Assembly (NCBI RefSeq): GCF_000876655.1
Contig: NZ_JYCN01000008.1
Location: forward strand, 1-64,000
Direction: 5' to 3'
Source of the DNA: Arthrobacter sp. SPG23
Lineage (GTDB): Bacteria > Actinomycetota > Actinomycetes > Actinomycetales > Micrococcaceae
DNA: 64,000 nucleotides
Both the position numbers and the translations under genes were made by a program. The notes beneath the pieces are model-generated. The model saw only the letters and a list, made by a program, of their open reading frames with translations, was not told the DNA's origin and did no database searches. Below, one piece after another: positions 1 through 64,000 of the stretch. Each line of letters begins with the position of its first letter. Position 1 is the first letter of the stretch.

Positions 1-1
1 T

Positions 2-76
2 GCCGCACCCCGCGGCTCCATCACCCAGGCAAGGTCCGCCGTGTCTTCGAGTGACCGGATGGGCTTCAGAGCTTAG
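2..76 (+). CDS. possible C-terminal fragment of an upstream gene (partial)
   Basis: Frame 2 is open from the left edge to a TAG at 74-76, giving 24 residues. Its third codon positions are mostly G or C, unlike frame 3, so it is the best candidate for the tail of a plus-strand gene beginning outside the window. A strong hairpin follows 49 bases later. The fragment is too short to assign a family, and the region could equally be non-coding. Confidence 0.3.
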   Translation, partial: AAPRGSITQARSAVSSSDRMGFRA

Positions 77-124
77 AAGGAACGCATGGCTGAGCACTAG
101 CAGACGAGCTGGTAACAGGCATTA

Positions 125-171
125 ACGACGGCGGCGCCGCACTTTTCGAAAAGGTGCGGCGCCGCCGTCGT
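125..171. terminator. 18-bp GC-rich hairpin, probable terminator
   Basis: The arms at 125-142 and 154-171 are perfectly complementary over 18 bp, and the loop itself contains TTTT-CG-AAAA, so pairing can continue inward. There is no long T tract on the plus side. GC-rich stems like this end many genes in actinobacteria. It lies between the possible gene tail at 76 and the repeat cluster at 177. Confidence 0.7.
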
Positions 172-176
172 ACGTT

Positions 177-280
177 GCGCGAACGGACACTTAAAGCCCT
201 CCGAGACGCGAACGGACACTTGAGCCGCCCGAAGCGCGAACGGACACTTGAGCCCCGGGGCTTAAGTGTCCGTTCGCGCT
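177..280. repeat. cluster of a 14-bp motif: three direct copies and one inverted copy
   Basis: The motif GCGAACGGACACTT occurs at 179, 208 and 236 (spacing 29 and 28 bp) and once inverted at 264-277. The third direct copy and the inverted copy form a nearly perfect stem of about 24 bp centred on CCCC/GGGG at about 258, with a single G-T mismatch. The hairpin sits directly behind the hmp stop codon at 299, so it may also end hmp transcription. The partial extra copies before it suggest local duplication of half of the palindrome. Confidence 0.8.
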
Positions 281-298
281 TCTGCGGTCGGCTGGAGG

Positions 299-1459
299 TC
301 AGCTGGCGAGCCAGATATCCGGGCCGAAGACTTCGTAGTGGATCTTGGTGGCGGGGATGCCGGCGTTGATGGCTTCGTTGCGGATGTGCTTCATGAACGG
401 AAGCGGCCCGCAGAGGTACAGCGACGCGTTGGCGGGCAGGTCCACCTCGCGCAGTGACATGAAGCCGGCGTTGGCACCGGCCTGCGGTTCTTCCAGCCAG
501 AGCTGGAGGTCGGCACCCTCGAGGCGTTCGACGTCGTCCGTCATCTGCCCGCGCAGCGCCCAGCTGTCCAGCGTGCTTTCCGCGTGGAGCACCAGAACCC
601 TGCGATCGGATCCGGCCTCGGCGAGGGACCGGAGGATGGAGGCGGTGGGGGTGCAGCCGATGCCGGCGGAGGCCAGGACCACGGGACCGTCGCCCTCCTT
701 GAGCGTGATTTCGCCGTATGGGTTGGAGATCTCCAGGATGTCGCCCACTTCGACGCCGTTGTGCAGCACCGGGGACACCTCTCCGCCGTCGTCCAGCTTG
801 GTGGTGAAGGTGCGGCTGGTGCCGGCGTCGTCGGAGAGGGAGTACTGGCGCACCTGGCGCAGGCCGTCCGGGAGCTGGACCTTGACGCTGACGTACTGGC
901 CCGGGAGGGCGGGGGTGATGGGAGTGTCGTCGGCGGGCTCCAGGGTGAAGGTCATGGCGCCGGTGCCGGCCGGTGTCTTGGCGGCAACGCGCCACGGGGT
1001 CCACATCTTGTCGTTGGCCTGGACGGCGTAGAGACCCTTTTCGATCTTGATGAGAGCGTCGGCCATGAGCCAGTAGACCTCGGTCCACGCTTCCGCGATC
1101 TCCGGCGTGATGACCTCGGCCAGATCCTCTGCAATGGCTGCGAAGAGGTGCTCATAGACAACCTGGTACTGGGGTTCGGTGATCCCCAGGGAAGCGTGCT
1201 TGTGGGCGATCCGGGAGAGCACGGTCTCCGGCAGGGTGCCGGGGTTGTTCACCAGGTGGGTGGCGAAAGCCGCGATGCTTCCGGCCAGGGCCTGCTGCTG
1301 GTTGCCCGACCGCTGGTTGGAGCGGCTGAACAGTCCGTCCAGCAGTTCCGGGTGGGCGCCAAAGAGGCGGGCGTAGAACTTGGGGGTGATTTCGCCGATC
1401 CGGGAACCGACCAGCGGGAGGGTGGCCTCGATGACGGGGCGGGATTTGTCCGAGAGCAT
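299..1459 (-). CDS. hmp: flavohemoprotein (nitric oxide dioxygenase)
   Basis: This 386-residue protein has the family's normal length. It converts nitric oxide to nitrate in the cytoplasm using O2 and NAD(P)H. An N-terminal globin domain (about 1-140) carries the B10 Tyr29, distal Gln54 and proximal haem ligand His88. A ferredoxin-reductase module follows, with the FAD-binding motif R-Q-Y-S at 204-207, the nucleotide-binding loop ASAGIGCTP at 263-271, and the C-terminal YLCGP and HYEVFGP motifs. The start ATG is preceded by AGGAG. The gene follows an NsrR-type regulator on the same strand, and an 11-1-11 dyad lies 48 bases upstream, so NO-responsive repression by the neighbour is likely. Confidence 0.97.
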   Translation of the reverse strand: MLSDKSRPVIEATLPLVGSRIGEITPKFYARLFGAHPELLDGLFSRSNQRSGNQQQALAGSIAAFATHLVNNPGTLPETVLSRIAHKHASLGITEPQYQVVYEHLFAAIAEDLAEVITPEIAEAWTEVYWLMADALIKIEKGLYAVQANDKMWTPWRVAAKTPAGTGAMTFTLEPADDTPITPALPGQYVSVKVQLPDGLRQVRQYSLSDDAGTSRTFTTKLDDGGEVSPVLHNGVEVGDILEISNPYGEITLKEGDGPVVLASAGIGCTPTASILRSLAEAGSDRRVLVLHAESTLDSWALRGQMTDDVERLEGADLQLWLEEPQAGANAGFMSLREVDLPANASLYLCGPLPFMKHIRNEAINAGIPATKIHYEVFGPDIWLAS

Positions 1460-1506
1460 GTGTACTCCTGAGGTAAGGGCCCGGGGTCTTCGGCCGGACC
1501 GCGATC

Positions 1507-1533
1507 AATACGTGTATTTGAAATACGAGTATT
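1507..1533 (-). promoter_or_regulatory. NsrR-like operator upstream of hmp
   Basis: A dyad with 13-base arms around a central G at 1520 matches at 11 of 13 positions; the innermost part reads GTATTT-C-AAATAC on the minus strand. Each arm also contains its own ATAC-N2-GTAT palindrome. The 11-1-11 geometry is that known for NsrR sites. It is 48 bases before the hmp start and downstream of the nsrR-like gene, so it would control hmp separately from the upstream genes. Confidence 0.75.
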
Positions 1534-1543
1534 TGTACCTAAG

Positions 1544-1560
1544 TTCTACACGTCGTAGAA
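1544..1560. promoter_or_regulatory. second dyad in the hmp upstream region
   Basis: TTCTAC-N5-GTAGAA is a perfect 6-5-6 inverted repeat 10 bases upstream of the NsrR-like dyad. It has a different sequence from that operator, so it may be a site for another regulator or a minor hairpin. No function can be assigned from sequence alone. Confidence 0.45.
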
Positions 1561-1654
1561 AAGATTTCCAAATCGGGGTGCCAGGCCTCCGGTGGTGGCG
1601 GAATTTCGCAGGGAATCCGCGGCCGGGACGCCCGGGGAATCCGGGCGCGCGGAC

Positions 1655-2104
1655 TTAGAGCCCGGGCCGGAGTCCGATCGCCTGGAAGACCGGCTCCATC
1701 TGGCGGGAACCCGGAAGGGTGGACACCACGATGTCGTCGAGCTCCCGGTAAAAGGCTTCCCGCGCCCGCGCAAGGGCGCCGCGGAGCCGGCACTCGTTGA
1801 TGAGCGGGCAGTCGCCATTCGGGGAATGGCAGTCGGCCGGATCGGTGCGGGTGTTCAGCTGCCGCAGGAGCTGGCCCACGGTGGCCCGGCGGCCGGCCTC
1901 GTTGAGCCGGGATCCGCCGTTGCGGCCCCGTTCGACGTCGATCACGCCGAGTTCGCGGAGCCTGGCCATCGCCTTGCTGACATGGTTGTAGGGGGTGCCG
2001 ACGGCGTCGGCGATGCTCTGCGTGGTGAGGAGGTTGCCGTCGGGTGCGGCCGCCAGCACCATCATGGCGCGCAGGCTCACATCAGCGAAGGCATTGATCT
2101 TCAT
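1655..2104 (-). CDS. nsrR: Rrf2-family NO-sensing Fe-S repressor, NsrR type
   Basis: This 149-residue protein is an Rrf2 regulator: an N-terminal winged helix (about 1-80, with the recognition region around TPYNHVSKAM) and a cluster-binding loop with Cys92, Cys99 and Cys105. Asp8 is also present; in Streptomyces NsrR the equivalent Asp8 is the fourth cluster ligand, which supports NsrR over IscR or RirA. NO damages the cluster and releases DNA. The gene starts 20 bases after the stop of the preceding gene on the same strand and is followed by hmp, its expected target. The long gap before hmp holds the predicted operator. Confidence 0.9.
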   Translation of the reverse strand: MKINAFADVSLRAMMVLAAAPDGNLLTTQSIADAVGTPYNHVSKAMARLRELGVIDVERGRNGGSRLNEAGRRATVGQLLRQLNTRTDPADCHSPNGDCPLINECRLRGALARAREAFYRELDDIVVSTLPGSRQMEPVFQAIGLRPGL

Positions 2105-2124
2105 GTCAGCAACCCACTGGAGGT

Positions 2125-2595
2125 CTAGTCCACCCAGATGGAGGGCTCGTTGGAATCAGCTGCCAGCTGCCCGAACTCCCATTCATGGGACTCGGCATTG
2201 GGTTCGTACGGCAGCACGGCTGCGAAAACGGATCCGTCACGGTGCTCGGCCGCGACATGTATGGCGTCCGTGTCCTCTTCCAGCAGGGTGATGTCGCAGA
2301 CCACGGCGGCGGCACGGAAGTCGTCCCGGTTCTGCCGGAGCAGCTCGGTGAGGTCCCTGATCATCGCGTCGGCATCGAAGCCGCCCTCCGAGCCGTCTTC
2401 AGCGTCAGCCGGGGTGACGGCGACGAGGCGCACCTCGCCGTCGTTCTCCACCACCAGGGCGAAGGGCAGGAAGCCGCCGTTGCGCCCGAGCTGCTCCTGG
2501 GCAGCGCCGACGCCGGTGCCCAGCAGGTTCTCGAGGTCCGTAGCCGTTGCTTCCGGCACCGAGTCCCGCCAGGACGTTCCGGAGAGTTCAGTCAT
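2125..2595 (-). CDS. hypothetical protein, 156 aa
   Basis: No family is recognised with confidence. The product is acidic and soluble, with no signal peptide or membrane segment. It looks like an alpha/beta protein, with several hydrophobic strands such as FALVVEN, VRLVAVTP and AAAVVCDI, and ends in SIWVD. It starts 9 bases after the stop of manB and ends 20 bases before nsrR, so the three genes are probably co-transcribed. Its role in that operon is unknown. Confidence 0.8.
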   Translation of the reverse strand: MTELSGTSWRDSVPEATATDLENLLGTGVGAAQEQLGRNGGFLPFALVVENDGEVRLVAVTPADAEDGSEGGFDADAMIRDLTELLRQNRDDFRAAAVVCDITLLEEDTDAIHVAAEHRDGSVFAAVLPYEPNAESHEWEFGQLAADSNEPSIWVD

Positions 2596-2604
2596 GCGGG
2601 CAGC

Positions 2605-4032
2605 CTAGCCGTTGACCAGGGCCAGCACGCGGTCGCGGATGCGTTCCATGGTGGCCCGGTCCGTGGCTTCGGCGTTCAGGCGGAGGAACGGCTCGGTGTT
2701 GGAAGGACGCAGGTTGAACCACCAGCTGCCGTCGCGGGCCGTGAAGGTGCTGCCGTCCAGCAGGTCGATATCCACGTCTTCGCCGGCAAAATCTGCGCGG
2801 ACCCGCTCCACCGCGCCCGCCTTGTCTTCAATTTCGGAGTTGATTTCCCCGGAAGAGACGTACGGCTCGTACTCGTGGCCGAGTTCGGACAACGGGCGGT
2901 CCTGTTCGCCAAGGGCGGCCAGGACATGCATTGCGGCCAGCATGCCGGTGTCTGCATTCCAGAAATCGCGGAAGTAGAAGTGCGCTGAGTGCTCGCCGCC
3001 GAAGACGGCGCCCTCTTCGGCCATCTCGGCCTTGATGAACGAGTGGCCGACGCGCGTGCGTACCGCGCGGCCGCCGTCGTGCGCCACAAGTTCCGGGACG
3101 GCCTTGGAGGTCAGCAGGTTGTGGATGATGGTGGGTGTTTCCTCGCCCTGCGCTTTGGCGCGGGCGATCTCGCGGCGGGCCACCATAGCGGTGATAGCCG
3201 ACGGCGACACCGGGTTGCCCTTCTCGTCGACGACGAAGCAGCGGTCGGCGTCGCCGTCGAACGCCAGCCCGATGTCCGCACCGTGTTCGACGACGGCGGC
3301 CTGCAGGTCCAGCAGGTTTTCCGGCTCGAGGGGGTTGGCCGGGTGGTTCGGGAAAGAACCGTCCAGCTCGAAGTAGAGGGGGACGATGTCCAGCGGCAGC
3401 TTGGGCAGGAGGGCATCGCCGAGAACTGCGGGGGTGGTCAGGCCGGCCATGCCGTTGCCGGCGTCGACAACCACCTTCAGCGGGCGTGAGCCCCCGAGGT
3501 CCACCAGCGTGCGGAGGTATTCGGCATAGTCCTTCAGGACATCGTGGACTCCGATGAGGCCGCGCGTGCCGGCGGCCGGGATGGATCCGGCGTGGAGGTA
3601 GTCCTCCGCGCGGGCCTGGATTTCCTTCAGGCCCGATTCCGACGAGATGGGCTGGGCGCCGGCCTTGGACATCTTGATGCCGTTGTACTCGGCGGGATTG
3701 TGGCTGGCAGTGAACGTTGCGCCGGCCGCGTTGAGCGCACCGCAGGCGTAGTAGAGCTCGTCCGTGGAAATGAGGTCCAGCAGCTGGACGTTGGCTCCGC
3801 GGGTGGCGGCGCCGTTGGCGAATGCCTTGCTGAACTCGGGGGAGGAAGGGCGCATGTCACCGCCCACCAGGACGGTCTGGCCCTCGAGCTTCAGGACGTC
3901 CACGAATGCGGCGCCTACGGCTTCGACGATTTCGGCGGTAATGGACTCGCCCACAATGCCACGAACGTCGTAGGCCTTGAACGATGCCGAAAGGTCAAAA
4001 GTCTTTGTCTGGTCGCTAGTCACGCGTTCCAT
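2605..4032 (-). CDS. manB: phosphomannomutase/phosphoglucomutase
   Basis: This alpha-D-phosphohexomutase interconverts hexose-6-phosphate and hexose-1-phosphate, feeding GDP-mannose or glucan precursors. Visible hallmarks are the N-terminal KAYDVRGIVGE, the catalytic phosphoserine loop TASHNP, the metal-binding loop FDGDADR, the sugar-binding GGEHSAH and the C-terminal phosphate-binding SNTEPFLR. The frame stays open to 4167, but that extra part is only the translated 15-bp repeat region. The conserved protein begins near ATG 4032; a GTG at 4023 is also possible. About 475 residues is usual for the family. It heads the minus-strand group leading to hmp and is divergent from recQ. Confidence 0.93.
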   Translation of the reverse strand: MERVTSDQTKTFDLSASFKAYDVRGIVGESITAEIVEAVGAAFVDVLKLEGQTVLVGGDMRPSSPEFSKAFANGAATRGANVQLLDLISTDELYYACGALNAAGATFTASHNPAEYNGIKMSKAGAQPISSESGLKEIQARAEDYLHAGSIPAAGTRGLIGVHDVLKDYAEYLRTLVDLGGSRPLKVVVDAGNGMAGLTTPAVLGDALLPKLPLDIVPLYFELDGSFPNHPANPLEPENLLDLQAAVVEHGADIGLAFDGDADRCFVVDEKGNPVSPSAITAMVARREIARAKAQGEETPTIIHNLLTSKAVPELVAHDGGRAVRTRVGHSFIKAEMAEEGAVFGGEHSAHFYFRDFWNADTGMLAAMHVLAALGEQDRPLSELGHEYEPYVSSGEINSEIEDKAGAVERVRADFAGEDVDIDLLDGSTFTARDGSWWFNLRPSNTEPFLRLNAEATDRATMERIRDRVLALVNG

Positions 4033-4107
4033 CTTACGTGGAAGCGCCAAACGGCTGTGGAGGAGTGGTTGCGTTACGTGGGCGCGCCGGGCAGGGCTGC
4101 GGCGGCA

Positions 4108-4149
4108 GGGAGCCCGGGCGCGGGGAGCCCGGGCGCGGGGAGCCCGGCT
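4108..4149. repeat. 15-bp tandem repeat between manB and recQ
   Basis: The unit GGGAGCCCGGGCGCG is repeated at 4108, 4123 and, degenerate at its end, 4138. The repeat lies in the 188-bp divergent region between the manB and recQ starts. It is multiple-of-three in length, so it keeps frames open through it and creates false N-terminal extensions of both genes. Confidence 0.85.
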
Positions 4150-4208
4150 GTCCGGGCGGTCATCCACATGGCCGGGCTCAAGGCTTCGCGGCTGTCAGAG
4201 GGGGCTGG

Positions 4209-4214
4209 GATACT
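4209..4214 (+). promoter_or_regulatory. -10 box of recQ (probably leaderless)
   Basis: GATACT (4 of 6 to TATAAT) lies 6 bases before the recQ ATG at 4221, so transcription would begin at or next to the A of the start codon. No ribosome-binding sequence precedes this ATG. Confidence 0.5.
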
Positions 4215-4220
4215 GAATCA

Positions 4221-6410
4221 ATGGTCAATAACCAGAATGCTGCTGTCCTTTCCGCTACCGCTGACCTCCCCGCGGGTGAAAAGGGGACCCACCACCAGGC
4301 TTTGGAGGTGCTGCGGGAGCTGGTGGGGCATCGGGAGGCCAGTTTCCATGACGGCCAGTTCGAGGCCATTGAGGCACTGGTCGACGGCGGCCGCCGCGCC
4401 CTGGTGGTCCAGCGGACCGGCTGGGGAAAGTCCGCCGTCTACTTTGTGGCATCGCTGCTCCTCCGGCGCCGCGGTGCCGGCCCCACACTGATCGTCTCGC
4501 CGCTGCTGGCGCTGATGCGGGATCAGGTGGCGGCAGCCGCCAGGGCGGGCGTGCGCGCCGTTGCCATCAACTCCGCCAACCAGCTCGAGTGGGACACGGT
4601 CCGCGAGCAGCTGGCCGCGGACGAGGTGGACGTGCTGCTCGTATCCCCGGAACGGCTCACCAACCCGTCCTTCCGGGAGAACCAGCTTCCGGAGCTGATC
4701 CGCCGCACCGGTCTCCTGGTGATTGACGAGGCACACTGCATCTCCGACTGGGGCCATGACTTCCGTCCCGACTACCGGCGCATCGCGGACCTCATCACCC
4801 AGCTGCCGGACACCGTGCCGGTGCTGGCCACCACCGCCACCGCCAACTCCCGCGTGGTCCACGACATCGAGGAACAGTTGGGCGACGGCGTGCTGACCAT
4901 CCGCGGGGCCCTGGGCCGTGAATCGCTCCGGCTCGGCGTGCTGCGCCTGCAGGACTCCCGCGACCGGCTGGGCTGGCTGCTGACCCATCTGGCGGACCTG
5001 CCCGGCAGCGGCATCATCTACACCCTGACAGTGTCCGCCGCCGAGGACACCGCGCGGCTGCTCGCCGAGGCCGGCCATGAGGTCCTCGCCTACACCGGCA
5101 GGACGGACCCCGCGGACCGGGAGCGCGCGGAACAGCTGCTCAAGGACAACCAGGTCAAGGCGCTGGTGGCCACCTCGGCGCTGGGCATGGGCTTCGATAA
5201 ACCCGACCTGGGCTTCGTGGTGCACCTCGGGGCCCCGTCATCGCCCGTGGCGTACTACCAGCAGGTGGGACGTGCCGGGCGTGGCGCGGCCAACGCGGAC
5301 GTCCTGCTGCTGCCCGGTTCCGAGGACCGTGACATCTGGCAGTACTTTGCCACGGCCTCCATGCCGTCGGAGGAAAAGGCAGCCGCAGTCCTGACCGCGC
5401 TGGCCGAGGCCGGCACCGCCGTGTCCACTGTGGCCCTCGAGGCCCGCGTGGACCTGCGCCGCACACCGCTGGAACTGCTGCTCAAGGTCCTGTCGGTGGA
5501 CGGCGCGGTAGAACGGGTGGGCGGCGGCTGGCGCTCCACCGGCCAGCCCTGGACCTACGACGCCGAGCGGTACACCCGCATTGCCGAGGCCCGAGTGGAC
5601 GAGCAGGATTCCATGGTCATCTACCAGGACACGGCAGGCTGCCGGATGGAGTATATTACCTCGGTCCTCGACGATGAAACAGCCCGTGCCTGCGGCCGCT
5701 GCGACAACTGCGCCGGACGATGGTTTCCGGCGGACATCTCTTCTTCGGCCACGGAGGCAGCCGGGCAGACGCTCAGCCGCGCCGGCGTGGCACTGGAACC
5801 GCGGCTGCAGTGGCCCAGCGGCATGGACCGGCTCGGCGTGCCCGTCAAGGGCAAGATCAAGCCGGATGAAAGCCTCGCCGAAGGACGGGTGCTGGCCCGC
5901 CTGACCGACCTTGGCTGGGGCGGCGCGCTGCGGGAAATCTTCGCTTCCGGTGGCGCCGACCGCGAGGTGGATCCCGCCATGCTCCAGGCCTGCGTGCAGG
6001 TGCTCCGCGAATGGGGCACCGGAAACGGGCGAACACCCGGCTGGAGCGGGGCCGGGCGGCCTGCAGCTATTGTCAGCATCCCGTCTCGCAGCAAGCCCGC
6101 CCTGGTCGATTCCCTGGCGCGAGGCATTTCCGGCATTGGCCGCATACCGTACCTGGGCCAGCTGCAGCTGGAGCACGGCGGACCCACCGGCGGGCGTGGA
6201 GGCAACAGTGCCTACCGGCTGGCCGGAGTGTGGGACCGGCTGGTGGTGGGGCCGGAGCTGGAAGCTGCCATGGCCGGCATCCAGGGGCAGAGCATCATGC
6301 TCGTGGACGATCTCACGGACAGCCGCTGGACGATGACAGTGGCCGGCCGGGCGCTGCGCCGCGCCGGGGCCGGAGCCGTGCTTCCCCTCGTACTGGGACA
6401 GGCGGGATAA
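4221..6410 (+). CDS. recQ: RecQ-family DNA helicase with C-terminal phosphoribosyltransferase-like domain
   Basis: The 729-residue protein is an ATP-dependent 3'-5' DNA helicase. Walker A is QRTGWGKS with Lys70, the DEAH box is at 169-172, and the second RecA domain carries ATSALGMGFDKPDL and the QVGRAGR motif VI. A zinc-binding cysteine set (CRMEYI, then CGRCDNC) follows. No HRDC domain is visible. Instead the last 200 or so residues look like a type I phosphoribosyltransferase fold, with the PRPP-loop-like LVDDLTDSRWT at 694-704. The start at ATG 4221 is chosen because the upstream open stretch is repeat sequence and because a -10 box sits 6 bases before it. It is followed by an MFS exporter on the same strand. 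Confidence 0.92.
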   Translation: MVNNQNAAVLSATADLPAGEKGTHHQALEVLRELVGHREASFHDGQFEAIEALVDGGRRALVVQRTGWGKSAVYFVASLLLRRRGAGPTLIVSPLLALMRDQVAAAARAGVRAVAINSANQLEWDTVREQLAADEVDVLLVSPERLTNPSFRENQLPELIRRTGLLVIDEAHCISDWGHDFRPDYRRIADLITQLPDTVPVLATTATANSRVVHDIEEQLGDGVLTIRGALGRESLRLGVLRLQDSRDRLGWLLTHLADLPGSGIIYTLTVSAAEDTARLLAEAGHEVLAYTGRTDPADRERAEQLLKDNQVKALVATSALGMGFDKPDLGFVVHLGAPSSPVAYYQQVGRAGRGAANADVLLLPGSEDRDIWQYFATASMPSEEKAAAVLTALAEAGTAVSTVALEARVDLRRTPLELLLKVLSVDGAVERVGGGWRSTGQPWTYDAERYTRIAEARVDEQDSMVIYQDTAGCRMEYITSVLDDETARACGRCDNCAGRWFPADISSSATEAAGQTLSRAGVALEPRLQWPSGMDRLGVPVKGKIKPDESLAEGRVLARLTDLGWGGALREIFASGGADREVDPAMLQACVQVLREWGTGNGRTPGWSGAGRPAAIVSIPSRSKPALVDSLARGISGIGRIPYLGQLQLEHGGPTGGRGGNSAYRLAGVWDRLVVGPELEAAMAGIQGQSIMLVDDLTDSRWTMTVAGRALRRAGAGAVLPLVLGQAG

Positions 6411-6472
6411 GGACCCTGCGGCGCCTCCGCGTAAGGGGCGGACTTATTCTGGCACCGCGCCTGGCACGCCTA

Positions 6473-6478
6473 TAGGAT
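6473..6478 (+). promoter_or_regulatory. -10 box upstream of the DHA2 exporter
   Basis: TAGGAT (in TATAGGAT) ends 26 bases before the ATG at 6505, predicting a leader of about 20 nt that includes AGGAG at 6498-6502. No convincing -35 hexamer is visible. Confidence 0.45.
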
Positions 6479-6504
6479 CGGCGAATGAGTCCAGGCCAGG
6501 AGCC

Positions 6505-7950
6505 ATGAGCGAATCCCAGAGCAGCGCCGCTTCGACGGTCCGGCAGGAATGGCAGCCCCGTCTGGCCCTGCTGGTGGCTGCCACCTTCTTTATGGAATTC
6601 CTGGACGGCACGGTGCTGACCACGGCCATCCCCAGCATCGCGGGAGATTTCGCCGTGGCTCCGGCGGACGTCAACATCACCATGACGGCGTACCTCATGA
6701 CGGTGGCCATGGGCATTCCGGTCAGCGGGTGGCTCGCGGAGCGCGTGGGTGCCCGCCGCGTCTTCTGCGCCGCCATCGCCGTTTTCACGATTGCCTCCCT
6801 GCTGTGCGCGCTGAGCCAGGACCTCACGATGCTCACGGTCAGCCGCGTCCTGCAGGGCGCGGGCGGCGCGATGATGGTGCCGGTCGGGACGCTGGTGGTG
6901 CTGCGCAGGACACCGAAGGAGGACCTGCTCCGGGCCACGGCCTACCTTGTGTGGCCCGGACTGCTGGCTCCGGTCCTTGCGCCGCTGGTGGGCGGAGCGC
7001 TGACCACGTTCCTGTCGTGGCACTGGATCTTCCTGATCAACGTTCCGTTGGGCCTGGCCGCGTTCATAGCAGCGCTTCGCCTTGTTCCCCAGGGTGCCGG
7101 GGACCATTCCCGGCGCCTTGACTGGGTGGGGCTGGTGCTGACAACGGCCGGCGTGGGCGCGCTTGTGGTGGGGCTCGAACTGGCCACGGCGCACCCCTCC
7201 GGGCCCTTCGGGGCGATCAGCGTGACCGCCGGTTTCGTATCCATCGCCGGTGCGGTTCTGTGGCTGCGGCGCACCAGCAACCCGCTCTTCCAGTTGAATG
7301 TCTTTGGCACCCGGACGTTCCGGGCAACATCCACCGGCGGGTTCGTGTACCGCCTGACCATCAGCGCGGTTCCCTTCCTGCTGCCACTGATGTTCCAGGA
7401 CGGTTTTGGCTGGGATCCGCTGCACGCCGGCGCCATGGTGGCGGCGGTCTTCATCGGCAACATCGGCATCAAACCGGCAACCACGCCGCTCATCCGCAGG
7501 TTCGGCTTCAAGCCCGTCCTCGTGTTCGCCTCGCTTGCCTCGGCTGCCACTTTTGCCTTGTGCGCCCTGCTGGACGCCGGAACCCCGGAACCGCTGATCT
7601 TCGCACTGCTGGTCTGCAGCGGCGCCTTCCGCTCCATTGGTTTTTCGGCCTACGCCTCGATCCAGTACGCCGACATCGTGCCGGCGCAGTTGCCGTCCGC
7701 CAACGCGATTTCGGCCACCCTCGTCCAGCTGGCGGCCGGTGCGGGCATAGCCATCGGCGCCCTGTTCCTCCGGCTCTTCGCCGCCCCCGGTGCTTTCGGC
7801 GCCGACCCCGTTGCGCCCTACCGCGGGGCATTCCTGGCCATCACAGTGCTGATGCTGCTCAGCGCCGCTGACAGCCTGGCCCTGCACCGGCAGGCGGGCG
7901 CCGAGGTCAGCCGCGGGCGTTCGGCGGCGCCGAAGGCCGCAAACCCCTAG
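6505..7950 (+). CDS. DHA2-type MFS drug/H+ antiporter
   Basis: The 481-residue integral membrane protein belongs to the major facilitator superfamily, EmrB/QacA-like. The first helix carries LDGTVLTTAIP, the typical DHA2 signature, and the loop after helix 2 carries the motif-A variant GWLAERVGARRVF. About 13-14 hydrophobic segments span the protein. It probably exports small toxic compounds, but the substrate cannot be read from sequence. ATG 6505 is supported by AGGAG; an ATG at 6485 is out of frame. The 3' end faces the minus-strand FAD oxidoreductase with only 30 bp between stops. Confidence 0.9.
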   Translation: MSESQSSAASTVRQEWQPRLALLVAATFFMEFLDGTVLTTAIPSIAGDFAVAPADVNITMTAYLMTVAMGIPVSGWLAERVGARRVFCAAIAVFTIASLLCALSQDLTMLTVSRVLQGAGGAMMVPVGTLVVLRRTPKEDLLRATAYLVWPGLLAPVLAPLVGGALTTFLSWHWIFLINVPLGLAAFIAALRLVPQGAGDHSRRLDWVGLVLTTAGVGALVVGLELATAHPSGPFGAISVTAGFVSIAGAVLWLRRTSNPLFQLNVFGTRTFRATSTGGFVYRLTISAVPFLLPLMFQDGFGWDPLHAGAMVAAVFIGNIGIKPATTPLIRRFGFKPVLVFASLASAATFALCALLDAGTPEPLIFALLVCSGAFRSIGFSAYASIQYADIVPAQLPSANAISATLVQLAAGAGIAIGALFLRLFAAPGAFGADPVAPYRGAFLAITVLMLLSAADSLALHRQAGAEVSRGRSAAPKAANP

Positions 7951-7980
7951 CGCGCCGGGCCGTCCGGGCCCCCGTGGCAC

Positions 7981-9588
7981 CTAGGACTCCAGCACCGCCA
8001 TGGCAGCATTGTGGCCGCCTATGGCGCTCACCGCCCCGCCGCGCCGCGCTCCGGAGCCGCACAGCAGGATCCGGGGATCGTCGGTGGCCACGCCCCAGCG
8101 CCGGGCGGGTGTGTCCAGCGGGTCATCGTCCTCCGCAAAAGGCCAGTCGAGTCCGCCGTGGAAGATGTTGCCGCGCGGCATGCCCACGGCGCGCTGGATA
8201 TCCAGCGTGGTTTTCGTTTCAATGCACGGGGTCCCGCCGGCACCGGTCAGCAGCAGGTCCTCGATGGGCTCCCCCAGCACCGAGTTGAGGGACTTCACGA
8301 CGGCGGCCTGCAGCCGCGCCCGCATGGCCTCGTTGTTCTCCGCAGTGATGAGCCTGTCCGGCACATGCAGTCCGAAGACGGTCAGGGTGTGGGCGCCGGA
8401 AGCCTGCAGTTCCGGTGAGAGGATGCTGGGATCGGTCAGCGAATGGCAGTAGATTTCGCAGGGCAGCGGGTCCGGAACCGTTCCCTGTTCGGCTGCCAGG
8501 TAGGCGTCGTCCAGCTGGGTCCAGGTCTCGTTGATGTGGAAGGTGCCGCCGAAAGCCGCCTCCGGGCTGACGCTGCGGTCCAGTAACCGCGGAAGGCGTT
8601 TCAGCAGGAGGTTCACCTTGACCTGGGAGCCCTCGCGCCGGTGGTTGGGGTTCCAGGCCTCGCCCGCCCCGGCGCCGCGCAGCCTGTCCAGAACCCGCAG
8701 CCTGTCCAGGACTGCGGGCGCGACGTTGGACAGCACCCAGTCAGCGGATGCGGAACGTTCCAGGCCCTCGTGGCGGTAGCCCACCGAGCAGCCGGGCCGG
8801 ATGCCCGTGACCTCGGCGGACGTCAGGATGGTGGCGCCGGCCTCACGGGCGGCCCGCTCCAGTTCACCGGAGACGGCACCCATACCGCCGATGGGTACGT
8901 CCCAGTCGCCGGTTCCGCCGCCCAGGAGGTGGTACAGGAAGCAGATGTTCTGCTGCAGGTCCGCGCTGCCCGCCCGGGCAAACGTGCCGATCAGGGCATC
9001 CGTCAGCACCACGCCGCGCACCAGGTCGCTGTGCAGCCCGCGGGTGATGGCTTCGCCGACGGGCCGTTCGGTCACCGATTCCCACACTTCGCCAGCGCCG
9101 GCAGCCTCAGCGAGTTGCCTGGCCTCGGAACGGGTGGGCAGCGGCAACGTCATGGTGGGCCACAGCGCACCGGTGAGCTTTCGGCACTCTGCATAGAACC
9201 GTTCAAAGGCCGCGGCCTCGGTGGGCGGTGCACCTACTGAAGCAAAGGACGCCGCCGTGGCCGCCGCGTCCCCGTTGTCGATCAGGAGGCCGCGGCCGGG
9301 GCTGGCCGGGTCCGGCGTGTACGAGGAGTAGCGGCGGCGGGCCAGCCGGATGCGCAGCCCCAGGTCGTCAATGATTTCCTGCGGCAGCAGGCTCACCAGA
9401 TAGGAGTATCGCGACAGCCGGGCGTCCACGCCGTTGAACGCCTGGGCGGATACGGCCGCGCCGCCGGCGTGGTCAAGCTTTTCCAGCAGCAGCACGTCCC
9501 GGCCTGCCTTGGCCAGATAGGCCGCAGCCGCCAGACCGTTGTGTCCGCCACCGACAATTACTACGTCATGATTGCTGCTGCCCGCCAT
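7981..9588 (-). CDS. phytoene dehydrogenase-like FAD-dependent oxidoreductase
   Basis: The 535-residue protein has an N-terminal dinucleotide-binding fold, VVIVGGGHNGLAAAAYLAKAG at about 9-29 followed by the acidic LLLEK, and the C-terminal FAD motif GSGARRGGAVSAIGGHNAA. This is the CrtI/PYROXD2 type of amine or polyene oxidoreductase; the substrate is unknown. The frame remains open upstream through the tRNA-Ser gene, so the start was set at ATG 9588, right before the Rossmann motif. A 17-bp near-perfect duplication around 8679-8712 encodes the doubled VLDRLR. No carotenoid genes are nearby, so a carotenoid role is not supported. Confidence 0.88.
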   Translation of the reverse strand: MAGSSNHDVVIVGGGHNGLAAAAYLAKAGRDVLLLEKLDHAGGAAVSAQAFNGVDARLSRYSYLVSLLPQEIIDDLGLRIRLARRRYSSYTPDPASPGRGLLIDNGDAAATAASFASVGAPPTEAAAFERFYAECRKLTGALWPTMTLPLPTRSEARQLAEAAGAGEVWESVTERPVGEAITRGLHSDLVRGVVLTDALIGTFARAGSADLQQNICFLYHLLGGGTGDWDVPIGGMGAVSGELERAAREAGATILTSAEVTGIRPGCSVGYRHEGLERSASADWVLSNVAPAVLDRLRVLDRLRGAGAGEAWNPNHRREGSQVKVNLLLKRLPRLLDRSVSPEAAFGGTFHINETWTQLDDAYLAAEQGTVPDPLPCEIYCHSLTDPSILSPELQASGAHTLTVFGLHVPDRLITAENNEAMRARLQAAVVKSLNSVLGEPIEDLLLTGAGGTPCIETKTTLDIQRAVGMPRGNIFHGGLDWPFAEDDDPLDTPARRWGVATDDPRILLCGSGARRGGAVSAIGGHNAAMAVLES

Positions 9589-9651
9589 GGGCCCATCCTG
9601 CCACCCGGGTCGGCGCGCAGCCGGACACCAAGCTGCCGAAGAAACGCAAAA

Positions 9652-9675
9652 GGCCCCGGTCCGAGGACCGGGGCC
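9652..9675 (-). terminator. intrinsic terminator of tRNA-Ser(GCT)
   Basis: A perfect 11-bp stem with a GA loop at 9663-9664 is followed on the minus strand by TTTTGCGTTTC. It lies 6 bases past the tRNA 3' end. Confidence 0.85.
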
Positions 9676-9680
9676 AAACG

Positions 9681-9768
9681 CGGAGACGGGGGGATTTGAA
9701 CCCCCGGTGGAGTTGTGCCCCACACTTCATTAGCAGTGAAGCCCATTCGGCCGCTCTGGCACGTCTCC
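9681..9768 (-). tRNA. tRNA-Ser (anticodon GCT)
   Basis: The minus strand folds as a class II tRNA with a long variable arm. The acceptor stem GGAGACG pairs with CGTCTCC, followed by discriminator G. The anticodon loop is CTGCTAA within the stem CTTCA/TGAAG, giving anticodon GCT for AGC/AGU serine codons. The T arm reads GGGGGTTCAAATCCCCC. No CCA is encoded. Confidence 0.97.
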
Positions 9769-9894
9769 AATTGCTATTCCTAGCCCACCAAGGATACGCA
9801 GAACGGGCCATACAGTGCAAAACGGCCCCACACCGTGAGGAATGCCGCCCCGAACAGGCCTGGCAGGGGGCCGCCGCAGGCGAATACGGCCGAG

Positions 9895-12228
9895 CTAGCT
9901 GCCGGAGCGGCCAGCCAGGGAACGCCACAGGAAATGCTGGCTGCGGCTCTGGAGTGCTGCCGCCTGCCGGTTGTCGGAAGCGCCGGCGTGTCCGCCCTCC
10001 AGGGCCTCGTGGAACCAGACATTGGGGATGCCCATGGCCTGCATGCGCGCAGCCATCTTGCGTGCCTGCACGGGACCCACCCGGTCATCTGAGGTCGCTG
10101 TCCAGATGAACGTTTCGGGGTAGTCAACGCCGTCGCGGAGCAGATGGTAGGGCGAGAACGTCCGGATAAACTCCCAGTCCTCGGCCACGTCCGGGTCCCC
10201 GTATTCGGCGATCCAGGAGTAACCTGCGGACAGCTTGGTGTAGCGGCGCATGTCCAGCAGCGGCACTCCGCAGGACACGGCACCGAAGAGTTCCGGATAG
10301 CGGGTCAGCATGTTGCCCACCAGGAGGCCTCCGTTGGAGCCTCCCACGCAGCCGAGGCGTTCCCTGGACGTGACTCCCCGCGAGATGAGGTCCCTGGCCA
10401 CCGCGGCGAAGTCCTCAAACGCGCGGTGCCGTTTTTCCTGCAGCGCGGCCCGGTGCCACGAGGGGCCGTATTCGCCGCCACCGCGGATGTTTGCCACCAC
10501 GTACACGCCGCCGCGGCTATGGGCCGGGGCGTCTCCGCTCTCACCGGCGGCGCCCTGGCCTGCGGTGGCTGCGCCTGCGGCCGGCGCGTCCGTCCTGCGC
10601 TCCAGCCAGGCGCGGCCGATCGCACCGCTGTAAGCGGGAGTGCGGGAAACTTCAAAGCCGCCGTAGCCGGACAGCTGCGTGGGGTTCTGTCCGTCGAGCA
10701 CCAGGTCCTTGGCTGCCACCTGGAAGTACGGGACCCGGGTACCGTCGTCCGACACCGCGAAGTGCTGCTGGACCTCGTACGCCGCCTCGTCAAAGTAGGA
10801 CGGCGAGGTGCGGACCACCTCGTGGGTGCTCACCACATCGCCGTCGCCGCTGCGGCGCAGCGTACCCCGGGTGAGGGTGCTCGGCGTGGTGAAGCCGGTG
10901 GCAACAAGCCAAAAGTCGTTTCCCGCGCCGGGCGCCTCGCCTTCCGGGACGGGCACGTTGCCGCCACTACCGTCGTCGTCGTGCTCCTCGTCAACCTCGA
11001 CGCTGTCGTCCTCGTCGTCAACGGCGAAGGCGTTGACGTCGTGCAGCGGCGGGCACGCGTCCAGGAGGCTGGATGCCCAGGCTGACTCACGCCCGCTCCC
11101 GCTCCCCGTCCGCTCCGGATCAAGGACGCGGATCTCCGAGGACACATCCCGCAGGAGGTTCAAAAGGAGGAAGTTCCGGGTCCAGCTCCAGGACTGCAGC
11201 GACGTGTGCGCATCCGGGGTGAACAGGACGGCGAGTTCGCGGCTGCCGGCAAGGTAGTCCTCGAACTTCGCGGCGAGCAGCGAGCCGGCGGGGTACGTCG
11301 TGCCGTCGACGGCCCAGTCGCCCTGCGGCCGGAACAGCAGCCACTCACGGTGCACGCTCAGGTTCACGTCGGTGGGGGCGTCGATGGCCACCCACTGCCC
11401 GTCACGCAGCACGGACGTGCTCTTGTTGAAGAAGCTGATCCAGTCCATCGCGAAGGTCCGCTCGTACCCCGGAGTGGAGTCATGGGCCACCAGCGCCATC
11501 ATGTGGTCTTCGGGGATTTCGAAGATCCGTTCAGCCTCCGGAAGCGACCCTCCGCGGGCCAGCTTGACGGCCGTGCGCGCGTAGGACGAAGAGGTCTTGG
11601 GCATGCCGTCGGCGGTGGTGGACACCAGCAGCGTGTCACGGTCCAGCCAGGACGCATTGCCCTTGGCCGTGGGCAGGTCGAACCCGCCCGACGCCGGGTC
11701 CACGAACGTCCGGGTCTCGACGTCGAACTCCCGGTAGCGGTTGGCGTCGCCGCCGTCGGGGGAGAGGGCAAGCAGCGCCAGCCGGTGCGGTTCGCCGGGA
11801 GCGGGGCGGAGGAAATTGGCGCCGTGGAAGACCCACTCTTCGCCTTCGGCAGCGGCCAGCGCGTCGACGTCGAGGACGACATCCCACTCGGGCTCCCCGC
11901 TCCGGTAGCTCTCCCACGACGTCCTGCGCCACAGCCCCTTGGGGTTCTGCCCGTCCCGCCAGAAGTTGTAGTACCAGTCGCCGTGCTTGCCCACCATGGC
12001 GATCTTGTCCGTTGAATCCAGCACCTCCAGGATGCGGCTTTCGAGCCTCTCGTAGTCGGCGTCTTCGAGCAGGTCCTCGGTTCGGGCGTTCTGTTCGCGG
12101 ACCCAGGCCAGCGGCTCCTCGCCGTAGATCTCCTCAAGCCAGATATTCTCGTCGGTCGGTTCGGGCGCTTTCCCGGCGGGGGAAGGGGCGCCCGAGACGG
12201 GCGGTTGATCAGCTGCTGTGGTGGTCAT
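9895..12228 (-). CDS. prolyl oligopeptidase family serine peptidase (S9A)
   Basis: The 777-residue protein matches the S9 family: a seven-bladed propeller region fills the first two thirds, and a C-terminal alpha/beta-hydrolase domain has the nucleophile motif GGSNGG, the Asp in ATSDDRV and the His in EGGHAGA. Such enzymes cut short proline-containing peptides, usually in the cytoplasm, and there is no signal peptide here. Two acidic or Gly-rich inserts (around EVDEEHDDDGSGG and the AAGAATAGQGAAGES stretch) enlarge it relative to typical 700-residue members. The start ATG 12228 fits the conserved MTTTAADQ-like N-terminus better than the six-residue longer form. It is divergent from the FAD-binding protein gene, with only 60 bp between starts. 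Confidence 0.92.
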   Translation of the reverse strand: MTTTAADQPPVSGAPSPAGKAPEPTDENIWLEEIYGEEPLAWVREQNARTEDLLEDADYERLESRILEVLDSTDKIAMVGKHGDWYYNFWRDGQNPKGLWRRTSWESYRSGEPEWDVVLDVDALAAAEGEEWVFHGANFLRPAPGEPHRLALLALSPDGGDANRYREFDVETRTFVDPASGGFDLPTAKGNASWLDRDTLLVSTTADGMPKTSSSYARTAVKLARGGSLPEAERIFEIPEDHMMALVAHDSTPGYERTFAMDWISFFNKSTSVLRDGQWVAIDAPTDVNLSVHREWLLFRPQGDWAVDGTTYPAGSLLAAKFEDYLAGSRELAVLFTPDAHTSLQSWSWTRNFLLLNLLRDVSSEIRVLDPERTGSGSGRESAWASSLLDACPPLHDVNAFAVDDEDDSVEVDEEHDDDGSGGNVPVPEGEAPGAGNDFWLVATGFTTPSTLTRGTLRRSGDGDVVSTHEVVRTSPSYFDEAAYEVQQHFAVSDDGTRVPYFQVAAKDLVLDGQNPTQLSGYGGFEVSRTPAYSGAIGRAWLERRTDAPAAGAATAGQGAAGESGDAPAHSRGGVYVVANIRGGGEYGPSWHRAALQEKRHRAFEDFAAVARDLISRGVTSRERLGCVGGSNGGLLVGNMLTRYPELFGAVSCGVPLLDMRRYTKLSAGYSWIAEYGDPDVAEDWEFIRTFSPYHLLRDGVDYPETFIWTATSDDRVGPVQARKMAARMQAMGIPNVWFHEALEGGHAGASDNRQAAALQSRSQHFLWRSLAGRSGS

Positions 12229-12288
12229 GGCCCTACGAAACAGCATCGGCGCGCAGCTAGCAAGTCACATGCAGATACTCTGGAGGGT

Positions 12289-14277
12289 GTGGGCACATCG
12301 CAAAGCATCCGGACGGTACTACTAGGGGCCGGACCCCGCGGCACCAGTGTCCTGGAGCGGCTCCTCGCCAACTGGCGGCTCAAAAACCCCTCCGCTTCCG
12401 GGCCCGGAGACGCCGCCACGCTCCATGTCGACGTGGTGGATCCCTACCCGGCCGGACCGGGCCACGTGTGGCAGCCCGGCCAGTCCCGGCTGTACCTGAT
12501 GAACACGCAGTCGTTCTATCCCACGGTCATTCCCGAAGACCCTGAACTGGCCGAACCGGTGGCCGGTGGCACCTTCGACCAGTGGCGCGGAGCGCAGCAG
12601 GACAGTCCGGACTCTTCGCTGACGGAGGACGAGCAGGCGGAACTTTCCGTCCTTGGATCCCGGGATTTTCCCAGCCGCGCCCTGTACGGCCGTTACCTCA
12701 GTTCCACCCTGGACCAGCTGCTCGCGCACCTTCCTGAGGGCGTCACCGTGCAGTTCCACCGCACCGCCGCCACCGCCGTCCGGCCGGCAGGGAACGGAAC
12801 GTTCGACGTCGAACTTGAGGAGGGCGGACCGCTCACCGCAGGTGCCGTGGTGCTTGCCCTGGGGCACCTGGACTCCCGGCTCAACGCCGAGCAGCGCGAC
12901 CTGCAGTCGGGCGCCGGCCAGTTGGGGCTGCTGTACCTGCCCCCCGCGGTACCGGCCGACGTCGACTGGTCAATGGTGCCGGCCGGCCAGCCGGTGCTGG
13001 TCCGCGGCATGGGCCTGAATTTTTTCGACGTCATGGGCCAGCTGACCGAAGGCCGCGGCGGAAAGTTCGTGGCAACGGAGGACGATGGCACTGCGGGTGC
13101 GGTTCCAGGGCAGGGCAGGGCCGGACTGGAGTACATCCCGTCCGGTGACGAGCCGCTGATTGTTGCGGCCTCCCGGCGCGGGACCCCTTACCGTGCCAAG
13201 GCCAACCTGGCGGGGTATTACCCGTCCGGGGTGACGCTGCGGTACTGCACCGAAGCCGCCGTCGGACGGTTCGCCGCTGCCGGAATCACACCCGGCTTCG
13301 ATCACGACCTCTGGCCCCTCCTGCAGCGCGACGCGCTCTGGGCCTACTACTCCACCCTCGCCCGTACCCGCCCGGACGCCGTCACCGAGCCCGAAGCGTT
13401 CCTGGCGCTGCTGCAGGAGGCGATGCGGCCGCACGCCCACAGCGTGTCCCACTGGGAAGCCGAAGCGGACGCCCTGGTTGCGCGGCATGTTGAGCCGGAC
13501 CAGCGCCTGAACCTGCCGGGCCTGGCGGCACCCCTGGCCGGCCGCAGCTTCGCCTCACAGGCGGAAGTGGACGCCGCCGTCGTCGAATACCTGCTTGATG
13601 ACGCCCGGCGCTCGGCGCTGGGGGAGGACGATCCCGTGAAGATGACCATCGGGGCCCTGCACCACGGCAGGGCGGTACTGAAGACGGCGGTGGCCGACGG
13701 CGGCATCACCGACGAGTCCTGGGTCGCCGGCCTGCGAGGCTGGTTTGAATCGTTCGTCGAGGGGCTGGCCAGCGGCCCGCCGGCAATCCGGGCGGAGCAG
13801 CTCGCGGCGCTCGCCCGGGCCGGGGTGGTGGGTTTTGTGGGACCGGATCCGAAGTTTTCGCTCGACCGCTCCGCCGGGACGTTTACGGCGACATCCCCGT
13901 GGGTGCGGGACGGTGTGGTCCGCGCCCGCGCCATGATCGAGGCCCTTGCGCCCGCCAACAGGGTTTCCGTCAACGTGTCGCCGGTGCTGGAGCAGCTCCT
14001 GGCCGACGGCATGGTGCGGCCCCGGATGATGATGACGGTGGAGGGCGCCCCGGTGGAGACGTCAGGGCTGGATGTCAGCCCGCACCCGTACCGGCCGGTG
14101 GGCGCCAACGGATCCGTCACCGAGGGGCTGTATGTGCTGGGCCTGCAGCTATCCGCAGCGCAGTGGGGCACGGCCATCGCCGCCGAGGCGCGTCCCCTGA
14201 ACGGGCCGGTGTACAGCAGCGGCCAGCGGACCCTCCGCGACGCCGACGAGATAGCCCGCCACATCCTCGGCCTCTGA
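12289..14277 (+). CDS. FAD/NAD(P)-binding protein
   Basis: The 662-residue protein begins with the Rossmann motif TVLLGAGPRGTSVLERL, typical of the FAD-NAD(P)-binding family that includes lysine/ornithine N-monooxygenase-like proteins of unknown function. A second nucleotide-binding-like segment, PVLVRGMGLNFFDV, is near residue 240. The start is GTG 12289: the open frame before it has no homologous look, and GATACT at 12274-12279 would place transcription start at or just before this codon. No pathway is indicated by neighbours. The gene converges with the secreted nuclease, separated by a bidirectional hairpin. Confidence 0.85.
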   Translation: MGTSQSIRTVLLGAGPRGTSVLERLLANWRLKNPSASGPGDAATLHVDVVDPYPAGPGHVWQPGQSRLYLMNTQSFYPTVIPEDPELAEPVAGGTFDQWRGAQQDSPDSSLTEDEQAELSVLGSRDFPSRALYGRYLSSTLDQLLAHLPEGVTVQFHRTAATAVRPAGNGTFDVELEEGGPLTAGAVVLALGHLDSRLNAEQRDLQSGAGQLGLLYLPPAVPADVDWSMVPAGQPVLVRGMGLNFFDVMGQLTEGRGGKFVATEDDGTAGAVPGQGRAGLEYIPSGDEPLIVAASRRGTPYRAKANLAGYYPSGVTLRYCTEAAVGRFAAAGITPGFDHDLWPLLQRDALWAYYSTLARTRPDAVTEPEAFLALLQEAMRPHAHSVSHWEAEADALVARHVEPDQRLNLPGLAAPLAGRSFASQAEVDAAVVEYLLDDARRSALGEDDPVKMTIGALHHGRAVLKTAVADGGITDESWVAGLRGWFESFVEGLASGPPAIRAEQLAALARAGVVGFVGPDPKFSLDRSAGTFTATSPWVRDGVVRARAMIEALAPANRVSVNVSPVLEQLLADGMVRPRMMMTVEGAPVETSGLDVSPHPYRPVGANGSVTEGLYVLGLQLSAAQWGTAIAAEARPLNGPVYSSGQRTLRDADEIARHILGL

Positions 14278-14298
14278 CCCCGGCCCGGACCGCCCCGG

Positions 14299-14367
14299 AC
14301 GCTCTCTCACTTTCTTCGACGCAGTGATAGAGCGTTGCAGGGAGACCGGCCGGTAGTGAGAGGGCGT
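14299..14367. repeat. three copies of a 12-bp motif (ACGCTCTCTCAC type)
   Basis: The motif appears forward at 14299-14310 and inverted at 14324-14335 and 14356-14367, each with one or two changes. The first two copies can pair as a stem-loop. A closely related motif forms the terminator between the barstar-like gene and glgP (55264). Confidence 0.65.
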
Positions 14368-14380
14368 CTCAGCCAAACGA

Positions 14381-14441
14381 AACGTGCCCCGCGTCCGGGG
14401 CCGGGAGTCCGAGGGGTCCCGGCCCCGGGGCGGGGCACGTT
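14381..14441. terminator. large bidirectional terminator hairpin
   Basis: The outer arms AACGTGCCCCGC and GCGGGGCACGTT pair perfectly, and the inner GGGGCCGGGA pairs with TCCCGGCCCC. It lies between two convergent genes that stop at 14277 and 14464. Confidence 0.85.
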
Positions 14442-14463
14442 CATTTGCTGTCAGGCGGGGAAA

Positions 14464-17400
14464 CTAGCCCTTCAGGCACTTGCGGTAGGCGGCCATTGCG
14501 GTTCCGTAGTTGGCCTGGCCCACGAGGTCCGCAGGCCGCTCCGGCTTCACCGGTGCTGTGCAGACCGGCGGTACCGGGCCGCTGTCGGCAACCTGGACTG
14601 CGGTCTTGACCACGGTCCCGGACTCGGCAGCGGTGAGCACCAGGGTGCCGGCGCCGGCAGCTGCGCCGGCCGGGACCTTCACGTCCACTGCCGCTGCTCC
14701 GCCGGACGCCGGGATGCTGCCGAGCTGCGTCACGGTACCCGCTGCATCGGTGAAGGAAGCGGCCAGCGAGGTGTTGACCGGGCTGCCCAGGGATGTGAGG
14801 TCCAGCTTGGAGACCGCCAGCCTGATGGAGTCCCCGGCCTTGACCTCGGCGGCCGTGGTGTTCACGACAGCCACGGTGCGGCGGGCAAAGTCCGGCGATA
14901 CCGGGTTGTGCCCCTGCAGGTACTTGATCCAGGCGTCCCGGTCCACGAGGCCAGAGTCCTTGGTGCCGGTTCCTTCCGTGAAGATCCGGAAGTTGTCGCC
15001 GCCGGTTGCCAGGAAGCTGAAGGTGCCGATCCGGTAGGACTTGGCCGGGTCGATGAGTGAGCCGTTGACCCGGATGGACGTGATGCGGTCACCTGCGGCG
15101 CGGGCGGCGTCGTAGGTGTAGTTGACGTTCTTGGACAACCCCAGCTGCTGGTAGGCGCGGCTCGGGACCGTGCCGTCCGGGTTGGTCTGCCACTGCTGTT
15201 CCAGGAGTGTTTTGAACTGGGCCCCAGTCAGGGACGTGGTCCAGAGGTTGTTCACGAACGGAAGCACGGCGTTAGCCTCCGCGTAGGTGATGGTTCCGTC
15301 CGGCGCGTAGTACAGCTCGTTGCGCAATCCGCCGGGGTTTACGACGCCGATTTCGGCGGCGCCGAGGTCCGGTGCCCCGAGGGTGTCCACGAGTGAATCC
15401 GCCACGAGGTTGCCCAGGGTGGATTCGTTCGCGCGGTCGTCACGGGATGCCGGGCTGGTTGCCGTGGCGGGTGTGAAGGCGGTGGTGATATCGGCAGTGA
15501 CCTTTCCGACCGGCTGGTTCCCGACCACCGCGGCCTCTGCCAACGCCTCGTCCACAATCGTCTTGACTGCTGCCACACGCGGGTACTTGGCCACGAGGTC
15601 AGCGGCCGTTTCCGTGGTGGTGGGCACGGTGCGCTTGACGTTGCCGGCCTTGTAGCCCGTGACCTGCATGGTCGCGGTGTCGACGGTCAGCTGAATCTGG
15701 CCGATGAACTCGCCGTAGCTGCCGGTCTGGACGATGGGGCGTGTCTTGCCGGTCGGCTGGCCGCTGGCATCCAGCACCGGAGCATCCCAGGCATACTGCT
15801 TGTGGGTGTGCCCGGTGAAGATGGCGTCCACCTCGGGGGAGGTTTCGTTGACCAGTTTGGCGAAGGGGCCGCCGGCAGTGACTTCCTGTTCCAGAGTGGC
15901 GCCCTCGGGCGTACCGGAACCGGCGCCGTCGTGGTCTTCCACGATGATGACGTCGGCGAGCTTGTCCGCGGTGATCTTCGCGGCGACGCGGTTGATCGCG
16001 TCAACCGGATCGCCGAACTCAAGCTCGGTGATGCCTGCCGGGGTGACCAGTGACGGCACTTCCTGGGTGACCGTGCCGATCACGGCCACCTTGACGCCGT
16101 TCAAATCCAGCACCGTGTATTCAGGCAGGGCCGGTTCCGTGGTGCCTTTCTTGTAGACGTTGGCCCCGAGGTACGGGAACGTGGCATTGCTGCCGCCGGC
16201 GATGACGCGGTCGCGCAGGTCCGCCCAGCCGCCGTCGAACTCGTGGTTGCCCACGGCGGACGTGCGCAGCTCCAGGGCGTTCAGCACGTCGATGGTGGGC
16301 TGGTCCTTGGCGACGGCGGACGCGAACAGCGAGGCTCCGATGTTGTCGCCTGCGGACAGGAAGGCGGTGGCGCCGGGGGCAGCAGCCTCGCGGAGCTTTT
16401 CGATGGTGGCGGCGAACAGGACCGAGTTGGAGTCGATGCGTCCGTGGAAGTCGTTGATGCCCAGGAAGTTCAGGTCAACGCTCGGCGGCAGGACCGGTGC
16501 GGCCGGCAAGTCGAGGCCCACCACCACGGGGTCGTGGTCGCTGGCCCGGAACTGGTCCGGCGCATAGTAGTTGGTCACATTGTTGTTATACCGGCTGTAC
16601 TCCAGCGCCACGGACTCCACGGAGTTGATGTTCCAGATGTCGGCGCCGGTGACCACCGAGTCCGCACCCGGCGAGGCGAGGACGTGGTCCAGGGAACCCG
16701 TCAGGCCGCCGAACAGGTAGGAGTGCTTGGCTGATCCGTCCGCGTTCCGGGCCTTCTCGTCCTGGTTGATGTAGCCGGCGGCCGTGAGGACGTTGATGGG
16801 GTCTTCCTTGGCGTAGGCGTTGAAGTCGCCCATCAGGAAGACCTTGTCGGTGCCCTTGGATGCCTGCAGGTCGCTCGAAAATGCGAGCAGCGACTTGGCC
16901 TGCTCGGTGCGGGCGAGGTTCGAGGCACCCTGGCCCTTGTCGGTGTCTTCAGGAGTTGCAGCCGAGCCCTTGGACTTGAAGTGGTTGGCGATGGCGATGA
17001 ACTTCTTGTCATCGGACGCGCCAACCGGCTTGAACACCTGGGCCAGCGGCTTGCGGGCGCTGGCGAAGGCCACCGTGTCGTTGTGGATGATGGATTCGCC
17101 CACCGGCTCCGCAGCAGCCTTCTTGTAGATGAACGCGGTGCGGATCATGTCCTCGTCTGCCGGCGGGGGAGCGTTGGCGGGTGTGCGGACGTAGTCCCAG
17201 ATCCCCGGCGTGGGAATGTTCAGGGCCTCTACCAGCTTGGCCAGGGCGTCGTCGCGGTCCTTGCCGAACTGCGCCGAATTCTCAACTTCCATCAGGGACA
17301 CGACGTCGGCACCGGACTTGCCGATGGCCGCCACGATCTTGTCCTGCTGGCGCTTCAGGTTTTCGGCGTTGGCTGCACCGCGGGCGTCGCAGCCGCCGCG

Positions 17401-19038
17401 GACGGTGACGGGGTTGCCGTCGCGGTCGGTGTAGAAGGTGCAGCCCGCCAGCATGTCACCCGTGGTGGGGAAGTAGTTCAGCACGTTGAAGGAGGCAATC
17501 TTCAGGGTGCCTCCGACGGCGGCGGGGGCCTCGGCGCGGGTGGCGCCGAAGATTGCCGGCTGGATGATGCCGGCGTTTTCAGGAGTCAGGTGGGTCAGCG
17601 GCTGGAACTTCCAGGAGTTGTTGGCGTAGCTGAGCACCACGTCGGTCTGGAACGCCACGGGGGCGCCCACGCGGACGGGATCCGCGGTGGTCAGGTACGG
17701 CAGTACCTGCGCCTTGGTGGTGGCGTCCTTGAGGAAGTTGGTGGTGGCGCCGTCGTCGAGCTTAATGCCGCGGGCGGCATTGGCCGCCACGGTTGCCGTG
17801 TATTCGGCGGAGCCGTACGGGGCGACGGCGGTGGGCTGCTCCAGCGTAGTGGTGCCGCCTGCCAGGCCGATTTCGCCGTACTGGTTTAGGGAGTAGTTGT
17901 CGGTGACCGTCACCGGTCCCTGCGGCGTCAGCAGCATGCCTTCGAGGGATTCGCGGAAGGCTTCGTCCGCCGGGAGGGTGAAGCCGGTGGACTTCACTTC
18001 CGGGGCGGCCTCATCAAGCTTCTTCAGGCCGGCAGCATCAGCCACGTTCACCTGGGTCATCCCATAGAACTCGGCCACGGTTCCGGTGATTTCGACGTAG
18101 TCGCCAATCGAGACGGAGCCCACCGTTGCGGGGGAGTAGACGAAGATGGCGTCCGACGCCGTGTGGTTGGCCGGCGTCAGGTCACCGCCGGTTCCCGGGG
18201 TCTGGAGGTAGAAGCCGCTAAAGCCGCCGGTCGGGAAGGCCGCGGTCACCTTGCCGCGGGTGGTGACGGCGGTGCCGGCGAACGGGCTGGCCGCGCCGGC
18301 GCCCTGGATCTCGGCAATGCTCTTCAGCTCCGAGGGGGTGACGGGCACCGGGTCAACCGGTGCGGGCTCGGCTGCGCCGTTGGCGGCCTTGGGCGTGATG
18401 GCGGCGTTGAGCGTGAAGTCGGCAGAGTTGTTGTTGCTGTCCACGCCGCCGCTGCGGTTCAGGCTCCTGACGTCGGTGTTGCTTCCCGGGGCGGTGGCGG
18501 CCTTGGTCTCGAACGTGTTGGAGGTGCCGTAGCCCAGCAGGTCCGCAACGTTGGCAGGCTCGATTACCGAGCCGGTGGCCAGCGTGTTTAGGGCCGCGGT
18601 CTGCTTGGCCAGGACGATCGTGCCGCCCGCGCCCCCCGGGTTGAATCCGGTGGCGGTCACATCGGCGGCGGGAAGATCCAGGCCGACGGTGCCGTTGCTG
18701 CCGCCCTTGAGCAGGTAATACCCCTTGGCCGGGATCGTACCGGCGAGCGGAGCCGTGCTGCTCGGCGCGGTCGTGCCCGTGGCGGAGCGGTACTGCAGGG
18801 ACCAGCCGTCCAGGGCCACCGGCGCATCAGACGCGTTGTACAGCTCTACGAATTTGTTCTTATAGGCCGCTCCGGAGCTGCCGCCACTGAGGTAAGCCTC
18901 GTTGATGACGACCGGTGACGTGCCCGCAGTGGCCGGTGAGACCTCCACTGCAAACGCGGGAACGGCGGCCAGCGGAGCCGCAATGAGCACCGCTGACACC
19001 GCCGTTCCCAGCGCAATCTTCCATGGTGTGCGTTTCAT
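14464..19038 (-). CDS. secreted multidomain nuclease/5'-nucleotidase (ExeM/NucH plus UshA-like)
   Basis: The 1524-residue protein has a Sec signal peptide (cleavage likely after AFA at 28-30). Domains in order are: a lamin-tail domain (about 40-160, VINEAYLSGG), an OB-fold nuclease-associated domain (about 240-350), an endonuclease/exonuclease/phosphatase domain (about 510-835, from KIASFNVLNYF to SDHDPVVVG), a metallophosphatase (from about 855, with INDFHGRID and GNHEFDGG), the 5'-nucleotidase C-terminal domain (about 1234, NPGGLRNE), and a Gly/Ala-rich tail ending with a small Cys-containing segment. It would degrade extracellular DNA or RNA to nucleosides and phosphate in one polypeptide. 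No sortase motif or membrane anchor is seen at the end. No PHO box was found in its upstream region. Confidence 0.93.
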   Translation of the reverse strand: MKRTPWKIALGTAVSAVLIAAPLAAVPAFAVEVSPATAGTSPVVINEAYLSGGSSGAAYKNKFVELYNASDAPVALDGWSLQYRSATGTTAPSSTAPLAGTIPAKGYYLLKGGSNGTVGLDLPAADVTATGFNPGGAGGTIVLAKQTAALNTLATGSVIEPANVADLLGYGTSNTFETKAATAPGSNTDVRSLNRSGGVDSNNNSADFTLNAAITPKAANGAAEPAPVDPVPVTPSELKSIAEIQGAGAASPFAGTAVTTRGKVTAAFPTGGFSGFYLQTPGTGGDLTPANHTASDAIFVYSPATVGSVSIGDYVEITGTVAEFYGMTQVNVADAAGLKKLDEAAPEVKSTGFTLPADEAFRESLEGMLLTPQGPVTVTDNYSLNQYGEIGLAGGTTTLEQPTAVAPYGSAEYTATVAANAARGIKLDDGATTNFLKDATTKAQVLPYLTTADPVRVGAPVAFQTDVVLSYANNSWKFQPLTHLTPENAGIIQPAIFGATRAEAPAAVGGTLKIASFNVLNYFPTTGDMLAGCTFYTDRDGNPVTVRGGCDARGAANAENLKRQQDKIVAAIGKSGADVVSLMEVENSAQFGKDRDDALAKLVEALNIPTPGIWDYVRTPANAPPPADEDMIRTAFIYKKAAAEPVGESIIHNDTVAFASARKPLAQVFKPVGASDDKKFIAIANHFKSKGSAATPEDTDKGQGASNLARTEQAKSLLAFSSDLQASKGTDKVFLMGDFNAYAKEDPINVLTAAGYINQDEKARNADGSAKHSYLFGGLTGSLDHVLASPGADSVVTGADIWNINSVESVALEYSRYNNNVTNYYAPDQFRASDHDPVVVGLDLPAAPVLPPSVDLNFLGINDFHGRIDSNSVLFAATIEKLREAAAPGATAFLSAGDNIGASLFASAVAKDQPTIDVLNALELRTSAVGNHEFDGGWADLRDRVIAGGSNATFPYLGANVYKKGTTEPALPEYTVLDLNGVKVAVIGTVTQEVPSLVTPAGITELEFGDPVDAINRVAAKITADKLADVIIVEDHDGAGSGTPEGATLEQEVTAGGPFAKLVNETSPEVDAIFTGHTHKQYAWDAPVLDASGQPTGKTRPIVQTGSYGEFIGQIQLTVDTATMQVTGYKAGNVKRTVPTTTETAADLVAKYPRVAAVKTIVDEALAEAAVVGNQPVGKVTADITTAFTPATATSPASRDDRANESTLGNLVADSLVDTLGAPDLGAAEIGVVNPGGLRNELYYAPDGTITYAEANAVLPFVNNLWTTSLTGAQFKTLLEQQWQTNPDGTVPSRAYQQLGLSKNVNYTYDAARAAGDRITSIRVNGSLIDPAKSYRIGTFSFLATGGDNFRIFTEGTGTKDSGLVDRDAWIKYLQGHNPVSPDFARRTVAVVNTTAAEVKAGDSIRLAVSKLDLTSLGSPVNTSLAASFTDAAGTVTQLGSIPASGGAAAVDVKVPAGAAAGAGTLVLTAAESGTVVKTAVQVADSGPVPPVCTAPVKPERPADLVGQANYGTAMAAYRKCLKG

Positions 19039-19400
19039 CCGCTCTAACTCTCATGAGGGTGCCCCGGGTAAGGGCTCAGTGGAATGTGTCCGGCTTTGTG
19101 GCACGGACAAAGGGCCCGGACTTTACTCCTGGTCAAGTAGTTTCCGGCACAGCAAAACAGAGTCGAATGAACGTGCGGTTGATTCAGCGTGCATTCTGCG
19201 AGACGTCCCCCAGCGAAACGTTTACGGCCAGCCACGGGGCGGCATCGGCCCAGTCCCGGCAACAGTGTTTTTGTTTTTTTGCGTATGCCGGCCCACCCCA
19301 TGCGCCGGACATGCCAAAAGAATACCGGCCAGTAGCTCCGATGGGAGCAGCTGGCCGGTATTTCTTATATCAATTTACTTAAATGAAACGCGGGGGCGTT
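19039..19400. other. gene-free stretch between the nuclease and the VOC gene
   Basis: This 362-bp stretch has no credible coding frame. It holds the upstream region of the nuclease (no convincing -35/-10 pair or PHO box recognised), T-rich runs at 19268-19280, and the terminator of the VOC gene at 19321-19362. Confidence 0.6.
19321..19362 (-). terminator. intrinsic terminator of the VOC gene
   Basis: The arms AATACCGGCCAG and CTGGCCGGTATT pair perfectly, and an inner GCTCC/GGAGC extends the stem. On the minus strand it is followed by TTCTTTT. It lies 38 bases beyond the VOC stop codon. Confidence 0.85.
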
Positions 19401-20222
19401 TCAGGCCCCGGTGGTATCTCCTGAATGTGCCGGATCTGCGGCTCCCTGCCCGGTGTCGGCCACAACCTTGAACAACGCTCCGGTGGGGTCGGCAAGGGTT
19501 GCCAGCCGGCCGAACGGGGTGTCGTCCGGTCCGTCGATCACCTGCCCGCCCAGGCTGACGGCCTTTTCTATGGAGGCGTCGGCGTCCTCCACGGCGAAGT
19601 AGACCTGCCAGTTGGACGGAACGTCGGCCGGCAGGTAGGCCGAGGCATCCATGATGCCCGCCTTCGCCGCGTCCCCGGCCCCCAGGGTGGTGTAGCGGAA
19701 CTCGGGAGTGTCGCTCATGACGGCGGTGTCCCAGCCGAAGACGTCCTCGTAGAACTTGACAGCGGCAGGGTAGTCCTTGGTGTGAAGCTCGTGCCACGCC
19801 GGTGCGCCGGGCTCGGCCACGAGCTGGTAACCGGTCATTTCACGCGGCTGCCAGACGCCGATGGCCGCGCCGGTGGCATCGCCGAAGATGGCCATGACCC
19901 CCTGTTCCGGTACGTCCATCGGGGGCATGTAGACCTGGCCGCCATGCTCGGTGACGGCGGCCGCCGTGGCGGCGGCGTCATCGGAACGCAGGTAGGTGGA
20001 CCAGGCGTCAGGCATCCCGGCCTGGCTGTCGTCCTTCTGCATGAGGCCGGCCACCGACTGGCCGTTCTTCGTGGCGGTGATGTAGCCGCCGTACTTCTCC
20101 TGGTCGCCCGCCTGGAATTCCCAGCCGAACAGTTCGCCGTAGAACTGCCGTGCCTTGTCGGTGTCAGAGGTCATGAGGTCGATCCAGCAGGGTGCGCCGG
20201 GAGTGATGTCAGGGCTGGGCAT
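19401..20222 (-). CDS. tandem VOC (glyoxalase/bleomycin-resistance fold) protein
   Basis: The 273-residue protein contains two VOC modules, about 8-125 and 140-255, each with the typical start (WIDLMTSDTDKARQFYGELFGW and WHELHTKDYPAAVKFYEDVFGW in shortened form). It resembles actinobacterial proteins such as mycobacterial CFP30B, whose exact reaction is unknown; metal-binding residues cannot be judged reliably here. ATG 20222 is preceded by AGGAG at a good distance, so the longer open frame was not used. It is a single gene with its own terminator, downstream of tRNA-Ser(TGA) on the same strand. Confidence 0.88.
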   Translation of the reverse strand: MPSPDITPGAPCWIDLMTSDTDKARQFYGELFGWEFQAGDQEKYGGYITATKNGQSVAGLMQKDDSQAGMPDAWSTYLRSDDAAATAAAVTEHGGQVYMPPMDVPEQGVMAIFGDATGAAIGVWQPREMTGYQLVAEPGAPAWHELHTKDYPAAVKFYEDVFGWDTAVMSDTPEFRYTTLGAGDAAKAGIMDASAYLPADVPSNWQVYFAVEDADASIEKAVSLGGQVIDGPDDTPFGRLATLADPTGALFKVVADTGQGAADPAHSGDTTGA

Positions 20223-20348
20223 GGTGGCTCCTGTCGGTATCCGCGGCAGACGGGACCGCGGGGTGGCTTGGTCGGTGCAGACAAACCAGACACTATTTCG
20301 GAGCGCCGACACTTTCAATGGTCCCGGTCCAAACGTCCCCTTAACGGA

Positions 20349-20385
20349 AAAGCCCCGGGTCCTGATGCTTCAGACCCGGGGCTTT
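20349..20385 (-). terminator. intrinsic terminator of tRNA-Ser(TGA)
   Basis: The 13-bp arms AAAGCCCCGGGTC and GACCCGGGGCTTT are perfectly complementary, and the minus-strand product ends in TTTT. It lies 6 bases past the tRNA 3' end. Confidence 0.85.
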
Positions 20386-20390
20386 CTTCG

Positions 20391-20478
20391 CGGAAGGTAA
20401 GAGATTCGAACTCTTGGTACGGGGTTACCGCACACTGGTTTTCAAGACCAGCTCCTTCGGCCGCTCGGACAACCTTCC
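20391..20478 (-). tRNA. tRNA-Ser (anticodon TGA)
   Basis: A class II tRNA on the minus strand: acceptor GGAAGGT paired with ACCTTCC, discriminator G, anticodon loop CTTGAAA in the stem CTGGT/ACCAG (anticodon TGA, reading UCA-type serine codons), a long variable arm, and T arm AGAGTTCGAATCTCT. CCA is not encoded. Confidence 0.97.
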
Positions 20479-20600
20479 TTACCGAGTAGTGTTTCATAGG
20501 CAGTTGGCTGCGACAAAAACCGACCGGAGCGTTTGCGGGCAGGCGCTGCCGCTGCGCACTATTTTTGTGGCAGGAAGTAGCTAGGAATCGGGAGTTCACC

Positions 20601-21584
20601 ATGAAGGCCGTCTACGTGAGCAAGGCCGGCGGGCCAGAGGTGCTCGAGGTGCGCGAGGTCCCGGCGCCGGTTCCCGGGCCCGGCGAGGTGCTGATCGACG
20701 TCGTCGCCGCAGGCCTCAACCGCGCCGATGTCCAGCAGCGCCGGGGCTTCTACCCTCCGCCGCCCGGAGCGTCGGAGATCCTTGGCCTGGAAGTTTCCGG
20801 CCGGATAGCGGGCTTCGGGCCCGACGTGTCCAAGCCGTTTTCCGTTGGGGACAGGGTGGTGGCACTGCTTGCGGGCGGCGGCTACGCCCAGCAGGTGGCC
20901 GTCCCGGCCGAACAGGTACTGAGAATTCCCGACGGCGTGGACCTGGTTACCGCGGCCTCCCTCCCTGAAGTGGCGGCCACCGTCTACTCGAATTTGATCA
21001 TGACGGCGCAGCTCCAGCCGGGTGAGACGGTGCTGATCCATGGCGCCACCGGCGGCATCGGCACCATGGCCATCCAGCTCGCCAAGGCCTTCGGTGCCAC
21101 AGTGGCCACTACAGCCGGAACGGCGGAGAAGGTTGGTACGGCCAAGGCCTTCCTCGGTGCGGACATCGCCATCAATTACACCGAAGAGGATTTTCCCGAA
21201 GCCCTCCGGGCCCAAAACAGCGGGCACGGTGCCGACGTCATCCTCGACGTGGTGGGTGCCAAATATCTCCAGCAGAATGTTGACGCCCTGGCGGACTACG
21301 GCCGTCTGATTGTGATCGGCCTCCAGGGCGGCACCAAGGCCGAACTGGACCTGGGCAAGCTCCTCAGCAAGCGGGCCGCCATCATTGGCACGGCGTTGCG
21401 TCCGCGTCCGGTGGCAGAGAAGGGCGTAATTATGAATGCCGTCCGGGAGGCGGTGTGGCCGCTCCTGTCCGACGGGCGCATCCGGCCGCTGGTGGCCAAG
21501 ACCTTCCCGCTGGACCAGGTGCGCGCGGCCCACGAATACTTCGACTCCGGCGACCACGTGGGTAAGGTCCTGCTGGTGATGTAG
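20601..21584 (+). CDS. NAD(P)H:quinone oxidoreductase, zinc-free MDR family
   Basis: The 327-residue protein is a medium-chain dehydrogenase/reductase of the quinone oxidoreductase (PIG3/QOR) branch. It has the N-terminal GroES-like fold (GRIAGFGPDVSKPFSVGDRV region) and the nucleotide-binding motif HGATGGIGTMAIQLAKAFG. The cysteines and histidines that bind catalytic zinc in alcohol dehydrogenases are absent, which supports a quinone or enone reductase. ATG 20601 is preceded by GGGAG, and translation from an ATG 12 codons upstream lacks a good ribosome-binding site. It reads away from tRNA-Ser and is followed by the PadR gene. Confidence 0.9.
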   Translation: MKAVYVSKAGGPEVLEVREVPAPVPGPGEVLIDVVAAGLNRADVQQRRGFYPPPPGASEILGLEVSGRIAGFGPDVSKPFSVGDRVVALLAGGGYAQQVAVPAEQVLRIPDGVDLVTAASLPEVAATVYSNLIMTAQLQPGETVLIHGATGGIGTMAIQLAKAFGATVATTAGTAEKVGTAKAFLGADIAINYTEEDFPEALRAQNSGHGADVILDVVGAKYLQQNVDALADYGRLIVIGLQGGTKAELDLGKLLSKRAAIIGTALRPRPVAEKGVIMNAVREAVWPLLSDGRIRPLVAKTFPLDQVRAAHEYFDSGDHVGKVLLVM

Positions 21585-21607
21585 CCGGCCACCCGGAGCC
21601 GCGAATG

Positions 21608-21620
21608 AATACCCGGTATT
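21608..21620. promoter_or_regulatory. dyad AATACC-C-GGTATT before the PadR gene
   Basis: A perfect 6-1-6 inverted repeat that overlaps the first bases of the candidate -35 box (21619). Together with the dyad at 21653 it brackets the padR-like promoter. Confidence 0.55.
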
Positions 21621-21647
21621 GCCCCCGCGGGTAAATCACGCTACTGT
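21619..21647 (+). promoter_or_regulatory. SigA-type promoter of the PadR gene
   Basis: TTGCCC at 21619-21624 and TACTGT at 21642-21647 are separated by exactly 17 bp. The predicted start near 21654 falls inside the second dyad, a layout suited to repression. Confidence 0.6.
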
Positions 21648-21652
21648 AATTC

Positions 21653-21665
21653 CATACGCGGTATG
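21653..21665. promoter_or_regulatory. dyad CATAC-GCG-GTATG at the PadR transcription start
   Basis: A perfect 5-3-5 inverted repeat just downstream of the -10 box. It shares the ATAC/GTAT half-site core with the dyad at 21608, suggesting binding by the same protein, most simply the PadR product itself. Confidence 0.55.
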
Positions 21666-21719
21666 CACGCGTCTTGGGGGCGCGTGTATGCCGTCGTCTT
21701 TGCGACATCAGGGGGCAGC

Positions 21720-22259
21720 ATGTCCATTCGCCATAGTCTCCTCGCCCTGCTCCAGGACAAGCCCCGTTACGGCTACCAGTTGAGGGTTGAGTTCGAGGAC
21801 CGCACCGGCTCGGCCTGGCCGCTGAACATCGGGCAGGTCTACACCACGCTGGACCGGCTGGAACGGGATGGGCTCGTTAGGAAAGACGGCGGCGACGGCG
21901 AGGGACACGTCATCTACAGCATCACCGACGCTGGCCGGAGCGAAGTCACGGGCTGGTTCCAGGCCCCGGTGGGCCGCGGCAACCCTCCCCGGAACGAACT
22001 CGCCATCAAGCTCGCCCTCGCCGTGACCATTCCCGGCGTCGATGTTGCAGCCGTCATCCAGGCCCAGCGCGTCGCGTCCATGAAGGCGCTGCAGGACTAC
22101 ACCAAGTCCCGTCGGGACGCCTCTGCCAGCCAGCGCGGGGCGGACGTCGCCTGGCTGCTTGTGCTGGATTCGCTGATCTTCCAGACCGAAGCCGAAGTCC
22201 GGTGGCTGGACCTCTGCGAAGCGCGGATGGCGCAGCTGAATTCCCGGGTCAACCCCTAG
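21720..22259 (+). CDS. PadR-family transcriptional regulator
   Basis: The 179-residue protein has the PadR N-terminal winged helix (MSIRHSLLALLQDKPRYGYQL to about residue 85, with the conserved VYTTLDRLERDGLV) and a C-terminal helical dimerisation part (Vir_C-like, subfamily 1). PadR proteins usually repress a nearby efflux or detoxification gene and their own gene in response to aromatic or hydrophobic ligands. The target here is not obvious: the quinone oxidoreductase ends 135 bp upstream and cstA begins 151 bp downstream. Two dyads around its promoter point to autoregulation. Confidence 0.92.
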   Translation: MSIRHSLLALLQDKPRYGYQLRVEFEDRTGSAWPLNIGQVYTTLDRLERDGLVRKDGGDGEGHVIYSITDAGRSEVTGWFQAPVGRGNPPRNELAIKLALAVTIPGVDVAAVIQAQRVASMKALQDYTKSRRDASASQRGADVAWLLVLDSLIFQTEAEVRWLDLCEARMAQLNSRVNP

Positions 22260-22410
22260 CCGACCCCCGTTTCCTGCCACTCAACGCTGCCGTCCGACCG
22301 TTCGGCGAGGCATACAGGGCCCTCCATCCCAAAGCAGTATCCGTGCGTCGCCGGCGTTGGTATGGTGCGAAGGGGAGATCAATTTCAGCTGGGGTTCTCG
22401 AGGAGGAGAC

Positions 22411-24711
22411 ATGGGCAAAATGCCGGATGGCAAGGCGCGGACAGCATTATCGGAGGACGCGCTGGTGCCGGATCCAAAGCTTCCGCCAACATCGGTGGAC
22501 GAGGCGGTCCTGGAGGCCGAAGAGCGCAAATGGACACCTGCGAAAATTGCCATCTGGGCGGCCATCGCCCTGCTTGGCGGCGTTGCCTGGTTCATGCTGG
22601 CCATCGTCCGCGGCGAAACAGTCAACGCAATATGGTTTGTGTTCGCCTCTGTCTGCACGTACCTGATCGGCTACCGCTTCTACTCCAAGGTGATCGAACG
22701 GTACATCACCAGGCCGAACGACCGCCGTGCCACTCCTGCCGAGTACAAGGCTGACGGCAAGGACTACGTCCGGACTGACCGGAACGTCCTGTTCGGGCAC
22801 CACTTTGCGGCCATTGCAGGCGCCGGTCCCCTGGTGGGCCCCGTCATTGCGGCCCAGATGGGGTACCTTCCCGGCACTATCTGGATCATCATCGGCGTCG
22901 TATTGGCCGGAGCGGTGCAGGACTATCTCGTCCTGTTCTTCTCCATGCGCCGGGGCGGCCGCTCGCTTGGCCAGATGGCCCGTGAGGAACTCGGTGTGAT
23001 CGGCGGAACCGCCGCCCTGGTTGCCACCCTGCTCATCATGGTGATCATCGTGGCCATCCTGGCCCTCGTCGTCGTGAACGCGCTGGGCGAAAGCCCCTGG
23101 GGTGTCTTCTCCGTGGGGATGACCATCCCCATCGCCCTGTTCATGGGCGTGTACCTGCGCTACCTCCGCCCCGGCAAGGTCCTTGAAGTGTCCCTGATCG
23201 GCTTCGTGCTGCTCATGGCCGCCATCATCGGCGGCGGCGCCGTCGCCGGCACCGAGTGGGGCGCGGCGTTCTTCCACCTGGACAAGGTCACCATCGCCTG
23301 GGGCCTGATCGTGTACGGCTTCATCGCCGCCATCCTTCCGGTCTGGCTTCTGCTGGCACCGCGAGACTACCTCTCCACGTTCATGAAGATCGGTGTGATC
23401 GTTATGCTGGCGCTGGCCATCATCGTGGTCCGCCCCGAAATCACTGTCCCGGCCTTCAGCGAATTTGCGAGCCGGGAGAACGGGCCGGTGTTCCCCGGGG
23501 CGCTCTTCCCGTTCCTGTTCGTCACCATTGCCTGCGGGGCGCTATCCGGCTTCCACGCGCTGATCTCCTCCGGCACCACCCCGAAGCTGATCGAAAAGGA
23601 ACGCCAGGCCCGCCTGATCGGCTACGGCGGCATGCTGATGGAGTCCTTCGTGGCCATCATGGCCCTCGTCGCAGCCATCTCCATCGACCGCGGCCTGTAC
23701 TTCGCCATGAACTCCCCGGCAGCCCTGACCGGCGGCACCGTGCAAACTGCCGCCACTTGGGTCAACAGCCTGGGTCTTGCCGGGGTGAACATCACTCCGG
23801 ATCTCCTGACGGAAACCGCCAGGAACGTCGGCGAGGAAAGCATCGTGTCGCGCACCGGCGGCGCACCCACGCTCGCTGTGGGCCTCGCCCACATCATGCA
23901 GCAGTTCATCGGCGGCACCGCGATGATGGCGTTCTGGTACCACTTCGCCATCATGTTCGAGGCGCTGTTCATCCTGACCGCCGTGGACGCCGGCACCCGC
24001 GTGGCCCGCTTTATGCTGCAGGATTCCATCGGTAACCTCATCCCCAAGTTCAAGGAACACTCATGGCGTCCGGGAGCCTGGCTCTGCACGGCCATCATGG
24101 TGGGCGCCTGGGGTGCTGTGCTGCTGATGGGCGTCACTGACCCGCTGGGCGGCATCAACACGCTGTTCCCGCTGTTTGGAATCGCCAACCAGCTGCTCGC
24201 AGCCATCGCACTGTCCGTCTGCCTGGCCATCGCCGCCAGGCGGGCCTCGTTCAAGTACCTCTGGATCGTGGCCCTTCCGCTTGCCTTCGCAGCGGTCGTC
24301 ACCATTACCGCCAGCTTCCAGAAGATCTTCTCGCCGGTTCCGGCCGTGGGGTACTTCGCCAACAACGCAGCCTTCGCCAAGGCCCTGGCCGACGGAAAGA
24401 CGGAATTTGGCACGGCCAAGAGCGTCGCGGCCATGGAGGCCGTGGTCCGCAACACCATGATCCAGGGCTGGCTGTCGGTCATCTTCGTGGTGCTGAGCAT
24501 CATCGTCATCATCACGGCGATAGTGGCCACAGCAAAGGCGTTCCGCGATGCACGAAACGGCGTTGCCCACGCCGACCACGAGGACCCGGCTGTGCCCTCC
24601 CGCGCCTACGCCCCAGCGGGATTCATTCCCACTCCTGCTGAGCGGGAACTGGTGGCGGAGTGGAACAAACTTCCTGCCGACCTGCGCCTTGAAAAGGCCG
24701 CACACCACTGA
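22411..24711 (+). CDS. cstA: carbon starvation protein CstA, pyruvate/peptide transporter
   Basis: The 766-residue membrane protein belongs to the CstA family, with about 16-18 hydrophobic helices. Family landmarks include FGHHFAAIAGAGPLVGP near residue 128, ALSGFHALISSGTTPK near 375, and NTLFPLFGIANQLLAAIALS near 590. CstA-type proteins import pyruvate (and possibly peptides) when carbon is limiting. ATG 22411 is preceded by GAGGAGGAG, a very strong ribosome-binding site; the upstream open stretch has no signal. The 60-residue N-terminal cytoplasmic extension is typical of actinobacterial members. It is followed after 13 bp by the small ybdD gene, the usual partner. Confidence 0.96.
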   Translation: MGKMPDGKARTALSEDALVPDPKLPPTSVDEAVLEAEERKWTPAKIAIWAAIALLGGVAWFMLAIVRGETVNAIWFVFASVCTYLIGYRFYSKVIERYITRPNDRRATPAEYKADGKDYVRTDRNVLFGHHFAAIAGAGPLVGPVIAAQMGYLPGTIWIIIGVVLAGAVQDYLVLFFSMRRGGRSLGQMAREELGVIGGTAALVATLLIMVIIVAILALVVVNALGESPWGVFSVGMTIPIALFMGVYLRYLRPGKVLEVSLIGFVLLMAAIIGGGAVAGTEWGAAFFHLDKVTIAWGLIVYGFIAAILPVWLLLAPRDYLSTFMKIGVIVMLALAIIVVRPEITVPAFSEFASRENGPVFPGALFPFLFVTIACGALSGFHALISSGTTPKLIEKERQARLIGYGGMLMESFVAIMALVAAISIDRGLYFAMNSPAALTGGTVQTAATWVNSLGLAGVNITPDLLTETARNVGEESIVSRTGGAPTLAVGLAHIMQQFIGGTAMMAFWYHFAIMFEALFILTAVDAGTRVARFMLQDSIGNLIPKFKEHSWRPGAWLCTAIMVGAWGAVLLMGVTDPLGGINTLFPLFGIANQLLAAIALSVCLAIAARRASFKYLWIVALPLAFAAVVTITASFQKIFSPVPAVGYFANNAAFAKALADGKTEFGTAKSVAAMEAVVRNTMIQGWLSVIFVVLSIIVIITAIVATAKAFRDARNGVAHADHEDPAVPSRAYAPAGFIPTPAERELVAEWNKLPADLRLEKAAHH

Positions 24712-24724
24712 TGCGGAGCTGGTC

Positions 24725-24916
24725 ATGAACGCGATACTCGAAGGGTTCCGTGGCTTCGCCCGGTACTTCGGCGGAGTGATGGGTGCGGACGCCTATGCAA
24801 AATACCTGGAGCACCATGCGGCCTCGGGACATGAGGAAGCGCCCATGACCGAGCGCGAGTTCTGGCGGGACCACACGGACCGGCAGGACAGCAATCCCCA
24901 GGGCCGCTGTTGTTGA
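24725..24916 (+). CDS. ybdD: YbdD/YjiX family small protein (DUF466)
   Basis: The 63-residue protein fits the DUF466 family, encoded next to cstA in many bacteria, with the typical YFGGVMGADAYAKYLEHHAA and the conserved TEREFWRDH. Its role is thought to support CstA-type transporters, but the mechanism is not settled. ATG 24725 is preceded by GGAG. The only cysteines are the final two residues. A hairpin at 24946-24980 ends the cstA-ybdD operon. Confidence 0.9.
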   Translation: MNAILEGFRGFARYFGGVMGADAYAKYLEHHAASGHEEAPMTEREFWRDHTDRQDSNPQGRCC

Positions 24917-24945
24917 ACGGCTGCCGCTAGGCACACCTGCGCCGA

Positions 24946-24980
24946 GGGCGCCGCCGGATCGTTAAGGTCCGACGGCGCCC
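24946..24980 (+). terminator. terminator hairpin after cstA-ybdD
   Basis: The 13-base arms starting GGGCGCCG and ending CGGCGCCC pair with one mismatch around a 9-base loop. It lies 29 bases after the ybdD stop codon. Confidence 0.7.
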
Positions 24981-25010
24981 TTGGCCTTTCCGCGGCCCTC
25001 GGCTTTTGCG

Positions 25011-25048
25011 GGGTCCGCCGGGTCCGTCCCGGGTCCGCCGGGTCCGTC
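25011..25048. repeat. 18-bp direct repeat upstream of bpa
   Basis: GGGTCCGCCGGGTCCGTC occurs at 25011-25028 and 25031-25048, and each copy itself contains two GGGTCCG half-units. It lies between the cstA-ybdD terminator and the bpa promoter; no function is evident. Confidence 0.75.
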
Positions 25049-25095
25049 AGGGTCAACTGGGTTCATCGACTGGCGCCTGCGCGGGCGGCTCGTGA

Positions 25096-25101
25096 GAGTA
25101 T
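25096..25101 (+). promoter_or_regulatory. possible -10 box of bpa (leaderless)
   Basis: GAGTAT in the context TGAGAGTAT lies 6 bases before ATG 25108. The match is weak (3 of 6), but no ribosome-binding sequence is present. Confidence 0.35.
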
Positions 25102-25107
25102 GAACCC

Positions 25108-25731
25108 ATGAGCGATCCGAACGACACTCAGCCTGCTGTTGAGGACCCGGTAGAGGGCACCACTCTCGACAACGCGGCCCCTTCCGGTGCGGCGTCGAAC
25201 CCTGGGGACGGAACCCGGCCGAAGGGAAGCAACCTCCAGGACCTGGTGGACGAGCCCGCCAAGGTGATGCGGATCGGCACCATGATCAAGCAGTTGCTGG
25301 ATGAAGTGAAGTCGGCGCCCCTGGATGAAGCCGCACGCGGGCGCCTCGCAGCGATCCATGAACGCTCCATCAAGGAACTCGAGGACGGGCTGGCGCCGGA
25401 ACTCGTCGCAGAGTTGGAACGGATCAGCCTGCCGTTTCCGGCACAGGCCACGCCGTCCGACGCGGAACTGCGCATTGCCCAGGCCCAGCTGGTCGGCTGG
25501 CTGGAAGGGCTGTTCCACGGCATCCAGACCGCCATCGCAGCCCAGCACGCCGCCCGCGAACACGCCGTGGCGCAGCGGCAGCTGCGCCAGCTGCCGCCCG
25601 GCACCGTGATCGCGCCCGGCGTCGTAATCGGCGAAGACGGGGAGCCGCAGCGCGCCCGGGCGCCGCATCCCGGCGGGGAACGGGCAGGCGAGCCGGAGGA
25701 CCCGGACCACGGTCCCGGCCAATACCTTTAG
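25108..25731 (+). CDS. bpa: bacterial proteasome activator Bpa/PafE
   Basis: The 207-residue protein belongs to the DUF2587 family. In Mycobacterium, Bpa/PafE forms a dodecameric ring that opens the 20S proteasome gate without ATP, helping degrade unfolded proteins. The central helical region (about 40-160, with NLQDLVDEPAKVMRIGTMI and the Ala/Gln-rich helix before LPPGTVI) is conserved. Most telling is the C-terminus GQYL (204-207), the motif that docks into the proteasome alpha-ring. The N-terminal 40 residues look disordered. The organism is therefore expected to encode a 20S proteasome. A small gene starts only 7 bases after the stop. Confidence 0.95.
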   Translation: MSDPNDTQPAVEDPVEGTTLDNAAPSGAASNPGDGTRPKGSNLQDLVDEPAKVMRIGTMIKQLLDEVKSAPLDEAARGRLAAIHERSIKELEDGLAPELVAELERISLPFPAQATPSDAELRIAQAQLVGWLEGLFHGIQTAIAAQHAAREHAVAQRQLRQLPPGTVIAPGVVIGEDGEPQRARAPHPGGERAGEPEDPDHGPGQYL

Positions 25732-25738
25732 GTTCCGC

Positions 25739-26194
25739 GTGGCATTTTTCGCAGCCGCCCGCCAGGGGCGCAAGGACGACGCCGAGCTCGGCAAGGGGCT
25801 GTGGCGCCGCGCCCATGACCGTTTCCTTCGCGGACTTGACCGTTTCCATCAGGTCCTCGAAGGCGTGGAGGACGACGAGCTGTATGGCGAGCTCGTGGAG
25901 ATCGCCAACGACCTCGCCGGCCTCGCCGTCCGGGTCCGGCAGGTGTGCGTCGAAGCCCAGCGTCGTTCCCCCAGCGAAGGACTGGACATCCCGGGAGCAT
26001 TGGCGGGCGTGCACCGATCCCTGTCCAAGGCAGGCAACTCGCTCGCCACCACAGCGGAGGCGGCAGCGATGCTGCGCCTCGCCGTCGGCCCCGTCCCGGT
26101 GGGTGCCGCCTCGGTCCGCCGGCGGGCGGAGTCGGTTTTTGAACAGATTGCCGACGCCGAACGGCGCCTTGCGGACCAGCCCCAGGACACTTAG
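25739..26194 (+). CDS. hypothetical protein downstream of bpa, 151 aa
   Basis: The start is GTG 25739, 7 bases after the bpa stop, so the two are probably one transcript. The product is soluble and predicted mostly alpha-helical, with long amphipathic stretches (DAELGKGLWRRAHDRFLRGL and ELYGELVEIANDLAGLAV) and no enzyme motif, signal peptide or membrane segment. No family is recognised. Its tight linkage suggests a role near proteasome-dependent protein turnover, but that rests on position only. Confidence 0.85.
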   Translation: MAFFAAARQGRKDDAELGKGLWRRAHDRFLRGLDRFHQVLEGVEDDELYGELVEIANDLAGLAVRVRQVCVEAQRRSPSEGLDIPGALAGVHRSLSKAGNSLATTAEAAAMLRLAVGPVPVGAASVRRRAESVFEQIADAERRLADQPQDT

Positions 26195-26311
26195 GGGCCA
26201 ATGGGACCGGCCCGGCCAGACGGCGGGCGGGGCGGCTATTCCCGGTTAAGCGCCTAGCTTAGCGGGCCGTTTTCACTGGCCGGGCGGTGCCGCGGTTGGC
26301 ACTATGAAGTA

Positions 26312-27157
26312 ATGACTCTTTCTCCTGAACTGACTTTCAACGACGGCAACACCATTCCCCAGCTTGGCTACGGAGTGTGGCAGGTTGAGGACGACGTAGC
26401 GGAAAAGGTAGTGGTCCAGGCCTTCGAAGCCGGATTCCGCCACATCGACACCGCCAAGATCTACGGCAACGAAGCAGGCGTGGGCCGCGCCATCGAACGC
26501 TCCGGGCTGAAGCCTGAGGACATCTTCATCACCACCAAGCTGTGGAATGCCGACCAGGGGTACGAGTCCACCCTCGCGGCCTTTGAGGCATCCATGGAGC
26601 GCCTCGGCCTCGAAACCCTGGACCTGTACCTGATCCACTGGCAGCAGCCGAAGCAGGACAAGTACGTGGATACCTGGAAGGCGCTGATCGAGCTGCAGAA
26701 GCGCGGCCGGGTCAAGTCCATCGGTGTTTCCAACTTCACCACCGAGGGGCTCCACCGGATCATTGATGAGACCGGCGTTGTCCCGGCCATCAACCAGATT
26801 GAGCTGCACCCGTTCTTCAACCAGGCCGAGTTGCGCGAATTCAATGCATCCAAGGGCATCCTCACGCAGGCGTGGTCGCCGCTGGGCCAGGGCGGCGAGC
26901 TCCTGGAGCACCCCGCCATCGCGGAAATCGCGGCCAAGCACAATGCCACGCCGGCCCAGGTGGTCATTGCCTGGCACCTGGCCATCGGCAACGTGGTGAT
27001 CCCGAAATCCGTTACGGAGTCCCGGATCCGCGAAAATTATGCGGCCCTCGACGTCACGTTGGACGAGGCCGACATCCAGGCCATCAACGGGCTGGACCGG
27101 ACAGCTGAAGGTACCGGCCGCATCGGCGCGGACCCGTCCGTTTCCGACTTCGCCTAA
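26312..27157 (+). CDS. aldo/keto reductase, 2,5-diketo-D-gluconate reductase type
   Basis: The 281-residue protein is a typical AKR5-like TIM-barrel oxidoreductase that reduces aldehydes or ketones with NADPH. The catalytic tetrad is complete: Asp46 (HIDTA), Tyr51 (IYGNE), Lys76 (TTKLW) and His109 (LIHW). The C-terminal IPKSVTESRIRENYAALDVTL region binds the NADPH phosphate. It is a single gene followed by a strong terminator at 27193. The natural substrate cannot be inferred. Confidence 0.95.
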   Translation: MTLSPELTFNDGNTIPQLGYGVWQVEDDVAEKVVVQAFEAGFRHIDTAKIYGNEAGVGRAIERSGLKPEDIFITTKLWNADQGYESTLAAFEASMERLGLETLDLYLIHWQQPKQDKYVDTWKALIELQKRGRVKSIGVSNFTTEGLHRIIDETGVVPAINQIELHPFFNQAELREFNASKGILTQAWSPLGQGGELLEHPAIAEIAAKHNATPAQVVIAWHLAIGNVVIPKSVTESRIRENYAALDVTLDEADIQAINGLDRTAEGTGRIGADPSVSDFA

Positions 27158-27192
27158 ACGTCGTCGGCAAAGCCCGGTGAATTAGTCCCGGT

Positions 27193-27229
27193 CAGGAGGC
27201 CCCGCACTCACGCAGTGCGGGGCCTCCTG
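27193..27229. terminator. terminator between the aldo/keto reductase and the minus-strand small gene
   Basis: The 16-bp arms at 27193-27208 and 27214-27229 are perfectly complementary with a CACGC loop. It lies 35 bp after the reductase stop and 8 bp before the stop of the convergent small gene, so it can serve both. Confidence 0.85.
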
Positions 27230-27236
27230 CGTATCC

Positions 27237-27471
27237 TCAGGCCGCCAGCCGCCCCTGCTCTACGGGCACGGCGTCGATAACGGCCCAGCCCTCCTCATCG
27301 GAAACGTTCCGGCTGGCGAACCGCTCTGCTTCCGGCAACGTGTCGAAGGCTTCCGTGCGGATCAGGCCGCAGCCGGTATCAAAAAAAAGTGACGTGGAAT
27401 TCCCGGTGCTCCGTGGCGTCGCCAAGGGTTACCGGGGTGGGTGCCTGGCTGGTGCTGAGGTTCTTGTCCAT
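27237..27471 (-). pseudogene. small conserved-looking gene broken by an extra T in a T8 run
   Basis: On the minus strand an ATG at 27471 opens a frame (MDKNLSTSQAP...) that hits TGA in the run of eight T at 27388-27381. With seven T the frame would continue as HVTFFDTGCGLIRTEAFDTL and end at 27237, giving 77 residues. The downstream part has strong GC bias at third positions and a compact, natural-looking C-terminus (SDEEGWAVIDAVPVEQG). No family is recognised. The break may be a sequencing length error or a real frameshift. The gene starts 39 bp after the stop of the coiled-coil gene on the same strand. Confidence 0.65.
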
Positions 27472-27510
27472 GAATCCAGTGTGCAACCGGCCTCTGACAG
27501 TAAAGGCCAC

Positions 27511-28473
27511 TCAGTCCGGCGTGTTGCGAAGCCGGAGCACCCTCTCCCTGGCGAGGACCTCCGCCCGGTGGCCCCTTTCCGCGGCGCGGGCGGCCAGCTG
27601 CATCTGTGCAGCGGCGGCCTCGCGCCGTCTCCTTGCCAGCTCGAACTCCTCCTCGACCTGTTTGAGGCGTGCGCGAAGGCTGCGGGCTTCTCCGTCCAGC
27701 CGGGTCATTGCCTGGACGGCTTCCTCGAATTCCGCTGCGCGGTGCATGGCTTCGTCCGCGGCTGACCGGGCGGCCTCTTCCGCTTCGGCCAGGCGGGCCT
27801 CTGCCCGGACGACCGCCGACGGCGTGGGCGCAGGCCGCTTCGTCCCCACCGCCTTCAACCGCGGCCGGCTGGCAGAGGCTGCAGGCGCGGTGCTGTCCGG
27901 CGGGGCGGTCTCCACGGACGGGCCAGCGTCCGACGGCGGCTCTGCCGGCAGTGCGAGCGCGCCGGGGACGGCCATTGCATCCCGGAGGTCCACCCTGTCC
28001 ACACCGTCCGCCGAAAGCACCCGGAGCAGCCGGCCGCTCCGCACGGCGTCCTCCGCACCCTCGTCAACAGTGGCGGCCCGCAACGTGGATTCCACCTCCG
28101 CTGCCACGGCGGCACTCACCTTGCGGCCCTGCTGATCGGCCACTTCACGCACCGTTCCCATCACGCGGGTGAGGAGCTGGCGGCGCTCCTGGGAGAGCGT
28201 GCGGAGGGCGCCGGCGTCGAGGTCTTTCTGGGCGCGCCGCATGGCGGCTCCAAGCTCACCGAGCTCGCGGAGTGAGCCCGGTCGATGCACAGCAAGCATG
28301 TTCACCGCCCAGGCAGCGGCCGAGGGTTTGGGCAGGGCACGGACAGCCTCTGCAAGTTCCCGCCCGTTCTCCGCGGCAGCAGTCTTTGCCGCCGCTGCCC
28401 GGGCCGGCACGAATCCCTCGAGCGGCAGCCGATAGAGCGCGGAAGCAATGTCCGCCAATTGTTGCTCTCCCAT
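27511..28473 (-). CDS. hypothetical protein with C-terminal coiled coil, 320 aa
   Basis: No named family is recognised. The first 150 residues are helical and begin with LYRLPLEGFVPARAAAAKTA, a pattern seen in uncharacterised actinobacterial proteins. A Pro/Ser/Ala-rich linker follows (about 175-220), and the last 110 residues (ARLAEAEEAARSAADEA onward) form an obvious charged coiled coil rich in Ala, Glu and Arg. There is no signal peptide or membrane segment. It is divergent from the membrane protein gene at 28561, and the frameshifted small gene follows it. Confidence 0.82.
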   Translation of the reverse strand: MGEQQLADIASALYRLPLEGFVPARAAAAKTAAAENGRELAEAVRALPKPSAAAWAVNMLAVHRPGSLRELGELGAAMRRAQKDLDAGALRTLSQERRQLLTRVMGTVREVADQQGRKVSAAVAAEVESTLRAATVDEGAEDAVRSGRLLRVLSADGVDRVDLRDAMAVPGALALPAEPPSDAGPSVETAPPDSTAPAASASRPRLKAVGTKRPAPTPSAVVRAEARLAEAEEAARSAADEAMHRAAEFEEAVQAMTRLDGEARSLRARLKQVEEEFELARRRREAAAAQMQLAARAAERGHRAEVLARERVLRLRNTPD

Positions 28474-28560
28474 GCGAGCATCATAGGGGCCCGGTGGAGC
28501 GGCCGGAGCGTCAGCACGTCAGTCCATCGGGGTATTCAACGTCGCATTGGAGGAAATCGA

Positions 28561-29055
28561 ATGATCGAAATTGCCGGGCTGCCTGCCCATATCCTGCTCA
28601 TCCACGGCGTCGTCGTATTGGCTCCGCTCGCCGGGTTGGCGGCCATCGTGTACGGCGTGTGGCGCGCCGCGCAACAGTATCTGGCGTGGCCGCTGGGTGT
28701 GCTGGCCCTGGGGCTCGTCCCGTTGACACTGGTCACCGCGCAGGCCGGCGAGCAGTTGGAAAAAGCCCGCCCGGCCTCACAGCTTCTCCACGAGCACGTT
28801 GAACAGGGCGACGTGCTGAAATATCTTGCCGTGGCCTTTTTTGCGGTGACTGCAGTGATGCTGGCGGTCACTTACGAGCCCTTTGCCCGTCGTCTGGAGC
28901 GCCTTGGCAGCCTGGGCTTCATTGGCCGGCTGGGGGGCAGCCGGGGAGTGCGGATTGCCCTGCTGACGGCCGGAGCCGTTGCCGGTGCGGTGCTGATCTA
29001 CCAGAGCATCATCACCGGCCACTCCGGTGCTGCGTCGGTGTGGGCGGGCCGGTAA
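28561..29055 (+). CDS. four-helix membrane protein, DUF2231-like
   Basis: The 164-residue protein has four hydrophobic helices (about 8-30, 40-60, 88-106 and 128-150). The N-terminal LPAHILLIHGVVVLAPLAGL and the middle HEHVEQGDVL resemble DUF2231 proteins, in which conserved histidines may bind haem or metal. ATG 28561 is preceded by GGAGG. It lies just before the P-type ATPase on the same strand, but the 67-bp gap and a separate possible start signal leave co-transcription open. Confidence 0.75.
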   Translation: MIEIAGLPAHILLIHGVVVLAPLAGLAAIVYGVWRAAQQYLAWPLGVLALGLVPLTLVTAQAGEQLEKARPASQLLHEHVEQGDVLKYLAVAFFAVTAVMLAVTYEPFARRLERLGSLGFIGRLGGSRGVRIALLTAGAVAGAVLIYQSIITGHSGAASVWAGR

Positions 29056-29122
29056 GGCGAGGCCATGACCGGTGCCCTTGGCCCCTTGCGGTGCCCCGGC
29101 CGGTGAGCGAGTGTAGGGGCAT

Positions 29123-31981
29123 GTGGGTGACAGCGGCATGACGGATGCTCCCCGCCAGGCGGCATTCCATGACGCCGGCTCCTGGCACATCCGCCATGCA
29201 GCCGAGGCGGTGGCCGCCTACGGCGTTGACCCCGGTACCGGTCTCACCTCGGACGAAGCTGCCCGCCGGCTCGAGCGTGACGGTCCCAACCAGCTCGAGT
29301 CCGCGCCGCCGGTACCGTGGTGGCGAAGGGTCCTGTCCCAGTTCCAGGACCCGCTGATCTACCTGCTGATGGCGGCGATCGCCATTTCGGTGGTGGCCTG
29401 GTCGGTGGAAGGTGCCCGCGGCGTTCCGGTCGATGCCCTGGTGATCAGTGCCGTGGTCGTGTTCAATGCGGTGCTGGGCTTCGTCCAGGAGAACAAAGCC
29501 GAGACCGCCGTGGCGGCCCTGCAGGTCATGACAGCGGCCAACTCCACGGTCCTCCGCGACGGCGAGCTGCAGACGGTGCCTTCAGCGGGACTCGTTCGCG
29601 GCGACATCCTTGCGCTGGGCGAAGGCGACGCCGTTGGCGCGGATGCCCGCCTGCTCACCGCCACCTCCCTCCGGGTCAGCGAAGCCTCCCTGACCGGCGA
29701 AAGTGAACCGGTTTCCAAGGACCCGGGAACCCTGGCGGGAAATGTTCCGCTGGGGGACCGGCTGAACATGGTGTTCAAAGGCACGGCCGTCGCCCAGGGC
29801 GTGGGCCGGGCGGTGGTGACGGGAACAGCCATGGACACTGAAGTTGGCGCCATCGCCGGGATGCTGGAGCGGACGGTAGCGGAGCCGACTCCGCTGCAAA
29901 AGGAAATTGCGGGCGTGAGCCGGCTGCTGGGCACGACGGTGATCGTCATCGCCGTCGTCGTGATGGCCACCGTGGTTGCGGTTAACGGCGTCACCTCCCT
30001 GGGCGATCTTGTGACCGTCCTGCTGCTCGGGGTATCGCTGGCCGTGGCGGCTGTCCCCGAGGGACTGCCCGCCATCCTGTCCGTCGTGCTGGCGTTGGGC
30101 GTGCAGCGCATGGCCCGCCGCAACGCCGTCGTCAAGCAACTGCACTCGGTGGAAACACTCGGCTCCGCCACGGTGATCGCCTCGGACAAAACGGGGACAC
30201 TGACCAGGAACGAGATGACGGTGGGCCGGATTGTCACGGCCTCGGGCGAGGTGGAACTGACGGGGGGCGGGTACCGGCCCGAGGGCGGTGCCCGCCAGGA
30301 CGGCCGGGACGATATTGATCCGGCCGTCCTGTTCGAAGCGGGGCTGGTCCTGGCCGGCGGCACCTTTGCGAACAACGCCCAGCTGAAGGAGCACGACGGC
30401 GAGTGGGAGATCCAGGGGGACCCCACCGAAGCTGCTTTCCTTGTCGCGGCACGCAAGCTCGAAGGTGTTACCGAGCGCGTCGGCGAATACGAACGCCACG
30501 GTGAAGTGCCGTTCACCTCGGAGCGCAAGCTGATGTCCGCGGTGGCCCACCATAAGGAGCTGGGCACACTGTCCCTCATCACCAAGGGAGCCCCGGACGT
30601 GCTGCTTGGACGCTGCACCGGGGTGCAGGTGGGTGAAAGCATTGTCCCGCTGGACGACAGGCGCCGCGAACAGGCACTCGCTGCGGTGGATGCCTTGTCC
30701 GCGCAGGCCTTCCGGACGCTCGGCGTCGCCTACCGCCGGTACGGGGACGAGGACAGGCACGAACTTGAGGTACTGGACGAAGCCGATGAAAGCACGCTCG
30801 TGTACCTCGGGGTGGTGGGCATCATCGACCCTCCCCGGGCGGAGGCCGCCGCCGCGGTGGCCGCGGCCCAGCACGCCGGAATTCGGGTGCTGATGATTAC
30901 CGGAGACCACCCGCTCAGTGCTGCACGCATCGCCCGCGACCTGGGGATAGCGGGCGCCGGGGAGCGGGCGGTCACCGGGGCGGAACTCGACGCCCTGGAC
31001 GAGGCAGGGCTGCGCGCCGTTGCTGCCGCCACATCGGTCTATGCGCGGGTGGCCCCGCAGAACAAACTGCAGATCATCGATGCACTCCAGGCCCAGGGCA
31101 ACGTGGTGGCCATGACGGGGGACGGGGTCAACGATGCGCCGGCGCTGAAATCTGCGGATATTGGCATCGCGATGGGCATCGCCGGGACGGAAGTGACCAA
31201 GGAAGCATCCAAAATGATCCTGACCGATGACAACTTCGCCACCATTGTCGCGGCCGTACGCCAGGGCCGCATCATCTTTGAGAACATCGAAAAGTTTCTT
31301 CGCTACCTGCTCTCCTCCAACATGGGCGAGGTGTTCACCGTGTTCCTCGGCGTCGTTTTCGCCGGGGCGCTGGGCCTGGCCGACGCACCGGGTGAAGCCG
31401 TGGCGCTTCCCTTGCTCGCCACCCAGATCCTCTGGATCAACCTGGTGACGGATTCCGGACCGGCGCTCGCCATGGGGGTGGACCCGGAGATCGACGACGT
31501 CATGGCCCGCAGGCCGCGTGCGACCACCGAGCGGATCATCGGCAGACGGATGTGGTCAGGCATCCTTTCGGTGGGACTTGTCATGGGACTCGCGTCCCTG
31601 CTCAGCATCGACATCTTCCTGCCGGGCGGCCTGGTGGAGGGCGACGATTCCCTGCAGGTGGCGCGTACCGCCGGGTTCACCACCCTGGTGTTCGCCCAGC
31701 TGTTCAATGCGTTCAATTCGCGTTCCGAGACCTCCAGCGCCTTTCACCGCCTGTTCGTCAACAAATGGCTGTGGGCCGCCGTCACGCTGGCTGTGGCCCT
31801 GCAGGTGGCCGTCGTTGAGATGCCGTTTCTGCAGCGGGCGTTCGGGACCGCGTCCATGGATGCCTACCACTGGGGAATGTGCGTGCTGCTGGCGTCCGCG
31901 GTGCTGGCTTTTGGTGAACTCCGGAAAATGTCATTCAGGCTCCGGACCCGGCTCCGGCTCCGCAAACCGGCGGCGGCGTGA
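29123..31981 (+). CDS. P-type cation-transporting ATPase (type II, Ca2+/PMR1-like)
   Basis: The protein of about 952 residues has the full P-type ATPase plan: a cation-ATPase N-terminal domain (WHIRHAAEAVAAYGV), the actuator motif TGES, the membrane motif AVPEGLPA typical of type II pumps, the phosphorylation site DKTGTLT with Asp355, the hinge motif GDGVNDAPALKSADIG, and six C-terminal helices. It most resembles Ca2+ or Na+/K+-type (CtpF-like) pumps rather than heavy-metal pumps, since no CPC motif or heavy-metal-binding domain is present. The start is GTG 29123 or ATG 29138. Its last 51 bases overlap the 3' end of the convergent MFS gene. Confidence 0.93.
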   Translation: MGDSGMTDAPRQAAFHDAGSWHIRHAAEAVAAYGVDPGTGLTSDEAARRLERDGPNQLESAPPVPWWRRVLSQFQDPLIYLLMAAIAISVVAWSVEGARGVPVDALVISAVVVFNAVLGFVQENKAETAVAALQVMTAANSTVLRDGELQTVPSAGLVRGDILALGEGDAVGADARLLTATSLRVSEASLTGESEPVSKDPGTLAGNVPLGDRLNMVFKGTAVAQGVGRAVVTGTAMDTEVGAIAGMLERTVAEPTPLQKEIAGVSRLLGTTVIVIAVVVMATVVAVNGVTSLGDLVTVLLLGVSLAVAAVPEGLPAILSVVLALGVQRMARRNAVVKQLHSVETLGSATVIASDKTGTLTRNEMTVGRIVTASGEVELTGGGYRPEGGARQDGRDDIDPAVLFEAGLVLAGGTFANNAQLKEHDGEWEIQGDPTEAAFLVAARKLEGVTERVGEYERHGEVPFTSERKLMSAVAHHKELGTLSLITKGAPDVLLGRCTGVQVGESIVPLDDRRREQALAAVDALSAQAFRTLGVAYRRYGDEDRHELEVLDEADESTLVYLGVVGIIDPPRAEAAAAVAAAQHAGIRVLMITGDHPLSAARIARDLGIAGAGERAVTGAELDALDEAGLRAVAAATSVYARVAPQNKLQIIDALQAQGNVVAMTGDGVNDAPALKSADIGIAMGIAGTEVTKEASKMILTDDNFATIVAAVRQGRIIFENIEKFLRYLLSSNMGEVFTVFLGVVFAGALGLADAPGEAVALPLLATQILWINLVTDSGPALAMGVDPEIDDVMARRPRATTERIIGRRMWSGILSVGLVMGLASLLSIDIFLPGGLVEGDDSLQVARTAGFTTLVFAQLFNAFNSRSETSSAFHRLFVNKWLWAAVTLAVALQVAVVEMPFLQRAFGTASMDAYHWGMCVLLASAVLAFGELRKMSFRLRTRLRLRKPAAA

Positions 31982-33259
31982 CCGGACCACTGTGGCTGTC
32001 AGCAGAACAATAGCCACCAACTGCAGGGCCGCCACGGCGGCAATGAGCGCCGGACGGGAGCTGTAGAGCGCGCCGTACAAGGCTCCGCCGGCAAGTGCGC
32101 CGCCCCCTTCGAAGGCGGCAAAGATGCCATAGGCCGTCCCCTGCCTGGCCGGCACCACCAGATCGGCCACCAGCGCCTTCACGGTTGAGTCCTGGATGCC
32201 CGTGGCGGCTCCCCATACGAGGACCCCGGCCAGCACAGGTCCCATAGTGGGGGAGAACGCCAGGACCGGGATCAAAGCAACAAGGACCGGCAGGACAAGG
32301 AGCACGGCACCGCCGGCGCGGTCGTAGCCGTATCCGCTGGCGAGGGCGCCCAGCGCCGCTGCCGCCATGGCGGCAGCATAAACCAGCGGGACGGCGGAAA
32401 CAGGGGTATCAACCGCGGCCGTCAGATGGAACGCGATGACGCCGAAGGCCACCAGGCCAGCACTCCAGAAGAACGCGGAGGCGGCGAAGAGGACGAACAC
32501 AGGAGGAAGGCGTCCCCCCGGCTTGGCGGCAAGTCCCGGCGCACCCCGGGCGCCCGGGGCGCCTCGGGTGCCAGGGGCGCGCGGGGTGTCTCGCCCATCC
32601 GGCGTTTCCAGTAGTTCAGCCGCTCGCTGTGGGTCGGGGACGCGGCGCCGCATCCGGAACAGGAGGGCCATTGCAAGGGCCCCAGGAAGGGCCAGGACCG
32701 CAAAAGCCGGCCACAGTGCGCCGGTGGCCGCGATGACCGCGGAGGCGATCAGGGGCCCTGCAAACGCGCCGGCAAGGTCCAGGGACTTGTGCACGGCGAA
32801 ACCGCGTCCACGTCCGACTGGCCCGGCAACAGAGGCGAGCAGGACAGTCTTCGCAGGGCTCCGCACGGCCTTGCCCACGCGGTCGCCGATGATCAGTGCG
32901 GACGCCAGCACCAGCCCCGCGGCTCCCGCAAACGGTGTAACAGCTAGCAGGGGAACACTCAGCACTGTCAGTGCATAGCCGGCAAGCGTGAAAGTCCAGT
33001 ACTTACCAGTGCGGTCCGCCCATGGGCCAAAGATCAGCCGGAGCCCCTGGGCTGCGGCCTCGGCAGCGCCTGTGACCAGCCCAACCACCAAGGCGGAGGC
33101 GCCCAGTTGGGCCAGCAGGGGGCCGGCGAGAGGACGTGCGCCGTCGGACACGGCGTCGACAGCCAGGCTGACCAGACCGAATCCCAGCACCATCTTCCAG
33201 GGCGAACCCGGCAGCGCCGGGCCGCCTGGAGCAGCCTGGTCGGAAGGATACGGTTTCAC
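31931..33259 (-). CDS. major facilitator superfamily transporter
   Basis: The 442-residue membrane protein has about 12 hydrophobic segments, with the motif-A-like GPWADRTGKYW after helix 2. The central cytoplasmic loop contains a repetitive Pro/Arg/Gly/Ala stretch (RAPGTRGAPGARGAPG) not usual for the family, and the C-terminus ends in EPEPGPEPE. The substrate is unknown. Its 3' end overlaps the last 51 bases of the P-type ATPase gene on the other strand. It is divergent from the small membrane protein at 33348. Confidence 0.88.
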   Translation of the reverse strand: MKPYPSDQAAPGGPALPGSPWKMVLGFGLVSLAVDAVSDGARPLAGPLLAQLGASALVVGLVTGAAEAAAQGLRLIFGPWADRTGKYWTFTLAGYALTVLSVPLLAVTPFAGAAGLVLASALIIGDRVGKAVRSPAKTVLLASVAGPVGRGRGFAVHKSLDLAGAFAGPLIASAVIAATGALWPAFAVLALPGALAMALLFRMRRRVPDPQRAAELLETPDGRDTPRAPGTRGAPGARGAPGLAAKPGGRLPPVFVLFAASAFFWSAGLVAFGVIAFHLTAAVDTPVSAVPLVYAAAMAAAALGALASGYGYDRAGGAVLLVLPVLVALIPVLAFSPTMGPVLAGVLVWGAATGIQDSTVKALVADLVVPARQGTAYGIFAAFEGGGALAGGALYGALYSSRPALIAAVAALQLVAIVLLTATVVRSRRRRFAEPEPGPEPE

Positions 33260-33335
33260 AGCTCAAGCGTTTCGGACGGCCTGCGGGAATACAAGAGCTC
33301 CGGCTTTTGCCGGGCGCAGTGGACCGACCGACGGA

Positions 33336-33341
33336 TAAGAT
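33336..33341 (+). promoter_or_regulatory. -10 box TAAGAT, leaderless start at 33348
   Basis: TAAGAT ends 6 bases before the GTG at 33348, placing transcription start at the first codon. No ribosome-binding sequence precedes it. Confidence 0.5.
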
Positions 33342-33347
33342 CACAGG

Positions 33348-33755
33348 GTGACGAACTCACCGAGTGGCGAACGCTACGTCGTGCGCCGGTGGTGGAGCAG
33401 CCGGGCGCTGCCTTGGGCAGGCCTGGTCGGTCTTTCCATCATCCTGACAGGCATTTCCTTGGAGCGGACCATGTTGTTCGCCTACGAGCCGGTACCGGAG
33501 TTTGTAGAGCGGCTGCGTGTGGGCAGGCTGTTCATGCTCGCGGGATCGGCAGCGTCCATCGCCGCCGCGGTCTGGTCCCAGATCCGGCAGTATCCGCTGT
33601 GGGTAACGCTCTGCGTTGCCGCTCCGGTGGCGCTGGTGGGCCTGGCCACGATGATCACCACGCCGCCATCGTTCATGCCGCAGATCTTTGGTCTGTTCGC
33701 CCTGCCGGCAGCACTGGCAGGGCTTATCGGAGGGGTCACCTTCAAACGCCGGTGA
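33348..33755 (+). CDS. small integral membrane protein, 135 aa
   Basis: No named family is recognised. The GTG start at 33348 follows a -10 box by 6 bases. Hydrophobic segments near 22-42, 62-78, 85-103 and 112-130 suggest four membrane helices, with a basic N-terminus (RYVVRRWW) and a basic end (FKRR). The next gene, also a membrane protein, starts 110 bp downstream; a functional link is not shown. Confidence 0.78.
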   Translation: MTNSPSGERYVVRRWWSSRALPWAGLVGLSIILTGISLERTMLFAYEPVPEFVERLRVGRLFMLAGSAASIAAAVWSQIRQYPLWVTLCVAAPVALVGLATMITTPPSFMPQIFGLFALPAALAGLIGGVTFKRR

Positions 33756-33865
33756 CGACCCGGCCTGCTTTGCAGGCAGTGCATCCACCTGCGGTCGATG
33801 AGGAATACTGATCTACGCATGTCTCCTTATGGAGAGCACCGACCTCGGAAAGCCCCTGGAGCATC

Positions 33866-34327
33866 ATGGACACCGAATCAGCACCAACGCGGCCACCCAT
33901 CAAGGAGCCGCACTTCGGGCCCCGCGTATCCATCACAGGGATCATCATCGCCATCCTTTGGGTGATCACTTTCAACAGCCACCCTCCCCAGGAAGGCAGT
34001 GTGTTCACTAACGGAACCGTCGTCGACCAAGAGATCGCCTCCAAGGGCATCTGCTCACCGATCGCCGAGCTGATTGTGGACGGAGTTGCCTACCGGACTC
34101 GTCCAGGCCTCGGAGCCGAGCCCTGTGCACACGAAATCGGCGATCCGATCGAGGTCGCGTACCACCCCGACGACATCAGCGGAACCCTGCAGATTCCTTA
34201 CGATGACAAGGCCACACGGCAAGTGATCGTCATTTCCTTGCCCGGCTGGATTCTTCTCTTGGCCAGCGCCGTCTCACTTGTCAACAACATCAGGTACCGC
34301 CGGAGAATGCGGTCGGCCCCGGCCTGA
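33866..34327 (+). CDS. DUF3592-like membrane protein
   Basis: The 153-residue protein has one membrane helix near 23-42 and another near 124-142, with an extracytoplasmic beta-rich domain between them. That domain (GTVVDQE, VDGVAYRTRPGLG, EVAYHPDDISG) matches the DUF3592 pattern, and its two cysteines could form a disulfide. The function is unknown. ATG 33866 is preceded by GGAG. It is followed by hairpins and then by the tRNA-Thr gene on the other strand. Confidence 0.8.
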   Translation: MDTESAPTRPPIKEPHFGPRVSITGIIIAILWVITFNSHPPQEGSVFTNGTVVDQEIASKGICSPIAELIVDGVAYRTRPGLGAEPCAHEIGDPIEVAYHPDDISGTLQIPYDDKATRQVIVISLPGWILLLASAVSLVNNIRYRRRMRSAPA

Positions 34328-34496
34328 ACACGCGGCAGCCGGCGTCGTCGCGCTGCTATTTTCGGAGCGGGCACCCGGGGCGGTCACGTGGCCGGCCGAC
34401 GTCTCGTCGCGCATCAGGCGGGTCAATTCCCCGTGCTCAATGTGTGCCGTACGGTCGCCTTGAGCTCAAACGGCGACCACAGATATGCCAGTAAAA

Positions 34497-34535
34497 AACC
34501 CCGCATCGTCACCGAACCAGCGACAACACGGGGTT
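34497..34535 (-). terminator. intrinsic terminator of tRNA-Thr
   Basis: AACCCCG at 34497-34503 pairs with CGGGGTT at 34529-34535, and the minus strand continues into TTTTTT. It ends 8 bases past the tRNA. Confidence 0.8.
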
Positions 34536-34542
34536 CTTCCCG

Positions 34543-34615
34543 AGCTTCCTATCAGAATCGAACTGATGACCTTTTCATTACGAGTGAAACGCTCTACCGA
34601 CTGAGCTAAGGAAGC
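34543..34615 (-). tRNA. tRNA-Thr (anticodon CGT)
   Basis: A standard class I cloverleaf on the minus strand: acceptor GCTTCCT paired with AGGAAGC, D arm TAGCTCAGTCGGTAGAGC, anticodon loop CTCGTAA in the stem TTTCA/TGAAA (anticodon CGT, reading ACG), and T arm CAGTTCGATTCTG. CCA is not encoded. Confidence 0.97.
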
Positions 34616-34852
34616 ACCGCACGAAATTCCCGGAAGAACCGGGCGGATCATGCAAGAGACAACTGTAATAGAGTCCCTTCCCCGGGTCAAAATGAGCCAT
34701 TCATGTGCCCGCCGGGTCGCCGTCTCCGACGTTGTCTGGATGTTCACCCGGCCGTCGGGGCGGGTTCAGCAGGGTGTCCGGGAGCGCCTGCACTGTGGAA
34801 CGACCACATGCGGCCGCGTCGGCGGCCGTTTCTCAGCGAAGGGGCTTGGGCC

Positions 34853-35629
34853 ATGACTCCGGACACAGCAGACGCATCCGCACGGGAAGTATGGGAAACC
34901 GCGCCGGCAGCGGCCCGCACACAGCCGGGTGCCGCCAAAGATGTCCGGCACGAGGTCCGGCTGGCCGTCGTGGCGATGGTGGGAACAACGGTGTTCGACG
35001 GCGGCCTGCTGGAGCGCGCCATGACCCGCACCCTGGCGGACCAGGGTGTGGCGGAAGGGTCGGCGCCGTTTGAGCGCATGCTCCGGTACGCACGGGACAC
35101 CGCAGGGACGTCGAAACTTGAAGTCTTCAGCCATCTGTTCGAGGACCGTTCACGGGCGGCCGCGGCGAACTCTTTCTTCGAGCGCAGCTGCGATGAACTG
35201 ATAGCAGACGGCATCATCCGGGCCGTTCCCGGCGCCGAGGACGCCATTGGCTGGCTGCGGGAGGCCGGCATCATGGTCTGCCTAGCCACCGGGTTCGGTC
35301 GCCACACGCAGAACATGGTGCTGGAAAGCCTTGGCTGGATGGGGCTGGCGGACCTGAGCCTTTGCCCGGCCGACGCAGGGCGGGGCAGGCCCTATCCGGA
35401 CATGATCCTGACAGCCGTCCTGGCGCTGGACCTGGACGATGTCCGGAAGGTTGCCGTCGTGGGTGACAGCTGCGCAGACATCGAATCGGGACTGCGGGCC
35501 GGAGCCACCACGGTGGCCGGAGTCCTCACGGGGGCGCACGGGGAGCCGGCCCTGCGAGCGGCGGGTGCCACCGCCGTCGTGCAGTCCGTCCGTGACCTGC
35601 CGGTGCTGCTGGAGCCCCGGTGCGCTTAG
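34853..35629 (+). CDS. HAD-superfamily phosphonatase-like protein lacking the nucleophile
   Basis: The 258-residue protein aligns with phosphonatase-like HAD hydrolases (PhnX relatives): motif II Thr in LATGFGRH, motif III Arg in AGRGRPYPDM, and motif IV VGDSCADIESG are visible. Motif I, normally DxAGT, reads VVAMVGTTV, so the aspartate that forms the phospho-enzyme is Ala41. The DNA codon is an unambiguous GCG. The protein is therefore probably not a normal phosphatase or phosphonatase and may be regulatory or degenerate. ATG 34853 is preceded by AAGGGG. It converges with the TAP-type peptidase. Confidence 0.85.
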   Translation: MTPDTADASAREVWETAPAAARTQPGAAKDVRHEVRLAVVAMVGTTVFDGGLLERAMTRTLADQGVAEGSAPFERMLRYARDTAGTSKLEVFSHLFEDRSRAAAANSFFERSCDELIADGIIRAVPGAEDAIGWLREAGIMVCLATGFGRHTQNMVLESLGWMGLADLSLCPADAGRGRPYPDMILTAVLALDLDDVRKVAVVGDSCADIESGLRAGATTVAGVLTGAHGEPALRAAGATAVVQSVRDLPVLLEPRCA

Positions 35630-35674
35630 CCGGTTACGGCAACGCGGCTTGAGGCAACGCGGCGGTGCGCCCGC

Positions 35675-37249
35675 CTAACACTGCGTGTTATCCGCAGGCG
35701 CCTCTCCGGTGAGGAGGTAGCCGTCCACGGCGTCGGTGACGCAGCTGTTGGAGCGCCCGTACGCCGTGTGGCCTTCGCCCTTCCACGTCACCAGCGACGC
35801 GTTGCCCAGCTGCTTGCGCAGGGCCCCCGCCCATTCCACCGGCGTCGCGGGGTCACCTGTGGTGCCCACCACCAGAATGGGGGCCGAGCCCGGGTACTCC
35901 ACGGGCGCCGGCGTGCGGATGCTCTTGTAGGGCCAGTCCTGGCAGTTGGTGCCGCCGTAGGCAAAGAAGTAGCCCAGAGTGGGGGATTCCTGCCGCAGCT
36001 TCTGCTCTTCGGCCCGCATGGCGGCAGGGTCCGTCACCATGGGGTAGTCCAGGCAGTTGATGGCGTTGAAGGCGAAGGCGCTGTTGGACGTGTATTTGCC
36101 GCTCGGGTCGCGGTCGGCGCCAAAGTCGGCCAGCCGCAGCATCGGCGAGGGATCGCCCTTGAGGGCCGCGTCCAGCGCCTGGGTGAGCAACGGCCAGTTG
36201 TCGTCGTTGTACAGGGGCAAAATGAGGCCGCTGACGAAGGCCGAGCCGGTCACCATCCTGCCGTCCTGGGCGCGCCGCGGACTCGCGTCCACGGACTCCA
36301 CCAGGTCCCGGATCTGCTGGACGCCGCTGTCCACGGTACCGGTCAGGGGGCAGCCGCTATCCGCGAGGCACTTCGCCACGTAGGCGCGGATTGCCTTCTC
36401 AAACGCGCGGGCCTGGCCGCTGGTGAGCTCCTCGTTGCTGAGGGAAGGGTCCAGGGCGCCGTCCAGCACCATGCGGCCCACGTGGTCCGGGAACAGGGAA
36501 GCGTAGGTGGATCCCAGGAAGGTGCCGTAGGAGTAGCCCAAGTAGTTCAGTTTGGTGTCGTTGACCACGGCCCGCAGGATGTCCAGGTCCTTGGCAGCGC
36601 TGACCGTGTCCACGTGGGCCAGCACAGGGCCGGTCTTTTCGGCGCACTTGGCCGCCGTTGCCTTGTTGTCGGCGAGGGCGGCTGCGAGGCCGGCGTCCGA
36701 ACTCAGGTCGTAGTTCTTGGCGCGGGACTCGTCGCGTTCCTGGTCGGTGAGGCACGTGACGGGGGCGGACCGCTTCACGCCGCGCGGGTCGAAGCCCACC
36801 AGGTCGTAGCGGGCACGCACTTCACTGGAAACGTTCGTCGCACCGGCGTCCTTGACGAAGTCGTAGCCCGAACCGCCCGGACCGCCGGGGTTCACCAGCA
36901 GGCTGCCGGTCTTTTTGCCCGTTGCCTTCATTTTGAGGGCCGCAATCTCGATGCTGTCGCCGGCGGGCTTCGCATAGTCCACGGGGACCTTGATTTTGGC
37001 GCACTCGAGCTTGTCCTCGCAGGACGTCCAGGAAACTTCCTGCGAGTAGAAGCTCCGGAGCTCTTCGGGAGCCGCTTCGGCGATGGACGGGTCGGCTTTG
37101 CCGGTGCTCCCGCCGCCCGATCCGCCGTCGGACTGGCCCAGCAGGGTGCAGCCTGTCAGGGCGAGCAACACGGCCAGGGTGCCAGCAGCTGCCTTGGCCG
37201 CGGCCGATCCGGACCGTGACCGTAGGGGCAGACGTCGGGCAGGCTTCAT
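35675..37249 (-). CDS. alpha/beta-hydrolase lipoprotein, tripeptidyl aminopeptidase (TAP) type
   Basis: The 524-residue protein has a lipoprotein signal peptide with lipobox LTGC (Cys34), so it is likely anchored outside the cytoplasmic membrane. The hydrolase fold shows the oxyanion region NPGGPGGSG, the nucleophile elbow GYSYGTFLG with Ser240, the C-terminal TAP-like domain with the Asp in TTGDPATPVEWA, and the His in WKGEGHTAYG. It resembles Streptomyces SlpD/TAP and mycobacterial CaeA-like enzymes that trim peptides from the N-terminus or cleave esters. ATG 37249 is preceded by AAGGAG. It follows holB on the same strand after 74 bp. Confidence 0.93.
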   Translation of the reverse strand: MKPARRLPLRSRSGSAAAKAAAGTLAVLLALTGCTLLGQSDGGSGGGSTGKADPSIAEAAPEELRSFYSQEVSWTSCEDKLECAKIKVPVDYAKPAGDSIEIAALKMKATGKKTGSLLVNPGGPGGSGYDFVKDAGATNVSSEVRARYDLVGFDPRGVKRSAPVTCLTDQERDESRAKNYDLSSDAGLAAALADNKATAAKCAEKTGPVLAHVDTVSAAKDLDILRAVVNDTKLNYLGYSYGTFLGSTYASLFPDHVGRMVLDGALDPSLSNEELTSGQARAFEKAIRAYVAKCLADSGCPLTGTVDSGVQQIRDLVESVDASPRRAQDGRMVTGSAFVSGLILPLYNDDNWPLLTQALDAALKGDPSPMLRLADFGADRDPSGKYTSNSAFAFNAINCLDYPMVTDPAAMRAEEQKLRQESPTLGYFFAYGGTNCQDWPYKSIRTPAPVEYPGSAPILVVGTTGDPATPVEWAGALRKQLGNASLVTWKGEGHTAYGRSNSCVTDAVDGYLLTGEAPADNTQC

Positions 37250-37323
37250 GCAGGGCTCCTTGAGGGACTTGGCGTGGGCTCGGGCGAACATACGGCGGCC
37301 GGAGGGGGTCAGGCGGGGCTGCA

Positions 37324-38466
37324 CTAGATCAGGCTCGCCGCCATGGATTCGATGGCCAGCAGGGGCGCCACGTTGGTGGTGGTGATCCGTTGTCGCGCCT
37401 TGTTGATGGCATCCATCCGGGCAAGTGTTGCCTCCGGACCTGAACGGGCGGCAAACTCCGCCAGCTCGCTCCTGAGTTCAACGTTCACCAGCTCCACCGC
37501 GTTCCCCATCTGGATGATCAGCACGTCACGGTAAAACGAGAGCAGGTCCGTGAGGGTCCGGTCAAGGGAATCGGTAATGGAACGTTTGGCCCGCCGCTTC
37601 TGGTCATCCTCGAGCTGCTTGAGCTGGCTTCTCATGGCGGGCGGCAGGGTGCCGCTTTCCGGTGCCCCGAGCGTGGCCAGGAGCGCCGCCTTTTCTTCGG
37701 CGTCGCGCACTTCGTTGGAGCTGTTGGCTTCCTCGGTGGCGATCTTCACCAGCTTTTCGGCCATCAGGACCGCGGCGGTGATGCCCCGCAGTCCCAGCGG
37801 AAAGCGGACGGTTTCCATGCGCCGCTCGCGGGCGTCGGCATCCCGGGCGAGCCGGCGGGCAATGCCCACATGGCTCTGGGCCGCGCGGGCCGCGCGTTCA
37901 GCAAGAGCCGGATCCACGCCGTCGCGCCTCACCAGCAGCGCCGCGACGTCGGCAGCAGGGGGGAGCCGCAGCGCCACCGGCCGGCAGCGGGAACGGATGG
38001 TGACCAGGACGTCCGCCGGCGACGGCGCGCACAGCATCCACACGGTGCGGGGCGTGGGCTCCTCGATTGCCTTGAGCAGCACGTTCGTGGTCCGTTCCGC
38101 CATGCGGTCGGCATCCTCCACCACGATGATCCGCCAGCGTCCGGACGAGGGTCGGTTTCCCGCCGTGGACACGAGGTCCCGGGCTTCATCAATGGTGATG
38201 GTGACTTTTTCGGTGCGGACGAAGGCCACATCCGAATGCGTTTCCCCCAGGATGGTCAGGCAGGCGGCGCATTCGCCGCAGCCGCGCTTGGTGACGTCCT
38301 CCTGGTCGCAGTTGAGGGCGGCGGCAAAGGCTTTAGCGGCGTTGGACCGGCCGGATCCGGGCGGCCCGGTGAACAGCCAGGCATGGGTCAAGCCTTCGCC
38401 CTGTGCGGCCTGGCGGAGTTGGGCGACGACGGCGGGCTGGCCCTGCAGATCGTCCCAGACCGTCAC
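37324..38466 (-). CDS. holB: DNA polymerase III subunit delta'
   Basis: The 380-residue protein is a clamp-loader subunit of the replisome. It has an AAA+ fold with the degenerate P-loop GPPGSGRSNA (Arg in place of Lys, usual for non-ATP-binding delta' in actinobacteria), the zinc-binding set CDQ...CGECAAC, the VVEDADRM motif, and the SRC-type sensor TIRSRCRPVAL. The GTG start at 38466 overlaps the tmk stop (GTGA), so translation is coupled to tmk. Downstream lies the TAP peptidase gene, which is unrelated. Confidence 0.95.
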   Translation of the reverse strand: MTVWDDLQGQPAVVAQLRQAAQGEGLTHAWLFTGPPGSGRSNAAKAFAAALNCDQEDVTKRGCGECAACLTILGETHSDVAFVRTEKVTITIDEARDLVSTAGNRPSSGRWRIIVVEDADRMAERTTNVLLKAIEEPTPRTVWMLCAPSPADVLVTIRSRCRPVALRLPPAADVAALLVRRDGVDPALAERAARAAQSHVGIARRLARDADARERRMETVRFPLGLRGITAAVLMAEKLVKIATEEANSSNEVRDAEEKAALLATLGAPESGTLPPAMRSQLKQLEDDQKRRAKRSITDSLDRTLTDLLSFYRDVLIIQMGNAVELVNVELRSELAEFAARSGPEATLARMDAINKARQRITTTNVAPLLAIESMAASLI

Positions 38467-39131
38467 GGGGCAACGCCTTCTGCGGTGACCTGCCGGGCCC
38501 CTATCAGCGCATCCACCCGTGCCAGGATGAGCCCGGCCAGCTCGGCGACGGGCAGGTGGGCCGGCAGCACCAGGTAACGGTCCGGCCGGCCCGCGGCCAG
38601 GTCAAGGAAAGCGTTACGGATCGTGGCGTGGAATTCGTCCGCTTCGGATTCCATCCGGTCTTCGGCGGCGTCACCGGCGGTGCGGCGGAGACGGCCCACG
38701 GCGGGGTCGACGTCAAGCAGCACGGTCAGGTCCGGGAGCAGTCCGGATGTGGCCCATTCGTTCAGTTCGCGCACGGCATCGGTTCCGAGTTCCCGTCCGG
38801 CGCCCTGGTAGGCCACTGAGGAATCGATGTAACGGTCCGTGAGGACGATGTCGCCGCGTTCCAGGGCGGGCAGGATGACCTGGTCCGCGTGGGCGGCACG
38901 GGATGCGGCAAAGATCAGGGCTTCGGTGCGGGCGTCGATGTGGCCGTGGCCGTGGTCCAGTACCAGGGACCGCAGCTTTTCACCGATCGGCGTGCCGCCC
39001 GGTTCCCGGGTGCGCAGCACCGTGAAGCCGCGCGAATCAAGGGCCCCGGCCAGTGCTGCGGCCTGCGTGGACTTGCCTGCGCCGTCGCCGCCTTCGAAGG
39101 CGATGAACAGTCCGGGGTTCTGGGTAGTCAC
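38463..39131 (-). CDS. tmk: thymidylate kinase
   Basis: The 222-residue enzyme phosphorylates dTMP to dTDP. The P-loop EGGDGAGKST is at about 13-22, REPGGTPIGE is the dTMP-binding DR/REPGG region, and TDRYIDSSVAYQGAGR is the conserved DRY segment. Length is normal. The start is GTG 39131; the nearby ATG is out of frame. It forms a coupled pair with holB, an arrangement common across bacteria. Confidence 0.96.
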   Translation of the reverse strand: MTTQNPGLFIAFEGGDGAGKSTQAAALAGALDSRGFTVLRTREPGGTPIGEKLRSLVLDHGHGHIDARTEALIFAASRAAHADQVILPALERGDIVLTDRYIDSSVAYQGAGRELGTDAVRELNEWATSGLLPDLTVLLDVDPAVGRLRRTAGDAAEDRMESEADEFHATIRNAFLDLAAGRPDRYLVLPAHLPVAELAGLILARVDALIGARQVTAEGVAP

Positions 39132-39208
39132 ATGACCAGCCTACCGATAATCACTGACACCGTAGGTGCCGGGCCGTAACGCCTTTCCTGCGCTGTGGGC
39201 CTCCCACG

Positions 39209-39214
39209 TACTCT
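39209..39214 (+). promoter_or_regulatory. -10 box TACTCT, leaderless start at 39221
   Basis: TACTCT ends 6 bases before ATG 39221; no ribosome-binding sequence is present. Confidence 0.5.
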
Positions 39215-39220
39215 TTCACC

Positions 39221-40405
39221 ATGAGTCTTTCCGAACAGCAAGCGGCCGCGCTGTCGGCTGAAACGGTGGTTGTGGCCGCCGGCCGCCCGGCCCGCAAACG
39301 CGATGCGCCCGTCAACCCGCCCATCGTCCTGTCCTCCACCTATTTCGGGACGGGACCGCTCGCAGACGGCGACCGCGGCTACGGGCGCTACTCCAATCCC
39401 ACGTGGGATCCCTTCGAAGAAGCCCTGGGCCAGCTGGAGGGGTCGTCCCTCCCAGGGCTGCTGTACGCCTCCGGGCTGGCCGCCGTCAGTTCGGCGCTGT
39501 CCCTCATCCCGGCCGGGGGAGTGCTGGTGATGCCGTCGCACAGCTATGCCGGTTCATTGGTGATGGCAACGGAACTCGCGGAGAAGGGCCTGTTCGAACT
39601 TCGCACCGTGGACATCGCGGACACCGATGCCGTGAAGGCCCTGCTCGCTCCGGCGGAGGGCAAGCCCGCCAGCATGCTGTGGCTGGAAAGCCCCACCAAC
39701 CCGATGCTCGGCATCGCTGACATCCGTGCCCTGACCGCTGCCGCCCACGAGGCAGGCGCGATCGTTGTCACCGACAACACGTTTTCCACGCCACTCGTCC
39801 AGCAGCCGCTGAGCCTGGGGTCCGACGTCGTCCTCCATTCCGTGACCAAATACCTGGCCGGACATTCCGACGTCGTTTTGGGCGCCCTGGTGACCTCCGA
39901 CGCTGCGATCCGCGCAAAGCTGCTGCACCACCGCATCATCCACGGCGGTATTGCAGGCCCGTTCGAAGCCTGGCTTGCACTGCGCGGGCTGCGGACCCTG
40001 GCGCTGCGCATCGAGCGTTCGCAGGCGTCGGCGGCCGTCCTTGCCGAGCGGCTGAGCAACCATCCCCGGATCGAGAGCATCCGGTTCCCGGGACTGGAAA
40101 CGGATCCCGGCCACGAGCGCGCCAAGTCGCAGATGAAGGGCTTCGGTTCCATCCTGTGCGTGCAGATCGCCCCGGCCGGCGGCCTCAACGGGGCCGAGGC
40201 TGCGGACAAGGTGGTCCGTGCCCTGCACCTGTGGCTGCCCGCCACCTCGCTGGGCGGGGTTGAATCCCTGATTGAACGACGACGCCGCCACGCGGCCGAA
40301 CCGGTCAGCGTACCGGACAACCTGGTCCGCCTGAGCGTCGGGATTGAAAACGTTGAAGACCTCTGGGCCGATTTGGAGCAGGCCTTGGACGCTTTGGGCG
40401 GCTAG
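39221..40405 (+). CDS. trans-sulfuration family PLP enzyme (cystathionine gamma-synthase/lyase-like)
   Basis: The 394-residue protein is a fold-type I PLP enzyme of the Cys/Met metabolism family. Landmarks are YGRYSNPTW near the N-terminus, SGLAAVSSAL, the LESPTNPMLGIADI segment, VTDNTFSTP, the PLP lysine in SVTKYLAGHSD, and the C-terminal SLGGVESLIERR and RLSVGIENVEDL. It could be a synthase (metB-like), a lyase or a methionine gamma-lyase; sequence alone does not decide. The neighbours are not sulfur genes. DUF2516 follows 9 bp later. Confidence 0.9.
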   Translation: MSLSEQQAAALSAETVVVAAGRPARKRDAPVNPPIVLSSTYFGTGPLADGDRGYGRYSNPTWDPFEEALGQLEGSSLPGLLYASGLAAVSSALSLIPAGGVLVMPSHSYAGSLVMATELAEKGLFELRTVDIADTDAVKALLAPAEGKPASMLWLESPTNPMLGIADIRALTAAAHEAGAIVVTDNTFSTPLVQQPLSLGSDVVLHSVTKYLAGHSDVVLGALVTSDAAIRAKLLHHRIIHGGIAGPFEAWLALRGLRTLALRIERSQASAAVLAERLSNHPRIESIRFPGLETDPGHERAKSQMKGFGSILCVQIAPAGGLNGAEAADKVVRALHLWLPATSLGGVESLIERRRRHAAEPVSVPDNLVRLSVGIENVEDLWADLEQALDALGG

Positions 40406-40408
40406 GCT
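40403..40408 (+). promoter_or_regulatory. -10 box TAGGCT, leaderless start of the DUF2516 gene
   Basis: TAGGCT ends 6 bases before GTG 40415 and includes the TAG stop codon of the preceding gene. Confidence 0.5.
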
Positions 40409-40414
40409 GGGGAC

Positions 40415-40768
40415 GTGGACGGAAAACAGTTGATTATCTTCGTCGAGACCTGGGTCTATTTCATCCTTGCGCTCGTGGCTTTTGGTCTTGAAGCATGGGC
40501 GTTCTTTGATTGCCTGCGCCACAAGGCGAACGCCTTTGAGGCTGTTTCCAAGCGGACCAAAACGTTCTGGCTGGCATTGACCGGCGGCGCTGTGGCCATC
40601 GGCGGCCTGTCCCTTTACGGTGGCGGCGGTGGCGGTTTCGGCACCCTCGGCCTGTTCGGCCTCGCGGCGGTCACCGCTGCGTCGGTGTACCTCGCTGACG
40701 TGCGACCCGCAGTGAAAGACGCCGGCCGCGGCGGCAGCCGCAACATGGGTCCCTACGGGCCCTGGTAA
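40415..40768 (+). CDS. DUF2516 family membrane protein
   Basis: The 117-residue protein matches the actinobacterial DUF2516 family. The N-terminal half has a helix (LIIFVETWVYFILALVAFGL) ending in the conserved DCLRHKANAF, then KTFWLALTGGAVAIG and a second and third helix around a Gly-rich turn. The end, MGPYGPW, is typical. The function is unknown. The GTG start is chosen because of the -10 box 6 bases before it. Confidence 0.88.
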   Translation: MDGKQLIIFVETWVYFILALVAFGLEAWAFFDCLRHKANAFEAVSKRTKTFWLALTGGAVAIGGLSLYGGGGGGFGTLGLFGLAAVTAASVYLADVRPAVKDAGRGGSRNMGPYGPW

Positions 40769-40780
40769 CCAGGCAACACC

Positions 40781-41638
40781 TCAGGCGGGCGCCACAGCGT
40801 CCCAACCGACAGTTAACTCGCCCAGCCGCCAGCGTGACGGTCCGTCCTGGACGGGCCAGCCGCCGTCGAGCATTGCGCGGCACATGGCTGTCCACCGTTG
40901 CCGGTTCCCGAACGCGGCCAGCGGCGCTGCGTCCAGCCAGGCCTTGTCCAGTGCCTGCAGGAAGCCGTGGATTCTCTCCCCGGGCACGTTCCGGTGGATC
41001 AGGGCTTTCGGCAGGCGCTCGGCAATCTCGGAGGGCAGCGCGAAGCCGCCGAAGCGCATGGAGATGCTCAGGCTCAGCGGACCGCCGGCGTCCAGCGCCA
41101 CCCAGGTCACGCGGCGTCCGATTTCGTCGCAGGTGCCGTCGATGAACAGCCCGTTGGGGCCCAGCCGGCCCCGGACCAGCGCCCAGATGGCCTCAACGTC
41201 CGCTTCCTCGTACTGCCGAAGGACGTTGAACGCGCGTACTATCACCGGCTGCCCGGGCACGGGGATCTCGAACCCGCCCACATGGAAGCTCAGCCCGGAC
41301 CGCTCCAAGGGTTTGGCCGCCCGGACCCGCTCGGGCTCAATCTCTATCCCGGCCACCCGGACATCCGTGCGCACCGCGGACAAACGGTCGAACAGTTCGA
41401 CGGCGGTGGCCGGCGAGGCGCCGTAGCCCAGGTCAATGACCAGCGGGTCGCTTGCCCGGCGCAGCCGCCAGGCCTGTGTCCCCGTGAGCCACCGGTCCAG
41501 GCGCCGCATCCGGTTGGGGTTGGTGGTGCCGCGGGTCACGTTGCCCACCGGCCGGCTGTTTTTGCCGGCGCCGCCGGCCCCGCCCCTGGTTCCGCTCCCG
41601 GTCCGGGCGGCGGCCACCCGTTCAGCTTTCTGCACCAC
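40781..41638 (-). CDS. class I SAM-dependent methyltransferase-like protein
   Basis: The 285-residue protein shows a Rossmann motif I ([12 protein letters not shown] at about 67-78), an acidic residue after the second strand ([10 protein letters not shown]), and a conserved [15 protein letters not shown] that resembles methyltransferase motif IV/V. The first 45 residues are basic and Gly-rich, without a signal peptide. The substrate is unknown, and loss of activity cannot be excluded. The GTG start at 41638 is followed by a second GTG. It converges with DUF2516 (12 bp between stops) and is divergent from gpmA. Confidence 0.82.
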
Positions 41639-41726
41639 CGGACAAGCTTAACGGTCCTGGTCCCGGCGTCCTGCCCCGATTACGGCCGGCCGGTGTAACG
41701 CTCGGCGGGGCCGCCGCCTGCTCGGC

Positions 41727-41732
41727 TAGGAT
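41727..41732 (+). promoter_or_regulatory. -10 box TAGGAT, leaderless start of gpmA
   Basis: TAGGAT ends 7 bases before ATG 41740. An earlier in-frame ATG at 41731 overlaps this box, so it would not be in the transcript; this decides the start. Confidence 0.55.
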
Positions 41733-41739
41733 GAAAACC

Positions 41740-42486
41740 ATGACTTACAAGCTGATTCTGCTGCGCCACGGCCACAGCGAATGGAACGCCAAGAACCTGT
41801 TCACCGGCTGGGTGGATGTTGACCTTAACGACCAGGGCCGCGAGGAAGCGGCACGCGGCGGGGAGCTTCTGGTTGAGAACAATGTTCTCCCGGATGTGCT
41901 CTACACCTCCCTCCTGAAGCGTGCCATCAACACCGCCAACATCGCCCTGGACAAGGCCGACCGCGGCTGGATCCCGGTCAAGCGCGACTGGCGCCTGAAC
42001 GAGCGCCACTACGGTGCACTGCAGGGCAAGGACAAGGCACAGACGCTTGCCGAGTACGGTGAAGAGCAGTTCATGGAATGGCGCCGTTCGTACGACACCC
42101 CGCCGCCGCCCCTGGACGACAGCAGCGAGTTCTCCCAGGCGCACGATCCCCGCTATGCCGACCTGGGCGACGCCCTCCCGCGCACCGAGTGCCTCAAGGA
42201 CGTCCTCATCCGCCTGATGCCCTACTGGGAATCGGACATCAAGGAAGACCTCAAAGCCGGTAAGACCGTCCTGGTCACCGCCCACGGCAACTCCCTGCGC
42301 GCCTTGGTCAAGCACCTTGACGGCATCAGCGACGAAGCCATTGCCGGCCTGAACATCCCCACCGGCATCCCGCTGGTCTACGACCTCGACGAGGACTTCA
42401 AGCCGCTCAACCCCGGCGGCACCTACCTCGACCCCGAGGCCGCTGCCGAATCCATCAAGGCAGTCGCGAACCAGGGCAAAAAGTAA
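41740..42486 (+). CDS. gpmA: 2,3-bisphosphoglycerate-dependent phosphoglycerate mutase
   Basis: The 248-residue enzyme interconverts 3- and 2-phosphoglycerate in glycolysis. The phosphohistidine motif [10 protein letters not shown] is near residue 7-16, the second histidine lies in [12 protein letters not shown], and [16 protein letters not shown] is a family hallmark. Length is normal. The gene ends in a perfect 20-bp hairpin shared with the convergent phoU. In mycobacteria gpm1 also sits beside senX3-regX3, so the order here is conserved. Confidence 0.97.
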
Positions 42487-42490
42487 GCGA

Positions 42491-42534
42491 ACGACGGCGG
42501 GCCGGTCACCTTTCGGTGACCGGCCCGCCGTCGT
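42491..42534. terminator. bidirectional terminator between gpmA and phoU
   Basis: The 20-bp arms at 42491-42510 and 42515-42534 are perfectly complementary with a TTTC loop, between two convergent stop codons. Confidence 0.9.
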
Positions 42535-42562
42535 TATGCCGGATGGAATCCCGGCTAAGAGA

Positions 42563-43225
42563 TCAGCTGATTTCGGTGCTGTGCGGGTGCCACGCGCCGG
42601 TGACCAGGTACGTGACTTTCTGGGCGACGGACACGCCGTGGTCTGCGAAGCGTTCAAAGTAGCGGCTGGCCAGGGCGACGTCCACGGTGGTGGCCGGTGA
42701 CTCGTTCCAGTCGCTGCGGGCGATGGCCTTGAAGACGCTCAGGTGGAGGTCGTTGACGGTCGCATTCGCCTTGAGGATGTCACGGGCAACTTCCAGGTCA
42801 CGCGTTTCCAGGAGCTCGGTGAGCTTGTCTGCGATCAGCTGGTCCTGCTCGGCGAAGCTCTTGAAGGTTTCGGCGAGCTGCGCCGGAATCACGTTGGCCG
42901 GGTAGCGGAGCCGCGCCAGCTGGGCGATGTGCCGGGCGAGGTCTCCCATGCGCTCCAGCGAGGCACTCATCCGCAGGGAACCCACGATCATCCGGAGGTC
43001 GCTGGCCACGGGCCCCTGGAGGGCCAGGATGTCGATGGCCCGCTCGTCCAGGCTGTTCTGCAGGAAGTCGATCCTGGCGTCGGCGGCGATGACATCCTGG
43101 GCGAGGTCGACGTCCGCCCCCTCGAAAGCAGTGGTGGCCTTGGCGATGGCCTCGCTCACCAGCTTTGAAATTTCGACGAGCTGCTCGCCCACCTGTGTGA
43201 GCTCCTCCTGAAAAACCTTACGCAC
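42563..43225 (-). CDS. phoU: phosphate signalling regulator PhoU
   Basis: The 220-residue all-helical protein has two PhoU repeats (about 10-100 and 115-205) with the metal-binding ExxxD motifs, for example MGDLARHIAQLARLRY and the later ERFADHGVSVAQKV. PhoU holds the phosphate two-component system in the off state when phosphate is sufficient, working with the PstSCAB transporter. The start is GTG 43225, preceded by AGGAAAGGA; the longer frame has no such signal. It is divergent from senX3, and the shared region contains PHO-box-like repeats. No pst genes are in the window. Confidence 0.96.
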   Translation of the reverse strand: MRKVFQEELTQVGEQLVEISKLVSEAIAKATTAFEGADVDLAQDVIAADARIDFLQNSLDERAIDILALQGPVASDLRMIVGSLRMSASLERMGDLARHIAQLARLRYPANVIPAQLAETFKSFAEQDQLIADKLTELLETRDLEVARDILKANATVNDLHLSVFKAIARSDWNESPATTVDVALASRYFERFADHGVSVAQKVTYLVTGAWHPHSTEIS

Positions 43226-43321
43226 TACGCGTCCTTTCCTTGGAAAACCGTCCCCCACCGAAGTGGCAGCCGGATTTCGTATCACCGCTCTGCAGTCCAA
43301 CTAATAACTCTGTCAGCGTCC

Positions 43322-43361
43322 GGTGAACTGTTACGCACCTATAGGTGAACGTTAGCTGAAC
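43322..43361. promoter_or_regulatory. PHO-box-like array, four units at 11-bp spacing
   Basis: GGTGAAC (43322), ACGCACC (43333, degenerate), GGTGAAC (43344) and GCTGAAC (43355) lie exactly 11 bp apart. GTTCACC direct repeats at 11-bp spacing are the known PHO box of actinobacterial PhoP-type regulators. CACCTATAGGTG within it is also a 12-bp palindrome. It is placed between phoU and senX3, about 60 bp upstream of the senX3 start, consistent with RegX3 binding. Confidence 0.75.
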
Positions 43362-43409
43362 CCGGCCGGGAATCGCATCAGATTCGCTTTGGGCGCCCGG
43401 GGCAGAGCA

Positions 43410-43415
43410 TAAGCT
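43410..43415 (+). promoter_or_regulatory. -10 box TAAGCT, leaderless start of senX3
   Basis: TAAGCT ends 6 bases before GTG 43422; a weak TTTGGG at 43388-43393 is 16 bp upstream of it. Confidence 0.5.
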
Positions 43416-43421
43416 GGAACC

Positions 43422-44651
43422 GTGGATCCTATGCTCATCGGTGTCATCGCGGGCCTCATCGGCCTGTCCTTCGGCATCTTTGGCGTGCTCGCCTTCCGGG
43501 TCAGCGAACAGCAGCGCAAGCTGGTGGATGTTGAATTCGACGAACCGGCGCTGCCGCCCGGCGCCGCGGAGGTGCTCGCCGTCGTCGGCCGTGCCTTCGT
43601 CGTGGTCGACGCGATCGACGGCGTGGTGAGGGCAAGCCCGGCGGCGTATGCCTTCGGCCTCGTCCGCGGCCACACGGTAGTCCACAAGCAGCTCCTGGAC
43701 ATGACGGCGCGGGTGAGGCGCGACGGCGTCATCCTCGAGAAGCAGTTCGAACTGCCCCGGGGTCCGCTGGGCCAGGGGACCATCATCGTCCAGGTCCGGG
43801 CAGCCATGCTCGGTGAGGAATACATCCTGCTGCTGGCGGACGACCGGACCGAGATCACCCGCACCGAGGAGATCCGCAACGACTTCGTGGCCAACGTGTC
43901 CCACGAGCTCAAGACCCCGGTCGGCGCCATATCCCTGCTGGCGGAAGCGCTTGAGTCCTCGGCGGATGACGAAGAGGCCGTCCGCCGCTTCGCCAAGCGG
44001 ATGCAGAAGGAATCGACCCGGCTGGCCGCGCTGGTGCAGGACATCATTGAACTCTCCCGGCTGCAGGGCGCCAACGTTGCCCAGCAGGGGCACGCGGTGG
44101 ACATCAACTCCGTCATCACCGAGGCCGTGGACCGTTCGCAGCTTCCCGCCGAAAGCAAGAACATCTCCATTGTGGTCGGCGGCCATGTGGACGCCATGGT
44201 CTACGGGGACCAGGACCTGCTCGTGACGGCGCTGCGGAACCTGATCGACAACGCCATCCGCTATTCTCCGGAGAACACCAAGGTGGGCGTCGGCGTTCGC
44301 GCCAAGGAAGGGCTGATCTCCATCTCTGTCACCGACCAGGGGGACGGCCTCAGCCCGGAGGACCAGGAACGCGTCTTTGAACGCTTTTACCGTGTGGACG
44401 CCGCCAGGTCGCGGCAGACCGGCGGTACCGGCCTGGGCCTGAGCATCGTCAAGCACGTTATTTCCAACCACGGCGGGGAAGTGACGCTGTGGTCGCAGCC
44501 CGGCCAGGGGTCCACCTTCACCATCAGGCTTCCAGAGATGGAGGGGCAGGACGACGGCGACGCCTCCGCGGCGCCGGCAGCGGCCGCCCGCAGCACCTCA
44601 CTACACAGTAACGACGCCTCCGGCGTCCATGAGCAAGGAGCCAGCGCTTGA
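43422..44651 (+). CDS. senX3: sensor histidine kinase SenX3 (phosphate response)
   Basis: The 409-residue kinase has one N-terminal membrane helix (about 4-25), a PAS-like domain (about 45-140), a HisKA domain with the phospho-acceptor His161 in NVSHELKTP, and an HATPase domain with NLIDNAIRYSPEN, DQGDGLSPED and GGTGLGLSIVKHV. It phosphorylates RegX3 when phosphate is low, antagonised by PhoU. The start GTG 43422 follows its -10 box by 6 bases. The stop codon overlaps the regX3 TTG start, so the two are translated together. Confidence 0.96.
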   Translation: MDPMLIGVIAGLIGLSFGIFGVLAFRVSEQQRKLVDVEFDEPALPPGAAEVLAVVGRAFVVVDAIDGVVRASPAAYAFGLVRGHTVVHKQLLDMTARVRRDGVILEKQFELPRGPLGQGTIIVQVRAAMLGEEYILLLADDRTEITRTEEIRNDFVANVSHELKTPVGAISLLAEALESSADDEEAVRRFAKRMQKESTRLAALVQDIIELSRLQGANVAQQGHAVDINSVITEAVDRSQLPAESKNISIVVGGHVDAMVYGDQDLLVTALRNLIDNAIRYSPENTKVGVGVRAKEGLISISVTDQGDGLSPEDQERVFERFYRVDAARSRQTGGTGLGLSIVKHVISNHGGEVTLWSQPGQGSTFTIRLPEMEGQDDGDASAAPAAAARSTSLHSNDASGVHEQGASA

Positions 44652-45328
44652 GCAGGATTCTCATAGTCGAGGACGAGGAGTCGTTCAGCGACCCGCTGTC
44701 CTACCTTCTGGGCAAGGAAGGATTCGAGGTGGAGGTCGTGGATAACGGCCTGGACGCCATCACGGAGTTCGACCGGAACGGGGCTGACCTGGTGCTCCTG
44801 GACCTCCAGCTGCCCGGCCAGTCCGGCACCGAAGTGTGCCGGCAGCTTCGCCAGCGTTCCACCGTCCCTGTCATCATGCTGACAGCCAAGGACGCTGAAA
44901 TCGATAAGGTCGTGGGGCTGGAACTCGGGGCTGACGACTACGTCACCAAACCGTATTCATCCCGGGAACTCGTTGCCCGGGTCAGGGCGGTCCTGCGGCG
45001 GCAGGGCGAGCCCGAGGAGCTCATCACCAACACGGTCCAGGCCGGTCCCGTGCGGATGGACGTCGAACGCCACGTGGTGAGCGTGGACGGCGAGCAGGTA
45101 TCGCTGCCGCTGAAGGAATTCGAACTGCTGGAGATGCTGCTCCGCAATTCAGGCCGGGTGCTGACCCGCGGCCAGTTGATCGACCGGGTCTGGGGGTCCG
45201 ATTACGTTGGCGACACCAAGACCCTTGATGTCCACGTCAAAAGGCTGCGCAGCAAGATCGAGCCGGACCCGTCGGCACCGCGGTACCTCGTGACGGTCCG
45301 CGGCCTGGGCTACAAGTTCGAACCCTAG
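44648..45328 (+). CDS. regX3: response regulator RegX3 (OmpR/PhoB family)
   Basis: The 226-residue regulator has a receiver domain with acidic pocket VEDEE, phospho-acceptor Asp52 (LLDLQLPG) and Lys101 (TKPYS), and a C-terminal winged helix (about 130-226) with TKTLDVHVKRLRSKIE and the final VRGLGYKFEP. It controls phosphate-starvation genes. The start is TTG 44648, overlapping the senX3 stop as TTGA; AAGGAG 8 bases before supports this unusual start. A terminator follows at 45447. Confidence 0.96.
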   Translation: MSRILIVEDEESFSDPLSYLLGKEGFEVEVVDNGLDAITEFDRNGADLVLLDLQLPGQSGTEVCRQLRQRSTVPVIMLTAKDAEIDKVVGLELGADDYVTKPYSSRELVARVRAVLRRQGEPEELITNTVQAGPVRMDVERHVVSVDGEQVSLPLKEFELLEMLLRNSGRVLTRGQLIDRVWGSDYVGDTKTLDVHVKRLRSKIEPDPSAPRYLVTVRGLGYKFEP

Positions 45329-45340
45329 GCAACACCGCCC

Positions 45341-45400
45341 CCGGCACACCGGCCCCCCGGCACACCGGCACACCGGCCCCCCCGGCACACCGGCCCCCCG
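45341..45400. repeat. CGGCACACCGGCC low-complexity repeats after regX3
   Basis: Several imperfect copies of CCGGCACACCGGCCCC alternate over 60 bp between the regX3 stop and the terminator. They are non-coding and probably unstable in length. Confidence 0.75.
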
Positions 45401-45446
45401 GCGCGCCGGGCAGGGCGAAACCGGCGCAACACAACCGGACAGCACA

Positions 45447-45481
45447 AAAGGAGGGCTCCCGCGCGGCGGGAGCCCTCCTTT
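45447..45481. terminator. bidirectional terminator between regX3 and the lipoprotein gene
   Basis: The 16-bp arms AAAGGAGGGCTCCCGC and GCGGGAGCCCTCCTTT are perfectly complementary with a 3-nt loop. The A/T ends give a short T tract in both directions, between convergent genes. Confidence 0.9.
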
Positions 45482-45494
45482 CTGGTGTTGCGAG

Positions 45495-46046
45495 CTAGTG
45501 GCTTTCGCTGCTCGTGGGAGTCGGCGTAGCGGTCCCGGACGGGGTGGGTTCGCTGCCTTCCGGCAGGTACTGCTTGTACTCGGGCAGCGTGGCGTCCAGC
45601 ACGGGCACCTTGACCTTGGCGGTCTGGTTGGTGCCGTCCTCGGAAATGGTGACCTCGGACAGGGAGCCCGGGATGGCGCCCGTGGTGCTGAGGATCGCCG
45701 GATCCGCGGATTCGTTGAGGAGGGTGTAGGAGTTCTTCTTCACAGGCACCTGCGTCTGTGAGCCTCCCGCACCGTTGATGGTCAGCTTGACGTCGCTGGA
45801 CGAGGAATTGTAAACAGCGCCGACCACGCGGCCCGGCTTGTCCTCGCCGGTGGAAACGATCATGAAGTTGCGGATCTGGAGGGGGCCCAGATCTTCCCTG
45901 GTGCCGTCAGACGCCGAGTACTGCTCAGAAGTTTGCTGCGGGTTGATGTAGCCGCAGCCGGTCACGGACAGCAGGCCGATGGCAAGTGCTGCCGTTGCCA
46001 TTGCCAGCTTGCCGCGCTGGCCCCGGTTCATCGCAGTGAAACGCAC
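45495..46046 (-). CDS. secreted lipoprotein, 183 aa, unknown function
   Basis: The protein has a lipoprotein signal peptide with lipobox VTGC, then GYINPQQTSEQYSASDGTRE, which resembles small actinobacterial lipoproteins beside carD/phosphate genes. A beta-rich middle (about 55-150) is followed by a Pro/Thr/Ser-rich tail. The start GTG 46046 is chosen because AAGGAG lies 8 bases before it; ATG 46031 is a shorter alternative. TAGGCT on the minus strand at 46093-46088 is a possible -10. The role, perhaps in copper or phosphate handling, cannot be assigned. Confidence 0.85.
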   Translation of the reverse strand: MRFTAMNRGQRGKLAMATAALAIGLLSVTGCGYINPQQTSEQYSASDGTREDLGPLQIRNFMIVSTGEDKPGRVVGAVYNSSSSDVKLTINGAGGSQTQVPVKKNSYTLLNESADPAILSTTGAIPGSLSEVTISEDGTNQTAKVKVPVLDATLPEYKQYLPEGSEPTPSGTATPTPTSSESH

Positions 46047-46219
46047 GTCACGCACTCCTTGAGAGTCTTGAAACATTATTCAGCCATAGCCTATCCTCAA
46101 ACGGTCTCAAACAAGGATTCGGGCGGTACACATTAACGTCCGGAAACCCGTCCCGCCTGACCGCTCCGTACCCTGTCGGCTGCGCCGCAACCCTGGCCGC
46201 CGGCTGCCTCCGTCTGCCC

Positions 46220-46248
46220 TTGGCACGCCCCTCCCGATGCACTAATAT
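46220..46248 (+). promoter_or_regulatory. SigA-type promoter upstream of carD
   Basis: TTGGCA at 46220-46225 and TAATAT at 46243-46248 are 17 bp apart, a near-consensus housekeeping promoter. It predicts a carD leader of about 128 nt. A weaker TTGATT/TATTTA pair at 46276/46298 is also seen. The rest of the 336-bp gap (46047-46382) shows no coding frame. Confidence 0.65.
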
Positions 46249-46382
46249 CCGCATCCGTCAAGGGGTTGAAGGGGGTTGATTGGCCCCATTTTCCTTGTAT
46301 TTACTGGGTTCGAGGCCCCGATCCGTGCCAGTTGTATGCCTTAATCGTGATAAACTGGTCTGCGGGAAAGGGGAAAGTCCAC

Positions 46383-46865
46383 ATGGTTTTTGAGGTCGGC
46401 GAGACAGTAGTTTACCCTCACCACGGTGCAGCAAAAATTGAAGAAATCAAGATGCGCACCATCAAGGGCGAAGAGAAAATGTATCTCAAGCTCAAGGTGG
46501 CCCAGGGTGATCTGACCATTGAAGTTCCAGCAGAGAACGTTGACCTTGTTGGTGTTCGTGACGTAGTGGGCAAAGAAGGTTTGGAGCATGTCTTTGACGT
46601 GCTGCGGGCCGAGTTCACTGAAGAGCCTACCAACTGGTCGCGTCGTTACAAGGCAAATCTGGAGAAGCTTGCTTCCGGGGACGTCATCAAGGTGGCAGAG
46701 GTCGTTCGCGATCTGTGGCGCCGGGATCACGACCGCGGCCTTTCCGCAGGTGAGAAGCGTATGCTGGCCAAGGCCCGCCAGATTCTGATTTCAGAACTGG
46801 CACTGGCTGAAAAGACGGATGAAGAGAAGGCTGCAAGCGTTCTCGACGAAGTCTTGGCTTCCTAA
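46383..46865 (+). CDS. carD: CarD-family RNA polymerase-binding regulator
   Basis: The 160-residue protein has an N-terminal Tudor-like RNA-polymerase-interaction domain (about 1-55, [19 protein letters not shown]) and a C-terminal helical DNA-binding domain with the conserved Trp in [13 protein letters not shown]. CarD stabilises open promoter complexes, notably at rRNA promoters, and is essential in mycobacteria. ATG 46383 is preceded by AAAGGGGAAAG. It has its own terminator and precedes ispD-ispF, the conserved actinobacterial order. Confidence 0.97.
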
Positions 46866-46871
46866 GAATTG

Positions 46872-46908
46872 AACCCCGGTGGCTCACCAGCCGCCGGGGT
46901 TTCTTTTT
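46872..46908 (+). terminator. intrinsic terminator of carD
   Basis: AACCCCGGTGGCT pairs with AGCCGCCGGGGTT with one mismatch, followed by TTTCTTTTT. It begins 6 bases after the carD stop. Confidence 0.9.
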
Positions 46909-46964
46909 GCCCTTTTTTGGACAAAATCCGGGATTTCGCCCGGCGCCGGAAGGGCCCGGCCACG

Positions 46965-46970
46965 TAGTGT
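46965..46970 (+). promoter_or_regulatory. -10 box TAGTGT, leaderless start of ispD
   Basis: TAGTGT ends 7 bases before ATG 46978, which begins the conserved protein; the upstream open stretch overlaps the carD terminator and is not coding. Confidence 0.5.
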
Positions 46971-46977
46971 TGTGCCC

Positions 46978-47799
46978 ATGACTGCAACAGAAATTTCCGC
47001 CGGAGCCGCGCCGGATGACGGGGAACACGCCCCCCGTCCCGTGGTAGCCGTGGTGTTGGTCGCGGCCGGGTCCGGGCAGCGGCTCGGTTATGGTATGCCC
47101 AAGGCGAGGGTCCCCCTCGGCGGGGAACCCATCCTGATGCACGCGCTGCGCGGGATCGTTTCCTCAGGCGTCGCGCAGCAGGTCTGCGTCGCGCTTCCGC
47201 CGGGCGACGGAGCACTCCGGCGGATGTGCGATGACTTCACAGGCGAACTCGCCGACGGCGGGCCGCTGCTGACGATCGTCGACGGCGGTGCCACGCGTAC
47301 CGAATCGGTCCGTTCGGCCTTGGCAGCCCTGGAAGAGGGCACCCAGGCTGTGCTGGTCCACGACGCCGCCCGCGCCCTGACGCCGGAGTCTGTCTTCCAT
47401 CGCGTGGTGGACTCCCTGGCGGCTGGCGCCCTGGCGGTCATCCCCGTGATACCCGTGGTGGACACCGTCAAGACCGTTGAAGCAACCAGCGACGAGGACG
47501 CACGGATTGCGCCGGAGATGGTGGTGGGCACGGCACCGCGGGAGAAGCTGCGCGCCGTGCAGACCCCGCAGGGATTCGACCTTGGCACGCTATTGAAGGC
47601 GCACCGGGAGGCTGCCGGCTTCGACGAAGCCCAGGCCGCCGCCATAACGGATGACGCCATGCTGGTGGAACGGCTGGGTGTCCCGGTCCATGCTGTCCGC
47701 GGAGCCAGCCAGTCACTGAAGATCACCACTCCCTTGGACCTCATCATTGCCGAGGGCCTGCTGGAAGGGCCGCTCGGCGCACGCTGGGTGGAGGGCTGA
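46978..47799 (+). CDS. ispD: 2-C-methyl-D-erythritol 4-phosphate cytidylyltransferase
   Basis: The 273-residue enzyme makes CDP-methylerythritol in the MEP isoprenoid pathway. It has the nucleotide-binding [18 protein letters not shown] (here about 28-45), [24 protein letters not shown], and the C-terminal [12 protein letters not shown] and [10 protein letters not shown]. Length is slightly above average because of a 20-residue N-terminal extension. The stop is 2 bp before the ispF start, so the two genes are one operon. Confidence 0.96.
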
Positions 47800-47801
47800 A
47801 C

Positions 47802-48296
47802 GTGGCACCTCCCATCATTCCCAGAACCGGCATCGGCATCGACGTCCATGCTTTTGCCGCCCCGGACAGCCCGCGGGCGCTCTGGCTGGGCGGACTTCTG
47901 TGGGAAGGCGAGCAGGGCCTGGCCGGGCACTCCGATGGCGATCCCGTGGCCCACGCGGCTGCAGATGCACTGTTTTCGGCCGCCGGAATAGGGGATCTCG
48001 GCACCCATTTCGGCACGGACCGCCCTGAATTCGCAGGCGCCTCCGGCGTGACCCTCCTAGCCGAGGCCGCCCGCATTGTGCGGGCGGAAGGGTTTGAGAT
48101 AGGGAACATCGCGGTGCAGTTTGTCGGCAACAGGCCCAAATTCGGTCCGCGCCGGGAGGAATCCCAGACGGTCCTGAGTGCTGCGGCGGACGCCCCCGTC
48201 AGCGTCAGCGCCACCACCAGCGACGGCCTCGGCTTCACCGGCCGCGGGGAAGGCATCTCGGCCCTCGCTACCGCGTTGGTGTACCGGACGGGCTGA
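47802..48296 (+). CDS. ispF: 2-C-methyl-D-erythritol 2,4-cyclodiphosphate synthase
   Basis: The 164-residue enzyme performs the ring-closing step after IspD and IspE. Zinc ligands Asp14 and His16 (GIDVHAF) and His43 (AGHSDGDPV) are present, as are the substrate motifs DLGTHFGTD and the C-terminal [16 protein letters not shown]. The GTG start at 47802 is 2 bp after ispD. The ispE gene is not in the window. Confidence 0.97.
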
Positions 48297-48364
48297 AGCA
48301 GGGCCGGCGTTTCGCCTAGGCTTAAGGGAGTCATTTCCCAGCCGAACACTCCAGGAGACCCCTC

Positions 48365-48691
48365 GTGAAGAAGCCGCTTGCCGCCGTCGTACTCGTTGCA
48401 GGGATGCTGCTGACCGGCTGCGGCACTCCGAAGATGAGCGTTGAGGAAAGCTGCAAGTTCCTCAACGGGGACACTTTCGTCCCCACCGGAAACCAGCAGC
48501 AGCAGGCTGACCAGATCGCCAAGCATTACCAGGAAGTGGCGGACAAGATGGCCCCTGAGGTTGCCGGACCCATCCAAAAAATGGCGGACGTCATGAAGAA
48601 GGTGGCCGAAACGTCGCTGGGCACCAAGAGCTCCGAACAGACAAAGCAGCTGAGCGAACAGAACAACAAGATCGGCGAAGTCTGCAAATAG
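48365..48691 (+). CDS. small lipoprotein, 108 aa
   Basis: The GTG start at 48365 follows AGGAG by 8 bases. A lipoprotein signal peptide ends at the lipobox LLTGC. The mature part is a short helical domain with two cysteines (ESCKFLNGD and the final EVCK) that could form a disulfide. No family is recognised. It lies between ispF and cysS, with cysS having its own leaderless promoter. Confidence 0.82.
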   Translation: MKKPLAAVVLVAGMLLTGCGTPKMSVEESCKFLNGDTFVPTGNQQQQADQIAKHYQEVADKMAPEVAGPIQKMADVMKKVAETSLGTKSSEQTKQLSEQNNKIGEVCK

Positions 48692-48723
48692 CTCTGGTGG
48701 GCACCGCCCTAAAGGCCATCGGC

Positions 48724-48729
48724 TAATCT
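48724..48729 (+). promoter_or_regulatory. -10 box TAATCT, leaderless start of cysS
   Basis: TAATCT ends 6 bases before GTG 48736; no ribosome-binding sequence is present. Confidence 0.5.
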
Positions 48730-48735
48730 GGAGCG

Positions 48736-50205
48736 GTGACCCTGCGCTTTTACGACACAGCATCCGCCGAAGTCCGCGACTTCGTCCCTCTGATACCGGG
48801 CAAGGTGAGCCTGTATTACTGCGGCGCGACGGTGCAGGGCCTGCCGCACGTGGGGCACATCCGGTCGGCCATTGCCTTCGACCAGCTCACCCGGTGGCTG
48901 GAGTACCGCGGCTTCCGTGTGACAGTGGTCCGCAACGTCACCGACATCGACGACAAAATCCTCGCCAAGTCCGCACTCTCCTTTGAACCGGACTTCGAGG
49001 AAGGCCCGGACGACATCCGCGAGGAAGAATGGTGGGCGCTGGCCTACCGCTACGAACAGGCGTTCCTCAAGGCCTACGACACGCTCGGCGTTTCCCGCCC
49101 CACGTACGAGCCGCGCGCCACCGGCCACATTCCGGAAATGCACGCCCTGATCCAGCGGCTGATCGACCGCGGCCACGCTTACCCGGCCCTCGACGACTCC
49201 GGCGACGTCTACTTCGATGTCCGCTCCTGGAACCGCTACGGTTCGCTCACCCGCCAGAAGATCGATGACATGCAGGGAGCTCCCGACGCCGACCCCCGGG
49301 GAAAGAAGGATCCGAGGGACTTTGCGCTGTGGAAGGGCCACAAGGAGGGGGAGCCGACGACGGCCAGCTGGGTTTCGCCCTGGGGAGCCGGCCGTCCGGG
49401 CTGGCATCTGGAGTGCTCGGCCATGGTCACCAAATACCTCGGCACCGAATTCGACATCCACGGCGGCGGCCTGGACCTCCGGTTCCCGCACCATGAAAAC
49501 GAAATGGCCCAGTCCCAGGCGGCAGGGCACCCCTTCGCCAACTTCTGGATGCACAACGGCATGGTGACGTACCAGGGCGAAAAGATGTCCAAGTCCATCG
49601 GCAACACCGTCAGCCCGGCGGAAATGCTGGAACTCGCTTCGCCGCGGGTGGTGCGTTACTACCTTGGCCAGGCACAGTACCGCTCCGTGCTGGACTACCA
49701 GCCCACCTCGCTGCAGGAGGCGGCCGCCGCGATGGAACGGATCGACGGCTTCGTGGCCCGCGCCGTGCGGACGCTGTCTGACGACGGCTTGTCCGGTGCA
49801 GGCTCCTTGCTGTTCGGCAGGTCCGGCGAGGTTCCGGACGCCTTCGCCGCGGCCATGGACGACGACCTCAATGTTCCGCAGGCGCTGGCCGCCCTGCATG
49901 ACACCGTGCGGGCCGGGAACACCGCCCTCACCGCAGGCGACAACGCCGCGGCACGGACTGCCCTGCACTCGGTAACCGACATGCTCCGCGTCCTGGGCCT
50001 GAACGATGTCGCAGCCCCCGCACGGGACGACCACGCGGACACGGCACTGGGCGTCCTCGTCGAAGCCCAGCTGGGCGCCCGGGCACAGGCGCGGGCCACC
50101 AAGGACTGGGCGGCGTCGGACGCCATCCGGGACACTTTGGCCGCGGCGGGCGTCGTCGTCGAGGATGGTCCGGACGGTGCCAGCTGGAGCCTCAAGCGCG
50201 GCTGA
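48736..50205 (+). CDS. cysS: cysteinyl-tRNA synthetase
   Basis: The 489-residue class I synthetase charges tRNA-Cys. It has the zinc ligand Cys in [10 protein letters not shown], the HIGH motif as HVGH, ECSAM and HHENEMAQ zinc-site segments, and the KMSKSIGN loop. Length is normal. MshC, the related mycothiol ligase, is shorter and is ruled out by the C-terminal anticodon-binding region. It is followed by rlmB after 89 bp, a usual actinobacterial pairing. Confidence 0.96.
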
Positions 50206-50294
50206 GTTCCGCAGGACCGGGCGCCGGACCGGCGATTTAGCCTGAGTAAGTAGACTGGAGGTCAGACTTACTCAACAAAGCAAGGGTGAAACTC

Positions 50295-51281
50295 ATGGCC
50301 AACAACGGTCGCCGGTCGGTCAAAGCAAAGAAGGGCCCCACCATCGGAACGGGTGGCCACGGCCGCAAGGCCCTCGAGGGCAAGGGCCCCACTCCCAAGG
50401 CGGAGGACCGCCCGTACCACAAGGCCCACAAGAACAAGCAGCTTGCTGAGCGGTCCGCCGCCAAGCGTCCGGGCGCAGCCCGCGGCGCCGGTGCGCGCTC
50501 AGGTCCGAAGGGCCGTGCCACGGAGGAAGTCGTCACCGGACGCAACTCGGTGGTTGAAGCGCTTCGCGCCGGGATCCCGGCCAAGGCCCTCCACGTTGCC
50601 ATCCGCATTGAGATGGATGACCGTGTCAAGGAGTCCCTCAAGCTCGCGGCCGAACGCGGCATTCCGCTGCTGGAAACCGGCAAGCCGGAACTGGACCGGA
50701 TGACGGACGACGCCATCCACCAGGGCCTCGTGCTGCAGATCCCGCCCTACGAATACCAGGACGCGTACGAGCTCGCCGAGGAAACCGTGGAGAGCTGGAA
50801 GAAGGGCCACGTTGCCAACGCGCCGCTCTTCGTCGCACTGGACGGCATCACCGATCCGCGCAACCTTGGCGCGATCATCCGGTCCGTGTCGGCCTTCAGC
50901 GGCCACGGCGTCATCGTGCCGGAGCGCCGCTCGGTCGGCGTCACTGCCTCCGCCTGGAAGACCAGCGCCGGCGCAGCCGTCCGCGTTCCGGTGGCGCGCG
51001 CCGCCAACTTGAACAACACACTCAAGGCGTTCAAGAACATGGGCATCTACGTGCTGGGCCTCGACGGCGACGGCGACGTCTCGCTGCCGGACCTCAGCCT
51101 GGCCAAGGAACCCGTGTGCATTGTGGTCGGTTCCGAGGGCAAGGGCCTGAGCCGCCTGGTCCGCGAAAACTGCGACCAGATCGTCTCGATCCCGATCGAC
51201 TCGGCGATGGAATCGCTCAACGCCTCCATGGCCGTCGGCATTTCCCTGTACGAAATTTCCAGGCAGCGCGCCGCGAAGTAG
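50295..51281 (+). CDS. rlmB: 23S rRNA (guanosine-2251-2'-O)-methyltransferase RlmB
   Basis: The 328-residue SpoU/TrmH-family enzyme methylates G2251 in the peptidyl-transferase loop. The first 70 residues are a basic, Gly/Lys-rich extension, followed by the substrate-binding domain (TGRNSVVEALRAG) and the SPOUT knot with DGITDPRNLGAIIRS, VGSEGKGLSRLV and SIPIDSAMESLNASMA. ATG 50295 is preceded by AAGGG at 9 bases; a GTG at 50286 is a less likely start. Confidence 0.95.
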   Translation: MANNGRRSVKAKKGPTIGTGGHGRKALEGKGPTPKAEDRPYHKAHKNKQLAERSAAKRPGAARGAGARSGPKGRATEEVVTGRNSVVEALRAGIPAKALHVAIRIEMDDRVKESLKLAAERGIPLLETGKPELDRMTDDAIHQGLVLQIPPYEYQDAYELAEETVESWKKGHVANAPLFVALDGITDPRNLGAIIRSVSAFSGHGVIVPERRSVGVTASAWKTSAGAAVRVPVARAANLNNTLKAFKNMGIYVLGLDGDGDVSLPDLSLAKEPVCIVVGSEGKGLSRLVRENCDQIVSIPIDSAMESLNASMAVGISLYEISRQRAAK

Positions 51282-51305
51282 GATCCCGTCTCACCGGGGA
51301 CGGGC

Positions 51306-52136
51306 TCAGAACGTGCGGCGGTTAGCCAGGACCGGGAGTTTGGTCCGGGCTTCCTTGACGACCGCGGGGTCCAGGTCGGCGAACAGCAGCCCGGTCCCGG
51401 CGTCGAGCTCGTCCAGGACCTCACCCAGCGGGGAGACGACGGCGGAGTGGCCCACCCCGGTGGGCGCCGATCCCTTCGTTTCGACGCCTTCGGTAGCGGG
51501 ATCGGCCTGGCCGCATGCCAGCACGTAGGTGGTGGTATCCACGGCGCGGGCGCGAGCCAGCAGGCGCCACTGATCGACCTTCCCCGGGCCGGCTCCCCAG
51601 GAGGCACACACGATGTTGGCCTCGGCGCCCAGGTCGGCGTTGGCCGTGAACAGTGCCGGGAACCGGATGTCGTAGCAGGTGGCCAGTCCGAAGCTGATGC
51701 CGCCGAGTTCAAACGTGACAGGGCGAGTGCCGGCATCCACCGTGTCTGATTCGGCGAAGCCAAATGCGTCGAACAGGTGGATCTTGTCGTAGCTGGCGTC
51801 AACACCGGGACCGGTGGCCAGGAGGGTGTTACGAACTTTCCGGCCACGGTTGCCGGAATCGCTGCCGGCGGCATCGCCGGACTCCCCGGGGGTGAACATT
51901 CCCGCCACGATCACGATGTCCCTTTTCCGGGCAATGCTGCGCAGCCGGGTGGCCCACGGGCCATCCAGCGGTTCGGCAATGTCAATGAGCGAATTACCGA
52001 AAGCGCGCATGGTGGCCTCCGGGAAGACCACCAATTCGGCCCCGCCTTCTTTCGCTTTGCGGGCGAATTTTTCCACGATGTCCAGATTCCCGGAAATATC
52101 GCGGCCCGTAACTACCTGAGCAAGTGCAACTCGCAC
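51306..52136 (-). CDS. carbon-nitrogen hydrolase (nitrilase superfamily)
   Basis: The 276-residue protein has the full catalytic triad of the nitrilase superfamily: Glu in VFPEAT, Lys in YDKIHLFD and Cys in ATCYDIRFPAL. It resembles omega-amidase/Nit-type amidases that act on small amides such as deaminated glutathione; the substrate is not determined. GTG 52136 is chosen because GGAGG lies 5 bases before it; a TTG four codons upstream overlaps that site. It is divergent from glgX and converges with rlmB. Confidence 0.92.
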   Translation of the reverse strand: MRVALAQVVTGRDISGNLDIVEKFARKAKEGGAELVVFPEATMRAFGNSLIDIAEPLDGPWATRLRSIARKRDIVIVAGMFTPGESGDAAGSDSGNRGRKVRNTLLATGPGVDASYDKIHLFDAFGFAESDTVDAGTRPVTFELGGISFGLATCYDIRFPALFTANADLGAEANIVCASWGAGPGKVDQWRLLARARAVDTTTYVLACGQADPATEGVETKGSAPTGVGHSAVVSPLGEVLDELDAGTGLLFADLDPAVVKEARTKLPVLANRRTF

Positions 52137-52251
52137 AATTACCTCCAACTTGGCGTCTCACTTCAGTATGCAACGCAGTATGCAGCGCTGAACAAGGCCA
52201 GCCCATTTCCCGACACATAGGGCGGAATATCGGACATTTGTGTGGCACAGC

Positions 52252-52257
52252 TAATAT
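52252..52257 (+). promoter_or_regulatory. -10 box TAATAT, leaderless start of glgX
   Basis: TAATAT ends 7 bases before ATG 52265; no ribosome-binding sequence is present. Confidence 0.55.
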
Positions 52258-52264
52258 TTAAGCA

Positions 52265-54380
52265 ATGGTCATGCCACTCCTAGACACAGCCTCCACCGTG
52301 GACGCCTCCCGGCCGTTTCCACTGGGTATCAGCGTTCCGCGCACGGGTTCTCCGGCAACGGACGATCCTCAGAGTGCCTGCGCCAATGTCGCGGTCTACG
52401 CCCCCGGGGTGGCGACGCTGGAAATCGCCTACTGCGCGCCCGGCGGCACATGGCAGCTGAAGACCCTGCCCAACATCACCAACGACGTCCACCACGGCAT
52501 TGTGGACGGCTTCCCCGCGGGATCCCGCTACGGTTTCCGCTCCTCGCCCGAGGACGACGCCTTGCCCGTATCGGTGCCAACCGTGGCGTTCGACGACGAC
52601 GGCGAGCAGCCGCTGCTGCTGGACCCGTACGGCCGCGCCGTGGATCAGCGCGACGGATTCCTCACCAATGTGCGCATGTCCGGCGGATTCGACTGGGGCG
52701 AGGACCGCAATCCCCACGTCTCGTGGCGCAACACCATCATTTACGAAGCCCACGTCCGTGGCCAGAGCATGCTGCATCCGGACATTCCCGAGGACCTCCG
52801 GGGCACGTACGCCGGCATGGCCCACCCGGCAATGATCGAGCATCTCGTCGGCCTGGGCATTACCTCTGTCCAGTTGTTGCCTGTCCACTTCCACTTGGAC
52901 GAGCCGCATCTGCAGAACCTGGGCATGACCAATTACTGGGGCTACAACACGGCGGCGTTTTTTTGCGCCCCATCCGGCCTACGCCACCCGTGCCGCCCAG
53001 GCTGCGGGCCCTCAGGCTGTGCAGGACGAATTCAAGGGCATGGTCAAGCTCCTGCACGCAGCCGGCCTGGAAGTGATCCTGGACGTCGTGTATAACCACA
53101 CGGCCGAGGGCGGCCGGGACGGCCAGACGCTCAGCTTCCGCGGCCTCGGCGAGATGCAGTACTACCGGAACGACGGCCACGGCAGGTACGTGGATACCAC
53201 CGGGTGCGGCAACAGCCTGAACTTCGGCCACCCCCGCGTGGTTCAGTTGGTCCTTGACTCGCTGAGGTACTGGGTGGACGAGTTCCACATTGACGGCTTC
53301 CGTTTCGATCTCGCGGTCACGTTGTGCCGCAACGCCGCGAACGACTTCGATCCGCACCACCCCTTCCTCGTGGCTGTCGCCGCCGACCCGGTGCTCTCCT
53401 CCGTCAAGCTGATCGCCGAGCCTTGGGACGTGGGCTACGGCGGCTGGCAGACCGGACGCTTCCCGCCCGGCTGGGTGGACTGGAACGACCACTACCGTGA
53501 TGCCCTGCGCTCGTTCTGGCTCGCAGACCGGGCCGCGATAGACGCCGGCGGCCAGGGCGGCTCCGTCGCCCGCCTGGCCGACTCCATCTCCGGCTCCGCA
53601 AGCCTTTTCGCGGACTCGGGACGGTCCCGGATGGCCTCCCTTAACCTCGTCACCGCGCATGACGGCTTCACGCTGGCCGACCTCGTGTCCTACGACCGCA
53701 AGCACAACGAGGCCAACGGCGAGCAGAACCGGGACGGCCACGGGGACAACCGCAGCTACAACCACGGCTTCGAGGGGCCCACCGAAGACGAAGAGATCCT
53801 GGCGCTCCGGGCGCAGACCAGCCGCAACCTGATGGCCACCCTGATGGTATCCATGGGCGTCCCCATGATCACCGCCGGTGACGAGATCGGCCGCACCCAG
53901 CAGGGCAACAACAACGCCTACTGCCAGGACAACCACATCACCTGGCTCGACTGGACCAGCACGCCCGAATCCCATGCCATGCTCAGGAGCACCAAGCGCG
54001 TCATCCGGCTCCGGAAGGAGTTCCTGGCCGGCCAGCCGCACCACTACCCTTCGCGGGACAAACAGGCCTACCTGCACTGGTTCGACGAACACGGCAAGCC
54101 CATGTCCATGGACCGCTGGAACGATCCCCAGCACCGGGTGGTCCAGCTGCTGCTGGGCTCGGACGACGGACAGGTGGACGGACTCGTGGTGGTGAACGGC
54201 AGCGCGCACGACATCAAGATCACGCTGCCCGACGTCAGCAACGACGAAGGCACGGGCAAGCGGCTGTTCGAACTCCGGTTGACCACGTCGGAGCTTCAAG
54301 ACCGCCGCCAGGGAGTCCGGGTGGCGGCCGGCGAACGGGACGTGGTGCAGTCCAATACCATCAGCATCTACCGCACGTAG
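52265..54380 (+). pseudogene. glgX: glycogen debranching enzyme GlgX, frame broken by one extra T
   Basis: The gene encodes a GH13 isoamylase-type debranching enzyme that cuts alpha-1,6 branches. The first part (52265 to about 52960) has the CBM48-like N-domain and NYWGYNTAAFF. At 52958-52964 there are seven T where six would keep the frame: with six it continues FFAPHPAYATRAAQ into the second part, which holds VVYNHTAEG, the nucleophile region DGFRFDLAVTL, the acid/base IAEPWDVGYG and TAHDGFTLADLVSYDRKHN. The repaired protein would have about 704 residues, normal for GlgX. Everything else is intact, so a sequencing error or a very recent mutation is likely. It starts the glucan locus. Confidence 0.9.
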
Positions 54381-54401
54381 GTCCCGGCACATGGGGAACG
54401 C

Positions 54402-54863
54402 ATGAGGGGTATCGCGAGGCTCCTGCTGTTGGCCGCGGTCCTGGTGCTCGTTGCCGGGCTGGGCATGCTGCTGTCCAACACGCAGGGGAGCCCGGATACT
54501 TCGGCGGGTTCGACGACGGCGTCCGCGCCCGCCGTCGGAAGTTCCGTCCCTGCCGTTCCCGACGGGCAAAACACCTCGGGGCTGGAGGCTGTCGCTGCCT
54601 CCGGCCTTCCGCCCGAGGCCCGGGAGGCCCTGGCCTTGATCGCCCGCGGCGGCCCGTACCCCTATTCGCGTGACGGTGCCGTCTTCAGCAATTTCGAGCG
54701 TCTGCTGCCGCGGAAGCCGGGCGGCTATTACAAGGAATTCACGGTCAGGACTCCCGGCGAATCGGACCGGGGAGCCCGCCGGATTGTCGTGGGCGGGGCC
54801 GGCGAAAAGTACTACACGCCCGACCACTATGAATCTTTTCTGCTAATTCTGGAAGGCAAATAG
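54402..54863 (+). CDS. secreted guanyl-preferring ribonuclease, RNase Sa/barnase family
   Basis: The 153-residue protein has an N-terminal hydrophobic signal or anchor (about 4-25), a Ser/Thr/Ala-rich linker to about 65, and a microbial RNase (N1/T1-type) domain at 68-150. The catalytic set matches RNase Sa: Glu112 in KEFTV, Arg123 and Arg127 in DRGARR, and His142 in DHYESF. No cysteine is present, so the disulfide of RNase Sa is missing. Such enzymes cut RNA after guanosine outside the cell and are toxic inside. It starts 21 bp after glgX and is followed after 8 bp by a barstar-like gene. Confidence 0.92.
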   Translation: MRGIARLLLLAAVLVLVAGLGMLLSNTQGSPDTSAGSTTASAPAVGSSVPAVPDGQNTSGLEAVAASGLPPEAREALALIARGGPYPYSRDGAVFSNFERLLPRKPGGYYKEFTVRTPGESDRGARRIVVGGAGEKYYTPDHYESFLLILEGK

Positions 54864-54871
54864 AGGCACGA

Positions 54872-55228
54872 ATGAAGATTTACTCCGCAGACACCTGGAC
54901 CATAGAAGAGCTTCGCGAGCAGGCGTCGGACGCCGGACGCCGGGTCCTGGTGATCCCGGCCGCCGATACCAAAAAGGAGGTGCTCCAGACATTCGGGGAA
55001 GTACTGGATTTCCCGGCGCACTATGGAGTGAACCTTGATGCCCTCAACGACTCGCTGCACGACTTCGCGGACACGGTCACGGACGACGGCAAGGAGCCTC
55101 TGACGTTTATCTGGCAGGTCCCGGCCGTTTTCCGTTCGGACCGGTCCTTCGGCATTATCTGCGAGATCCTGCAGGATGCCGAGAGCTACGCGGGCAAGAG
55201 CCTGTCCGTCATCACCGTCTGCCTCTAA
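54872..55228 (+). CDS. barstar-like ribonuclease inhibitor
   Basis: The 118-residue cytoplasmic protein contains the barstar core: HYGVNLDALNDSLHDF at 50-65, in which Asp56 and Asp60 match the barstar Asp35 and Asp39 that plug the barnase active site. It is longer than the 89-residue Bacillus barstar at its N-terminus and in the loop before IWQVP. GAGG lies 5 bases before ATG 54872. The tight spacing after the RNase indicates a co-expressed enzyme/immunity pair. A bidirectional terminator follows. Confidence 0.9.
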   Translation: MKIYSADTWTIEELREQASDAGRRVLVIPAADTKKEVLQTFGEVLDFPAHYGVNLDALNDSLHDFADTVTDDGKEPLTFIWQVPAVFRSDRSFGIICEILQDAESYAGKSLSVITVCL

Positions 55229-55251
55229 CCGGACGCTCGTTACCTTTCACC

Positions 55252-55297
55252 GTCAAAAACGCAACGCTCCCTCACTGAGGGAGCGTTGCGTTTGACG
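55252..55297. terminator. bidirectional terminator between the barstar-like gene and glgP
   Basis: The core arms at 55261-55274 and 55276-55289 are perfectly complementary around C55275 and extend through AAACG/CGTTT and GTC/GAC, giving A/T tracts on both sides. The core is a copy of the ACGCTCCCTCAC motif also seen at 14299. Confidence 0.9.
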
Positions 55298-55302
55298 GCG
55301 GG

Positions 55303-57921
55303 TCAGGCGTTGACGATCAGCCCGAGTTCGGCCCGTGAGGCGAGGGCTGAATGCTTGGGCAGCACGCGCACGGTGTAGCCGAAGGACCCGGACCGGTCGA
55401 TCAGCAGCGAGCCGCTGAAGAGGTAGCGTCCCTTGCCGAGGTCCTCCTTGGGCACCAGGTCGGCGACAGTGATGTCGGCCAGTTCGTCGCTTTCCTCGGC
55501 GCGGCCGAAGGCGACCTCCACAGCCACGTCGTCCGGATCGAGGTCGTGCAGCGCGATGTAGGCGTTCACCTGGAGGGTGTCGCCGATCTGCGGGTCCTCG
55601 GACACGCCCACCGAGTCGACGTGCTCCACCTGGATCTGGGGCCACGCAGCACGGATCCGTGACGTCCAGGCTGCCAGGGACTTGGACTGGGCGAAGTTAT
55701 CCGCGACGGCACGCCGGCCGGCGATGGCAGCGGGGCGGTAGAGGATGTTCACGTAGTCCTGCAGCATCCTCTCAGCGGACACGGCCGGGCCCAGGTGCGC
55801 CATGGTGTGCTTGATCATCGATACCCAGTGGGTGGGCACCTTCTGCGGGCCGGACTCCGACGGCCCTGCGGCTCCGGCGCCGTCGGACACGGTGAGTCCG
55901 TAGAACCGGGGCGCCACCTGCGTCTCGAGAAGCTCGTACAGCGCCGCCGCTTCGATGTCGTCCCGTTCCTCGGGCGAGGCGTTGTTGTTGGCCGTGGGGA
56001 TGGCCCAGCCGTTTTCGCCGTCGTACATTTCATCCCACCAGCCGTCCAGCACCGAAAGGTTCAGTGAACCGTTGATGGCTGCCTTCATTCCGGACGTACC
56101 GCAGGCCTCAAGCGGACGCAGCGGGTTGTTCAGCCAGACGTCACAGCCGGGGAAGAGCGTGCGCGCCATGGCGATGTCGTAGTTGGGCAGGAACGCGATC
56201 CGGTGGCGCACTTCGGGGTCGTCGGTGAACCGGACCAGGTCCTGGATCATCTTCTTGCCGGCGTCATCCGCCGGGTGCGACTTGCCCGCGATCACCAGTT
56301 GGATGGGGTGTGTCTCGTGCAGCAGCAGGGCCTTGAGCCGGGCGGGTTCCCGGAGCATCAGGGTGAGCCGCTTGTACGTGGGCACCCGGCGGGCGAAACC
56401 GATGGTGAGGACGTCCGGGTCCAGCACGGAATCAGTCCAGCCGAGTTCGGCGTCTGCCGCCCCGCGCTTCTTCCAGGCCGCACGCAGCCGCTTACGGACG
56501 TCCTCTACGAGCGAGACACGCATTTCGCGGCGAAGGGCCCAGACGTCCTCGTCGCTGACGTTGTAGGCAAGGTCCCAGCGTCCCATGGCTTCCGCCTCGG
56601 CGCCGAACTGCTCACGGGCCAGCTTGGAAACGCGGCTGTCCACCCACGTCGGGACATGGACTCCGTTGGTTACGGAGGTGATGGGAACTTCAGAGTGGTC
56701 GAATCCCGGCCACAGGGCCGAGAACATTCCGCGGGACACTACTCCGTGGAGCTTGGCCACGCCGTTGGCCCGCTGCGCCAGGCGCAACCCCATCACGGCC
56801 ATGTTGAAGACCGAAGGATTGCCGTCGGCAAAGTTTTCGCGTCCCAGGTCCAGGATCCGGGACACCGGCACGTCGGGAGCCAGGCCGGCCTCGAAGAAGT
56901 GCTGGATCTGGGAGACCTCGAACCGGTCGATGCCCGCCGGGACCGGGGTGTGCGTGGTGAAGACGGTGGAGGCGCGCCCCGCCGCGAGGGCTTCCTCCCA
57001 GGTGAGCGGGCTGTCCGAGGACATGAGCTCCTGGATGCGCTCCACGCCGAGGAAGCCAGCATGGCCCTCGTTGGTGTGGAAGACCTCCGGCGCTGCGCAC
57101 CCGGTGAGGCGCTGGTAAACGCGCAGGGCCTTGACTCCGCCCATACCCAGCAGCAGTTCCTGCTGGAGACGGTGGTCGCCGCCGCCGCCGTACAGGCGGT
57201 CCGTGATGCCGCGGGCGGCGTCGTCGTTGCCCGGAACGTTTGAATCGAGCAGCAGCAAGGGAACGCGCCCGACGTCGGCACGCCAGATGTGTGCCAGCAA
57301 CCGGCGCCCGTGGGGGAGCGGCAGAGAAATTTGGATGGGCTTGCCGTTGCCGTCGGGGGTTTCCTCGCGGAGGAGGGTCAGCGGGAGCCCGTCCGGATCA
57401 AGGACCGGGTAGGTTTCCTGCTGCCAGGCATCCCTGGAGAGGGACTGCTTGAAATAGCCGGCCTGGTAAAGAAGGCCGACGCCGATGAGCGGTACGCCCA
57501 GGTCCGATGCCGCCTTAAGGTGGTCTCCGGCCAGAATTCCCAAACCGCCCGAATACTGCGGCAAAACTTCGGTGATCCCGAATTCCGGTGAGAAGTACGC
57601 GATGCAGGACGGTGCATCGTCGCCGAGGCTCTGGTACCAGCGGGGCTGTTCCAGGTACCGGTCCAGGTCTTCGGCGGCGGCGTGCACGCGGCGGACGACG
57701 TCCTGGTCTGCGGCGAGTCGCTGTAGCTCCTCACGGCTCACGAGGCCCAGGAAACTGACGGGATCGTGTGCGCTCTCGTCCCAGATGGCGGGGTTGAGAC
57801 CTTCAAAAAGCTCCCGGGTGGGCCGGTGCCATGACCACCGCAGGTTGGTGGCCAAACGGGCCAACGGCCGGATAGATTCCGGAAGAACGGTTCGGACAGT
57901 AAATCTGCGGATAGCCTTCAC
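55303..57921 (-). CDS. glgP: alpha-glucan phosphorylase
   Basis: The 872-residue GT35 enzyme releases glucose-1-phosphate from glycogen or maltodextrin. It belongs to the actinobacterial/archaeal-type branch, with the N-terminal DUF3417 (NLRWSWHRPTRELFEGLNP), FSPEFGITEVLPQYSGGLG, HTNEGHAGF, TTHTPVPAGIDRF, and the PLP-binding region PLEACGTSGMKAAINGS with its lysine. The GTG start at 57921 is chosen because TAGTGT lies 7 bases before it and because the protein then begins with the conserved KAIRRFTVRTVLP; a TTG at 57942 is an alternative. It is divergent from glgE across 131 bp. Confidence 0.94.
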   Translation of the reverse strand: MKAIRRFTVRTVLPESIRPLARLATNLRWSWHRPTRELFEGLNPAIWDESAHDPVSFLGLVSREELQRLAADQDVVRRVHAAAEDLDRYLEQPRWYQSLGDDAPSCIAYFSPEFGITEVLPQYSGGLGILAGDHLKAASDLGVPLIGVGLLYQAGYFKQSLSRDAWQQETYPVLDPDGLPLTLLREETPDGNGKPIQISLPLPHGRRLLAHIWRADVGRVPLLLLDSNVPGNDDAARGITDRLYGGGGDHRLQQELLLGMGGVKALRVYQRLTGCAAPEVFHTNEGHAGFLGVERIQELMSSDSPLTWEEALAAGRASTVFTTHTPVPAGIDRFEVSQIQHFFEAGLAPDVPVSRILDLGRENFADGNPSVFNMAVMGLRLAQRANGVAKLHGVVSRGMFSALWPGFDHSEVPITSVTNGVHVPTWVDSRVSKLAREQFGAEAEAMGRWDLAYNVSDEDVWALRREMRVSLVEDVRKRLRAAWKKRGAADAELGWTDSVLDPDVLTIGFARRVPTYKRLTLMLREPARLKALLLHETHPIQLVIAGKSHPADDAGKKMIQDLVRFTDDPEVRHRIAFLPNYDIAMARTLFPGCDVWLNNPLRPLEACGTSGMKAAINGSLNLSVLDGWWDEMYDGENGWAIPTANNNASPEERDDIEAAALYELLETQVAPRFYGLTVSDGAGAAGPSESGPQKVPTHWVSMIKHTMAHLGPAVSAERMLQDYVNILYRPAAIAGRRAVADNFAQSKSLAAWTSRIRAAWPQIQVEHVDSVGVSEDPQIGDTLQVNAYIALHDLDPDDVAVEVAFGRAEESDELADITVADLVPKEDLGKGRYLFSGSLLIDRSGSFGYTVRVLPKHSALASRAELGLIVNA

Positions 57922-57928
57922 CTGCGTC

Positions 57929-57934
57929 ACACTA
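57929..57934 (-). promoter_or_regulatory. -10 box TAGTGT, leaderless start of glgP
   Basis: On the minus strand TAGTGT ends 7 bases before the GTG at 57921. Confidence 0.45.
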
Positions 57935-58039
57935 ACGGACAAGATGGGCCGTCGGAACAGGTTTAGGTTTCTTTTAGGTAAATGACGGATTGCTCGGGGA
58001 AAAACGGAAGTTCCCTTAGCAAAATGGGGGATTTCTCGA

Positions 58040-58045
58040 TAACGT
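58040..58045 (+). promoter_or_regulatory. -10 box TAACGT, leaderless start of glgE
   Basis: TAACGT (in GATAACGT) ends 7 bases before GTG 58053. The glgP and glgE start points are thus about 130 bp apart and divergent. Confidence 0.5.
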
Positions 58046-58052
58046 CGAGTTC

Positions 58053-60125
58053 GTGACGACTAATACGCGAACCAGTGCCGGATCCAGCAAAAAGCCTAAG
58101 GCCCTGATCACGGAAGGCCTGCAGTTTGGCAGGTTCCCGATCACCGCCGTTCAGCCCGTGGTGGACGGAGGTAGGTTTCCCGCCAAGGCGCTCCCCGGCG
58201 AAGGGCTCGTAGTCGGCGCGACAGCATTCCGCGAAGGGCACGACCAGCTCGGCGTCAGCGCGGTGTTGTTCGACCCCAAGGGCAAGGAACGCCAGCGCGT
58301 ACGGCTGGCGCCGCCCCCCGGCGACCGGGGCAAGGGCACCGACCGGTGGGAAGGCATCCTCACGCCTACCGGCACGGGAAACTGGTCGTTCGCCATCGAA
58401 GCCTGGCATGACCGGTACGGAACGTGGCACCACAACGCCGAGGTCAAGGTCGAGGCGGGCATCGACGTCGAACTGATGCTGGCCGAAGGTGCCGCACTGC
58501 TGTCCCAGGCAGCCGAAGACCCTGCCCGCCCGTCCGCCGACCGGCGGACGCTGCGCACCGCCGTCGTGGTCCTGTCCGATACGTCGCGGTCCGCGGAGGA
58601 ACGGCTCGCTGCCGGGTTCGGATCCGAGGTGACTGACATCGTCGGCCGCCAGCCCATCCGCGAACTCGTCACTGTCTCGGAACGCTTCCCCCTTCTCGTG
58701 GAACGCGACCTTGCCGGCCGCGGCGCCTGGTATGAGTTCTTCCCCCGTTCGGAAGGGGCCGTCCGCGACCACACGACCGGGGAGTGGCAGTCCGGCACCT
58801 TCCAGACTGCCGCCAAACGGCTCGATGCCGTGGCGGGAATGGGCTTCGACGTCATCTACATGCCGCCCATCCACCCGATCGGCATCCAGCACCGCAAGGG
58901 ACCCAACAACACCCTGATTGCCGGTCCGCACGATCCCGGTTCGCCCTGGGCCATCGGCGCCAAGGAAGGCGGACACGACGCCATCCATCCGGACCTCGGC
59001 ACATTCGAGGACTTCGACGCATTCGTGGCCCGCGCCCGGGAGCTCGGGCTCGAGGTTGCCCTGGACCTCGCGCTGCAGGCGGCCCCGGACCACCCGTGGG
59101 TCGAGTCGCATCCGGAATGGTTCACCACCCGCGTTGACGGCAGCATCGCCTACGCCGAGAACCCGCCGAAGAAGTACCAGGACATCTTCCCGCTGAACTT
59201 CGACAACGATCCCGAGGGCCTGTCCAAGGAGATCCTGCGGATCGTGCTGCTCTGGGTAAGCCACGGCGTCAAGATCTTCCGGGTGGACAACCCGCACACC
59301 AAACCTGTGTGGTTCTGGGAGTGGCTGATCGCTAAGGTCAACAAGAAGCACCCCGAGGTTGTCTTCCTCGCGGAGGCCTTCACCCGGCCTGCCATGATGC
59401 ATGCCCTGGGACGTGCCGGTTTCCAGCAGTCCTACACGTACTTCACCTGGCGGAACACCAAGACGGAGCTTGAAGAGTACTTCACCGAGGTCAGCCAGAA
59501 GTCCCCGGCGTATTTCCGTCCGAACTTCTTCGTGAACACCCCGGATATCCTGACCGAGTACCTGCAGTTCGGCGGCCCTGCCGCGTTCAAGATCCGCGCC
59601 GCGCTCGCAGCAACGGCCAGCCCGCTGTGGGGCGTCTACGCCGGCTACGAACTCTACGAGCACGTGGCCCGCCCCGGCGCCGAGGAATACATCGACAACG
59701 AGAAATTCGAATACAAAGCCCGCGACTGGGATGCTGCGGCTGAATCCGGCCGGACGCTCGCGCCGTACCTGACCAGGCTCAACGAAATCCGCCACACCCA
59801 CCCGGCGCTGGGGGACCTGCAGAACCTGACGCTGCACCACAGCACCGATGACGCCACGATCGTCTACTCCAAGCACAAGACGCTTCCCGACGGCACCAAG
59901 GACACCCTGATCATCGTGGTGAACGTCGATCCGCACAGCACCCGGGAGAGCACCGTTTCCCTGGATCTGGCCGCACTTGAACTCGACCCGGCCGACCTCA
60001 CGCACAACGGCGGCTTCAGGGTGGATGATTTGCTGACCGGCGAGAGCTGGGAATGGGGCGAATACAACTACGTGCGGCTTGACGCCCACGTGGAGCCGGC
60101 ACACATCCTGAACATCCGGAGGTAG
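58053..60125 (+). CDS. glgE: alpha-1,4-glucan:maltose-1-phosphate maltosyltransferase GlgE
   Basis: The 690-residue GH13_3 enzyme extends alpha-1,4-glucans with maltose from maltose-1-phosphate. An N-domain (about 20-210) precedes the TIM barrel, which carries the nucleophile Asp412 (IFRVDNPHT) and acid/base Glu441 (FLAEAFTRP), plus GlgE-typical [14 protein letters not shown] and [16 protein letters not shown]. Length is normal. A ribosome-binding site for treS (GGAGG) overlaps its last codons, so glgE, treS and the fused gene are one operon. Confidence 0.97.
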
Positions 60126-60130
60126 CATAC

Positions 60131-61927
60131 GTGAGTTTCAGTCCGCAGAACCCGAGCCAGCATTTCACCCCGAAGGGCACGTTTGAACTCAACGCCCCCG
60201 GCCTGCAACACGATCCCCTCTGGTACCGCAAAGCAGTGTTCTACGAAGTCCTGGTCCGTGGCTTTGCTGACGGAAACGGCGACGGTTCCGGCGACTTCCA
60301 CGGGCTAATCGACAAACTGGACTACCTGCAGTGGCTGGGTGTCGATTGCCTCTGGCTGCCGCCGTTCTTCCAGTCGCCGCTCCGTGACGGCGGCTACGAC
60401 ATCTCTGACTACAACTCCGTCCTGGACGAGTTCGGCACCATCAGCGACTTCAAGCGGCTCGTAGCCGAGGCGCACGCCCGCGGCGTGCGCGTCATCATTG
60501 ACCTGCCGCTGAACCACACCTCGGACCAGCACCCGTGGTTCCAGGAGTCCCGCAAGGACCCGGACGGGCCGTTCGGCGACTTCTACGTCTGGAGCGACAC
60601 CGACGAGAAGTACCAGGATGCCCGCATCATCTTCGTGGACACCGAGGAATCCAACTGGACCTTCGACCCCATCCGGCGGCAGTTCTTCTGGCACCGGTTC
60701 TTCAGCCACCAGCCCGACCTGAATTTTGAGAACCCCAAAGTCATCGACGCCCTTTTCGACGTCGTCAGGTTCTGGCTGGATCAGGGGATTGACGGTTTCC
60801 GCGCGGACGCCATCCCGTACCTCTTCGAGGAAGAGGGCACCAACTGCGAGAACCTGCCCGCCACGCACGATTTCCTGCGCAAGCTGCGGAAAATGGTGGA
60901 CGAGAACTACCCGGGCAGGGTCATCATTGCCGAGGCCAACCAGCCGCCTGTCGAGGTGGTGGAGTACTTCGGCACCGAGGAAGAACCCGAATGCCACATG
61001 GCGTTCCACTTCCCCATCATGCCGAGGCTCTACTACGCGCTGCGGGACCAGAAGGCGGCGCCCATCATCGAGACGATGAAGGACACCCCGGACATTCCCG
61101 AAGGCGCCCAGTGGGGCACCTTCCTGCGGAACCACGACGAACTCACCCTGGAAATGGTCACCGCGGACGAACGCGCGGCCATGCTGGGCTGGTACGCGCC
61201 GGACCCCCGCATGCGAGCCAACATCGGCATCCGCCGCAGGCTGGCACCGCTGCTGGATAATTCCCGCTCCGAGATTGAGCTCATCAATGCCCTGCTGCTT
61301 TCGCTCCCGGGCAGCCCGTTCCTGTACTACGGTGATGAAATCGGCATGGGCGACAACATCTGGCTCGAGGACCGTGACGCCGTCCGCACGCCCATGCAGT
61401 GGAACCCGGACCGCAATGCGGGCTTTTCGCACGCGGATCCGGGCAAGCTCTACCTGCCGGTCATCCAGTCGCTGGTGTACAACTACGGCATGGCCAATGT
61501 GGAGGCCGAGGCCGCGCATTCCGGATCGCTGCTCCGGTGGACCCGGCAGATCCTCAGCGTGCGGAAGAACCACCCCGCTTTCGGGCTGGGCACGTTCAAG
61601 CACGTCGAGGCAGATCACGACGTCGTCCTTGCCTACCTGCGGGAACTGGGCCCGGATAATGCTGCGGGAGAAGATGCCGAATCGATCCTGTGCGCGTTCA
61701 ACCTTTCGCAGCACCCCGTGGCCACCACGCTGCGGATTCCGCAGTACGCCGGCCGCGGCCTCCGGGACGTTTTCGGGGGGCAGCCGTTCCCGGCTATCGG
61801 CGACGACGGACGCCTCACGCTGACGCTCGGCAGCCACGATTTCTTCTGGCTGCGAATCCGTTCCGCTGCTTCCAACCCGGCGTCGCCGTTTACCCAGGCC
61901 ATGCCGGTCCTGTCCATCGAAGGCTGA
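60131..61927 (+). CDS. treS: maltose alpha-D-glucosyltransferase (trehalose synthase)
   Basis: The 598-residue GH13_16 enzyme interconverts maltose and trehalose; in the GlgE route it supplies maltose to maltokinase. Asp226 ([10 protein letters not shown]) is the nucleophile and Glu268 (IIAEANQP) the acid/base; [11 protein letters not shown] holds the third acid. [16 protein letters not shown] and [12 protein letters not shown] are typical. The GTG start at 60131 is 5 bases after glgE, with GGAGG before it. The stop is one base before the ATG of the next gene. Confidence 0.97.
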
Positions 61928-61928
61928 A

Positions 61929-64000
61929 ATGACCCAATCCACACTCAACCCCCCGCTCGCCGAACTGCTCCGCGGCTGGCTCCCGCGCCAGCGCTGGTTC
62001 CCCGTCAAGACGGGCGACTTCACCTTGTCAGCCGTCGGCGGGGTGCGCCTGGACGACGGCAGCGGTGAGGTGGGCCTTGAGGTGTTCCTCGCGGCGGTCA
62101 CCTATCCCACGGCCGACGGCGGCAGCCGCACCGATGTTGTTCAGGTCCCGCTCAGCTATCGCGTGGAGCCCTTGGCCGGCAAGGAGGCTGCGCTGGTCGG
62201 TGAGGGCGTCGACGCAGCCCATGAACGGCGCTGGATTTACGACGCCGTCCACGACCCCGTGTTCGTCTCCGCCTGGCTGGAACTGATGCGCAGCGGCGGC
62301 ACGTCGCCGGAAGGAAAGGCCGTTGGCCATCTGGTCCCCTCCGACTACCGGCTGCCCACCGCCACCGGGACCGTGAAGGTCCTTTCCGGCGAGCAGTCGA
62401 ACAGTTCGGTGATAGTGGACGACGGCGGCTCTGCAGCGATCGTCAAATTCTTCCGCGTGCTGTCCGAAGGACGGAACCCCGAGGTTGAAATCGGGGCTGC
62501 CCTCACACAGGCCAGGACCTCGGAAGTGCCGGCCACGTTGGGATGGGTCACGGGGGAGTGGGAAGCCCCGCTGGGAGGCACCGAGGATAAGCCGCGGGCC
62601 GTTGTAGGCGAACTCGCCGTGGCGCATGAGTTCCTGGCCGGCGGCCGGGACGCCTGGCGGCTGGCCGTTGATGCCGCCAGCTCCGGTAAGGACTTCACTG
62701 CTGAGGCCCATGCCCTGGGCGTGGCCACAGCAACAGTGCACCGGCGCCTGGCCGAGGCGCTGGGCCTGGCCGCGGAATCCGCGCCGGGAAAGGACATAGC
62801 TCCCGGAGTAGTCCAGCGCGTGCGCCAGTCCTGGGCGGAAGCCGGCCCCGCCGTCGGGCCCTATGACGACGCCCTGGCCGGCCTGCTCGGTCAGCTGGAA
62901 GGCAGTAATGCCGGGGCGCTGCAGCGGATCCATGGCGACCTGCACCTGGGACAGATCCTGCAGGTGCCGGGGCATCCCGGGGAGCCGGAGCGCTGGGCCA
63001 TCCTGGACTTCGAAGGCGAGCCGCTGAGGCCCATTGCGGAACGCAACTTCCCGGACGTGCCGCTGCGCGACGTCGTCGGCATGTTGCGGTCTTTCGACTA
63101 CGCCGCCGGTGCCGCCGAACGCGAGCGGGACGGCGTCCATGTACCCGGTTCGTGGGTGGATGACTGCGCCGAGGCGTTCCTGGCGGGATACGGGGAAATC
63201 ACGCCCGGGACCATTGACCGCGGCTCGCCCCTGTTTGTGGCATTGTGGCTGGACAAGGCGTTGTATGAAGTTGTCTATGAGTTGCGGAACAGGCCCGGAT
63301 GGCTGGACATTCCGGTAAATGCATCACGACGTCTCCTCAGCAGTACAGGTTCCGGCGCTTCAGCCGCGGCCGCAGCGGAAGGTAACAAAATGACAGGCTC
63401 AGCACGTACAGACCGGCCCGGGGCACCACTGCAGGTGGACCCGGACACCCTTTCAAAGGTGGCGTCCGGCGAATACCACGCCCCGCACTCCGTCCTGGGC
63501 GCGCACCTTGACGACCACGGCCATGTCACTGTCCGCACCGTCAAGCACCTTGCAGCCTCCGTGTCAGTGGTGACCGCCGCCGGGACGGTGCCGATGACGC
63601 ACGAGGCCAACGGTGTCTGGGCTGCCGTCCTCGAACCCCTGCAGCCGGGCCACGTTCCCGACTACAGGCTGGAGGTAACCTACGAGGGTGCGCCGCCGCA
63701 GGCCACTGACGATCCGTACCACTACCTGCCCACGGTCGGCGAAGTGGACCTGCACCTGATCGGTGAAGGCCGTCACGAGAAGCTGTGGGAGGTGCTGGGC
63801 GCACACGTCCAGCACTACAAGTCTTCCCTCGGCGACGTGGACGGCGTCTCGTTTGCGGTATGGGCGCCGAATGCGCAGGCAGTCAGGGTCAAGGGTGATT
63901 TCAACGCCTGGGACGGCCGGGAGAACTCGATGCGCTCACTGGGCTCATCCGGTGTCTGGGAACTCTTCATCCCCGGTGTTTTAGCAGGGGCGTGCTACAA
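61929..64000 (+). CDS. maltokinase fused to 1,4-alpha-glucan branching enzyme GlgB (partial)
   Basis: One continuous frame from ATG 61929 runs off the window (690 codons seen). Residues 1 to about 460 are a maltokinase (Pep2/Mak): GEQSNSS near 154-160, RIHGDLHLGQ at 333-342 with the catalytic Asp, and ILDFEGEPLRP at 358-368. After an Ala-rich linker (about 465-487) a Met at 488 begins GlgB sequence: KVASGEYHAPHSVLGAH, then YHYLPTVGEVDLHLIGEG and the CBM48 start VSFAVWAPNAQAVRVKGDFN. No stop lies between them. Maltokinase makes maltose-1-phosphate for GlgE; GlgB branches the product. The gene starts one base after treS. Confidence 0.94.
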   Translation, partial: MTQSTLNPPLAELLRGWLPRQRWFPVKTGDFTLSAVGGVRLDDGSGEVGLEVFLAAVTYPTADGGSRTDVVQVPLSYRVEPLAGKEAALVGEGVDAAHERRWIYDAVHDPVFVSAWLELMRSGGTSPEGKAVGHLVPSDYRLPTATGTVKVLSGEQSNSSVIVDDGGSAAIVKFFRVLSEGRNPEVEIGAALTQARTSEVPATLGWVTGEWEAPLGGTEDKPRAVVGELAVAHEFLAGGRDAWRLAVDAASSGKDFTAEAHALGVATATVHRRLAEALGLAAESAPGKDIAPGVVQRVRQSWAEAGPAVGPYDDALAGLLGQLEGSNAGALQRIHGDLHLGQILQVPGHPGEPERWAILDFEGEPLRPIAERNFPDVPLRDVVGMLRSFDYAAGAAERERDGVHVPGSWVDDCAEAFLAGYGEITPGTIDRGSPLFVALWLDKALYEVVYELRNRPGWLDIPVNASRRLLSSTGSGASAAAAAEGNKMTGSARTDRPGAPLQVDPDTLSKVASGEYHAPHSVLGAHLDDHGHVTVRTVKHLAASVSVVTAAGTVPMTHEANGVWAAVLEPLQPGHVPDYRLEVTYEGAPPQATDDPYHYLPTVGEVDLHLIGEGRHEKLWEVLGAHVQHYKSSLGDVDGVSFAVWAPNAQAVRVKGDFNAWDGRENSMRSLGSSGVWELFIPGVLAGACY

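Follow-up and report, generated by a model that had tools for sequence, protein, structure and literature searches.

Barnase and barstar are the textbook binding pair, and we know of no function for members of the barstar family without an RNase. A search of the literature for orphan barstars, Arthrobacter barstars, and glgX-linked RNases found no directly relevant paper. Simple barnase-barstar gene pairs have been described, with an inhibitor (Imm-barstar) that carries a DxxxD motif (PMC3482391). In the complex, Asn33 of barstar is a hydrogen-bond donor to the backbone of the catalytic His102 of barnase, a contact present for 99% of a simulation run from the complex (PMC4207830). The window analyzed here, the first 64,000 nt of contig NZ_JYCN01000008.1 of Arthrobacter sp. 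SPG23, encodes an RNase and a barstar which, as a pair, are a plain member of this known kind. The most unusual feature is not visible from the window alone: among related genomes the RNase has been lost repeatedly, with the barstar retained.

The RNase gene (54402-54863, forward strand) is conserved across the genus and encodes a 153-aa RNase Sa-type enzyme that is predicted to be guanyl-specific and exported. It matches the Pfam profile PF00545 with an E-value of 1.9e-23 (83.3 bits, against a curated cut-off of 24). Its best relatives in a sequence search of the PDB are from the RNase Sa family (1py3, 2e-31; RNase Sa, 3e-26), and the catalytic domain (about residues 62-150) matches these structures along its whole length. 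The four catalytic residues named in the original prediction were correctly numbered and are intact: Glu112 (codon 54735-54737), Arg123 (54768-54770), Arg127 (54780-54782), and His142 (54825-54827), all on the forward strand, align with RNase Sa Glu54, Arg65, Arg69, and His85, and none has been lost in any of the 98 aligned genus relatives. The catalytic domain is preceded by a hydrophobic N-terminal segment (about residues 6-24) and a Ser/Thr/Ala/Pro-rich linker (about residues 27-60). The hydrophobic segment makes the proposed signal likely, and either a cleaved signal or an uncleaved anchor would fit. Lipoprotein export was rejected for the genus as a whole, a lipobox-like motif being found in just 2 of 144 RNases. 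A lack of cysteines, also proposed, was correct for the RNase, as for 141 of 144 genus relatives, but not for the inhibitor, which has two (C97 and C117).

The barstar gene (54872-55228) follows on the same strand after a gap of 8 bases, with both ORFs confirmed in position. Its 118-aa product matches PF01337 with an E-value of 4e-12 (46.4 bits, curated cut-off 23.4). Searching the PDB with the sequence gave nothing significant (best E-value 0.44); because it is too divergent for such a match, the fold was assessed from an AlphaFold2 model (pLDDT 94). The top PDB fold matches of this model are barstars (probability 1.00, TM 0.60-0.73 by target length), the best being 1bgs. The inhibitor is larger than barstar, as had been noted (118 vs. 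89 aa), and its predicted structure shows one additional beta-alpha unit at the N-terminus. It keeps both key aspartates: Asp56 and Asp60 (codons within 55037-55051, forward strand) align with barstar Asp35 and Asp39, forming the DxxxD motif, and are invariant in the genus, in 145/145 barstars paired with an RNase and in 50/50 orphans. In the model they are carried by a helix spanning residues 55-71, with Asn54 at its cap. The two proteins are the sole matches to PF00545 and PF01337 in the source genome; neither matched any PADLOC anti-phage defense profile or anything in NCBIfam.

The pair does lie between glgX and glgP. Upstream and co-directional, glgX (52265-54380, forward strand) is represented in this assembly by two ORFs (52265-53095 and 53019-54380), split by one extra T in a seven-T run (52958-52964). 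This is probably an assembly error or slippage; in one related locus (L063) the gene is intact over 705 aa. Downstream, the barstar gene converges with glgP, encoding an alpha-glucan phosphorylase (55303-57942, reverse strand; PF00343 and PF11897), and between them lies a perfect inverted repeat of 18 nt with 1 nt separating its arms (55257-55293), probably a two-way terminator. A scan for promoters and terminators found nothing above chance. Because the RNase start is only about 22 bases past the glgX stop, and because the barstar gene and glgP converge on the inverted repeat, glgX, RNase, and barstar are probably co-transcribed. In L187, L123, L255, and many further loci of the genus, an insertion of ~1.8 kb separates the barstar gene from glgP; in the three loci read it contains an ORF, convergent with the barstar gene, resembling a thiamine-diphosphate enzyme of the pyruvate oxidase type. 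Genome G106 has a second glgP-like gene (contig C1, 1770948-1773554), with 82% identity to that of the window; the 5.6 kb flanking its 3' end contain no match to glgX.

The order glgX-RNase-barstar-glgP is the rule in the genus and is also found in other genera of the family, with glgX 55-70% identical. In a sample of the family, 10 of 32 genera had the pair. Beyond the genus, one and the same set of 26 genomes carries both genes, and the count of orphan barstars there is 0/26, possibly because divergent barstars are less readily detected. Two loci from another family genus (L225 and L226, from G243 and G259) have a single barstar flanked by two RNases. In Streptomyces, all 14 loci have the arrangement rpe - regulator - RNase - barstar - guaB, with genes adjacent or overlapping. 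One of these RNases (L075, 7857-8294, Streptomyces aureus) has a lipoprotein-type signal, and its gene overlaps the barstar gene. The pair is found between glgX and glgP throughout the genus and in other genera of the family, but not in Streptomyces. Since the site is fixed in the former and Streptomyces has a fixed site of its own, the pair is old, vertically inherited chromosomal equipment at lineage-specific sites.

Among 206 genomes of the genus, the barstar is present in 197 and an RNase match in 148. All 148 of the latter have the barstar, as do 49 of the 58 genomes with no RNase match (p = 7e-6, uncorrected for relatedness). Together with the invariant catalytic residues, this bears out the original assignment of the two genes to a barnase/barstar-type RNase and inhibitor. 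In terms of complete genes, the RNase match is complete in 145 of the 197 barstar genomes, whereas the other 52 have the barstar at the same site without an intact RNase. Roughly one related species in four has lost the enzyme and kept the inhibitor. One of the 52 (G018) has a frameshifted RNase and three (G141, G342, G360) show RNase remnants; in the rest, the barstar is within about 130 bases of glgX. Seven genomes lack both genes and have glgX and glgP as direct neighbors. On a tree of glgX plus glgP, the RNase state requires at least 22 changes by parsimony; with no regain allowed and G018 taken as a loss, the figure is 27 losses. These counts assume little regain by recombination, which among relatives would inflate the number of losses, but not the loop contrast described below. 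G018 was scored as RNase-less in the parsimony and residue counts and in an alternative scoring of branch changes, and as RNase-bearing in the main branch-change and dN/dS analyses, with the same outcome. Another RNase as a retained target in the orphan genomes was rejected: of 50 RNase-less genomes searched with PF00545, 49 had no match elsewhere, and the match in the remaining one was a known remnant. Two orphan barstars are themselves broken (L105 in G082 and L122 in G142), one by a frameshift and one by an in-frame stop near the C-terminus.

Orphan barstars as a group are not decaying, and outside one loop they are under full purifying selection. Median dN/dS is 0.15 for orphans, from species pairs within RNase-less clades at dS 0.15-0.9, and 0.17 for paired barstars. 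RNase-less branches make up 30% of the tree length and carry 28% of the amino acid changes outside residues 47-61. Inside these residues, which form the RNase-facing loop and the start of the helix (55010-55054, forward strand), they carry 66 of 98 changes (67%). The resulting contrast between paired and orphan branches, 32/66 changes inside the stretch vs. 839/325 elsewhere, has an odds ratio of 5.3 and p about 1e-14, treating changes as independent and with the 47-61 boundary set after the first sample had been seen. A slightly different scoring of changes gave the same result, and a sliding window showed its only peak at residues 49-61. Residues 47-61 are the only stretch to change faster after RNase loss. 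Eleven residues are unchanged in all 50 orphans: Asp56, Asp60, His63, Trp81, Arg88, Cys97, Glu98, Gln101, Asp102 (aligned here with barstar Glu76), Glu104, and Tyr106. The constraint on the loop, tied to the presence of the RNase, and the absence of any RNase without a barstar are indirect evidence that the two proteins bind in the manner of barnase and barstar; the undiminished constraint on the rest of the barstar, acidic patch included, suggests that it does something else too.

Residue 54 (codon 55031-55033, forward strand), the equivalent of barstar Asn33, is Asn in all 145 paired barstars of the genus and, by inspection, in all 19 from other genera. Among the 50 orphans it is Asp in 37 and Asn in 13, with no other residue. 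The tree has 13 changes at this position, counting either direction, and the 37 cases of Asp54 amount to about a dozen events. In a test of phylogenetically independent pairs, the change from Asn54 was one-way (about 8 vs. 0, among 16 pairs; p about 0.008), while for Tyr51 this test yielded p about 0.06. The first 150 genomes, with 134 barstars, revealed the pattern, and genomes added later repeat it, with Asn54 in 48/48 paired barstars and Asp54 in 8/13 orphans. The four genomes with a frameshifted or remnant RNase still have Asn54. Aspartate is without the hydrogen-bond donor of asparagine and so could not make a bond of the Asn33 type, yet it is a good helix cap.

The reading we favor, and consider probable, is that of a cognate RNase/barstar pair, vertically inherited between glgX and glgP, whose inhibitor has an additional, RNase-independent job; its retention after enzyme loss suggests as much. 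The pair would consist of an exported guanyl-specific RNase and a cytoplasmic barstar, probably transcribed with glgX, with the barstar blocking the active site before export. Asp60 and Asp56 would sit on the catalytic arginines and histidine, and the 50-54 loop would pack on the histidine loop. Where the RNase is deleted, purifying selection on the remainder of the barstar is unaltered; only the contact loop is freed, and there Asn54 often becomes Asp. In a more specific version, for which we see about equal reason for belief and doubt, barstars throughout the genus have two functions, RNase inhibition and an ancient housekeeping role using the same acidic face (Asp56, Asp60, Asp102) with another partner, and the change from Asn54 to Asp reflects a trade-off in the binding loop. 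If so, the recurrent natural losses of the RNase bring this trade-off to light, Asn54 at the helix cap being needed to grip the RNase and Asp taking its place once the RNase is gone. The ~22 or more losses amount to a replicated natural experiment, separating barstar residues kept for RNase binding from those retained for another purpose. Through them, whether barstar has a second function becomes a testable question in ordinary soil bacteria.

Other readings account for parts of this picture. The original prediction offered two, of which cargo for competition, taken as mobile and recently acquired, is extremely improbable: the patchy presence of the RNase might suggest it, but the remnants show that patchiness within the genus to be loss, and neither a variable insertion site nor a recent gain was seen. 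Cargo or an island was rejected, the glgX-glgP site being shared across the genus and several others. The second, that an exported RNase feeds on environmental RNA and is co-regulated with glucan storage via glgX, is doubtful. Co-regulation can be proposed tentatively from the convergent inverted repeat and the operon-like spacing with glgX, which is conserved across the family. The Streptomyces pair, however, is beside guaB and not glg genes, so a metabolic link with glucan is not general; the RNase is often lost with glgX and glgP staying in place; and scavenging would leave the orphan barstars unexplained.

For the orphans themselves, it might be supposed that they are young leftovers with too little time to decay. 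The four genomes that keep Asn54 beside RNase traces, and the two broken orphans, look like this, but there are whole clades of 11 RNase-less species with intact barstars. With the dN/dS values and change counts given above, decaying remnants were rejected, and young leftovers seem very unlikely. The main rival to a second job is immunity, with barstars kept by strains that make no RNase as protection from guanyl RNases that neighbors release or deliver, and the loop tracking different enemy RNases. Keeping an inhibitor after enzyme loss is the order expected for toxin/immunity pairs, and the acidic binding patch is invariant in orphans. On the other hand, the RNase-contacting loop is exactly what orphans lose, residue 54 goes to Asp without diversifying, where every paired barstar including those of other genera has Asn, and no delivery route for such an RNase is known here. 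On balance we think immunity unlikely, and a second, RNase-independent job remains the preferred explanation.

Compared with RNases Sa, Sa2, and Sa3 of Streptomyces (PF00545), the window RNase has the same Glu/Arg/Arg/His set in a catalytic domain aligned over its full length. It differs in having no cysteines and hence no disulfide, in its N-terminal hydrophobic segment and 30-35 residue linker, and in its glgX-linked locus. The Streptomyces RNase/barstar pair belongs to the same two families and has Asn at the position of residue 54 in every barstar with the loop covered, but it occupies a different fixed chromosomal site, and no orphan barstar was seen in that small set of 14 loci. With Bacillus barnase-barstar and the simple pairs (PMC3482391), the window pair shares a secreted-RNase gene directly 5' of the barstar gene, the DxxxD motif, and the barstar fold. 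Unlike barstar, its inhibitor has the extra N-terminal beta-alpha unit, with His50 and Asn59 at the positions of barstar Tyr29 and Trp38; and unlike barnase-barstar, in the genus of the window the enzyme has been lost again and again and the inhibitor retained.
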